A stretch of 25,066 nt of DNA, taken from the IMG/VR virus record IMGVR_UViG_3300021197_001390, positions 1 through 25,066 of that record; one strand, given 5' to 3'. Position numbers and translations under genes: made by a program. This DNA comes from a virus. The first letter of the stretch is position 1. The number at the start of each line of letters is the position of its first letter. The notes under the pieces are model-generated. The model saw only the letters and a list, made by a program, of their open reading frames with translations. It was not told the origin of the DNA and did not search any database. Positions 1 to 25,066 of the stretch are shown one piece after another.

Positions 1-2
1 AT

Positions 3-467
3 CCAGATCTTCTTGCATATGCTACGGGACGTAGAGTATGTGAAGATACTCTTGAATTGGGGTTTAAAGTTGGGCAAGTATTTGAAGATCTATGCAATCA
101 CCCTGGTTGGTTGGTAGAATTTGATAAGGAGAAGCATGATAGGTCTATATCAGCAATGAGATTTATGGTTAATGTTACGAGCAATAAAGAAATATTGGAT
201 GCAAGTGTTGATAGTTTTAAAGTGGCGCATTTGGATCCTCCATTTCTTAATTGGGCAGTTGTTGTTTATTTGAATTATGATAATGAGTGTGAGGGTGGAA
301 CTGGATTTTACTCTCAACATACTAGTAATTTAATAAAACTTGAACATATATCTGAAATGAAGTATAATAAAGCAGTGTTATATCCTACTAATATGTTCCA
401 TGGAGCTATCATGGAACATGGTATGTTTAAAGATCAGGATCGCCTAGTGCAGGTCATGTTTCTGTGA
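3..467 (+). CDS. DUF6445-like 2OG-Fe(II) oxygenase-fold protein, 5'-partial
   Basis: The reading frame is open to the left edge (first readable residues PDLLAYATGRR), so the N-terminus lies outside the window; an internal TTG at 57 is not a convincing start. The visible chain has HLD in the stretch AHLDPPFLNWAVVVYLN and a distal His with a late Arg (NMFHG ... DRLVQVMF), the arrangement of the HxD...H iron site plus 2-oxoglutarate-binding Arg in prolyl-hydroxylase-like dioxygenases. The YLN...GGTGFYSQ and LYPTNMFHG blocks resemble the phage DUF6445 family, and the 15065 gene is a relative in the same window. The substrate is unknown. It lies upstream of a glycosyltransferase and a carbamoyltransferase, so a hydroxylase role in surface or virion modification is possible but inferred. 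Confidence 0.7.
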   Translation, partial: PDLLAYATGRRVCEDTLELGFKVGQVFEDLCNHPGWLVEFDKEKHDRSISAMRFMVNVTSNKEILDASVDSFKVAHLDPPFLNWAVVVYLNYDNECEGGTGFYSQHTSNLIKLEHISEMKYNKAVLYPTNMFHGAIMEHGMFKDQDRLVQVMFL

Positions 468-477
468 TAAATAACCC

Positions 478-492
478 AGAATAAATTATTCT
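478..492. repeat. 15-bp perfect inverted repeat (7-1-7)
   Basis: AGAATAA, a central A, then TTATTCT form a perfect palindrome between the partial oxygenase gene and the glycosyltransferase gene. There is no following T-run, so it is not an obvious intrinsic terminator. It could be a protein-binding site or weak RNA hairpin; in such AT-rich DNA it may also be chance. Confidence 0.4.
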
Positions 493-519
493 TATATCAT
501 CTTTTGGAGATGTGAATTT

Positions 520-1668
520 ATGAGATCGAAAGCATTTTTTGTCAATGGTGGAGCTGGCAGAGTTATTTGCTCCATCCCTGCATTTGAAAAGTATGCAGAA
601 ACTCACGACGATTTTATAATCGTTTGTGAAGGGGGTACTGATTTTTTCAAAGGTCATCCAACATTAGATGGTAGAGTCTTTGATCATTGGCATAAAGGAT
701 TGTTTGAACAAGAGTTGAAGCATAGAGATGTTATAACGACTGAACCATATAGAGTTTGGGAATACTATAATCAAAAGTGTAGTCTTGCTCAAGCATATGA
801 TATTCAGATTAATGAATTGAGTGAACCTCGTGAACTTCCTGCACCAACAATAGTTCTTGGTAAAATGGAAGTTATTGGTGGATACAATTCTGTTGAAGAG
901 GTAAAGAAAGGAACAGGAAAAGATAAGATTCTTGTTGTTCAACCTTTTGGTAGGTCTGTTGAGTCTGTTGGTAATGATTTTATTGCTGATCCATCTTCGC
1001 GTAGTTTTTCTTTAAATAATATTGTTAATATTATTAATGATTTGAAGAAAGATTATGCAGTTATTATCATGAGTGAGATTGAATTTCCTCTTGAAGAAAA
1101 TGAAGAGAAAGCAAAGTATAAAGTTGCAAGACCTCAGATTCAAGATGTGAGGATGTGGGCAGCAATTATTAATGGTGCAGATCACTTCCTTGGATGTGAT
1201 AGTATGGGGCAACATATTGCCAAAGCATTTGGTAAGACTGCAACAGTAGTTACTGGATCTACATACCCAGTTAATATTACTTATCCTGACGATAATGATT
1301 TTGATGTTATTGATGCTGGACTTGATAGGAGAAAATATTCTCCGATTAGATTGACTATGGCAGAAGATGTTGATCGGTATAATGATCAAGCAATGGAACT
1401 TGATAAAGAACAAGAACGACAAATTATCGCATCTGTTCGTAAGAGAATGGGTAAAGGAACTGCATATACAAACTATGCAAATGCATCAACAGCACCTAAG
1501 AATTCTGCTAAACCACAACTAAACGGAAGTAATAGTAGCAGTTCATTTAACGCTCCAAAACCTGATATCAAAAAACCAACTAAGGGATTTTTAACCAATG
1601 TTGATGCTGCAACACAACAGTCTAAAGTTGATGGTCAAGTAAAGGATATTCTAAAGAATCTTAATTGA
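520..1668 (+). CDS. GT9-like (heptosyltransferase-type) glycosyltransferase
   Basis: A 382-aa protein with a GT-B/GT9-like outline. An N-terminal GGAGRVICSIPAF (residues 10-22) sits where heptosyltransferases have their Gly-rich loop. A second half has VVQPFGRS (139-146) and HFLGCDSMGQHIAKAFGKT (222-240), which resembles the donor-binding DSG...H.A.A.G signature of ADP-heptose:LPS heptosyltransferases. Residues about 315-382 form an Asn/Ser/Pro/Lys-rich tail unlike the catalytic part, perhaps a linker or anchor. An SD-like GGAG lies about 12 nt before the ATG. The downstream ADP-heptose genes suggest ADP-heptose as donor, an inference from context. The acceptor is unknown. A divergent phage glycosyltransferase with another donor cannot be excluded. 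Confidence 0.6.
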   Translation: MRSKAFFVNGGAGRVICSIPAFEKYAETHDDFIIVCEGGTDFFKGHPTLDGRVFDHWHKGLFEQELKHRDVITTEPYRVWEYYNQKCSLAQAYDIQINELSEPRELPAPTIVLGKMEVIGGYNSVEEVKKGTGKDKILVVQPFGRSVESVGNDFIADPSSRSFSLNNIVNIINDLKKDYAVIIMSEIEFPLEENEEKAKYKVARPQIQDVRMWAAIINGADHFLGCDSMGQHIAKAFGKTATVVTGSTYPVNITYPDDNDFDVIDAGLDRRKYSPIRLTMAEDVDRYNDQAMELDKEQERQIIASVRKRMGKGTAYTNYANASTAPKNSAKPQLNGSNSSSSFNAPKPDIKKPTKGFLTNVDAATQQSKVDGQVKDILKNLN

Positions 1669-1676
1669 GGTAAATA

Positions 1677-3482
1677 ATGGCACAATGGATTGCTGCAGTT
1701 GCTAGAGGACATAACTCTGGAATTTGCTTGTTAAAAGATGGTGAGATGGTTCTCTCTATTGAAGAAGAACGTCTATCAAGACATAAGTATGATGGTGGAC
1801 CCATCGCATCTATGGTAAAGATTCTTGAGTATACTGATAGGTTAGATTATTTGGTCATTGCTCATACCCAACCATTAGGTGACAGTGGTAAGATTGATTT
1901 TACTGGTGATGATTTATACACTGGTATTGCAAGAAAGTTGGGGTTAATTGATCGCAAAGAAGATCTTTATAATCATCCTCAGGTTGTTGACCTTAGTAGA
2001 ACACATCATAAACTACATGCATCTTGCGCTTTTTATAGGTCTGGATTTAAGTCTGCAGTTGCTTTGGTTGTTGATGGTGCAGGTACGTTCATTCCTATGA
2101 ACATTGGTAGAGAACAAGAACTCACTTGGGAACTTGAATCTATGTTTACTTGTGAGTATCCCGCACAGTTTAAAACAATTTATAAGCATCAGGCAGGTAG
2201 AGGTCCTTGGGGATCTGCAAAGATTGATGAATTTGATAGTAGTGGTGAGGGTGAAGAAGGAACTCATGAGTTTATTCTTGATGAGAGTGCTGGTATTACT
2301 AAGGCATATGAAGCCGTAACACAATATTGTGGGTGGGCACCTATCGAAGCTGGTAAGACTATGGGACTATTCCCATATGGAAAACCAAATGATAAAATCC
2401 CACAAATTTATTCTGATAATGGTGGACTTGCTACTTGGAAAACTGCAGATAGGGATGTAATTGTACCAACATATCCAAATGGTGCTGTGGTAAATGAAGG
2501 TAGATATGAATTTTTAAACACTTCGGTTGATGTGAATAAAGATGATTTGACCTTACTCGAAAATCGTAGGGATATGGCGTATGCTATCCAAACAGAATCT
2601 CAACAGATGGTTTTGGATCTTATTCGTAAAGCAGTTAAAATCAGCGGCAACAAAAATGTTGTTCTGTCTGGTGGATATGGTTTAAATTGTGTAGCAAATT
2701 ATTGGTATCTTGATCAACTCAAGGGTGAAGGAATTAACCTTTATGTTGAACCTGTAAGTAATGATGCGGGTACTGCCATTGGAGCTGCTTATTACATTCA
2801 TCATCAAACGACAAATGACATGACTATTAGAGATAGAATCACTGACCTTTATTATGGTCCTGAATATGAATACTCTGCTGATGATATTGAAGAAGCATCT
2901 AATCGTTGGGGAGCAACTTCAATCAAAGGTGGGGTTGAGTATGGAGATGTTATTGACTTAATTGCCAATAAAAATATTGTTGCTATGTTCCAGGGTAGAT
3001 CTGAAGCTGGTCCTAGAGCATTGGGAAATAGGTCTATCATGTATGATCCTCGTGATCCTGATGGAAAGGATCATGTTAATAATGTGAAACATCGTGAGTA
3101 TTTTAGACCCTTTGCTGGATCTATTCTTAAAGAACATGTTAATGAGTGGTTTGATCTCCGTGGAATGGATGAAACTCCATTTATGATGTATGCCGTTAGG
3201 TGTCAAGATGGAATTGAAGAAAAAATTCCTGCAATTATCCATGTTGATGGTACATGTAGAATTCAAACGGTGACTGAAGATGTTAATCGTCATTACTATG
3301 GGTTGATTAAAGAGTTTTATGATAGGACTGGGTGTCCAATAATCTTTAATACTTCATTCAATCTTGGTGGAGAACCTTTGGTAGAAACTCTTGATGATGC
3401 ACTTAGAACTTTATCAAATTCTGATATAGAATATCTTTACTTACCAGAGTATCAGATCCTAGTTGAGGTTAAGAATGGATGA
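1677..3482 (+). CDS. O-carbamoyltransferase, NodU/CmcH/TobZ family (full length)
   Basis: A 601-aa protein with both domains of the family. The Kae1-like N-domain shows GHNSGICLL (11-19), EEERLSRHK (29-37), HHKLHASCAFYRSGF (110-124), VVDGAG (131-136), GKTMGLFPYG (226-235) and VVLSGGYGLNC (328-338). The C-domain (about 390-601) shows GRSEAGPRALGNRSIMYDPR (440-459), HVDGTCRIQTV (522-532) and FNTSFNLGGEPLVET (557-571). In characterised members carbamoyl phosphate and ATP give carbamoyladenylate, and the carbamoyl group is moved to a hydroxyl, usually of a sugar. It starts 9 nt after the glycosyltransferase gene with GAGG before the ATG, and overlaps the next gene by 4 nt (ATGA). The acceptor is unknown: a sugar made by the cassette is likely, a hydroxylated DNA base or protein possible. 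Confidence 0.93.
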   Translation: MAQWIAAVARGHNSGICLLKDGEMVLSIEEERLSRHKYDGGPIASMVKILEYTDRLDYLVIAHTQPLGDSGKIDFTGDDLYTGIARKLGLIDRKEDLYNHPQVVDLSRTHHKLHASCAFYRSGFKSAVALVVDGAGTFIPMNIGREQELTWELESMFTCEYPAQFKTIYKHQAGRGPWGSAKIDEFDSSGEGEEGTHEFILDESAGITKAYEAVTQYCGWAPIEAGKTMGLFPYGKPNDKIPQIYSDNGGLATWKTADRDVIVPTYPNGAVVNEGRYEFLNTSVDVNKDDLTLLENRRDMAYAIQTESQQMVLDLIRKAVKISGNKNVVLSGGYGLNCVANYWYLDQLKGEGINLYVEPVSNDAGTAIGAAYYIHHQTTNDMTIRDRITDLYYGPEYEYSADDIEEASNRWGATSIKGGVEYGDVIDLIANKNIVAMFQGRSEAGPRALGNRSIMYDPRDPDGKDHVNNVKHREYFRPFAGSILKEHVNEWFDLRGMDETPFMMYAVRCQDGIEEKIPAIIHVDGTCRIQTVTEDVNRHYYGLIKEFYDRTGCPIIFNTSFNLGGEPLVETLDDALRTLSNSDIEYLYLPEYQILVEVKNG

Positions 3483-4006
3483 TAAAAAATTTATTTGCAA
3501 TTCCTATATTTGAGGATGTAGTTGATCTTGATAAGATTCATATTGAATCTAAAGAGTATAATACTACCTGGGATAGTGAGATTAATACCAGTTTTGGAAC
3601 GGAACATAATGTTTCAGAAGAGACTTGGATACATCTTAATGAAGTGGTATCTAGGAATATTAATGAGATACAATGCTCTTATGATAATGCTAGAATAGAT
3701 GGTATATGGAGGAATGTTTATACCAAGAATGATTATCAAGATCCTCATATTCATCCACATTCGCAATGGAGTTTTATAATATATGAGACTGTGCCAGAGT
3801 CGAAGACACTATTCTTTAATCCTTCAATGAGGGATATTCAGAATCAAATATGTGGCAATGGAACACCTCAATTTCCTCTTGACTATAAACCAAAATTGAA
3901 AGCAGGATCTATTATTATATTCCCATCATTCCTTATGCATATGGTCACTCATGGAAATGAGGGATCAACTATATCTGGCAACGTATACTTGGATTATAAA
4001 CCATGA
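3479..4006 (+). CDS. Putative 2OG-Fe(II) oxygenase-like protein
   Basis: A 175-aa protein resembling the phage 2OG-FeII_Oxy_5-type family. It has a short N-terminal IPIFE strand motif, a WRNVYTK segment, a His-rich DPHIHPHSQWSFIIYE block supplying the first iron ligands, and FPSFLMHMVTHG...SGNVYLDY supplying the distal His. No classic HxD is visible in the first block, so the metal site reads as H-rich and ligands are not certain. The start codon overlaps the stop of the carbamoyltransferase (ATGA) and the end overlaps the next gene by 4 nt, so it is probably translationally coupled. Coupling to a carbamoyltransferase suggests it may create or modify the hydroxyl that is carbamoylated; that is inference. 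Confidence 0.65.
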   Translation: MIKNLFAIPIFEDVVDLDKIHIESKEYNTTWDSEINTSFGTEHNVSEETWIHLNEVVSRNINEIQCSYDNARIDGIWRNVYTKNDYQDPHIHPHSQWSFIIYETVPESKTLFFNPSMRDIQNQICGNGTPQFPLDYKPKLKAGSIIIFPSFLMHMVTHGNEGSTISGNVYLDYKP

Positions 4007-4410
4007 CTAAAGTATTTGTTAATGGTACATTTGATCTTCTTCATAGAGGACACTTAGAACTTTTAAACTTTGCAAAGTCTTTGGGTGATAAAGTTTACGT
4101 CGGTATAGATACTGATCGAAGAGTGTCTGAAAAGAAGGGACCTACAAGACCAATATATAATCAAGAAGAAAGAAAGTTCTTCTTAGAAAATTTAAAGTCG
4201 GTACATAAAGTAAATTTATTTGATTCTGATTTTGAATTGGAAGCAATGATTAATTTTATTCAACCTGATGTTATGGTTGTTGGATCAGATTGGAAAGGTA
4301 AATCTGTGATCGGGTCTATGTATGCCTCAAAGTTAGTATTTTTTAGTAGAATTGGTGATTATGCAACCACAAAAACAATTCAAGGTATTATTGATAGGGG
4401 AAACTTGTGA
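4003..4410 (+). CDS. hldE (AT domain): Heptose-1-phosphate nucleotidylyltransferase (HldE C-domain type)
   Basis: A 135-aa cytidylyltransferase-fold protein. NGTFDLLHRGHLELL carries the HxGH nucleotide-binding motif (HRGH), followed by VYVGIDTDRRV and VMVVGSDWKGKS. The C-terminal SRIGDYATTKTIQGI corresponds to the ST.II motif of the adenylyltransferase half of HldE/RfaE. The family makes ADP-D-glycero-beta-D-manno-heptose from heptose 1-phosphate and ATP; a glycerol-3-phosphate cytidylyltransferase-type activity is the main alternative. In E. coli this domain is the C-terminal half of one bifunctional protein. Here it is a separate gene lying upstream of the kinase and overlapping it by 50 nt in another frame. 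HldD downstream supports the heptose reading. Confidence 0.8.
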   Translation: MTKVFVNGTFDLLHRGHLELLNFAKSLGDKVYVGIDTDRRVSEKKGPTRPIYNQEERKFFLENLKSVHKVNLFDSDFELEAMINFIQPDVMVVGSDWKGKSVIGSMYASKLVFFSRIGDYATTKTIQGIIDRGNL

Positions 4411-5128
4411 TGATGAATATGTCTATGGGAATGTAGAACGTATTAGTCCAGAAGCTCCTGTTCCAGTTCTTAAGTATGACAGAACTGAAACGCATAAAGG
4501 TATGTCTGCAAACGTGAGGGCAAACCTAGAGTCTTTTGGTGTGCTTGTGAATCATATTACAAATAAAAAACCCATAATAAAACGTAGGTTGGTTGATAAA
4601 GGTAGTAATCAACAATTGATGCGAGTTGATATTGAATCTGAAATCGATTCCCTCAGACCATCCGAAGTTAAGTCTGCATTTGTTCATATGCAATATGATG
4701 CAGTTGTAATATCTGACTATGATAAAGGATATTTAAATTCAAATGATATAAAAGTATTTTGTGATAATTTTAAAGGACCAATTTTTATTGATACAAAGAA
4801 GACAGAACTTTTTAGTTATCCAAATGTGTACTATAAAATTAATCAAAGAGAATATGATAACTTGATTGTTAAACCTAACATTGAAAATCTAATTGTTACT
4901 TTGGGTGAGAGGGGTGTTGCTCATATGGGTAGCATATACCCTACCGATAAAGTAAATGTATTTGATGTTGTTGGTGCTGGAGATACTTTCCTGGCAGCTT
5001 TAACCTATGCTATGTTGAAGTACGGGGATATACCTACTGCAATCGTTGTTGCTAATAAAGCATCGGCAATTGCCGTTCAGCATTATGGATGCTATACTTT
5101 ATCTGATGAAGAGGCAGAGAATTTATGA
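4361..5128 (+). CDS. hldE (kinase domain): PfkB heptose-7-phosphate kinase (HldE N-domain type)
   Basis: A 255-aa ribokinase/PfkB-family protein. LIGETCDDEYVYGNVERISP near the N-terminus followed by EAPVPVL closely follows the RfaE/HldE signature, and SANVRANLESFGV matches the substrate-binding GGAANVA..L...G segment, though the two Gly are replaced by GM. VVISDYDKGYL, FIDTKK, VTLGERGVAH and the ATP/anion-hole motif FDVVGAGDTFLAAL are present. It would phosphorylate D-glycero-D-manno-heptose 7-phosphate to the 1,7-bisphosphate. It is about 60 residues shorter than the E. coli kinase half. I chose the ATG at 4361; an in-frame TTG at 4352 is less likely. The start lies inside the nucleotidylyltransferase gene and the stop overlaps the next ATG. 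Confidence 0.82.
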   Translation: MQPQKQFKVLLIGETCDDEYVYGNVERISPEAPVPVLKYDRTETHKGMSANVRANLESFGVLVNHITNKKPIIKRRLVDKGSNQQLMRVDIESEIDSLRPSEVKSAFVHMQYDAVVISDYDKGYLNSNDIKVFCDNFKGPIFIDTKKTELFSYPNVYYKINQREYDNLIVKPNIENLIVTLGERGVAHMGSIYPTDKVNVFDVVGAGDTFLAALTYAMLKYGDIPTAIVVANKASAIAVQHYGCYTLSDEEAENL

Positions 5129-5478
5129 GAGCAATATTACCAGGAATGAAAACATATTGTGTTGATATTGATGGTGTAATCGCTGCAAAGAATGGGACTT
5201 GCAAGACCTGTAAGTATGAAGCGAGTACTCCTATGATTGAGAATATTAATAAGATTAATAAGTTGTACGATGATGGTCATTACATTAAATACTTTACCGC
5301 TAGGGGTATGGGTACATATGATGATAATGCTCAGTTGGCGGAAGCACGTTGGTTGGAACTTACAAAATTGCAGTTAAGTGTATGGAATTGTAAGTACCAC
5401 GAACTTATTATGGGCAAACCATCTGCCGATTACTACATAGATGACAAGGCGGTAAATTCAGATGACTTCTTCAATTAA
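5125..5478 (+). CDS. Small HAD-superfamily phosphatase-like protein
   Basis: A 117-aa protein with a minimal HAD fold: motif I CVDIDGVIA (nucleophile Asp and acid/base Asp), motif II as FTARGMG, and a late acidic motif YYIDDKAV. It resembles the small HAD phosphatases found in capsule and LPS loci. The ATG at 5125 overlaps the kinase stop (ATGA); the ATG at 5146, just before the first strand, is an alternative start. Its position right after the heptose kinase makes it a candidate for the heptose 1,7-bisphosphate phosphatase step (GmhB role), but it lacks GmhB's usual length and zinc-binding cysteines in recognisable spacing (it has a CKTC at about residues 29-32). Function is inferred from context only. 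Confidence 0.7.
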   Translation: MRAILPGMKTYCVDIDGVIAAKNGTCKTCKYEASTPMIENINKINKLYDDGHYIKYFTARGMGTYDDNAQLAEARWLELTKLQLSVWNCKYHELIMGKPSADYYIDDKAVNSDDFFN

Positions 5479-5815
5479 ACACGTCTCTAAGGGGTGGGGA
5501 TATGAGAAGTGGATTGTTAATGGTGAATTATATTGTGGTAAACTTCTCTTTTTTAATGCTGGGAAGAGGTGTTCTTGGCACTATCATAAAATAAAAGATG
5601 AGACCTTCTACTTACAGAGTGGTCTCATCTCTTTGTATCATGGGTTTACTGATGATTTATCTGATTCCCAAATAACTATATTAGAACCTGGGGATAAATT
5701 TTATATACCAGTAGGAATGAGACATCAGATGATTGCTTTAGATGATTCTGAATTGTTTGAATTTTCTACACAACACTTTGATTCTGATAGTTATAGGGTT
5801 ATAAGCGGCGATTAA
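5462..5815 (+). CDS. Single-domain cupin, sugar-phosphate isomerase-like
   Basis: A 117-aa RmlC-like cupin. Cupin motif 1 is CSWHYHKIKDETFYLQSG, with metal-ligand pattern HxH...E, and motif 2 is LEPGDKFYIPVGMRHQM, with the distal His. GWGYEKWIVN near the N-terminus is typical of mannose-6-phosphate isomerase/GDP-mannose pyrophosphorylase C-terminal cupins. It may isomerise or bind a sugar phosphate made in this cassette. The ATG at 5462 lies 17 nt inside the preceding gene and is preceded by AAGGCGG. Its stop overlaps by a few bases the stop of the convergent hldD gene. Confidence 0.8.
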   Translation: MTSSIKHVSKGWGYEKWIVNGELYCGKLLFFNAGKRCSWHYHKIKDETFYLQSGLISLYHGFTDDLSDSQITILEPGDKFYIPVGMRHQMIALDDSELFEFSTQHFDSDSYRVISGD

Positions 5816-6612
5816 AGGTTTAGATAGTCTTCAATGGTTTTGAATTTATAGTTACCAACCCAATTCATATCTGCACAGGTGTATGTTTGGTACTTACCTT
5901 TTAAATGATCTGGAAATGGGATGGTATTAATTTTACCACCCTCTTTTTTTGCAACTAAATCTGCAACATGTTGGAATGAGACTGGAGATCCAGTACCAAG
6001 GTCATAAATTCCACTACCAGCATTATTGTTTAGAACAATATCTACAACATCATCAACGCATATAAAATCTCTAAGGAATTTATTTGATCCACTAAAGAGA
6101 TTTAACTCTCCAGTCTCTCTAATTTCCTTTGTAAATTTGCTGACAGGACTGGCTTGATTACCTTTATGCTCTTCTCCATCACCGTAAACGTTAAAATATC
6201 TAAATCCTTGAACTAAAGTGAACTGATCTATGTTGTCCATGACAGTATAATCTATCTGCAACTTTGAGATTGCATATTGATTGAGAGGATTGTATGTTTT
6301 AGACTTTTGATACACACTTTGATTCCCATAGACGGATGCAGACGATGCATACTTAATTGGGAACTCATATACGATCGCTTTATTTAAGAGGGCACATGAG
6401 AATCCTACATTAAAGTGCCACAATTTTTGTAAATCTTTCTCTGTAGTAGAAGATATTGCACCTTGATGGATAACTAGATCAACTTTATTCCACTCATCAA
6501 AATCTCTGAATAGTCTCCAAGCATCTTCTTGATCTACTAACATTACTTCTTCGGCAAGTTTATCTGCAAAACATTTGCCAATAAAACCTTTAGCGCCAGT
6601 TAAAATTATCAT
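5812..6612 (-). CDS. hldD: ADP-heptose 6-epimerase (HldD/RfaD type), SDR epimerase
   Basis: A 266-aa extended short-chain dehydrogenase. It has NAD(P)-binding TGAKGFIG (5-12), SSASVYG (90-96), catalytic YAISK (Y113, K117), and the HldD-like run GFRYFNVYGDGEEHKGNQAS (136-155), then RDFICVDDVV (181-190). The RYFNVYG...EGHKG.MAS segment is characteristic of ADP-L-glycero-D-manno-heptose 6-epimerase rather than GalE or RmlB. The reaction inverts C6 of ADP-D-glycero-D-manno-heptose. It is slightly shorter than E. coli HldD (about 310 aa). It faces the cupin gene and is driven by its own minus-strand promoter at 6628-6656, unlike the other heptose genes. Confidence 0.88.
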   Translation of the reverse strand: MIILTGAKGFIGKCFADKLAEEVMLVDQEDAWRLFRDFDEWNKVDLVIHQGAISSTTEKDLQKLWHFNVGFSCALLNKAIVYEFPIKYASSASVYGNQSVYQKSKTYNPLNQYAISKLQIDYTVMDNIDQFTLVQGFRYFNVYGDGEEHKGNQASPVSKFTKEIRETGELNLFSGSNKFLRDFICVDDVVDIVLNNNAGSGIYDLGTGSPVSFQHVADLVAKKEGGKINTIPFPDHLKGKYQTYTCADMNWVGNYKFKTIEDYLNL

Positions 6613-6627
6613 ATGGTTTTGTCCAAT

Positions 6628-6656
6628 ATTATATCAAATAAATAATAATACTGCAA
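6628..6656 (-). promoter_or_regulatory. sigma70-like promoter for hldD
   Basis: On the minus strand TTGCAG (6651-6656), a 17-bp spacer and a perfect TATAAT (6628-6633) lie about 16 nt before the hldD ATG. The -10 is perfect and the -35 is weak. The 17-bp spacing is the same as in the other early-type promoters of this window. Confidence 0.6.
6637..6644 (+). promoter_or_regulatory. Possible T4-type late promoter for the tail-fibre gene
   Basis: AATAAATA is one base from the T4 late consensus TATAAATA and lies 34 nt before the ATG of the structural gene on the plus strand. Structural genes of T4-like phages are normally late, so the position fits. The surrounding DNA is AT-rich, so chance is possible. 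Confidence 0.35.
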
Positions 6657-6677
6657 CAATTTTCAGGATATATACAA

Positions 6678-8258
6678 ATGGCTTTTGGATCCTTAGCAAC
6701 TATCAAGCCAACTGCGCTAAACAAGAGTGAGGTTTTGTACACCGCCCCTGCAGGTCAGTTGGTAGAAGGAAAGGTATATATTGTTAATCAAAGTTCTACT
6801 GAAATTAAAATCCGTATAGGACTTTCTACGGGAGGTTTGTCTGATTTTGATAGTAATAAGGGATACATTGTTTTTAATAAAGTTATCCCTAGAGGAGACT
6901 ATTATGAAACAGATTCTATTTACTTTGCTGATCAGCAAAGTGTAGTTGTTCGTGCCAATCATACCGAAGTAGCATTTACTCTTCTTGCATCTGAGACTGA
7001 GAACAGAGAGGAAGGAGGATTCCTTGCTCAAAGTGTGTCTCAATCCATGAATAGTAGCACTATCATGTTTACTATACCTACGGACTATAGGAAGTTTAGG
7101 GGTAATTTATATGTTTGTAATAGGGGATCTTTTGATACTAAAGTGAGGGTTGGTCTTGGATCTACTCCTACAGATTACCTTGAGTATAATTATTTGGTTG
7201 AAAGGGATACTACACATGTTAGAACTGATTTAAGAGCTGCTGCTGGAGATATTTTATACATTAAAGCTGACCAAGAACTGGTTAATTTTGTTCTTAGTGG
7301 ATACTATGAGAATTTTATTGCGTTCTCTGGAGATGTTGGCATTGGGTCAACACTGGTTACTACTAGTGCATATGTAAAAGAATCTGTATCAATTGGTATA
7401 ACTGATCCTGGATTGGGTAATACCTTAAAAGTAATTGGTAATACTGAATTAGCAGGATTAACTGTTACTGATAATTTGAGAGTAGATTCTAATGTAAATG
7501 TTGGAGGTGTGTCTACATTTACTGGAACTGTTACTTTCTCTGGTGGTACAATTAATACTGGTGTTGGTACTGAGAACTCTGTTGTTCTTGATGCTAACGT
7601 TAGTTCTAATGTCACTCCTGGAACAACTAACACCTTTGATTTAGGTCAAGATAGTAAGAAGTGGAGATATGTTTACTCTGCGGATACCTTCATAGGTAAT
7701 CAAATTGATTTGAGTAATGGTACTAGTGGTATTGCAACCATTGGTCGTGTCGGTACTGGAATGACACAAACCCAAGTTGTTATTGGCGCAGCAACCACTG
7801 CTGTTATGGCAACAGGTAACATTGCTGCTAATGGGGATCTGATTGTTAAGGGTCAGATTGGAGTTGGTACAGTAACTACTCCTCAATTGAGGGGAAATAC
7901 TAGTACAGGCAATCTTGAGGTGTGGAATTCCTCTCTTACCCGATGGATTCCTATTCAGGGAGTAGATACTACATTTAGAACATTGTCTGCCAATACTACT
8001 ATTAGTACATGGACAACTGTTTGGGCAGATACTAGTGGTGGTACATGGACTCTTACTCTACCACCATCTCCAGAGCAAGGAGATAAGGTTAGAATTATTG
8101 ACGTTAGAAAAACCTTTGACACTAACAACCTGACAGTTGGTAGAAATAGTAGTAATATTATGGGCGACTCTTCTGACATGGTTGTCAGTACTGAGGGAGC
8201 ATCTTTTGAGTTAATCTATTCCGACGCTACTCAGGGTTGGGTAATCTTCACTGTATAA
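6678..8258 (+). CDS. Tail-fibre-like virion structural protein
   Basis: A 526-aa protein starting MAFGSLATIKP after a divergent promoter region. The N-terminal part carries two copies of a beta module: VLYTAPAGQLVEGKVYIVN with IKIRIGLS, then IMFTIPTDYRKFRGNLYVCN with TKVRVGLG. From about residue 215 it becomes a Val/Thr/Gly/Asn-rich repetitive stretch (VGIGSTLV, LGNTLKVIGN, GVSTFTGTVTFSGGT) ending in TNTFDLGQDSKKWRYVYSA, a motif common in cyanophage fibre and base-domain proteins. The C-terminus (about 430-526) is a globular-looking domain with WTLTLPPSPEQGDKVRIIDV. A receptor-binding or fibre role is likely, but which T4 counterpart it replaces cannot be told. Confidence 0.8.
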   Translation: MAFGSLATIKPTALNKSEVLYTAPAGQLVEGKVYIVNQSSTEIKIRIGLSTGGLSDFDSNKGYIVFNKVIPRGDYYETDSIYFADQQSVVVRANHTEVAFTLLASETENREEGGFLAQSVSQSMNSSTIMFTIPTDYRKFRGNLYVCNRGSFDTKVRVGLGSTPTDYLEYNYLVERDTTHVRTDLRAAAGDILYIKADQELVNFVLSGYYENFIAFSGDVGIGSTLVTTSAYVKESVSIGITDPGLGNTLKVIGNTELAGLTVTDNLRVDSNVNVGGVSTFTGTVTFSGGTINTGVGTENSVVLDANVSSNVTPGTTNTFDLGQDSKKWRYVYSADTFIGNQIDLSNGTSGIATIGRVGTGMTQTQVVIGAATTAVMATGNIAANGDLIVKGQIGVGTVTTPQLRGNTSTGNLEVWNSSLTRWIPIQGVDTTFRTLSANTTISTWTTVWADTSGGTWTLTLPPSPEQGDKVRIIDVRKTFDTNNLTVGRNSSNIMGDSSDMVVSTEGASFELIYSDATQGWVIFTV

Positions 8259-8260
8259 TA

Positions 8261-8289
8261 TTGACAGTCGGTAAAAACGGTAGTAGTAT
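8261..8289 (+). promoter_or_regulatory. sigma70-like promoter upstream of glutaredoxin
   Basis: A perfect TTGACA (8261-8266), 17-bp spacer and TAGTAT (8284-8289). The predicted RNA start (about 8296) lies almost on the upstream ATG at 8298, which favours the ATG at 8319 as the glutaredoxin start. Confidence 0.7.
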
Positions 8290-8318
8290 TATATGAGATG
8301 CATCTTACGCCTACTAAA

Positions 8319-8567
8319 ATGAGCACCTTTATTGTTTGGTCAAAGGATAATTGTCCTTACTGTGTAAAAATTGAAGCAATCTTTAAGACTCTTGATCTCA
8401 AGTATGTTGTTTACAAGGTTGGTAGAGATTTTAATAAGGGGGAATTTTATGAAAAGTTTGGTCCAGGATCTACGTTTCCTAAAGTAGAAACTGGTACTGA
8501 GATTATTGGTGGGTGTAGTGATACGATTCAATGGTTAAAAGATAATAGTTATCTTCCTGGTCATTGA
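8319..8567 (+). CDS. Glutaredoxin (dithiol CPYC)
   Basis: An 82-aa glutaredoxin from ATG 8319; an in-frame ATG at 8298 would add seven residues but lies at the predicted transcription start. It has the active site NCPYC, the glutathione-binding TFPKV (the TVP-loop position) and the C-terminal GGCSDTIQWL. It would reduce disulfides with glutathione, for example in ribonucleotide reductase, which cyanophages commonly encode. It has its own early-type promoter just after the structural gene and ends convergently, with a 7-nt overlap, on the minus-strand bilin reductase gene. Confidence 0.93.
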   Translation: MSTFIVWSKDNCPYCVKIEAIFKTLDLKYVVYKVGRDFNKGEFYEKFGPGSTFPKVETGTEIIGGCSDTIQWLKDNSYLPGH

Positions 8568-9211
8568 GCCAAATCAAATAGAAATCCGTCTATATAATTT
8601 CTTGCGAAGTCTTTTGTATAATAAGATTTTATAATTCCGTATGCTGGATCTGTATATGATAGGTGGTGGTCGTAACCTTTTTGAAAAATTAGAGATGCTT
8701 CTTCATCACATTTTTGTGTACATTCTTTATACCTAGTTAAATATAGGTCTAATTTGTTCATGTATTCAGCATAAAAATCTTGACGATTAGTTTTAATCCA
8801 AAGTTTTTTGGAAAAGTAAGTATCTAAATTGTATATTTTTGATTCATTTTTTGTTCTATCTTCTTGGTCTCCAAGATATTTTTGAATATACTTTAAGTTA
8901 TATTCCTGGTCACTCCTTAGTGGGTGAAAGTCTATGGTTCCAAAGTATTTTACGTTACCACATTTGACATATTCTGTGCCAAATATTGGAGCATCATATT
9001 TAAATTGTGGATATATGACTAAAGATTCTGCGACAAATTTGCCATGTATTTTTAATTCGCACAGGCGAACTCTCCTTAGTGAGGGTGTCTCCCAAACATA
9101 AGATTTTATCCAAGAATTTTTATCTTCTATGCACGGGTTTAACCAAGTAGGTAAAGATACAGGAGTTAGGTTATCATATATCTCAAATAATTTATTCCTA
9201 ACTTCCATCAT
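8561..9211 (-). CDS. Ferredoxin-dependent bilin reductase family protein
   Basis: A 216-aa protein with the outline of the PcyA/PebA/PebB/PebS family. It has TPSLRRVRLCELKI (42-55), SLVIYPQFKYDAPIFGTEYV (63-82) matching the YP...D.P.FG.D block, GTIDFHPL matching the central DF/DLxP strand, a helix LDLYLTRYKE, and near the C-terminus SYTDPAYGIIKSYY followed by ARNYIDGFLFD. The family reduces biliverdin to phycobilins using ferredoxin, and cyanophages carry pebS, pcyA or pcyX. Asp188 corresponds to the conserved C-terminal catalytic Asp, whereas the position after FG that is usually Asp is Glu80. The subtype is unresolved, and no heme oxygenase gene is present in the window. It begins ATGATG; the second Met (9208) is an alternative start. 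Confidence 0.72.
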   Translation of the reverse strand: MMEVRNKLFEIYDNLTPVSLPTWLNPCIEDKNSWIKSYVWETPSLRRVRLCELKIHGKFVAESLVIYPQFKYDAPIFGTEYVKCGNVKYFGTIDFHPLRSDQEYNLKYIQKYLGDQEDRTKNESKIYNLDTYFSKKLWIKTNRQDFYAEYMNKLDLYLTRYKECTQKCDEEASLIFQKGYDHHLSYTDPAYGIIKSYYTKDFARNYIDGFLFDLAQ

Positions 9212-9228
9212 ATATATTCAATATTAGG

Positions 9229-9236
9229 TATTTATC
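9229..9236 (-). promoter_or_regulatory. Possible late-type promoter of the bilin reductase gene
   Basis: GATAAATA on the minus strand is one base from the T4 late box TATAAATA and lies just before the bilin reductase start, in a 25-bp divergent spacer. The leader would be very short, so this is a weak call. Confidence 0.3.
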
Positions 9237-10904
9237 ATGCGAGTTTTGAGTATGCGTGGGGGGCATGACGCATCAGTATCAATTATGAACAACGGTAAAA
9301 TAGAATTATTTTTAAAAGAAGAGAGATATTCTGGGGTAAAGAGAGATTCTAATCTTAAGTTTTGTTGGGGAGGGTTGATTGCCAGCAAGTCTTTAACTAA
9401 TTTGGACTATGCAGTATTGCAAACTACAGATGAAGATCATCTATCGTTTTATGGCAGACAAATACTTATATTTTCTCCTGATGTAAAAATTATATCAACT
9501 TTAGATAATGGTAAACTTGAACTTGGGCGGCATCATCATTTATTCCATGCAAGTAATTCTTTTTATTCTAGTGGTTTTGATGATGCATTAGTTGTAGTTG
9601 TGGATTCTGCTGGTGGATATCTTGGACCACTTGATAATCCATCAATGTATGAGAATCAATCTGTTTATCATATGAATTATGATAAATGTGTGCCATTGTA
9701 TAAGGGGTACAAAACTCCAGGTGATTCTTGTTGGAATGGCATTCGTAAACCTATTACTAAAAGGATTGGTAAATGTGATATTGGGGTGTCATTTGGTTGG
9801 GAAGGTATTGGTATAGGGGATCTATACAATACTGCACCTATGACAATGGGACAAACGATTCAAGATTGTGGTAAGGCAATGGGGTTGGCATCTTACGGTA
9901 AATCTGTTGATAGATTGAGTAATCTTTTTGATAGTGGAAATTTTGAAAAAGTAATTAATTATTTTGAAGATGTTAATCCATCATTGTCAGATTTTTTTAC
10001 GTTTAAAAGTGACTCCAATATATCAATTGATATTACCGAAGAAAATTATATGATTTTTGCTGACTATTGTTATGAAGTACAGACTCAAACTTCTAATAAA
10101 ATATGTGAGATAGTTGATACTTATATTAAAAGGACTGGTATAAAAAATGTATGCATTGGTGGTGGATATGGAATGAATATTGTTAATAATTATAATCTTA
10201 TTAGAAAATTTCCTGAAGTTAATTTTTATTTTGATTCTCTTTGTGAAGATACTGGGTTGTCTTTGGGTATAGCAAAGTTTGTTTATAGGAAATTGTCAAA
10301 GGATAAGAAGATATATGCGAATGATGGTTTAAGTTTTCATGGACTTAATCATGATGTAACTCCATACAATGGGCACAAATCATCTATAAATGACATATGT
10401 GCTGTCTTGATGCAAGACAAGTCAGTAGGCGTCTTCTACGGGCAGGCAGAGGCGGGACAGAGAGCGTTGGGTAATAGATCAATACTCTTTAACCCTTTGA
10501 ATTCTGATGCTAAAGACATTGTTAATAAAATTAAAAAAAGGGAGTGGTATAGACCGTTTGCTGCTATAGTACTTGAAGAAGATGCACATTTGTATTTTGA
10601 AAATTCGGTTCCTAGTCCAGAGATGACACTTTGCTTTCCTGTAAAGTCTGATATAATTCCAGGTGTAACACATGTTGATGGTACTAGTAGGGTTCAAACA
10701 ATTAGTTCAGACCATTTCCTATATGAATTACTTATTGAGTTTAAAAAATTGTCTGGACATGGTATTTTATTAAACACCAGTTTAAATCTTGCTGGAAATC
10801 CCTTAGTTGAGACTCCTCAACAGGCTATTGACATGCTAAGCGAGTCTTCTCTAGACTATCTTTGGTTTTTTGAAACCAAACAGTTGTTTAAATCCACTTT
10901 TTGA
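9237..10904 (+). CDS. O-carbamoyltransferase, NodU/CmcH family (second copy, full length)
   Basis: A 555-aa two-domain protein. N-domain motifs are GGHDASVSIM (8-17), EERYSG (28-33), HHHLFHASNSFYSSGF (99-114), VVDSAGG (121-127), GKAMGLASYG (212-221) and CIGGGYGMNIVNNY (306-319). C-domain motifs are GQAEAGQRALGNRSILFNP (402-420), REWYRPFAAIVL (435-446), HVDGTSRVQTI (479-489) and LNTSLNLAGNPLVET (512-526). It is about 46 residues shorter than the 1677 copy and clearly diverged, so this is not a recent duplication. It starts ATG 9237, 25 bp from the divergent bilin reductase gene. The acceptor is unknown. Confidence 0.92.
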   Translation: MRVLSMRGGHDASVSIMNNGKIELFLKEERYSGVKRDSNLKFCWGGLIASKSLTNLDYAVLQTTDEDHLSFYGRQILIFSPDVKIISTLDNGKLELGRHHHLFHASNSFYSSGFDDALVVVVDSAGGYLGPLDNPSMYENQSVYHMNYDKCVPLYKGYKTPGDSCWNGIRKPITKRIGKCDIGVSFGWEGIGIGDLYNTAPMTMGQTIQDCGKAMGLASYGKSVDRLSNLFDSGNFEKVINYFEDVNPSLSDFFTFKSDSNISIDITEENYMIFADYCYEVQTQTSNKICEIVDTYIKRTGIKNVCIGGGYGMNIVNNYNLIRKFPEVNFYFDSLCEDTGLSLGIAKFVYRKLSKDKKIYANDGLSFHGLNHDVTPYNGHKSSINDICAVLMQDKSVGVFYGQAEAGQRALGNRSILFNPLNSDAKDIVNKIKKREWYRPFAAIVLEEDAHLYFENSVPSPEMTLCFPVKSDIIPGVTHVDGTSRVQTISSDHFLYELLIEFKKLSGHGILLNTSLNLAGNPLVETPQQAIDMLSESSLDYLWFFETKQLFKSTF

Positions 10905-10912
10905 TATATAAT
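10884..10912 (+). promoter_or_regulatory. sigma70-like promoter opening the small-gene block
   Basis: TTGTTT (10884-10889), 17-bp spacer, perfect TATAAT (10907-10912). It overlaps the 3' end of the carbamoyltransferase gene and precedes the run of small early-type genes. Confidence 0.6.
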
Positions 10913-10918
10913 TTTACC

Positions 10919-11293
10919 ATGATGTCTGTACTAATGGATGAGGAATTCTCCACACTCTATTATGATGTAGAGAAAGCAATTGATTACGCATTTGAAGGTA
11001 AGTTTGTACTTAAATTGTATGACTATTTTAATGTGTGTAATGCAAAGCGTCGTCATGCTGAAGATTTTATTCAAAGTAAAACTGCTTCAGAAATTACATT
11101 ATTGATTTTAGATCTTGAGAAGTATTTGGAAGGAGGACAAGACTCTACTCACAAACAATTGAGAGAGGGGTATGGTCACATACCAAAACCACAAGCAAGA
11201 AAAATTAAAAAATATCTTTGTGATATTCTTAACGATGCCTGGAGATATAGTAATGACAAAAAACCAGGAAGACGGAAGAGGACAACTAAATAA
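10919..11293 (+). CDS. Conserved cyanophage hypothetical protein
   Basis: A 124-aa soluble, charged protein; I recognise its style (LYYDVEKAIDYAFEGKFVLK, then ITLLILDLEKYLEGGQD, then YGHIPKPQARKIKKYL) as a conserved cyanomyovirus protein of unknown function. The C-terminus is strongly basic (KKPGRRKRTTK), which may contact nucleic acid. Met codons at 10919, 10922 and 10934 are all possible starts; since the promoter at 10884 would start RNA near 10918, the ATG at 10934 (MDEEFSTLYY) is also credible. Its 3' end overlaps the next gene by 41 nt. Confidence 0.75.
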   Translation: MMSVLMDEEFSTLYYDVEKAIDYAFEGKFVLKLYDYFNVCNAKRRHAEDFIQSKTASEITLLILDLEKYLEGGQDSTHKQLREGYGHIPKPQARKIKKYLCDILNDAWRYSNDKKPGRRKRTTK

Positions 11294-11471
11294 ACCAGAT
11301 GAATCTGTCGATATAAATCGTGGATTCGAGTTAATGTTGCGTCATCGCAGCAGGAGGGAAGAACCAAAGCCTAGAACATTTGGAATAATGTTTGGGAAGG
11401 TCATTTCTCTCTTAAACCGAGAGATACATTTCCATTTTGAATTAAAATTTGGAATTATTAAAAAGAGTTAA
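11253..11471 (+). CDS. Conserved cyanophage small basic protein
   Basis: A 72-aa protein beginning MTKNQEDGRGQ. It contains SVDINRGFELMLRHRSRREE and RTFGIMFGKVISLLNREIHF, a pattern of polar head plus amphipathic strand-rich tail that I associate with a small protein conserved in T4-like cyanophages. Function unknown. The frame stays open upstream to 11172, but that part lies fully inside the previous gene, and the ATG at 11253 gives the better protein. Confidence 0.65.
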   Translation: MTKNQEDGRGQLNKPDESVDINRGFELMLRHRSRREEPKPRTFGIMFGKVISLLNREIHFHFELKFGIIKKS

Positions 11472-11486
11472 TCTCGGAGTAGACCA

Positions 11487-11708
11487 ATGTTAGCTATTAC
11501 ACTCACATTTTCCGCCCTATTCTCAGTAATGTTCTTATTGCTGGGCAGTGTAATTGGATGGATGGCAAAACAAAATCAGTACGAGACTACTGCAATTGCA
11601 TACACACATCCCGAAATGTTTGATGAGAATGGTAATCTTTTACCAGACGAAATTTTAGCCGTGAGATTTGAAAACGATTATGACTACGAAGACGAAGACC
11701 AAGAGTAA
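11487..11708 (+). CDS. Small single-pass membrane protein
   Basis: A 73-aa protein with an N-terminal hydrophobic helix (about residues 2-26, LTFSALFSVMFLLLGSVIGW) and an acidic C-terminal tail (PEMFDENGNLLPDEILAVRF followed by a run of D/E/Y). It is probably an inner-membrane protein with a soluble acidic tail. This small protein with the PEMFDENGNL motif recurs in cyanomyoviruses, function unknown. Its 3' end overlaps the DUF6433 gene by 29 nt. Confidence 0.75.
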   Translation: MLAITLTFSALFSVMFLLLGSVIGWMAKQNQYETTAIAYTHPEMFDENGNLLPDEILAVRFENDYDYEDEDQE

Positions 11709-12240
11709 TCCAGTTCCTGAATTACAACCAAACCCATTTATGCATGAGATTCTTCAAGCAGTTCATACTCAGAGGACTAATGCAAAAAAAGCAGAGGTTC
11801 TTCAAAAGTATAGAACTGAAGGTTTGATTGCTATTCTTATTTGGAACTTTGATGATACTGCAGTATCGGCACTTCCTGAGGGAGAAGTGCCGTATTCTCG
11901 TTCTGAAGAACAATCCGCACAGAATGAATCTCTTTCATCCTCAATTGAGAAATTGAATAAAGTAGATGGTCTCTCTAAAATGGATGAAGTTGTTCGTAAC
12001 AGAGCAACATCTATTCGTAAAGAGTGGCAAAATTTTTATAACTATTTGCAGGGAGGCAACACATCTTTGACTGGTCTTCGTAGAGAGACTATGTTTATTC
12101 AGATGCTTGAAGGACTGCATCCAAGAGAAGCAGAGATCATGATTCTTGTGAAGGATAAGAAACTTCAAACAAAATATAAAATTAGTAAAGCTTCTATCGA
12201 AGAAGCATATCCAGATATTCAGTGGGGAGGTCGTTCTTAA
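11680..12240 (+). CDS. DUF6433-like conserved phage protein
   Basis: A 186-aa protein starting at ATG 11680; a TTG at 11668 in frame is less likely. HEILQAVHTQRTNAKKAEVL near the N-terminus followed by an acidic-aromatic segment (IWNFDDTAVSALPEGEVPY) matches the DUF6433 family of T4-like phages. The second half is helical (RNRATSIRKEWQNFYNYLQG, then FIQMLEGLHPREAEIMILVK). Function unknown; the LHPREAEIMILVKDKKL segment also occurs in related T4-like phage proteins. It overlaps both neighbours (29 nt upstream, 1 nt TAATG downstream). Confidence 0.75.
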   Translation: MTTKTKTKSNPVPELQPNPFMHEILQAVHTQRTNAKKAEVLQKYRTEGLIAILIWNFDDTAVSALPEGEVPYSRSEEQSAQNESLSSSIEKLNKVDGLSKMDEVVRNRATSIRKEWQNFYNYLQGGNTSLTGLRRETMFIQMLEGLHPREAEIMILVKDKKLQTKYKISKASIEEAYPDIQWGGRS

Positions 12241-12503
12241 TGGCGAAGAGTCTAAGAGTCCTCCAACAAGACTGTGATAAAAGTGCAGCGGAGGATAAGA
12301 CACTCCCATATACCTGTTATTTGGTAGAGTATTACTCTGAAGGTACGATTCATTATGATTTGGTTACTGCCGTAAAGCAAGTTGACATTTTTGATGAGTA
12401 TTGGGATAAATATAAGCAAGGATTTGTTGGTATGAGACAATCTGAAGGTAGAATAAATCCAAAGAATTGGGGACCTCCCAATAAAGGAAAGGATAAAAAG
12501 TAG
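12240..12503 (+). CDS. Small hypothetical protein
   Basis: An 87-aa protein from ATG 12240 (TAATG overlap with the previous stop), with a strong GGGGAGG ribosome site at 12224-12230. It has TCYLVEYYSEGTIHYDLVTA and a Gly/Pro/Lys-rich C-terminus (NPKNWGPPNKGKDKK). No domain recognised. The basic, disordered-looking tail suggests a binding role, but nothing more can be said. Confidence 0.7.
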   Translation: MAKSLRVLQQDCDKSAAEDKTLPYTCYLVEYYSEGTIHYDLVTAVKQVDIFDEYWDKYKQGFVGMRQSEGRINPKNWGPPNKGKDKK

Positions 12504-12513
12504 GAGTAATGTT

Positions 12514-12711
12514 ATGAGTGGTGGATTTGGAGTTGGTGATGGAAAGGCAAAAGTGTTTGTTCAAAAAGAAGAAGTTGAAAAACTAATTAAAGAGTATAAA
12601 AAAATTAAAAAGTATATGAAGTCTCCTATCTTTCAGATTAAAAATTTGGATGGTAATGAGACTTATGTAAAAAATCTTGTAGACAATTACGGAGAGGAAG
12701 ATGATTCATAA
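12514..12711 (+). CDS. Small charged hypothetical protein
   Basis: A 65-aa protein: a Gly-rich start (MSGGFGVGDGKAKVF), a Lys/Glu helix (VEKLIKEYKKIKKYM) and an acidic end (GEEDDS). Not recognised. It overlaps the following small membrane-protein gene by 11 nt. Confidence 0.65.
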   Translation: MSGGFGVGDGKAKVFVQKEEVEKLIKEYKKIKKYMKSPIFQIKNLDGNETYVKNLVDNYGEEDDS

Positions 12712-12832
12712 ATTATTCACAATTGTTGATCCAATTCTTGTCGGGTCAATTTTGGGAACGGTTCTTTTAGTTCCCTTCACATACTTTGTTTTTGATGTTA
12801 AAAAAAATCCTAAGAATTATAGTGAAGAATAG
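12701..12832 (+). CDS. 43-aa single-pass membrane mini-protein
   Basis: ATG 12701 to TAG 12830-12832 encodes MIHKLFTIVDPILVGSILGT followed by VLLVPFTYFVFDVKKNPKNY and SEE. Residues about 7-32 form one hydrophobic helix with a charged C-terminal tail. It overlaps the upstream gene by 11 nt and ends one base before a promoter -35 box. Size and composition fit the small membrane proteins found in cyanophage early regions. Function unknown. Confidence 0.55.
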   Translation: MIHKLFTIVDPILVGSILGTVLLVPFTYFVFDVKKNPKNYSEE

Positions 12833-12861
12833 TTGACATCTATCTTTTTCTGATCTATATT
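12833..12861 (+). promoter_or_regulatory. Strong sigma70-like promoter
   Basis: Perfect TTGACA (12833-12838), 17-bp spacer and TATATT (12856-12861), directly abutting the stop codon of the 43-aa gene and 23 nt before the ATG at 12884. Confidence 0.75.
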
Positions 12862-12883
12862 TCAGTTACAAATATGATACTTT

Positions 12884-13087
12884 ATGACAAACTACAAACC
12901 ATATTCGCCAGAGTGGCATAGATATCGATACCTGAAGGAAGCGATCTACAAGTATATCGATGATTACGTTGACAACGATATAATAATGACTGATATTCTA
13001 AATATCGTATGTGAGCGTCAAGAGACTGCACACACTGAATACCTCAAATTAGAGGATCTTGAGTTAAAACTAGATTTCAGAGACTAA
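12884..13087 (+). CDS. Small conserved cyanophage hypothetical protein
   Basis: A 67-aa protein rich in Tyr and Asp (MTNYKPYSPEWHRYRYLKEA, IYKYIDDYVDNDIIMTDILN). First gene after the 12833 promoter. Not assigned to a function; predicted helical and soluble. One base separates its stop from the next ATG. Confidence 0.65.
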   Translation: MTNYKPYSPEWHRYRYLKEAIYKYIDDYVDNDIIMTDILNIVCERQETAHTEYLKLEDLELKLDFRD

Positions 13088-13088
13088 T

Positions 13089-13403
13089 ATGCTATCTACC
13101 CAATACAGACTACGACTAGAATCTATCTGTAAGAAGATTGCAAACAAGGAGGAAGTCCAATTAGATGACATGATCTGGGCAGAAAAACTAGCAAAGGCAC
13201 ATACACTTGCTAGAGATTGGTTAAAGCAAGCACGACGCCAAGCAGCACAAGATATTGAGGAAGGTAGTACCGACGATTTTCTGAATAGGATGGGACTAGG
13301 AGACCCCGATCCATCCAATCATAAAACGGGGTTCACTAGTGCTGATGATATTAAGGACTGGTTTCAAAGAGATAAACCTGATGACTGGAGACAACGTGAC
13401 TGA
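13089..13403 (+). CDS. Small helical hypothetical protein
   Basis: A 104-aa protein with a helical N-terminal half (YRLRLESICKKIANKEEVQL, WAEKLAKAHTLARDWLKQAR) and a polar C-terminus with DDIKDWFQRDKPDDW. I recognise it only as a type of conserved cyanophage protein. It overlaps the next gene by 23 nt. Confidence 0.7.
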   Translation: MLSTQYRLRLESICKKIANKEEVQLDDMIWAEKLAKAHTLARDWLKQARRQAAQDIEEGSTDDFLNRMGLGDPDPSNHKTGFTSADDIKDWFQRDKPDDWRQRD

Positions 13404-13527
13404 TTATGTCTGTGTCGCAACATGGGATCCTATCTTTGAGATGATGCGGTATCATTGGGTACACAAGTCAGAAAAAAATCCTGTGCAATTCGTAAAAAAT
13501 CTCAACCCAGAGCAAGAAGTGCTATGA
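13381..13527 (+). CDS. 48-aa hypothetical protein
   Basis: ATG 13381 gives MTGDNVTDYVCVATWDPIFE and a tail HKSEKNPVQFVKNLNPEQEV. It starts inside the previous gene and ends in an ATGA overlap with the next, which suggests translational coupling. A GTG at 13396 is an alternative start. Function unknown. Confidence 0.5.
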   Translation: MTGDNVTDYVCVATWDPIFEMMRYHWVHKSEKNPVQFVKNLNPEQEVL

Positions 13528-13823
13528 GTAGTAAGATGATGTTCTTGGTTGCTAATGGTGATAATAAATGTATCACTCATGATGGATACATTCAACTCGG
13601 TAGTTTCTGTCATAGCGTAGAGGAACATCTTAGATTATGTCCTGATCAAGAATGGCAGGTAACATACTGGATGCCTGATCCATTTAGTATCAGATACCCA
13701 CGACCTAACTATCAACATACTATGAAGGCGAACGAAGGTTCTGCTAGAACTGATAATGCTACTGATAGTCGTCCTAGAGACTTCCCAGATCAAGCAACAA
13801 ATAGACTTGAGAGAACATTATGA
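13524..13823 (+). CDS. Hypothetical protein
   Basis: A 99-aa protein from ATG 13524 (ATGA overlap). The first 60 residues look folded (MMFLVANGDNKCITHDGYIQ, EEHLRLCPDQEWQVTYWMPD); the last 40 are polar and Arg/Asn-rich, probably disordered. Not recognised. Its stop overlaps the next start (ATGA). Confidence 0.65.
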   Translation: MSSKMMFLVANGDNKCITHDGYIQLGSFCHSVEEHLRLCPDQEWQVTYWMPDPFSIRYPRPNYQHTMKANEGSARTDNATDSRPRDFPDQATNRLERTL

Positions 13824-13978
13824 AGATGTGGGAGACAAGATGCGTTGGGTGTGGTAAGCTGATACCAGCGAATGAATGCCCTCAGGTTGGATGTTATGTC
13901 CCATCTGAGAAAAGATATAAGAATTCGCTTTGCAAACCTTGTTGGGTTGAGTCAACAAATGAACATCTTCGTCACTGA
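13820..13978 (+). CDS. 52-aa zinc-ribbon-like mini-protein
   Basis: ATG 13820 to TGA 13976-13978. Two CxxC knuckles, CVGC (residues 8-11) and CKPC (38-41), with two further Cys at 20 and 25, fit a small treble-clef or zinc-ribbon fold. It is linked by a 4-nt ATGA overlap to the gene before it and by a 20-nt overlap to the gene after it, which supports real translation. It may bind nucleic acid or another protein; this is inference from the fold. Confidence 0.55.
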   Translation: MKMWETRCVGCGKLIPANECPQVGCYVPSEKRYKNSLCKPCWVESTNEHLRH

Positions 13979-14471
13979 CGATTCTCCATGGAAGTCAGCA
14001 GAAGTTCTGCCTGACAAACACATCGTCAAGATGCCCCTAGAGACCTGCCAGATGCTCTCTATAGTCGCCTCAGACAAGTGGGGACATGGTTATGGCACAT
14101 TGCCTAAGAAGGACGGCACACCCTATGCTACGGACAAGGGAGCATTCCGTAATCACCCTTGTACTATCTGGGCAAACGAGACTGTAGCAAACTCTAGATG
14201 GTTGCTTGCTCATGGGTTTGCTCTCTGTAGTGAATATGCTGCTCGCTATGCAAAAGTTCATACCTGTTTTACCACTCTTCTTGCTGCTGACAAAATCATT
14301 CCTGATGTAAGATGGGATGATCACACACCATTTGTTCGTGCTATGCCTGATGAGTTTAAGTTTGATGATAGTATCTCTACCATCGAAGCATACAAAATGT
14401 ATATCGCATCCAAACCATGGGTGAAAGATAACTACTTACGATTACCACACCACAAACCTGACTGGATCTAA
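13959..14471 (+). CDS. Conserved phage protein (MNIFVTD...DKHIVKM family)
   Basis: A 170-aa protein starting at ATG 13959. MNIFVTDDSPWKSAEVLPDK and HIVKMPLETCQMLS, then FRNHPCTIWANETVANSRWL and ALCSEYAARYAKVHTCF, define a family widely spread in T4-like and other tailed phages. Conserved Asp, Lys, Glu and His residues look catalytic-like. I have seen relatives labelled as pyrimidine dimer glycosylase-like, but I see no T4 DenV signature and leave function open. The longer reading from 13872 would place most of its extra part inside the zinc-ribbon gene in another frame and is not preferred. Confidence 0.72.
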   Translation: MNIFVTDDSPWKSAEVLPDKHIVKMPLETCQMLSIVASDKWGHGYGTLPKKDGTPYATDKGAFRNHPCTIWANETVANSRWLLAHGFALCSEYAARYAKVHTCFTTLLAADKIIPDVRWDDHTPFVRAMPDEFKFDDSISTIEAYKMYIASKPWVKDNYLRLPHHKPDWI

Positions 14472-14641
14472 TGATTGATAATGTAGAAGCACCTATTGAA
14501 GGTGAAGTTGACAAGTGGGGGTTTACTATTAAACCCTCTATTAGTGATACAGAGTGTATTCTTATTTGTTTAAATAATGCACCATGTGGAACTGACAAGA
14601 AACAAGTACAACGATTAATTGAATATTATGGAAGACTTTAA
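14471..14641 (+). CDS. 56-aa hypothetical protein
   Basis: ATG 14471 overlaps the previous stop by one base (TAATG). The product begins MIDNVEAPIEGEVDKWGFTI and ends DKKQVQRLIEYYGRL. The end overlaps the next gene by 14 nt. No family recognised; coupling to both neighbours argues that it is translated. Confidence 0.5.
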   Translation: MIDNVEAPIEGEVDKWGFTIKPSISDTECILICLNNAPCGTDKKQVQRLIEYYGRL

Positions 14642-14831
14642 TCAACCTGGACAGAGTAAACTTAAAATTGACGATACTTTTAAAAAGTATGCCGCTGAAT
14701 GGCAACTTTCTAATGTGGTAAAACTATTAGACGCTGATATTGAACGCTGTCGTGTTAATCATAGCGATAATAGGGAAGATATATACAATAAAATTACAAT
14801 CATCTACAAAGAAAAACCATGCAATCAGTAA
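14628..14831 (+). CDS. Small hypothetical protein
   Basis: A 67-aa protein from ATG 14628 (MEDFNQPGQSKLKIDDTFKK). Helical and charged, with DADIERCRVNHSDNREDIYN. It overlaps the glutaredoxin-like gene by 13 nt. Function unknown. Confidence 0.55.
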   Translation: MEDFNQPGQSKLKIDDTFKKYAAEWQLSNVVKLLDADIERCRVNHSDNREDIYNKITIIYKEKPCNQ

Positions 14832-15052
14832 TTTATTCAAATGGTAGTCAAGAGTGTGATCGTATTGCATCATTAGTACGTTCTCTTGGTGGAGAATTTT
14901 TAGAGTATAGGTTGAATTATGACTTTACTCAAAGAGCATTTAACCAAGAGTTTGGTGAGGAAGCTACTTATCCCCAGTGTTCTATTGGTAATAAGCATAT
15001 CGGGGGTATGAAAGAAACGCTTCAATTTTTTAAATCACGGAAGTTGATTTGA
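14819..15052 (+). CDS. Glutaredoxin-like protein with degenerate active site
   Basis: A 77-aa thioredoxin-fold protein. The CPYC region is replaced by NGSQECDRI with a single Cys, while the cis-Pro loop (TYPQCSI) and the Gly-Gly substrate loop (KHIGGMKETLQFF) are kept. It is therefore either a monothiol-type or inactive glutaredoxin, perhaps a glutathione-binding or regulatory protein. It differs clearly from the CPYC protein at 8319. Confidence 0.7.
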   Translation: MQSVIYSNGSQECDRIASLVRSLGGEFLEYRLNYDFTQRAFNQEFGEEATYPQCSIGNKHIGGMKETLQFFKSRKLI

Positions 15053-15064
15053 TCTTATAATAAA

Positions 15065-15568
15065 ATGAGAGTTAATACAATCGTTGTTGATGACTTTTTG
15101 GATAGTCCCGATATAGTCAGAAATTCTGCTTTAAAAATTGATTTTAAAACAACAGGTTCTTTTCCTGGTGTGAGATCAGATGCTGCTGATGCAACTTATC
15201 AAGAGATGATTGGAGATAAACTGGATCGTATCTTTGGTAATATGCTTGAGTATGGTCCTGTTCAGTTTAGAAAGAACATGGATTGTTTTACCTTTCAACT
15301 ATGTTTAGAGAATGAAAAGACCTGGATCCATAAGGATAAGAGTCAGTGGGCAGGAGTTTTATACTTAACTCCAAATGCTCCTATTGATTCTGGAACTGGT
15401 ATTTTTGATAGTAAAGATAATCTGATCACAATGGTTGGGAATGTTTATAATAGAATGGTTTTGTATAGAGGTGATTTGTTGCATAGGAGTATTGTTCCTG
15501 GGTTTGGAACTACTCCAGAGACTGGTAGGTTAACTCAGGTATTCTTTTTTGATCATGAAGAAGAATGA
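15065..15568 (+). CDS. DUF6445-like 2OG-Fe(II) oxygenase-fold protein
   Basis: A 167-aa full-length member of the family seen truncated at the left edge. It starts MRVNTIVVDDFLDSPDIVRN, with the iron motif HKD in WIHKDKSQWAGVLYLTPNAP, then GTGIFDSK, MVLYRGDLLHRS with the distal His, and GRLTQVFFF with the 2-oxoglutarate-binding Arg. The catalytic triad therefore appears intact, but the substrate is unknown. A TATAAT sits only 4 nt before the ATG, without a -35 box. Such proteins are common in T4-like cyanophages next to structural or accessory genes. Confidence 0.75.
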   Translation: MRVNTIVVDDFLDSPDIVRNSALKIDFKTTGSFPGVRSDAADATYQEMIGDKLDRIFGNMLEYGPVQFRKNMDCFTFQLCLENEKTWIHKDKSQWAGVLYLTPNAPIDSGTGIFDSKDNLITMVGNVYNRMVLYRGDLLHRSIVPGFGTTPETGRLTQVFFFDHEEE

Positions 15569-15599
15569 TATCTAAATGTTTGTAATGATACAGAGGCAC

Positions 15600-15635
15600 T
15601 TGACTAAATAATGTATGAGGTCTATACTAAGACCT
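15600..15635 (+). promoter_or_regulatory. sigma70-like promoter with palindrome across the -10 box
   Basis: TTGACT (15600-15605), 17-bp spacer, TATACT (15623-15628). A perfect 6-bp inverted repeat, AGGTCT (15618-15623) and AGACCT (15630-15635), brackets the -10 box. The arrangement resembles an operator overlapping a promoter; no T-run follows, so it is not a terminator. Confidence 0.65.
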
Positions 15636-15648
15636 AACGTTCATCCAC

Positions 15649-15849
15649 ATGTTATCACTACTGATGGCATTTACCCTTGCCCATCATGCTGACGACAGCC
15701 CCTACGGGTGGCATATGTCGTGTGAAAGGTTCCTCCAACGTCGAATAGAGATTCAAATGGATCCTAACTTAGACCAAAAGTCTAAGTGGAGTCTGATTGG
15801 ATATCTTAAGACAAAGGTGGAAGGTCAATGCACAGATATGTTAACATAG
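15649..15849 (+). CDS. Small protein with N-terminal hydrophobic segment
   Basis: A 66-aa protein beginning MLSLLMAFTLAHHADD, possibly a short signal peptide with cleavage near the AHHA stretch, followed by a charged helical part (CERFLQRRIEIQMDPNLDQK) with two Cys. First gene of the 15600 promoter unit. Function unknown; its leader (CGTTCATC...ATGTTA) is shared with the next small gene. Confidence 0.6.
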   Translation: MLSLLMAFTLAHHADDSPYGWHMSCERFLQRRIEIQMDPNLDQKSKWSLIGYLKTKVEGQCTDMLT

Positions 15850-15883
15850 GACGCAAGTAAGTCGCGGAACGGAGCCGTTCATC
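15849..15883 (+). repeat. Repeated leader element, copy 1, with hairpin
   Basis: GGACGCAA (15849-15856), nine variable bases, GGAACGG (15866-15872), then CCGTTCATC. GAACGG and CCGTTC form a short hairpin just upstream of the ATG at 15886. The same GGACGCAA-N9-GGAACGG order and spacing recurs at 16035-16058. Confidence 0.5.
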
Positions 15884-15885
15884 TC

Positions 15886-16050
15886 ATGTTAGAATTACTA
15901 TTCTATTCAACACTCTCATGTGCTCAAGCCGATTCAATTATGATTCGGATGAGAACAAATGAGAATATTCCTCCCGAAATGAAGGTGGAATTGATTGAGG
16001 TCATGAAGGAATCAACACCTAATTGCTACCCATGGGACGCAAACGACTGA
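15886..16050 (+). CDS. 54-aa small conserved cyanophage protein
   Basis: ATG 15886 to TGA 16048-16050. The product begins MLELLFYSTLSCAQADSIMI, a probable short signal or hydrophobic segment with a Cys, and continues NENIPPEMKVELIEVMKEST, ending CYPWDAND. This small protein (LLFYSTLSCAQ...IELI...ESTP) recurs in cyanophages; function unknown. The downstream frame at 16032 overlaps its end. Confidence 0.6.
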   Translation: MLELLFYSTLSCAQADSIMIRMRTNENIPPEMKVELIEVMKESTPNCYPWDAND

Positions 16051-16124
16051 AGGAACGGGAAAAAACGGATCCATCGAAAGATGAGAAGGTTAATTTTCAC
16101 CCAACTTCAGGAGTCAACTCATGA
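16032..16124 (+). CDS. Possible 30-aa basic peptide
   Basis: ATG 16032 to TGA 16122-16124: MGRKRLKEREKTDPSKDEKV and NFHPTSGVNS. It overlaps the previous gene by 19 nt and the next by 4 nt (ATGA), the usual coupling geometry here. The second copy of the repeated leader element lies inside it, so the stretch might be regulatory RNA rather than coding. Confidence 0.35.
   Translation: MGRKRLKEREKTDPSKDEKVNFHPTSGVNS
16035..16058 (+). repeat. Repeated leader element, copy 2
   Basis: GGACGCAA (16035-16042), nine bases, GGAACGG (16052-16058), the same order and spacing as at 15849-15872. It spans the stop codon of the 54-aa gene; the right hairpin arm of copy 1 is not conserved here. Confidence 0.45.
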
Positions 16125-16288
16125 ACACACTAAACATGATCAAGAAGCAGATCAACAAAGCATCTGCTCTTCACGACGCACAAGTTCTTCACGCCGCTTA
16201 TCGTGGTGTTGAGTATGATACACGTTGTGTAGAAAACAAAGAGTCCCATGGGACTTTCTGTTATCGTGGTCAAACTTACGTAAAGTAA
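16121..16288 (+). CDS. DUF4278-like small protein
   Basis: ATG 16121 to TAA 16286-16288, 55 aa. AAYRGVEYDT and a second GTFCYRGQTYVK show the YRG.xY repeat of DUF4278 (cyanobacterial and cyanophage small proteins, function unknown). A helical head MNTLNMIKKQINKASALHDA precedes it. It is the last gene before the terminator at 16314. Confidence 0.65.
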   Translation: MNTLNMIKKQINKASALHDAQVLHAAYRGVEYDTRCVENKESHGTFCYRGQTYVK

Positions 16289-16313
16289 TTTGAAACTACA
16301 TCTATAAATTTGT

Positions 16314-16341
16314 AGAGGACCTTGACGGGTCCTCTTTTTTT
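16314..16341 (+). terminator. Intrinsic terminator (loop is a promoter -35 box)
   Basis: An 8-bp perfect stem (AGAGGACC 16314-16321 with GGTCCTCT 16328-16335) and a 7-T run. The 6-nt loop is exactly TTGACG. It ends the small-gene unit that starts at 15600. Confidence 0.88.
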
Positions 16342-16350
16342 GTATATAAT
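16322..16350 (+). promoter_or_regulatory. sigma70-like promoter embedded in the terminator
   Basis: TTGACG (16322-16327, the terminator loop), a 17-bp spacer made of the right stem arm and T-run, and a perfect TATAAT (16345-16350). Transcription would start near 16357, followed by GGAGGA (16355-16360) before the ATG at 16373. Confidence 0.75.
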
Positions 16351-16372
16351 TAGTGGAGGATTATTCTTTTTT

Positions 16373-16549
16373 ATGGACAAAGAAAAACTCAAGTTGATTA
16401 TTAATAATCTTGAGTCTCTAGTGGGATGTCTGAAGTCTGAAGTTTATTCTGATGTTGACATGTATACAACAGTGCAAGAAAACTTTGACGATCCTGCTGA
16501 AAATTATATACTAGATTACGACGAAGTTTTTGAGGATGATGATGGTTAG
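16373..16549 (+). CDS. 58-aa acidic hypothetical protein
   Basis: Starts MDKEKLKLIINNLESLVGCL and ends in a very acidic tail (LDYDEVFEDDDG). The frame is open upstream to 16322, but that region holds the terminator and promoter, so the ATG at 16373 is the only sensible start. Function unknown. It overlaps the next gene by 8 nt. Confidence 0.7.
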   Translation: MDKEKLKLIINNLESLVGCLKSEVYSDVDMYTTVQENFDDPAENYILDYDEVFEDDDG

Positions 16550-17114
16550 TGTATCTAGAAATTGGTATCATAGATACATTAATCTACCATTTACTATTGC
16601 TCCATTAGATATATTCAAGAAGAATGGTAGTAAGGTAAAGCATTTTTATATCAATGATTATCCTTTTTATCCTGTAGAAGATTGGTTTAATGATCTTGGT
16701 CTTACTCTTGGACTAAAAGAAGTTTTTTATACACCACCGTACTCTAAAATTCCTATTCATACTGATCATGGAATGTATACTCATCATGCAAAGATCAATA
16801 TTACTTGGGGTTCTGATGATGGCGTGATACAATGGTGGAAATCTGATAAAACATATAGAAAAAAAATTGATGGTAATTCTGAGGCGACCTCTGAATATCA
16901 TGACAATCTATGGGCAAATGAGGAAGACTGTGAATTTCTCTATGAAGTAAACACAAACAGACCAAGTTTAGTAAACGTTGGTATGTTACATGGGACTAAT
17001 AATCCAAGTCCTCTTGGGCGGTGGACTATTTGTTTTGTTCCATTAAATGAGAGGGGTCAATTTATTCATTGGAATATTGCACTGGAAATTTTTAAAAATT
17101 ATTTGGAGAATTAA
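16542..17114 (+). CDS. Aspartyl/asparaginyl beta-hydroxylase-like dioxygenase
   Basis: A 190-aa double-stranded beta-helix protein. IPIHTDHG gives the HxD iron ligands, HAKINITWG an inner strand, and GMLHGTNNPSPLGRWTICFV the distal His and the Arg that binds the 2-oxoglutarate carboxylate. The layout is that of cupin-like aspartyl/asparaginyl hydroxylases found in cyanophages. The start is among three tandem ATGs (16536, 16539, 16542); 16542 is chosen because GAGG (16532-16535) is then 6 nt away. The substrate is unknown. Its stop directly abuts the thyX start. Confidence 0.7.
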   Translation: MVSVSRNWYHRYINLPFTIAPLDIFKKNGSKVKHFYINDYPFYPVEDWFNDLGLTLGLKEVFYTPPYSKIPIHTDHGMYTHHAKINITWGSDDGVIQWWKSDKTYRKKIDGNSEATSEYHDNLWANEEDCEFLYEVNTNRPSLVNVGMLHGTNNPSPLGRWTICFVPLNERGQFIHWNIALEIFKNYLEN

Positions 17115-17750
17115 ATGAGCGCCAAACTTATTAGTGTTACACCTGATGCGGAGAAACAGATTGCATACTGTGCCCGTGTCTCAAACCCCAAGAATCAGGA
17201 GAACGATAGTTTTGCTGGTCTCCTTAAGTATTGTATTAAACATCGTCACTGGAGTATCTTTGAGCACGCATTCATGACGGTAGAACTAAATACATCACTA
17301 GCAGTGGCAACTCAAGTGCTTCGTCACCGTTCATTCACATATCAGCAGTTTTCACAACGCTATGCTGATAGCAAGGAACTTCAATTAGAAATTCCTATTC
17401 CAGATCTTCGTCGTCAGGATACAAAGAATCGTCAAAATTCTATTGATGATATTAATCCACGCGATAAAGCATACATGGAAGCGATGATTGAGAATCACTT
17501 TAAGCAAAGTCTTGAAGTTTATAATGCACTACTTGATAAGGGTGTGGCAAAGGAATGTGCTCGTTTTGTGCTCCCACAAAATACACAAACCAGACTCTAC
17601 ATGAGCGGAAATGTTCGGTCATGGGCACATTATTTGGATTTGCGTACTGCAAATGGCACACAAAAAGAACACATGGAACTCGCTGAAGATATTCGTGCCA
17701 TCTTCATTGAGCAGTTTCCAATTATCTCAGAAGCATTGGAGTGGAACTAA
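17115..17750 (+). CDS. thyX: Flavin-dependent thymidylate synthase
   Basis: A 211-aa ThyX. The signature RHRSFTYQQFSQR (R70, H71, R72, S80, R82) matches RHRx7SxR, and residues 44-52 (RHWSIFEHA) give the conserved H..S..EH entry. It methylates dUMP to dTMP using methylenetetrahydrofolate with FAD/NADPH and supplies phage DNA synthesis. No ribosome-site surprise; the start abuts the previous stop. The stop overlaps the next gene by one base (TAATG). Confidence 0.97.
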   Translation: MSAKLISVTPDAEKQIAYCARVSNPKNQENDSFAGLLKYCIKHRHWSIFEHAFMTVELNTSLAVATQVLRHRSFTYQQFSQRYADSKELQLEIPIPDLRRQDTKNRQNSIDDINPRDKAYMEAMIENHFKQSLEVYNALLDKGVAKECARFVLPQNTQTRLYMSGNVRSWAHYLDLRTANGTQKEHMELAEDIRAIFIEQFPIISEALEWN

Positions 17751-17998
17751 TGGCAACGTACCCCGTAAAGCACCAGGAGACTGGCGAAACTAAAGAAGTT
17801 GTCATGAGTATTCATGACTGGGATAAGTGGCGTGAAGATAACCCAGATTGGCAACGATATTATACTCCAGACAATGCTCCATTATTGGGTCTTGAAGTTG
17901 GTGAATGGAAGGATCGTTTGATCAAACAAAAACCAGAATGGAATGAAATCCTCAATAAAGCATCTAAAGCACCTGGATCTGTAGTTACAAAGATTTAA
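17750..17998 (+). CDS. Conserved T4-like cyanophage small protein
   Basis: An 82-aa protein beginning MATYPVKHQETGETKEVVMS, followed by IHDWDKWREDNPDWQRYYTP and GEWKDRLIKQKPEWNEILNK. This family is conserved in T4-like cyanophages; relatives can carry a zinc-ribbon-like start, but here there is no Cys. Start ATG 17750 in a TAATG overlap; GGAG lies at 17738-17741. Function unknown. Confidence 0.75.
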   Translation: MATYPVKHQETGETKEVVMSIHDWDKWREDNPDWQRYYTPDNAPLLGLEVGEWKDRLIKQKPEWNEILNKASKAPGSVVTKI

Positions 17999-18000
17999 TC

Positions 18001-19053
18001 ATGTATATTCTTGGAATTAATATATCACATCATGCATCAATATCTCTTTTGCATGATGGTGAGGTGGTATATTATATGGAGGATGACAGGTATAGTGGTA
18101 GAAAAGAAGAAGAGTGGGTATATGGTGATGATAAAAAATGTTTAGGTGACATTAAACATTACACCACTCATATAGACCATGTGATATTTGCATCTTGGGG
18201 TAAGTCTGGTGACTGTGATTATCCTGATTCTGATTTGATTGATGACATCATTCTTGATCTTCAAAGATATGGTTTAACATTCAAACAAATTCATTACAAC
18301 TGGGAGCATCATCTTTATCATGCCTGCAGCGCATTCTACTGTTCTGGATTTAATGAAGCTGCTGCTTTGATTCTTGACGGCGGAGGAGTCTCATTACTTG
18401 ATCGTAAAGAGGGAGAGTCTATGTACTACTTCACTCAAGGTAGTTACGATGTCATTAAGAAAGTTTACTACGCATGGGATGCACTTGAAAGAGATTATAC
18501 CAATTATAAAATAAATGATACTGATGTAATGTCTTCTACTATAAGTTGTGGGTGGATCTTTAATAGTCTTCAAGGAATTCTTGGTTTAGAACCAGGAAAA
18601 TCTATGGGTCTATCTTCTTATGGTAATTCAGATAGGTTTAACGATGATAATTGGTTTAAGTATGAAAAAGAAACTGAAACTTGGATTACTGACAATCAAA
18701 AAATATTAAATACCTATAGGACATTGGTTGGAGACTCAAAATACACACCATATGATGATGAAGATCCAGGCATTGAATTTCAAGTTGCCTCTGATTTGGC
18801 TAAAAAAGCTCAAGAAGAGACAAGAGACCATACAATTCGATTGATTAAACAATTGTTAAGTAAAACCGAAACAAAAAATATTGTATTGTCAGGCGGTTAT
18901 TTTTTAAACTGCGTGAATAATTATGAGTATTTGAAAGAGTTTCCTGATGTAAAATTTTACATCGATCCTGTATGCCATGATGGCGGTATCTCAATAGGTG
19001 CTGCTAAGTTTTTGTGGCATCATGTTCTAAATAAAAATCATCCCTCTAGGTAA
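18001..19053 (+). CDS. Carbamoyltransferase-like protein, Kae1-like N-domain only
   Basis: A 350-aa protein that aligns by motif with the first domain of the two full-length carbamoyltransferases here: SHHASISLLHDG (9-20), DDRYSGRK (28-35), HHLYHACSAFYCSGF (103-117), LILDGGG (123-129), GKSMGLSSYG (199-208), IVLSGGYFLNCVNNY (about 309-323) and DGGISIGAAKF. The chain then ends (HHVLNKNHPSR, stop) where the others begin the C-domain, so the GxxEAGxRALGNRS and HVDGTxRxQT motifs are absent, and PhoH follows 9 nt later. It is either a relic or a stand-alone acceptor-binding half that needs the C-domain from another protein. The N-domain motifs are intact, which argues against simple decay. Confidence 0.85.
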   Translation: MYILGINISHHASISLLHDGEVVYYMEDDRYSGRKEEEWVYGDDKKCLGDIKHYTTHIDHVIFASWGKSGDCDYPDSDLIDDIILDLQRYGLTFKQIHYNWEHHLYHACSAFYCSGFNEAAALILDGGGVSLLDRKEGESMYYFTQGSYDVIKKVYYAWDALERDYTNYKINDTDVMSSTISCGWIFNSLQGILGLEPGKSMGLSSYGNSDRFNDDNWFKYEKETETWITDNQKILNTYRTLVGDSKYTPYDDEDPGIEFQVASDLAKKAQEETRDHTIRLIKQLLSKTETKNIVLSGGYFLNCVNNYEYLKEFPDVKFYIDPVCHDGGISIGAAKFLWHHVLNKNHPSR

Positions 19054-19062
19054 TTAAATTCT

Positions 19063-19818
19063 ATGGCAAGGAAGAGAAGAACTGAACTTCAACCAATTGG
19101 TGTTGGTATGAGTGCTAAGCAGATGAAAAGGAAGAAACCAATTAACACGGACTTTTTACTTGACATCGAACCACTTACAGATAATCAAGCAATACTGTAT
19201 GATTCATACGCTAATGATAAAAATCTTGTAGCATACGGTTGTGCTGGAACTGGTAAGACGTTTATTACTTTTTACAACGCCTTGCGAGATGTTCTTGATG
19301 AGAATACACCTTACGAGAAGATTTATATCGTTCGTTCTTTAGTTGCTACTAGAGAAATTGGATTCCTTCCTGGAACTCATGAAGATAAGGCAGACATCTA
19401 TCAAATTCCATACAAGAACATGGTCAAATACATGTTCCAGATGGCATCTGATGCTGAATTTGAGATGCTGTATGGTAACTTAAAAACTCAGGGCAGTGTA
19501 AGTTTTTGGTCTACTTCTTTTCTTAGGGGAACAACCCTTGATAAAGCTATTATTATCGTTGACGAATTTCAAAACTTGAATTTTCACGAACTTGATAGTA
19601 TAATTACTAGGTCGGGCGAAAACACAAAAATTTGTTTCTGCGGTGATGCAACTCAATCTGATTTGCAGAAAACTAATGAGAGGAATGGGATCGTCGATTT
19701 TATGAAGATTCTTAGAGTTATGCCATCTTTTGATATTATTGAGTTTGGTCTTGATGACATTGTAAGATCAGGTCTCTGTAAAGAATACCTCATTGCAAAA
19801 CATGAATTAGGTTTTTAA
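19063..19818 (+). CDS. phoH: PhoH-like P-loop ATPase
   Basis: A 251-aa protein with Walker A GCAGTGKT (59-66), the PhoH-type IYIVRSLVATREIGFLPG (about 87-104) and Walker B IIIVDEFQNL (163-172), then ICFCGDATQSD sensor region. phoH is a marker gene of marine phages; its biochemical role is unsettled, and RNA-related or phosphate-stress roles have been proposed. No pho box is evident upstream. The stop overlaps the next start (TAATG). Confidence 0.93.
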   Translation: MARKRRTELQPIGVGMSAKQMKRKKPINTDFLLDIEPLTDNQAILYDSYANDKNLVAYGCAGTGKTFITFYNALRDVLDENTPYEKIYIVRSLVATREIGFLPGTHEDKADIYQIPYKNMVKYMFQMASDAEFEMLYGNLKTQGSVSFWSTSFLRGTTLDKAIIIVDEFQNLNFHELDSIITRSGENTKICFCGDATQSDLQKTNERNGIVDFMKILRVMPSFDIIEFGLDDIVRSGLCKEYLIAKHELGF

Positions 19819-20495
19819 TGTTTGATCACGTTGAAATTGATTTACCTACTCTAAGTCGCGAGACTATTGATGGGGTTCGTTTTTATTCTGTTCCAGATGG
19901 TGGAGATCTTCTAAAGTTGGTCTCCATTACCTCTATCACTAGTCATAAAAATCGTGAGATTTTTATTAACTGGAGAAAAAAAGTTGGTAATGCAAAGGCT
20001 GATAAGATTACTAAGCAATCTACAAGCCGTGGAACAGATATGCACACGCTTACAGAATATTATTTAAAAAATAGTGATCTTCCAAAAGTTCAACCTCTGT
20101 CAGAATATCTTTTCAAGATTGCCAAACCAGAGTTGGATAAAATTACTAATATTCACGCGCTAGAAAGGTCTCTATATAGTAAGGTGCTAGGTATCGCTGG
20201 CACAGTAGACTGTATTGCTGAATTTGATGGTGAGTTAGCAATTATTGATTTTAAGACATCAAAAAAACCAAAACCAGTAGAATGGGTTGAGCATTATTTT
20301 GTTCAGTGTATGGCATATGGATGTATGCTCTATGAACTTACTGGTATTAGTGTAAAAAAACTTGTCATTATTATGGCATGTGAAGACGGAGACTGCGTTG
20401 TTTATGAAGAACATGACAAAACAAAATACATCAAGCTACTACAAGAATACATTAGAGAGTTTGTTGACTACAAGCTGGAGACTTATGCCGAGTAA
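19818..20495 (+). CDS. RecB-like PD-(D/E)XK exonuclease
   Basis: A 225-aa nuclease of the RecB/Cas4-like PD-(D/E)XK group: SRGTDMHTLTEYY (His76), GIAGTVDCIAEFDGELAIID (Asp131) continuing to FKTSKK (Asp144, Lys146 of the catalytic core), and Q163...Y167 (motif QxxxY). Conserved in T4-like cyanophages between phoH and gp33, so it probably acts in recombination-dependent replication or host DNA degradation. It overlaps the gp33 gene by 11 nt. Confidence 0.85.
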   Translation: MFDHVEIDLPTLSRETIDGVRFYSVPDGGDLLKLVSITSITSHKNREIFINWRKKVGNAKADKITKQSTSRGTDMHTLTEYYLKNSDLPKVQPLSEYLFKIAKPELDKITNIHALERSLYSKVLGIAGTVDCIAEFDGELAIIDFKTSKKPKPVEWVEHYFVQCMAYGCMLYELTGISVKKLVIIMACEDGDCVVYEEHDKTKYIKLLQEYIREFVDYKLETYAE

Positions 20496-20754
20496 AATCG
20501 AAGATGAATTTGAAAAGGCACTGGAGAAAAAGTTTTTTTGTCCTGCTAAGTTCGCTCAAGAAATTGAGATTTTAGTTAGAGACAATAGAGACATGAATTA
20601 CATTGATGCTATCGTTCATTTTTGTGAACGTAACAGTATTGATTTAGAATCTGTACCTAAACTTATATCTAAACCACTCAAAGAAAAGATTAAATGTGAT
20701 GCAACGGAGTTGAACTTTCTTAAGAGAACTTCCATGGCGAAATTGGTCTTTTAA
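20485..20754 (+). CDS. 33: gp33-like late transcription co-activator
   Basis: An 89-aa protein from ATG 20485 (MPSKIEDEFEKALEKKFFCP). The core IEILVRDNRDMNYIDAIVHF, then CERNSIDLESVPKLISKPLK and EKIKCDATELNFL, follows the T4 gp33 pattern (..MVEEFGMSYLEATTAFLE.., ..IQSEAIDENLL). The short hydrophobic end (MAKLVF) resembles the sliding-clamp-binding tail of gp33. T4 gp33 bridges host RNA polymerase to the gp45 clamp for late transcription with gp55. Confidence 0.85.
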   Translation: MPSKIEDEFEKALEKKFFCPAKFAQEIEILVRDNRDMNYIDAIVHFCERNSIDLESVPKLISKPLKEKIKCDATELNFLKRTSMAKLVF

Positions 20755-20814
20755 TTAAGAAAAAGTCGAGAAATTTATCGCGGGGAAAATTGCGTGAAAA
20801 CCCTTTTTGTAAAA

Positions 20815-21399
20815 ATGACTCCCTTTGACGTATATAAAACATATCTTGCAATGAAGAATCACTTCACAAAAGATAAATACGACTATCACAAATATTGTGG
20901 TAAAACTCGTGCTTCCCTTCAATCTTTTTATAGGAGGAAGGATAGGTATTGGTTTGAGAAAATGAGTAGACAAAAAAACGACAAAGAAGTTGTAGATTTC
21001 TTTGTATCTAATTTTGTTAATTCAGGAGAAAGTGTTTGGATCGGGCAGATGATTCGAGAAGGAGAATCTGCATATACTGGATGGCAAAAAAGAGTTCAAA
21101 GTTTGAGTTATCTTTTCAGAGAGGAAGTTGAAAATATGATTGTAAATACTGATTTGGATTCTTTGTTTGAATCTAAATCTGGTCAACATCCGCGAATACT
21201 TAAGTTGCATCTTCAGGGACATATATCTATTGAGACTTTGATTATTCTTGATCGTATCTTAGTATTTAAAAATAATTTTGATAAAAAATTAAATGATCCT
21301 GTTTGGGAGACAGTATCTAAAACTATGAGGAAGTATGATCCTTTCCTAAATATCGATATATTTAAATTTCGCAAAATTTTAAAGGACTGTGTTTTATGA
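20815..21399 (+). CDS. 59: gp59-like helicase loader
   Basis: A 194-aa protein starting MTPFDVYKTYLAMKNHFTKD. KYDYHKYCGKTRASLQSFYR, RKDRYWFEKMSRQ and SNFVNSGESVWIGQMIREGE correspond to T4 gp59 (..YDVIKYNW..YQKRRDKYFFQKLSE..SNLVANQDAWIGD..). gp59 loads gp41 helicase onto gp32-coated DNA. A GTG at 20794 would add seven residues; the ATG at 20815 fits the T4 start better, though its ribosome site is weak. The gene overlaps the next by 4 nt (ATGA). Confidence 0.88.
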   Translation: MTPFDVYKTYLAMKNHFTKDKYDYHKYCGKTRASLQSFYRRKDRYWFEKMSRQKNDKEVVDFFVSNFVNSGESVWIGQMIREGESAYTGWQKRVQSLSYLFREEVENMIVNTDLDSLFESKSGQHPRILKLHLQGHISIETLIILDRILVFKNNFDKKLNDPVWETVSKTMRKYDPFLNIDIFKFRKILKDCVL

Positions 21400-21740
21400 C
21401 GTTTTTTGATTCTGATGTTGTAAGGGCAGAAATTGTCCATATTAATGAACTTCAAGAAAAACTTTACAGCAAGATGTTTAGTTTTTATAGTATGGGTAAA
21501 CAGGATAAACTTGATCATGTTGAGTTACTAAAAACCCTTATTGACAAGCAAAAAATACTTTATGCTAGATTGTCTTTATCTGACGATCCAGAAGCAATAA
21601 AAATGAAGCAGAATATTGTTAAATCTGCTACCATGCTCGGGATGCCTGAAAATGTGGATATGACTGTGATTTTTAGCAATATGGAGAAACTGATCGATCA
21701 CATGAAAGATCAGGTCGAGCAAACTGGAAATATTGATTGA
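21396..21740 (+). CDS. DUF1825 family protein
   Basis: A 114-aa helical protein: MTFFDSDVVRAEIVHINELQ, KQDKLDHVELLKTLIDKQKI, LYARLSLSDDPEAIKMKQNI and ATMLGMPENVDMTVIFSNME. This is the DUF1825 family, which otherwise is found in cyanobacteria, with the LSLSDDPEA and MLGMPE..DM motifs. In the T4 layout this position might hold a recombination or late-function gene, but it does not resemble UvsY. The role is unknown. It lies between gp59 and gp32, 95 nt before the gp32 start. Confidence 0.82.
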   Translation: MTFFDSDVVRAEIVHINELQEKLYSKMFSFYSMGKQDKLDHVELLKTLIDKQKILYARLSLSDDPEAIKMKQNIVKSATMLGMPENVDMTVIFSNMEKLIDHMKDQVEQTGNID

Positions 21741-21748
21741 CAACTACG

Positions 21749-21797
21749 GGCACTTGCACTAATATAGGTTCGTACTCGCCGCAAGTGCCTAGAGTAC
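21749..21797 (+). promoter_or_regulatory. gp32 leader hairpin / candidate pseudoknot operator
   Basis: A perfect 9-bp stem GGCACTTGC (21749-21757) with GCAAGTGCC (21781-21789), loop 21758-21780. In the loop GTACTC (21772-21777) is fully complementary to GAGTAC (21792-21797) two bases 3' of the stem, so a 6-bp second helix can form. Downstream is a stretch of unstructured A-rich leader, GAGGTAA (21824-21830) and the gp32 ATG at 21836. This resembles the T4 gene 32 autoregulatory pseudoknot; with stem 1 at full 9 bp the 2-nt connector is too short, so partial stem opening or two alternative hairpins are more realistic. Confidence 0.65.
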
Positions 21798-21835
21798 ATA
21801 AAGGCCAAATACAAAACAAATACGAGGTAATACGA

Positions 21836-22816
21836 ATGTCTTTTGCTAATCTCAAAAAACAGTCTTCTCTTGGATCTTTGACTTCCAAACTAGTCAAAGA
21901 GGTTGAGAAGATGAATAGCAACTCTAGTGGCGGTGATGATCGTCTCTGGAAACCCGAAATGGATAAGACGGGTAATGGTTATGCCGTTATTCGATTCCTT
22001 CCTGCTCCCGATAGTGAAGATCTTCCATGGGTGAAGATGTACTCTCATGGATTCCAGGGTCCTGGTGGTTGGTATATTGAGAATTCTCTGACTACTTTGG
22101 GTCAGAAAGATCCTGTATCCGAATATAATCGTACTCTTTGGAACAGTGGAGATAATAGCAACAAAGAAATTGTACGCAAGCAAAAACGTAAATTGTCATA
22201 TTATAGCAATATTTACGTTGTGAAGGATCCTGCCAATCCTCACAATGAAGGACAAGTTTTCTTGTTTAAGTTTGGTAAAAAAATCTTTGATAAGGTTATG
22301 GCAGCAATGCAACCTGAATTTGAAGATGAGACTCCTATTAATCCATTTGATTTTTGGCAAGGTGCGAACTTCAAACTGAAGATTCGTAAGGTTGATGGTT
22401 ATTGGAATTATGATAAGTCTGAATTTGATTCTACTAGTGTTCTACTAGATGATGATGACGCTCTTGAAGCACTTTGGAAGAAGGAGTATTCTCTTACTGC
22501 CATGACTGCTCAAGATCAGTTTAAATCTTATGAAGCACTTCAGACACGTCTGGATTATGTTCTTGGACGCAAAGGATCATCTCGTAGGCAAGATGAGGAA
22601 CTTCAGGGTGAAGATGATATGCGTGGTAACTTCACGCCTAGTTTTGGTGGACGCCAAGAAGAGACTCAACTACCTGCGGAATTGAAGAAAGAACTTAATG
22701 ATCTTCCTTCAAGCGGCGGATTTAATTCTCCTGATATTATGGCGAAGGATTCTTCTAACTCTACTGAAGAGGAGGATGATGCTTTGAGTTACTTCCAAAA
22801 ACTTGCTGAGAGTTAA
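21836..22816 (+). CDS. 32: gp32 single-stranded DNA-binding protein
   Basis: A 326-aa gp32. The N-terminal MSFANLKKQSSLGSLTSKL is the basic cooperativity segment; the OB core has DRLWKPEMDKTGNGYAVIRF, LPAPDSEDLPWVKMYSHGFQ and WYIENSLTTLGQKDPVSEYN; the later INPFDFWQGANFKLKIRKVD is also typical. The C-terminus is acidic (STEEEDDALSYFQKLAES), as in T4, where it binds partner replication proteins. The T4 zinc-site cysteines are absent: the region after GWYIEN has no Cys. The start at 21836 is fixed by GAGGTAA and the MSFANLKK start; the frame is open upstream but covers the leader. Confidence 0.95.
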   Translation: MSFANLKKQSSLGSLTSKLVKEVEKMNSNSSGGDDRLWKPEMDKTGNGYAVIRFLPAPDSEDLPWVKMYSHGFQGPGGWYIENSLTTLGQKDPVSEYNRTLWNSGDNSNKEIVRKQKRKLSYYSNIYVVKDPANPHNEGQVFLFKFGKKIFDKVMAAMQPEFEDETPINPFDFWQGANFKLKIRKVDGYWNYDKSEFDSTSVLLDDDDALEALWKKEYSLTAMTAQDQFKSYEALQTRLDYVLGRKGSSRRQDEELQGEDDMRGNFTPSFGGRQEETQLPAELKKELNDLPSSGGFNSPDIMAKDSSNSTEEEDDALSYFQKLAES

Positions 22817-22821
22817 TATAC

Positions 22822-25059
22822 TTACTCATATAATCTAGGGTTATCACCCCTCTTAAGGTTCTGAGACACAAATTGTCCAGAACCTTTTTTGTATGGCATG
22901 ATTTCGTCAAGATCATTAAAAAGAGTGCTTAAGAATTCTGGTTTAAGTAAATAAATACCCCTTTTCTCTGCTTCTAATCTATCTTCATACTGATAATTTG
23001 TAATTGCTGTTGATGCTATTGAACCAGGAATTTCTATTAAGTCATTTTTTATATCATCATAATAAATTGTTCCGAAAGTGACTCTTTTTCTCCAGTTAAA
23101 GCCATCAAATTTCCATTCCTGACCATTTCTCTCAAATACTTCATTTTTTGTTGGGAGGTATAGTGGTCCTGGTTTACTAAAGAATACCTCGGGAACAGAG
23201 TTATACCCTCTTCCTTGGTCGATAATTTTTAGTTCCTTTATAGACCCATTCTCTGCTTTTATATTTGCTTTTGCTGTGATAGCAGAGAGTGGATCTTCTA
23301 TTTGTATAGTTGGTGCAGTTCTATAGTTATATCCACGATCTTGCATTACAATACCAACAACTGATCCATTTGTGACTAGAGTATAACCTACTGCAGTTCT
23401 ATGGGGAATTGGTGGTTGTATCTGTATCACTGGTGCTGGTGTTGATGTATATCCAGCTCCAGGTTTTGTCACATTTATGCTGAAAATAGTCTCTGCTCTA
23501 GTTCCTACACCTACAGTAGCAGTTGCTGTTGCAGTTACATCAGTATCATAAGTGTAAACTTTTCTATTAATAGAACCACCAATAAAAAATAGAGTTTCTG
23601 TTGCATTTGTATATACGTCTAATGGGGTAGAGTCTCCACTAGCATTCTGTACGTTTAGTACTCCTAGTAATGATAATCCACTAATATCCCACGCTGTTGT
23701 CAATGTTATAACAAATGTTGAGTTATTGTCTGTACCAGAAACATATAGTTTTGTTCCGTCATCTTTGAAGGAGAATCCACGAATAGAAGATTCGTTAGGT
23801 ATGCAGATAGTTGAGATGTTTGCTGTTTGAACTGGAAGTGGGAACATGGATCCAATATCCCAGTTTGAAGTTAGTTGATATTTTTTGATCTTATCAGGAT
23901 CTTGAATATCAAGAATAAAAATATGTTCTCCAGTATCTTGTATTCTCATTCCAGACATTGCTGGCATCGATATACTAACATCTAATGATGCTGTACTAAT
24001 ATCCCATGCTGTTGAAAGGTCATATTGTGCTAATTTATTACCTGCGTTTGTAAGACCACTTACATACATTCTGGTTCCATCTGGTTTAAATTCGATTCCA
24101 GTGCAGTATTCAAAGACTAATCCATCAAAATTTAACGTTCTTGTTCTAAGAAGAGAACCCGTTGACATATCATGTGCAGATGACAACTCATATTGTTCAA
24201 TAATTCCAGAACTATATGTATTTGCTCCATGTGCAGTGAACAGTCTTTTTCCAGTAGCATTTAAGAACATACCTTCAAATCCACTCTCCACTGTGAATGA
24301 ACTAGCAGATACAAAAACTGCGCTCTCAATGATATTTGGTGGCGGTGGAAATGTAACTATTGGTGTAAATGTATATCCATCTCCAGCAGATGTAATTCCA
24401 ACACTTAAAATAGATCCTCCAACACCAATAACAGGTTCTAATACTGCAGTAATTGTTGGTGGTGGATCACTAAATGTTGCTATTGGTTGAAAGTTATATC
24501 CACTGCCAGAATCGATAATTGTTACTTGACCAACTTCTCTTTCATCTGGAAATACATTTAGTTGACAAGATGCGATACCAGTTATTGGAGATGGTGGATC
24601 TTCTATTGATACTTCAGCAAATCCAGTATAACCAGATCCAGCATTTACCAATGTCAACTTTGTTACTTGTCCACTATTTGAATCATATTCTGCAGTTGCC
24701 TCTGCAAAATCTCCAGGAATTTCTGATGGTAAAACAATATTTGGATCTAATTCAAGTTCATATTCTGGTGCTTTGAAAAATCCTTCATTTACTTCTACAC
24801 CAGACTCTACAATGGTGTAACCATCCAATGTAGATGTTTTTAATGTCTCATAGTGATGTATTCCACCATATAATTCTTCATAAGATCCATACTTATCTAA
24901 AAGGAATTTATCAAATGCCTGTTGAGTTTTTGGCCACTCGTCATAAACATTTTGAATATTATTTGATAATAAAACTATCCAGTCCAAACTTGAATCTTCG
25001 TATATTTTAAGTGCTAATTCATCAGGTTTTTCGTCACCTTTGATTTGGTATTTGTTAAA
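22822..25059 (-). CDS. 53: gp53-type baseplate wedge protein with large repeat insert, 5' end disrupted or cut
   Basis: About 746 residues on the minus strand. The N-terminal block FNKYQIKGDEKPDELALKIY followed by EDSSLDWIVLLSNNIQNVYD matches T4 gp53 (..YYIKGSPRPEELANAIYGNPQLYWVLLMCND..). The C-terminus (YLLKPEFLSTLFNDLDEIMP, GSGQFVSQNLKRGDNPRLYE) is typical of cyanophage gp53. Between them are six GxGYxxxP repeats (AGSGYTGF, GSGYNFQP, AGDGYTFTP, GAGYTSTP, RGYNYRTAP, GRGYNSVP) and about five repeats with TAWDIS and DGTxxYVSG motifs, like beta-propeller blades. The frame meets TAA at 25060-25062, about 45 residues short of a T4-style N-terminus, and the first plausible start downstream is TTG 24987. 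Confidence 0.8.
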   Translation of the reverse strand, partial: FNKYQIKGDEKPDELALKIYEDSSLDWIVLLSNNIQNVYDEWPKTQQAFDKFLLDKYGSYEELYGGIHHYETLKTSTLDGYTIVESGVEVNEGFFKAPEYELELDPNIVLPSEIPGDFAEATAEYDSNSGQVTKLTLVNAGSGYTGFAEVSIEDPPSPITGIASCQLNVFPDEREVGQVTIIDSGSGYNFQPIATFSDPPPTITAVLEPVIGVGGSILSVGITSAGDGYTFTPIVTFPPPPNIIESAVFVSASSFTVESGFEGMFLNATGKRLFTAHGANTYSSGIIEQYELSSAHDMSTGSLLRTRTLNFDGLVFEYCTGIEFKPDGTRMYVSGLTNAGNKLAQYDLSTAWDISTASLDVSISMPAMSGMRIQDTGEHIFILDIQDPDKIKKYQLTSNWDIGSMFPLPVQTANISTICIPNESSIRGFSFKDDGTKLYVSGTDNNSTFVITLTTAWDISGLSLLGVLNVQNASGDSTPLDVYTNATETLFFIGGSINRKVYTYDTDVTATATATVGVGTRAETIFSINVTKPGAGYTSTPAPVIQIQPPIPHRTAVGYTLVTNGSVVGIVMQDRGYNYRTAPTIQIEDPLSAITAKANIKAENGSIKELKIIDQGRGYNSVPEVFFSKPGPLYLPTKNEVFERNGQEWKFDGFNWRKRVTFGTIYYDDIKNDLIEIPGSIASTAITNYQYEDRLEAEKRGIYLLKPEFLSTLFNDLDEIMPYKKGSGQFVSQNLKRGDNPRLYE

Positions 25060-25066
25060 TTAAATT

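Follow-up and report, generated by a model that had tools for sequence, protein, structure and literature searches.

Gram-negative bacteria make ADP-L-glycero-D-manno-heptose through the GmhA–HldE–GmhB–HldD–WaaC/F pathway, and its GmhA and GmhB steps are common to the GDP-heptose pathway as well. Sedoheptulose 7-phosphate is an intermediate of the Calvin cycle and of the pentose-phosphate pathway. Heptosyltransferases of the TibC type act on a protein. Cyanophage 'heptose-related LPS synthesis' genes have already been published (PMC7378029, in the excerpt available), and excerpts of two further papers give the LPS genes of phage P-SSM2 a role in modifying the host outer surface (PMC2984593, PMC9602691). 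Cyanobacterial LPS is itself reported to be without heptose in the available part of a review (PMC4390846). We found no earlier reading of the P-SSM2 or SynMITS9220M01 gene set as a complete route, and no report in the open-licence PMC literature of a cupin as a sedoheptulose-7-phosphate isomerase or substitute for GmhA.

Results

A conserved heptose cassette in an ocean cyanophage

IMGVR_UViG_3300021197_001390 is an ocean virus of photosynthetic bacteria (a cyanophage) with its own heptose gene set; the window analysed here is the whole stretch of 25,066 nucleotides. The original prediction had named five genes in it and read them as a late ADP-heptose route ending in a heptosyltransferase-like enzyme. 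All five reading frames are open and collinear, and each is of the kind predicted (Table 1). Their enzyme families hold up, with profile, catalytic motif and predicted fold supporting an HldE-type kinase, an adenylyltransferase, an HldD-type epimerase, a HAD phosphatase and a GT9 transferase. The same run also holds a carbamoyltransferase, a 2OG oxygenase and a cupin, which were absent from the initial list.

Table 1. Genes of the heptose cassette and its flank in the window
Feature	Coordinates	Strand	Support and remarks
GT9-like glycosyltransferase	520..1668	+	Heptosyltransferase fold over residues 1-312, C-terminal tail of low confidence; PHROG 8954
NodU/Nol-type O-carbamoyltransferase, both domains	1677..3482	+	PF16861 205 bits, PF02543 93 bits, over cut-off
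2OG-Fe(II) oxygenase	3479..4006	+	PF13759 46 bits; variable cassette member, in some relatives only
Heptose-1-phosphate adenylyltransferase-like nucleotidylyltransferase (HldE C-domain type)	4003..4410	+	TIGR02199 101 bits, PF01467 56 bits
Heptose-7-phosphate kinase-like pfkB kinase (HldE N-domain type), shortened	4352..5128	+	TIGR02198 156 bits
Small HAD phosphatase, proposed GmhB step (heptose 1,7-bisphosphate 7-phosphatase)	5125..5478	+	TIGR01689 41 bits
Metal cupin, 117 aa, proposed sedoheptulose-7-phosphate isomerase (GmhA step)	5462..5815	+	Linkage, motif, fold
HldD-type ADP-heptose 6-epimerase, shortened near N-terminus	5812..6612	-	TIGR02197 217.6 bits
Tail-fibre protein flanking the cassette, candidate acceptor	6678..8258	+	PHROG 11338 tail fibre, 8.9e-36

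The cassette is kept in the T4-like cyanophages P-SSM2, S-CAM1, S-CAM3, S-SSM7 and Sf-FS3, and isolate genomes group the same genes at about 40–64% amino acid identity to the window. The shared gene order in isolates rules out a chance grouping; the association of these genes is far beyond chance. Across the five genes named initially, dN/dS was 0.05–0.29 in three comparisons.

The kinase, adenylyltransferase, HAD and epimerase each score below their own NCBIfam naming cut-off (156 bits against 345 for TIGR02198, 101 against 181.5 for TIGR02199, 41 against 162 for TIGR01689 and 217.6 against 274.6 for TIGR02197, respectively), and are therefore divergent homologues. The kinase gene overlaps the preceding nucleotidylyltransferase gene and has an in-frame ATG at 4361. 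As predicted, it is of the heptose type: its best PDB sequence match is the heptose-7-phosphate kinase 4e84 (5.8e-19), which we take to be HldA of B. cenocepacia, followed by ribokinases at 1.6e-6 or weaker, and it contains the motifs RISPEAPVPV and GAGD, the latter invariant in 5/5 sequences. For the adenylyltransferase, TIGR02199 (rfaE_dom_II) is the best family, ahead of glycerol-3-phosphate cytidylyltransferase at 66 bits. The epimerase matches E. coli HldD (1eq2) at 4.6e-44, and in the alignment the residue at K178 is kept, as are the stretches PLN-Y-K, HKG and PFPD-LKG; K150, Y113 and K117, with presumably catalytic Tyr and Lys roles, are invariant in 5/5 sequences.

A cupin is linked to the heptose kinase and trades places with GmhA

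Gene neighbourhoods were counted in the best-scoring 80 loci of each scan, not in random samples. Lineage 1 comprises 80 kinase loci (the best 80 of at least 467 relatives), of which 69 were testable, with 3.5 kb downstream of the kinase, and 11 with short flanks were dropped. Lineage 2 comprises 80 loci with a fused kinase-adenylyltransferase (the best 80 of 246; 44 testable, 36 dropped for short flanks). Viral cupin loci (the best 80 of at least 586 relatives) left 70 after 10 with short flanks were dropped, and viral GmhA loci were the best 80 of 141 relatives.

A cupin lay within 5 kb of the kinase in 69/69 testable lineage-1 loci and 44/44 testable lineage-2 loci, and a GmhA match was found in none of either set (0/69 and 0/44). 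The 44 lineage-2 loci also held HldD (44/44) and a GmhB-family phosphatase (37/44). In whole viral records, covering 50 of the 80 lineage-1 loci, the only GmhA match was weak, partial and far from the kinase (L088). The first five complete genomes examined had no GmhA, and GmhA models had no match in 10 of the 11 complete cyanophage genomes carrying the cupin; the statement that only GmhA is missing was thus right for the GmhA family. SynMITS9220M01 has the cupin and a SIS/GmhA-like protein of 47 bits in separate clusters, and there the label 'phosphoheptose isomerase' does sit on this weak match. We rejected a reading of the 'phosphoheptose isomerase' label in phage records as a true GmhA, since it sits on the HAD gene (PHROG 1238). 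The cupin is labelled 'cysteine dioxygenase' in phage records.

The cupin is retained where the kinase/transferase pair is that of the GDP-heptose pathway, HddA plus HddC (L174, L178, L193, L217 and L299–L301; L298 and L302 duplicate the contigs of L217 and L178), with the HddA of L217 reaching 293 bits against NF049969. Conversely, among the viral loci found by GmhA (best 80 of 141), 33 had a heptose kinase and none a cupin within 7 kb, a limit that excludes L374 and L376, which have both GmhA and a cupin, the latter more than 7 kb from the kinase. Grouping the kinases at 70% identity gave 50 clusters, 24 of them cupin-only, 25 GmhA-only and 1 mixed. Locus L337 reads kinase, HAD, adenylyltransferase and GmhA (178 bits). 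In L303 the order is HddA, a small gene and GmhA, and in the related L306 it is HddA and cupin, with upstream genes in common and HddA proteins 76–83% identical.

Cupins without a heptose kinase were found in 5/70 viral loci (L177, L181, L186, L191 and L204); L173, counted among 10 kinase-less cupin loci, has its kinase just beyond the stretch counted. In loci from genomes labelled bacterial or archaeal, the cupin stood without a heptose kinase in about 24/35, several of them with an adjoining GDP-mannose-dehydratase-like gene, and a cupin so placed outside phages might be a mannose-6-phosphate isomerase. A GmhA-family match was present in 13 of the 26 such genomes checked, and one bacterium-labelled genome (L097/G051) has the cupin and no GmhA match.

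The same loci bear on the HAD phosphatase, which matches TIGR01689 only and no GmhB profile. It occurs in 68/69 testable lineage-1 loci (from the best 80 of at least 467 relatives), and its DxDG, T, K and DD motifs, presumably catalytic, are invariant in 6/6 sequences. A GmhB-family protein takes its place in lineage 2 (in L122, PRK08942 134 bits and TIGR00213 88 bits), and the HAD often persists where HddA/HddC take the place of kinase and nucleotidylyltransferase, both of which strengthen its predicted assignment to the GmhB step.

The cupin keeps most active-site residues of a lyxose isomerase

The cupin (YP_214543.1 in P-SSM2) matches Cupin_2 at 28.7 bits (cut-off 27.2), and its AF2 model has a pLDDT of 95.7. 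It belongs to the cupin superfamily by its β-barrel fold and the motif HxHxxKxE, present in 166/166 sequences. Cupin D-lyxose isomerases as a class yield the lyxo/manno aldose, the stereochemistry needed at the GmhA step. Residues K27, H40, H42, K45, E47, H88 and E100 are each found in 100% of the 166 sequences and match, in order and mostly in spacing, K62, H75, H77, K86, E88, H143 and E156 of the Thermofilum D-lyxose isomerase TsLI, as mapped via an alignment with 2y0o; the eighth active-site residue listed in the excerpted TsLI paper, D163 (PMC8378251), may correspond to D107 or D109, while the other seven of eight have invariant counterparts.

The D-lyxose isomerase 2y0o also ranks first in Foldseek. 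The fold is generic, with lyxose and phosphomannose isomerases tied in Z with KdgF, CapF, Pac13, DddK and others, and the three best PDB profile matches are two quercetinase-type entries and SLL1358. No match was found to the profile of GmhA (SIS fold, TIGR00441), so the cupin could only work like GmhA. Against type II mannose-6-phosphate isomerase, TIGR01479, it scores 16.9 bits (E 0.0022; full-length cut-off 372.95). We also rejected its identification with the cyanophage mannose-6-phosphate isomerase that appears in the excerpt of PMC9602691, to which it is only 26% identical.

From its exchange pattern with GmhA and the active-site residues it shares with lyxose isomerases, we tentatively assign the cupin to the GmhA step, which is probably not missing from the cassette but filled by this protein. 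The predicted pathway therefore stands as an ADP-heptose route with a transferase of GT9 fold, but probably not as the late part only.

The GT9 transferase occurs only with HldD

By sequence, the window GT9 matches TIGR02201 only (E=0.0027), PF01075 (Glyco_transf_9) is matched by 19/40 of its relatives and not by the window member, and PDB searches with GT9 alignments gave nothing useful. Its AF2 model (pLDDT 85.7) confirms the heptosyltransferase fold, with VIA Z-scores of 18–23 for GT9 entries (23.0 for 3tov, 20.0 for WaaF, 19.8 for TibC and 18.6 for WaaC); the non-GT9 folds are plant NDH-supercomplex chains at 18–19, and then the next at 12.2.

Among lineage-1 loci with 4.5 kb flanks (54 of 80, the 26 with shorter flanks being left out), 32 have a GT9, all 32 with HldD; in the 15 that lack HldD, the GT9, the carbamoyltransferase and the tail fibre are all missing too. 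That GT9 is found only in loci with HldD would lend genetic support to ADP-heptose as its donor. The carbamoyltransferase, which the original prediction had missed, is a regular companion of GT9, present in 28 of these 32 loci.

A tail-fibre gene follows the epimerase in P-SSM2, S-CAM1 and S-CAM3 as well, and none was within reach in 10/32 GT9 loci. The tail-fibre neighbours and the restriction of GT9 to loci with HldD make a transfer reaction more likely than a free signal. The likeliest acceptors are phage tail-fibre proteins, which the cassette often adjoins, or else the host surface; the heptose thus probably decorates the phage itself or its host. That it goes to the host outer surface (for superinfection exclusion or against grazing) and not to the virion is quite possible, if somewhat less than an even prospect. 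Cassettes of the window class are embedded between tail-fibre or neck genes, and TibC, a fold neighbour of the GT9, is a protein heptosyltransferase, both of which point away from the host surface. The cassettes of S-T4, S-SM2, Sf-CH8 and P-TIM68 point towards it, lying among glycosyltransferase or hli genes and away from tail genes, as does the role given to the P-SSM2 LPS genes in the excerpts of PMC2984593 and PMC9602691.

Heptose genes are a minority trait in the host family

Consistent with the predicted scarcity of heptose in the host group, GmhA was found in 44/201 and an HldE-type kinase in 27/201 genomes from the family to which a Prochlorococcus SAG genome belongs. By hand count, GmhA accompanies the kinase in 25 of the 27 kinase-bearing genomes, and the cupin, as a weak match, in at most one. 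Because most sampled host-family genomes are without GmhA and the kinase, the phage likely brings the whole heptose route.

Discussion

We consider it probable that the cassette makes ADP-L-glycero-β-D-manno-heptose from sedoheptulose 7-phosphate, with the cupin as first isomerase, and spends the product on transfer. The displacement pattern and active site suggest that the cupin, replacing the absent GmhA, would convert sedoheptulose 7-phosphate to D-glycero-D-manno-heptose 7-phosphate. By homology, the pfkB kinase would phosphorylate C1; the small HAD, as a putative stand-in for GmhB, may then remove the 7-phosphate, the nucleotidylyltransferase would add AMP, and HldD, its catalytic residue kept, would invert C6. 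Fold and linkage suggest that GT9 would pass the L,D-heptose to a candidate acceptor and that the carbamoyltransferase probably carbamoylates the heptose, before or after transfer.

An unlikely reading is that the pathway is late only, with the cupin doing another job and heptose 7-phosphate being made by the host's GmhA or by a different isomerase. With a GmhA-family protein in 25/27 kinase-bearing genomes, certain hosts would be able to provide the step, and the cupin fold is generic; set against this are the presence of any GmhA match in just 44/201 host-family genomes, the linkage of cupin to kinase in 69/69 and 44/44 testable loci, and the way cupin and GmhA trade places. It is less likely still that the cupin is a mannose-6-phosphate isomerase serving a mannose route, its link to heptose genes being an effect of shared glycan islands. 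The weak TIGR01479 match (E 0.0022), a Z of 15.2 to the phosphomannose isomerase 7zvy and the GDP-mannose-dehydratase-like neighbours of bacterial relatives speak for a mannose route, but the cupin is linked to heptose-type kinases, and the S-SCSM1 protein called mannose-6-phosphate isomerase (QFG06376.1) is a different cupin, 26% identical, that scores 79.2 bits against TIGR01479 where the window cupin scores 16.9.

Least probable, and only faintly so, is a role for the cupin in tailoring nucleotide sugars, for example as a 3,5-epimerase on NDP-heptose as in the Campylobacter capsule. The Campylobacter GDP-heptose 3,5-epimerases are, we presume, cupins, and a dehydratase-like gene does occur in some cupin loci. 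Enzymes of the Campylobacter-capsule type act on GDP-heptose, according to the available excerpt of PMC7949155. Yet the cupin also occurs in loci, the window among them, in which no dehydratase gene could be found, and it retains all metal ligands and the lyxose-isomerase lysines; tailoring also leaves its exchange with GmhA unexplained. RmlC-type epimerases are, to our knowledge, metal-free.

Returning to the cupin as isomerase of the GmhA step, we lean towards a wider proposal: that small metal cupins are a second, so far overlooked type of sedoheptulose-7-phosphate isomerase, standing in for GmhA in ocean phages, on the ADP- as well as the GDP-heptose route, and in at least one bacterium-labelled genome (L097/G051). 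These phages would then have every step needed to turn a Calvin-cycle intermediate into a carbamoylated heptose, destined for the virion or for a normally heptose-free host. If so, heptose synthesis would gain a new enzyme family at its first step, and the gap in phage heptose clusters would be filled. The proposal would also correct reference labels (an isomerase name on a phosphatase-type gene, a cupin called cysteine dioxygenase) and offer a cassette of enzymes of 117–266 aa, plus GT9 and carbamoyltransferase, open to in vitro testing. It raises the question of why cyanobacterial viruses build heptose, reportedly absent from host LPS in the available part of PMC4390846, by drawing on sedoheptulose 7-phosphate in infection.

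Among known systems, the P-SSM2 LPS clusters and SynMITS9220M01 heptose genes are the same gene set (T4-GC 302–308) or parts of it, already listed as LPS/heptose genes; in records of this type it is mostly the HAD gene that bears the isomerase name, with 'cysteine dioxygenase' given to the cupin. The cupin D-lyxose/D-mannose isomerases (2y0o, 7nzo, 3kmh) have the fold in common with the phage cupin and share with it the metal ligands H, H, E, H, two active-site lysines and a late glutamate. Identity to 2y0o and 7nzo is 24–28% over about 114 residues, and the phage cupin is shorter (117 aa against about 170 or more), with extra invariant residues, KGWG and R112, which may serve to bind a phosphate. 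Type II mannose-6-phosphate isomerase, including that of cyanophage S-SCSM1, is likewise a small metal cupin in cyanophage sugar islands and by family a sugar-phosphate ketol isomerase, as proposed here, but the S-SCSM1 enzyme, only 26% identical, falls in another profile family and has GDP-mannose/fucose genes as neighbours. TibC-type protein heptosyltransferases, with ADP-heptose as the TibC donor (4rb4), share the GT9 fold at 9–11% identity. With the Gram-negative ADP-L-glycero-D-manno-heptose pathway the cassette has in common homologues of the kinase, adenylyltransferase and epimerase, the GT9 fold and, as proposed, the order of chemistry. It differs in that kinase and adenylyltransferase are separate and shortened, in that a cupin would replace GmhA and a small HAD of the TIGR01689 kind GmhB, and in being phage-borne and paired with a carbamoyltransferase.

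Enzymes of the cassette

The window belongs to a T4-like cyanophage virus record (25,066 bases; closest isolates Synechococcus and Prochlorococcus phages) and encodes PhoH, gp32 and a bilin reductase. The cassette runs in the order GT9-like transferase, NodU-type carbamoyltransferase, 2OG oxygenase, nucleotidylyltransferase, pfkB kinase, small HAD, cupin and HldD-type epimerase, the last on the opposite strand to the rest and followed by a tail-fibre gene. Three NodU-type genes lie within 25 kb. Compared with relatives L010 and L022, dN/dS was 0.17–0.19 for GT9 and 0.05–0.12 for each of six other genes (carbamoyltransferase, adenylyltransferase, kinase, HAD, cupin, epimerase); compared with the more distant L023, it was 0.12–0.29 for all seven. 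The cassette genes are under purifying selection.

Features of the window and of related loci
Feature	Location	Strand	Remark
Cassette	520-6612		
GT9 C-terminal part (residues 313-382)	1456-1668		variable, low-confidence tail beyond GT9 fold
NodU-type carbamoyltransferase	1677-3482		
HAD	5125-5478	+	proposed GmhB step
Cupin (117 aa)	5462-5815	+	proposed GmhA step
Bilin reductase, ferredoxin-dependent	8561-9211	-	PF05996, 100 bits; cyanophage marker
NodU-type gene	9237-10904		
NodU-type gene	18001-19053		N-domain match alone
SynMITS9220M01 second cluster	L393:1867-2373		HddA-like kinase, weak SIS/GmhA-like protein; beside same phage's HddA-cupin-HddC cluster
S-SCSM1 published mannose-6-phosphate isomerase	L394:11870-12217		distinct small cupin adjoining carbamoyltransferase gene
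MAG contig labelled Bifidobacterium	L097:7561-12414		adenylyltransferase, cupin, kinase, HldD-like and HAD genes

Profile, closest-structure and GT9 fold comparisons upheld the enzyme families of the original prediction at the level of homology. The closest solved structure to the kinase was heptose-7-phosphate kinase 4e84 (5.8e-19), well before ribokinases, and those closest to the epimerase were HldD (4.6e-44), with the residue at K178 retained. Against the HldE adenylyltransferase domain the nucleotidylyltransferase scored 101 bits, versus 66 for glycerol-3-phosphate cytidylyltransferase. Because all three scored below NCBIfam naming cut-offs, we refer to them as homologues, without claiming equivalog status. 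The GT9 protein by itself gave next to no profile signal, and 19 of 40 relatives matched Pfam GT9; its AF2 model (pLDDT 85.7) matched a GT9 protein at Z 23.0, WaaF at 20.0, ADP-heptose-bound TibC at 19.8 and WaaC at 18.6, with plant NDH-supercomplex chains at 18–19 and all other non-GT9 folds at 12.2 or below.

A candidate isomerase at the GmhA step

The GmhA step had been predicted to be missing. The GmhA family was indeed not found in the window, nor in 10 of 11 complete cyanophage genomes carrying the cupin, but the cupin is a candidate isomerase for that step. In phage records, 'phosphoheptose isomerase' is mostly the label of the HAD gene, and the cupin mostly appears as 'cysteine dioxygenase' or 'putative nucleotidyltransferase'; neither name fits. 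Four lines of evidence (linkage, slot logic, displacement and active site) suggest that the cupin fills this role.

Among the best 80 loci listed for each of two lineages (of at least 467 relatives and of 246, respectively), cupin and kinase were at most 5 kb apart in 69/69 testable loci of the window's lineage, with split kinase and adenylyltransferase, and in 44/44 of a second lineage with the fused enzyme; GmhA was found in none of either set. The fused loci also carried HldD, with a GmhB-family phosphatase in 37 of 44. ADP- and GDP-heptose routes have their GmhA and GmhB steps in common. Where HddA and HddC of the GDP-heptose route take the place of the kinase and transferase (L174, L178, L193, L217, L299-L301), the cupin is retained, with the HAD nearby in L174, L178, L193 and L301; cupin and HAD are the genes common to both versions of the phage loci.

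Among viral loci found via GmhA (best 80 of 141), 33 had a heptose kinase, none with a cupin within 7 kb. Clustering kinases at 70% identity gave 50 clusters, 24 with cupin alone, 25 with GmhA alone and one mixed, in which L303 (HddA, small gene, GmhA) and L306 (HddA, cupin) have upstream genes in common and HddA proteins 76–83% identical. Locus L337 encodes split kinase, HAD and adenylyltransferase, then GmhA (178 bits).

Seven residues invariant in 166/166 viral cupins match seven of the eight residues through which D-lyxose isomerase TsLI binds sugar and metal (PMC8378251). For three of the eight (K86, E156 and D163), that paper states that activity is lost when the corresponding residue is changed. 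D-lyxose isomerase ranked first in Foldseek, with many cupins tied by Z; the lyxo/manno stereochemistry of its class would be what the GmhA step requires.

The host presumably belongs to the family of Prochlorococcus SAG genome G074, judging by the phage's relatives. Across 201 genomes of that family, GmhA matched in 44 and an HldE-type kinase in 27, 25 of which had both; the phage-type cupin was strong solely in G074, on a contig phage-like by its genes. In this family, therefore, GmhA accompanies the cellular heptose routes, whereas phage routes use the proposed cupin isomerase; the first step is not something a phage can rely on its host to supply.

Other contexts of the cupin

Some observations count against the isomerase reading. 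The cupin occurs without heptose kinase in 5/70 viral and about 24/35 genome loci, several adjoining a GDP-mannose-dehydratase-like gene. A GmhA-family match also occurs in 13/26 checked genomes of these genome loci, and cupin and GmhA-like genes coexist in L374, L376 and SynMITS9220M01. The cupin may have a wider, perhaps mannose-6-phosphate-like, specificity. Near 5.9-6.4 kb in L181, L186 and L204, the cupin sits in another sugar cluster, without heptose kinases, with SDR, RmlC and, by eye, CMP-sugar-synthetase-like and aminotransferase-like genes.

The Bifidobacterium-labelled contig is possibly from a cellular user of the cupin route; GmhA was not found at 1e-5 in its genome (about 1.4 Mb). 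Phage cassettes also lie on contigs assigned by binning to archaea, Planctomycetes, Rhodobacteraceae or Neomarinimicrobiota (L089-L091, L093, L121, L122). These contigs are probably mis-binned viruses, because the L122 kinase is 100% identical to that of viral contig L218.

Use of the product

Among 54 split-enzyme loci with 4.5 kb either side (from the best 80 listed), GT9 occurred in 32, all with HldD, accompanied by carbamoyltransferase in 28 and a tail-fibre homologue in 22; none of the three occurred in the 15 loci lacking HldD. GT9 and carbamoyltransferase therefore belong with L,D-heptose. Phages of the window's class would most likely decorate tail fibres with carbamoylated heptose; a change to the host surface instead is about as likely. 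In S-SM2, S-T4, Sf-CH8 and P-TIM68, the neighbours of the core are glycosyltransferase and hli genes.

Relation to known systems

Searches of open-licence PMC papers turned up none that assigns the heptose isomerase step to a cupin. P-SSM2 has the window's gene order (T4-GC 302 to 308), but with the 2OG gene after the epimerase, and S-CAM1, S-CAM3, Sf-FS3 and S-SSM7 carry close versions. The pathway belongs to a type already described, and cyanophage LPS and heptose genes are in print (PMC2984593, PMC7378029 and PMC9602691); its first enzyme would be new if confirmed.

Follow-up and report, generated by a model that had tools for sequence, protein, structure and literature searches.

We asked whether the leader of gp32 in an uncultured cyanophage (IMG/VR virus record IMGVR_UViG_3300021197_001390, of which we analysed a stretch of 25,066 nt, hereafter the window) holds a pseudoknot operator comparable to that of phage T4, as an initial annotation had proposed. 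A pseudoknot translational operator is present in gene 32 of T4, T2 and RB69 (PMC535899, PMC3014915), and the T2 knot is a coaxial H-type fold by NMR, whereas the RB49-type gene 32 leader is without a pseudoknot (PMC3014915). A 2010 review raised the possibility that no viral pseudoknot other than the T4-type gene 32 knot autoregulates translation, and urged that diverse T4-like phages be studied (PMC3014915).

A hairpin and a crossing helix upstream of gp32

Upstream of gp32, a perfect 9-bp stem (S1) joins GGCACTTGC (21749-21757) to GCAAGTGCC (21781-21789) around a 23-nt loop (21758-21780), and a G21748·U21790 wobble adds one pair. Inside the loop lies GTACTC (21772-21777); its exact reverse complement, GAGTAC (21792-21797), begins 2 nt past the stem, and the two strands make up the crossing helix S2. 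The initial annotation had described the hairpin and its 6-base loop match correctly to the base, and the A-rich open leader and gp32 ribosome site that it reported next were found as well, at a T4-like distance. The region comprises the following features.

21396..21740, + strand: DUF1825 protein gene (114 aa; Pfam PF08855, E = 3.9e-10), whose stop codon overlaps the -35 box
21737..21742, + strand: predicted -35 box TTGACA, with a 17-nt spacer to the -10 box
21748..21757, + strand: S1 5´ arm GGGCACTTGC, nine Watson-Crick pairs from 21749, within the -35/-10 spacer
21760..21765, + strand: predicted -10 box TAATAT (TATTAT, TATAAT, TACTAT, TACACT, TATATT or TATACT in relatives)
21772..21777, + strand: S2 5´ strand GTACTC, whose first base is the predicted +1, 7 nt past the -10 box
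21781..21790, + strand: S1 3´ arm GCAAGTGCCT
21792..21797, + strand: S2 3´ strand GAGTAC
21798..21835, + strand: A/C-rich, weakly structured leader of 38 nt, candidate gp32-binding tract
21801..21812, + strand: gp32-leader box AAGGCCAAATAC, shared by almost every cyanophage gp32 leader
21824..21827, + strand: Shine-Dalgarno-like GAGG, 8 nt before the ATG
21836..22816, + strand: gp32 gene (ATG at 21836; Pfam PF08804, E = 9e-48; phrog_224, E = 5e-127)

The other perfect stems of at least 9 bp with a 10-30-nt loop in the window all have a GC count of at most 5, and S1 is the sole such stem with a 6-nt match between its loop and its 3´ flank. The fold of the window sequence alone is unremarkable (z = -1.8, weak evidence), and the case for the element therefore rests on its relatives. 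Given joining loops of 12-14, 3-4 and 1-5 nt around a long S1 of 9-12 bp, a coaxial H-type S1/S2 fold would be strained and is unlikely. By an estimate from A-form geometry, the short joint between S2 and S1 can be bridged only with the helices side by side, not coaxially; forming S2 in addition to S1 is possible but tight, because only 4-5 nt join them on the 3´ side in the window. Rfam gave no match for the window, for any of the four natural versions of the element described below (A-D) or for the T4 leader.

Covariation among natural versions of the element

IMG/VR was scanned for the exact S1 inverted repeat, which was found in 60 contigs; about 47 of these matches are gp32 leaders of other contigs, and the loop is always 23 nt. 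A wider scan, in which the two central bases of each S1 arm were left free, yielded two more versions upstream of gp32. The free bases were complementary in every gp32 match; the two non-gp32 matches among the new contigs (L262 and L265) had non-complementary central bases (GA/GA). Scans based on gp32, with no pairing condition imposed, returned 185 distinct leaders, 14 of which have the element, including a fourth version (D, from L311).

Version A: S1 GGGCACTTGC/GCAAGTGCCC, S2 GTACTC/G(A or G)GTAC
Version B: S1 GGGCATCTGC/GCAGATGCCC, S2 GTGCCC/GGGCAC
Version C: S1 GGCAATTGC/GCAATTGCC, S2 GTATCC/GGATAC, both helices pairing with their own letters
Version D: S1 AAGGGGACTTGC/GCAAGTCCCCTT (12 bp), S2 GTGTCC/GGACAC

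Across these versions S1 spans 9-12 bp and encloses a loop of 22-23 nt. The element is present in 39 of 210 distinct gp32 leaders but absent from all 12 isolates and single-cell viruses examined, and no isolate that carries it was found by BLAST with the leader of version A, B or C. The length of the stem between the promoter spacer and downstream sequence is two-peaked, at most 6 in other leaders and at least 9 in those with the element.

Among 20 distinct leaders of versions A, B and D, all cells of the alignment (320/320) hold standard pairs. Six pairs have changed on both sides (four in S1 and two in S2) versus 2.8 in shuffles, none of the 500 shuffles scoring as high, and sliding the partners against each other lowers pairing to 28-52%. 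Version C was scored apart, since MAFFT misaligned its S2 strand; with that misalignment included, 97% of cells still pair across 33 leaders. Covariation in relatives was the check set in advance by the initial annotation, and compensatory changes are seen in both helices across versions A-D. The S2 pair 40-61 occurs as U-A, U·G and C-G among relatives, and the outer S1 pair in the lineage of the window is G-C (L098), G·U (the window and L125) or A-U (L108). The G·U intermediates at these two pairs look like the wobble steps expected of an RNA helix. The register between S1 and S2 is near-constant (L2 of 3-4 nt). In leaders of the common version A with GGGTAC (for example L132), a rival hairpin, GUGCCC/GGGUAC, joins the S1 3´ arm to the S2 3´ strand; it possibly competes with S2 in promoter-made RNA as a third state.

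Versions A and B fall together in one gp32 clade, and the first tree set C apart from them. For all four versions plus L049, a single clade is compatible with the data (AU p 0.39); without L049, it is rejected (p 0.006). L049 is the sister of version C, with a gp32 89% identical to it, and has neither the S1 repeat nor the promoter; another sequence with a CGGTC/GACCG hairpin replaces the promoter and S1/S2. The simplest history would be one gain followed by inheritance, with loss of both repeat and promoter in L049. One gain and inheritance leave few independent changes, about four, all of them consistent with pairing. Because most cyanophage gp32 leaders are without the structure, the element is, judging from this distribution, derived within one cyanophage lineage, and the proposed conservation of its logic between this phage and T4 is not supported.

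A predicted promoter inside the element

The initial annotation made no mention of a conserved promoter, which lies within the element. Of 160 distinct gp32 leaders, with or without the element, 158 have TTGAC-N17-TAnnnT, compared with 75 of 800 shuffles reaching that score; the promoter is in the same place in isolates including S-SM2, Bellamy, P-TIM68 and P-SSM2. With TTGACA/TATAAT-like boxes 16-18 nt apart and a conserved position, it is a predicted sigma70-type promoter; for early genes of cyanomyoviruses, transcription by the unmodified host sigma70 polymerase is expected (PMC2984593). Our literature search for published cyanophage start-site maps found none. The predicted +1 coincides with the start of S2 in versions A and B and lies within 1-2 nt of it in D and C. 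With the S1 5´ arm in the -35/-10 spacer and S2 at the predicted +1, RNA made from this promoter would be without S1 and contain only S2. The predicted +1 is 64 nt from the ATG with the element and a median of 39 nt without it, and most relatives have a +1 region (GTACAC...) that runs directly into the open leader.

The gene order gp59-DUF1825-gp32 is also found in isolates. All 37 scored leaders with the element have the DUF1825 stop codon no further downstream than the -35 box, and the spacer is thereby available to the S1 arm; in other leaders this stop codon is most often at the -10 box (65/115). In leaders that do not have the element, short inverted repeats close on either side of the -10 box were considered as well and are not above shuffles. 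The gp32 promoters of L025 and L209 are near-perfect palindromes (ACTGCTATGATAGCAGT and CTGCTATAATAGCAG) centred on the -10 box, no commoner than in shuffles.

Downstream of the promoter, A makes up 47% and C 25% of the final 36 nt of cyanophage gp32 leaders, a stretch predicted to be less paired than its shuffles in 170 of the 203 leaders. The distance from S2 to the ATG in element leaders is 35-40 nt, most often 36. Just 3´ of the predicted start, almost every cyanophage gp32 leader has a gp32-specific box (ACACAAGCCAAATCC-like; ARGCCRAATMYR), and five of six tested records have a single copy of ARGCCRAATMYR, located in their gp32 leader. As a candidate for an ancestral target of gp32 or RegA, this box may be preferable to the knot. 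Unrelated 5´-terminal hairpins at or near the predicted +1 were seen in L296 (S-8S56; GTTGGG..CCCAAC) and L301 (ACG-2014h; GTGAT..ATCAC), and the gp32 leaders of L457 and L458 also have unrelated 5´-terminal hairpins (GTGGTAGA..TTTACCAC, GTATAGAAAC..GTTTCTATGC).

Possible functions of the leader

The element resembles the operators of T4, T2 and RB69 in lying directly upstream of gene 32 and in having a hairpin loop that pairs with the immediate 3´ flank, giving two crossing and covarying helices; as in T4, with the end of the knot as we read it, about 36 nt of open leader separate it from the AUG. The arm sequences are unrelated, the T4 leader sharing none of them, as the initial annotation had held, and Rfam matches neither. 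S1 is 9-12 bp with a 22-23-nt loop, as opposed to about 7 bp and about 9 nt read from the T4 sequence, and the cyanophage leader is open, A/C-rich and 35-40 nt long, with no UUAAA repeats in the window leader, whereas the T4-type segment, about 40 nt and unstructured, carries UUAAA/UAAA repeats as far as the ribosome site. Unlike the T4 operator, the cyanophage element has a promoter inside it and is not universal among these phages. By sequence and leader motifs, the element falls outside the T4 class. Most cyanophages have the promoter and an open leader with no knot; in this they are like the RB49-type leader, but they share a promoter and a gp32-specific box. Since the element is absent from most cyanophages, it is no conserved remnant of T4 logic; T4-like logic is plausible by analogy, but not as an ancestral trait, and at most the element may work like the T4 operator. 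Bacterial mRNAs of the ompA type have stabilising 5´-terminal hairpins. S2 is comparable to these as the predicted 5´-terminal hairpin of promoter-made mRNA, but differs in having a loop with complementarity to the promoter spacer.

With about even confidence, we interpret the locus as a structured gp32 leader built around its own promoter, with a shape that depends on where the transcript began. Transcription from the local sigma70-type promoter, at or near G21772, would give RNA with S2 alone as a 5´-terminal hairpin, followed by the open A/C-rich tract with the ribosome site. Read-through RNA from gp59-DUF1825 would also have the S1 5´ arm and could form the S1/S2 pseudoknot at the same place; S1 should dominate there, since the hairpin energies in the window are about -15 kcal/mol for S1 and about -6 kcal/mol for S2. 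The structure might bound or nucleate cooperative gp32 binding on the open tract, with autorepression as in T4, and/or shield the 5´ end of the message; a role for gp32 in this leader is plausible from the T4 example. Possible, but on balance doubtful, is a more specific scheme of a promoter threaded through an RNA pseudoknot, in which read-through RNA folds a gp32-sensing knot and promoter RNA only the 5´ hairpin, polycistronic and monocistronic gp32 messages are controlled differently, and the operator evolved in cyanophages independently of T4.

Other readings assign the repeats differently. S1 might be a DNA operator, its two inverted half-sites at -24 to -15 and +10 to +19 of the predicted +1 (with 32 bp, or some three helical turns, between their centres) binding a dimeric or looping regulator of the gp32 promoter, with only S2 acting as RNA. 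The S1 5´ arm does lie between the -35 and -10 boxes, outside the promoter's own transcript, the arm sequence hardly varies within version A, even in relatives whose gp32 identity is as low as 70%, and L049, the only relative in the lineage without the repeat, is also without the promoter. However, the repeat and its half-sites were found once only in a 246-kb phage record, which does not fit a regulon operator, and from version to version both arms change jointly at inner positions while staying strictly complementary. The G·U step in the outer S1 pair also argues against DNA recognition, as does the near-constant S1-S2 register, which one RNA fold would keep, though common descent would too; we regard this reading as rather unlikely. 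Comparably unlikely, in our judgement, is a stability or processing element with no gp32 role, in which S2 (or S1/S2) guards the gp32 mRNA from 5´-end-dependent decay or read-through mRNA is processed at S1. The placement of S2 at or within 1-2 nt of the predicted +1 is consistent with this, and unrelated hairpins occupy the same place in S-8S56 and ACG-2014h, but the 5´-end variant leaves the conservation of S1 unexplained.

A full T4-type operator, in which gp32 nucleates on the S1/S2 pseudoknot, spreads over the leader and represses its own translation, was the reading proposed by the initial annotation. The pseudoknot topology behind it is backed by covariation, and the open leader and the 36 nt from S2 to the ATG in most versions (36 nt also following the T4 knot as read here) are in line with it. 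RNA made from the gp32 promoter itself, however, is unable to form the whole knot, most cyanophages are without the knot, and the window leader has no UUAAA repeats; we regard this reading as improbable. Perfect 9-bp stems arise a few times per 25 kb, but a chance hairpin is refuted by the conserved compensatory changes; no T-run follows 21789 and no intrinsic terminator was called at the element, and we give a chance hairpin or a transcription terminator hardly any weight.

For the study of gene 32 pseudoknots, the locus offers a covariation-backed candidate in uncultured cyanophages, whose four natural versions are ready-made compensatory mutants. The near-universal gp32 promoter and leader box provide the means to test a simpler, probably ancestral mechanism.

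Elsewhere in the window, three carbamoyltransferase genes (1677-3482, 9237-10904 and 18001-19053) lie within 25 kb, the third encoding the N-terminal domain only. A nucleotide-sugar cassette (4003-6612) contains cytidylyltransferase-like and PfkB kinase genes that overlap by 59 bp, together with a cupin gene and, on the other strand, an NAD-dependent epimerase gene.
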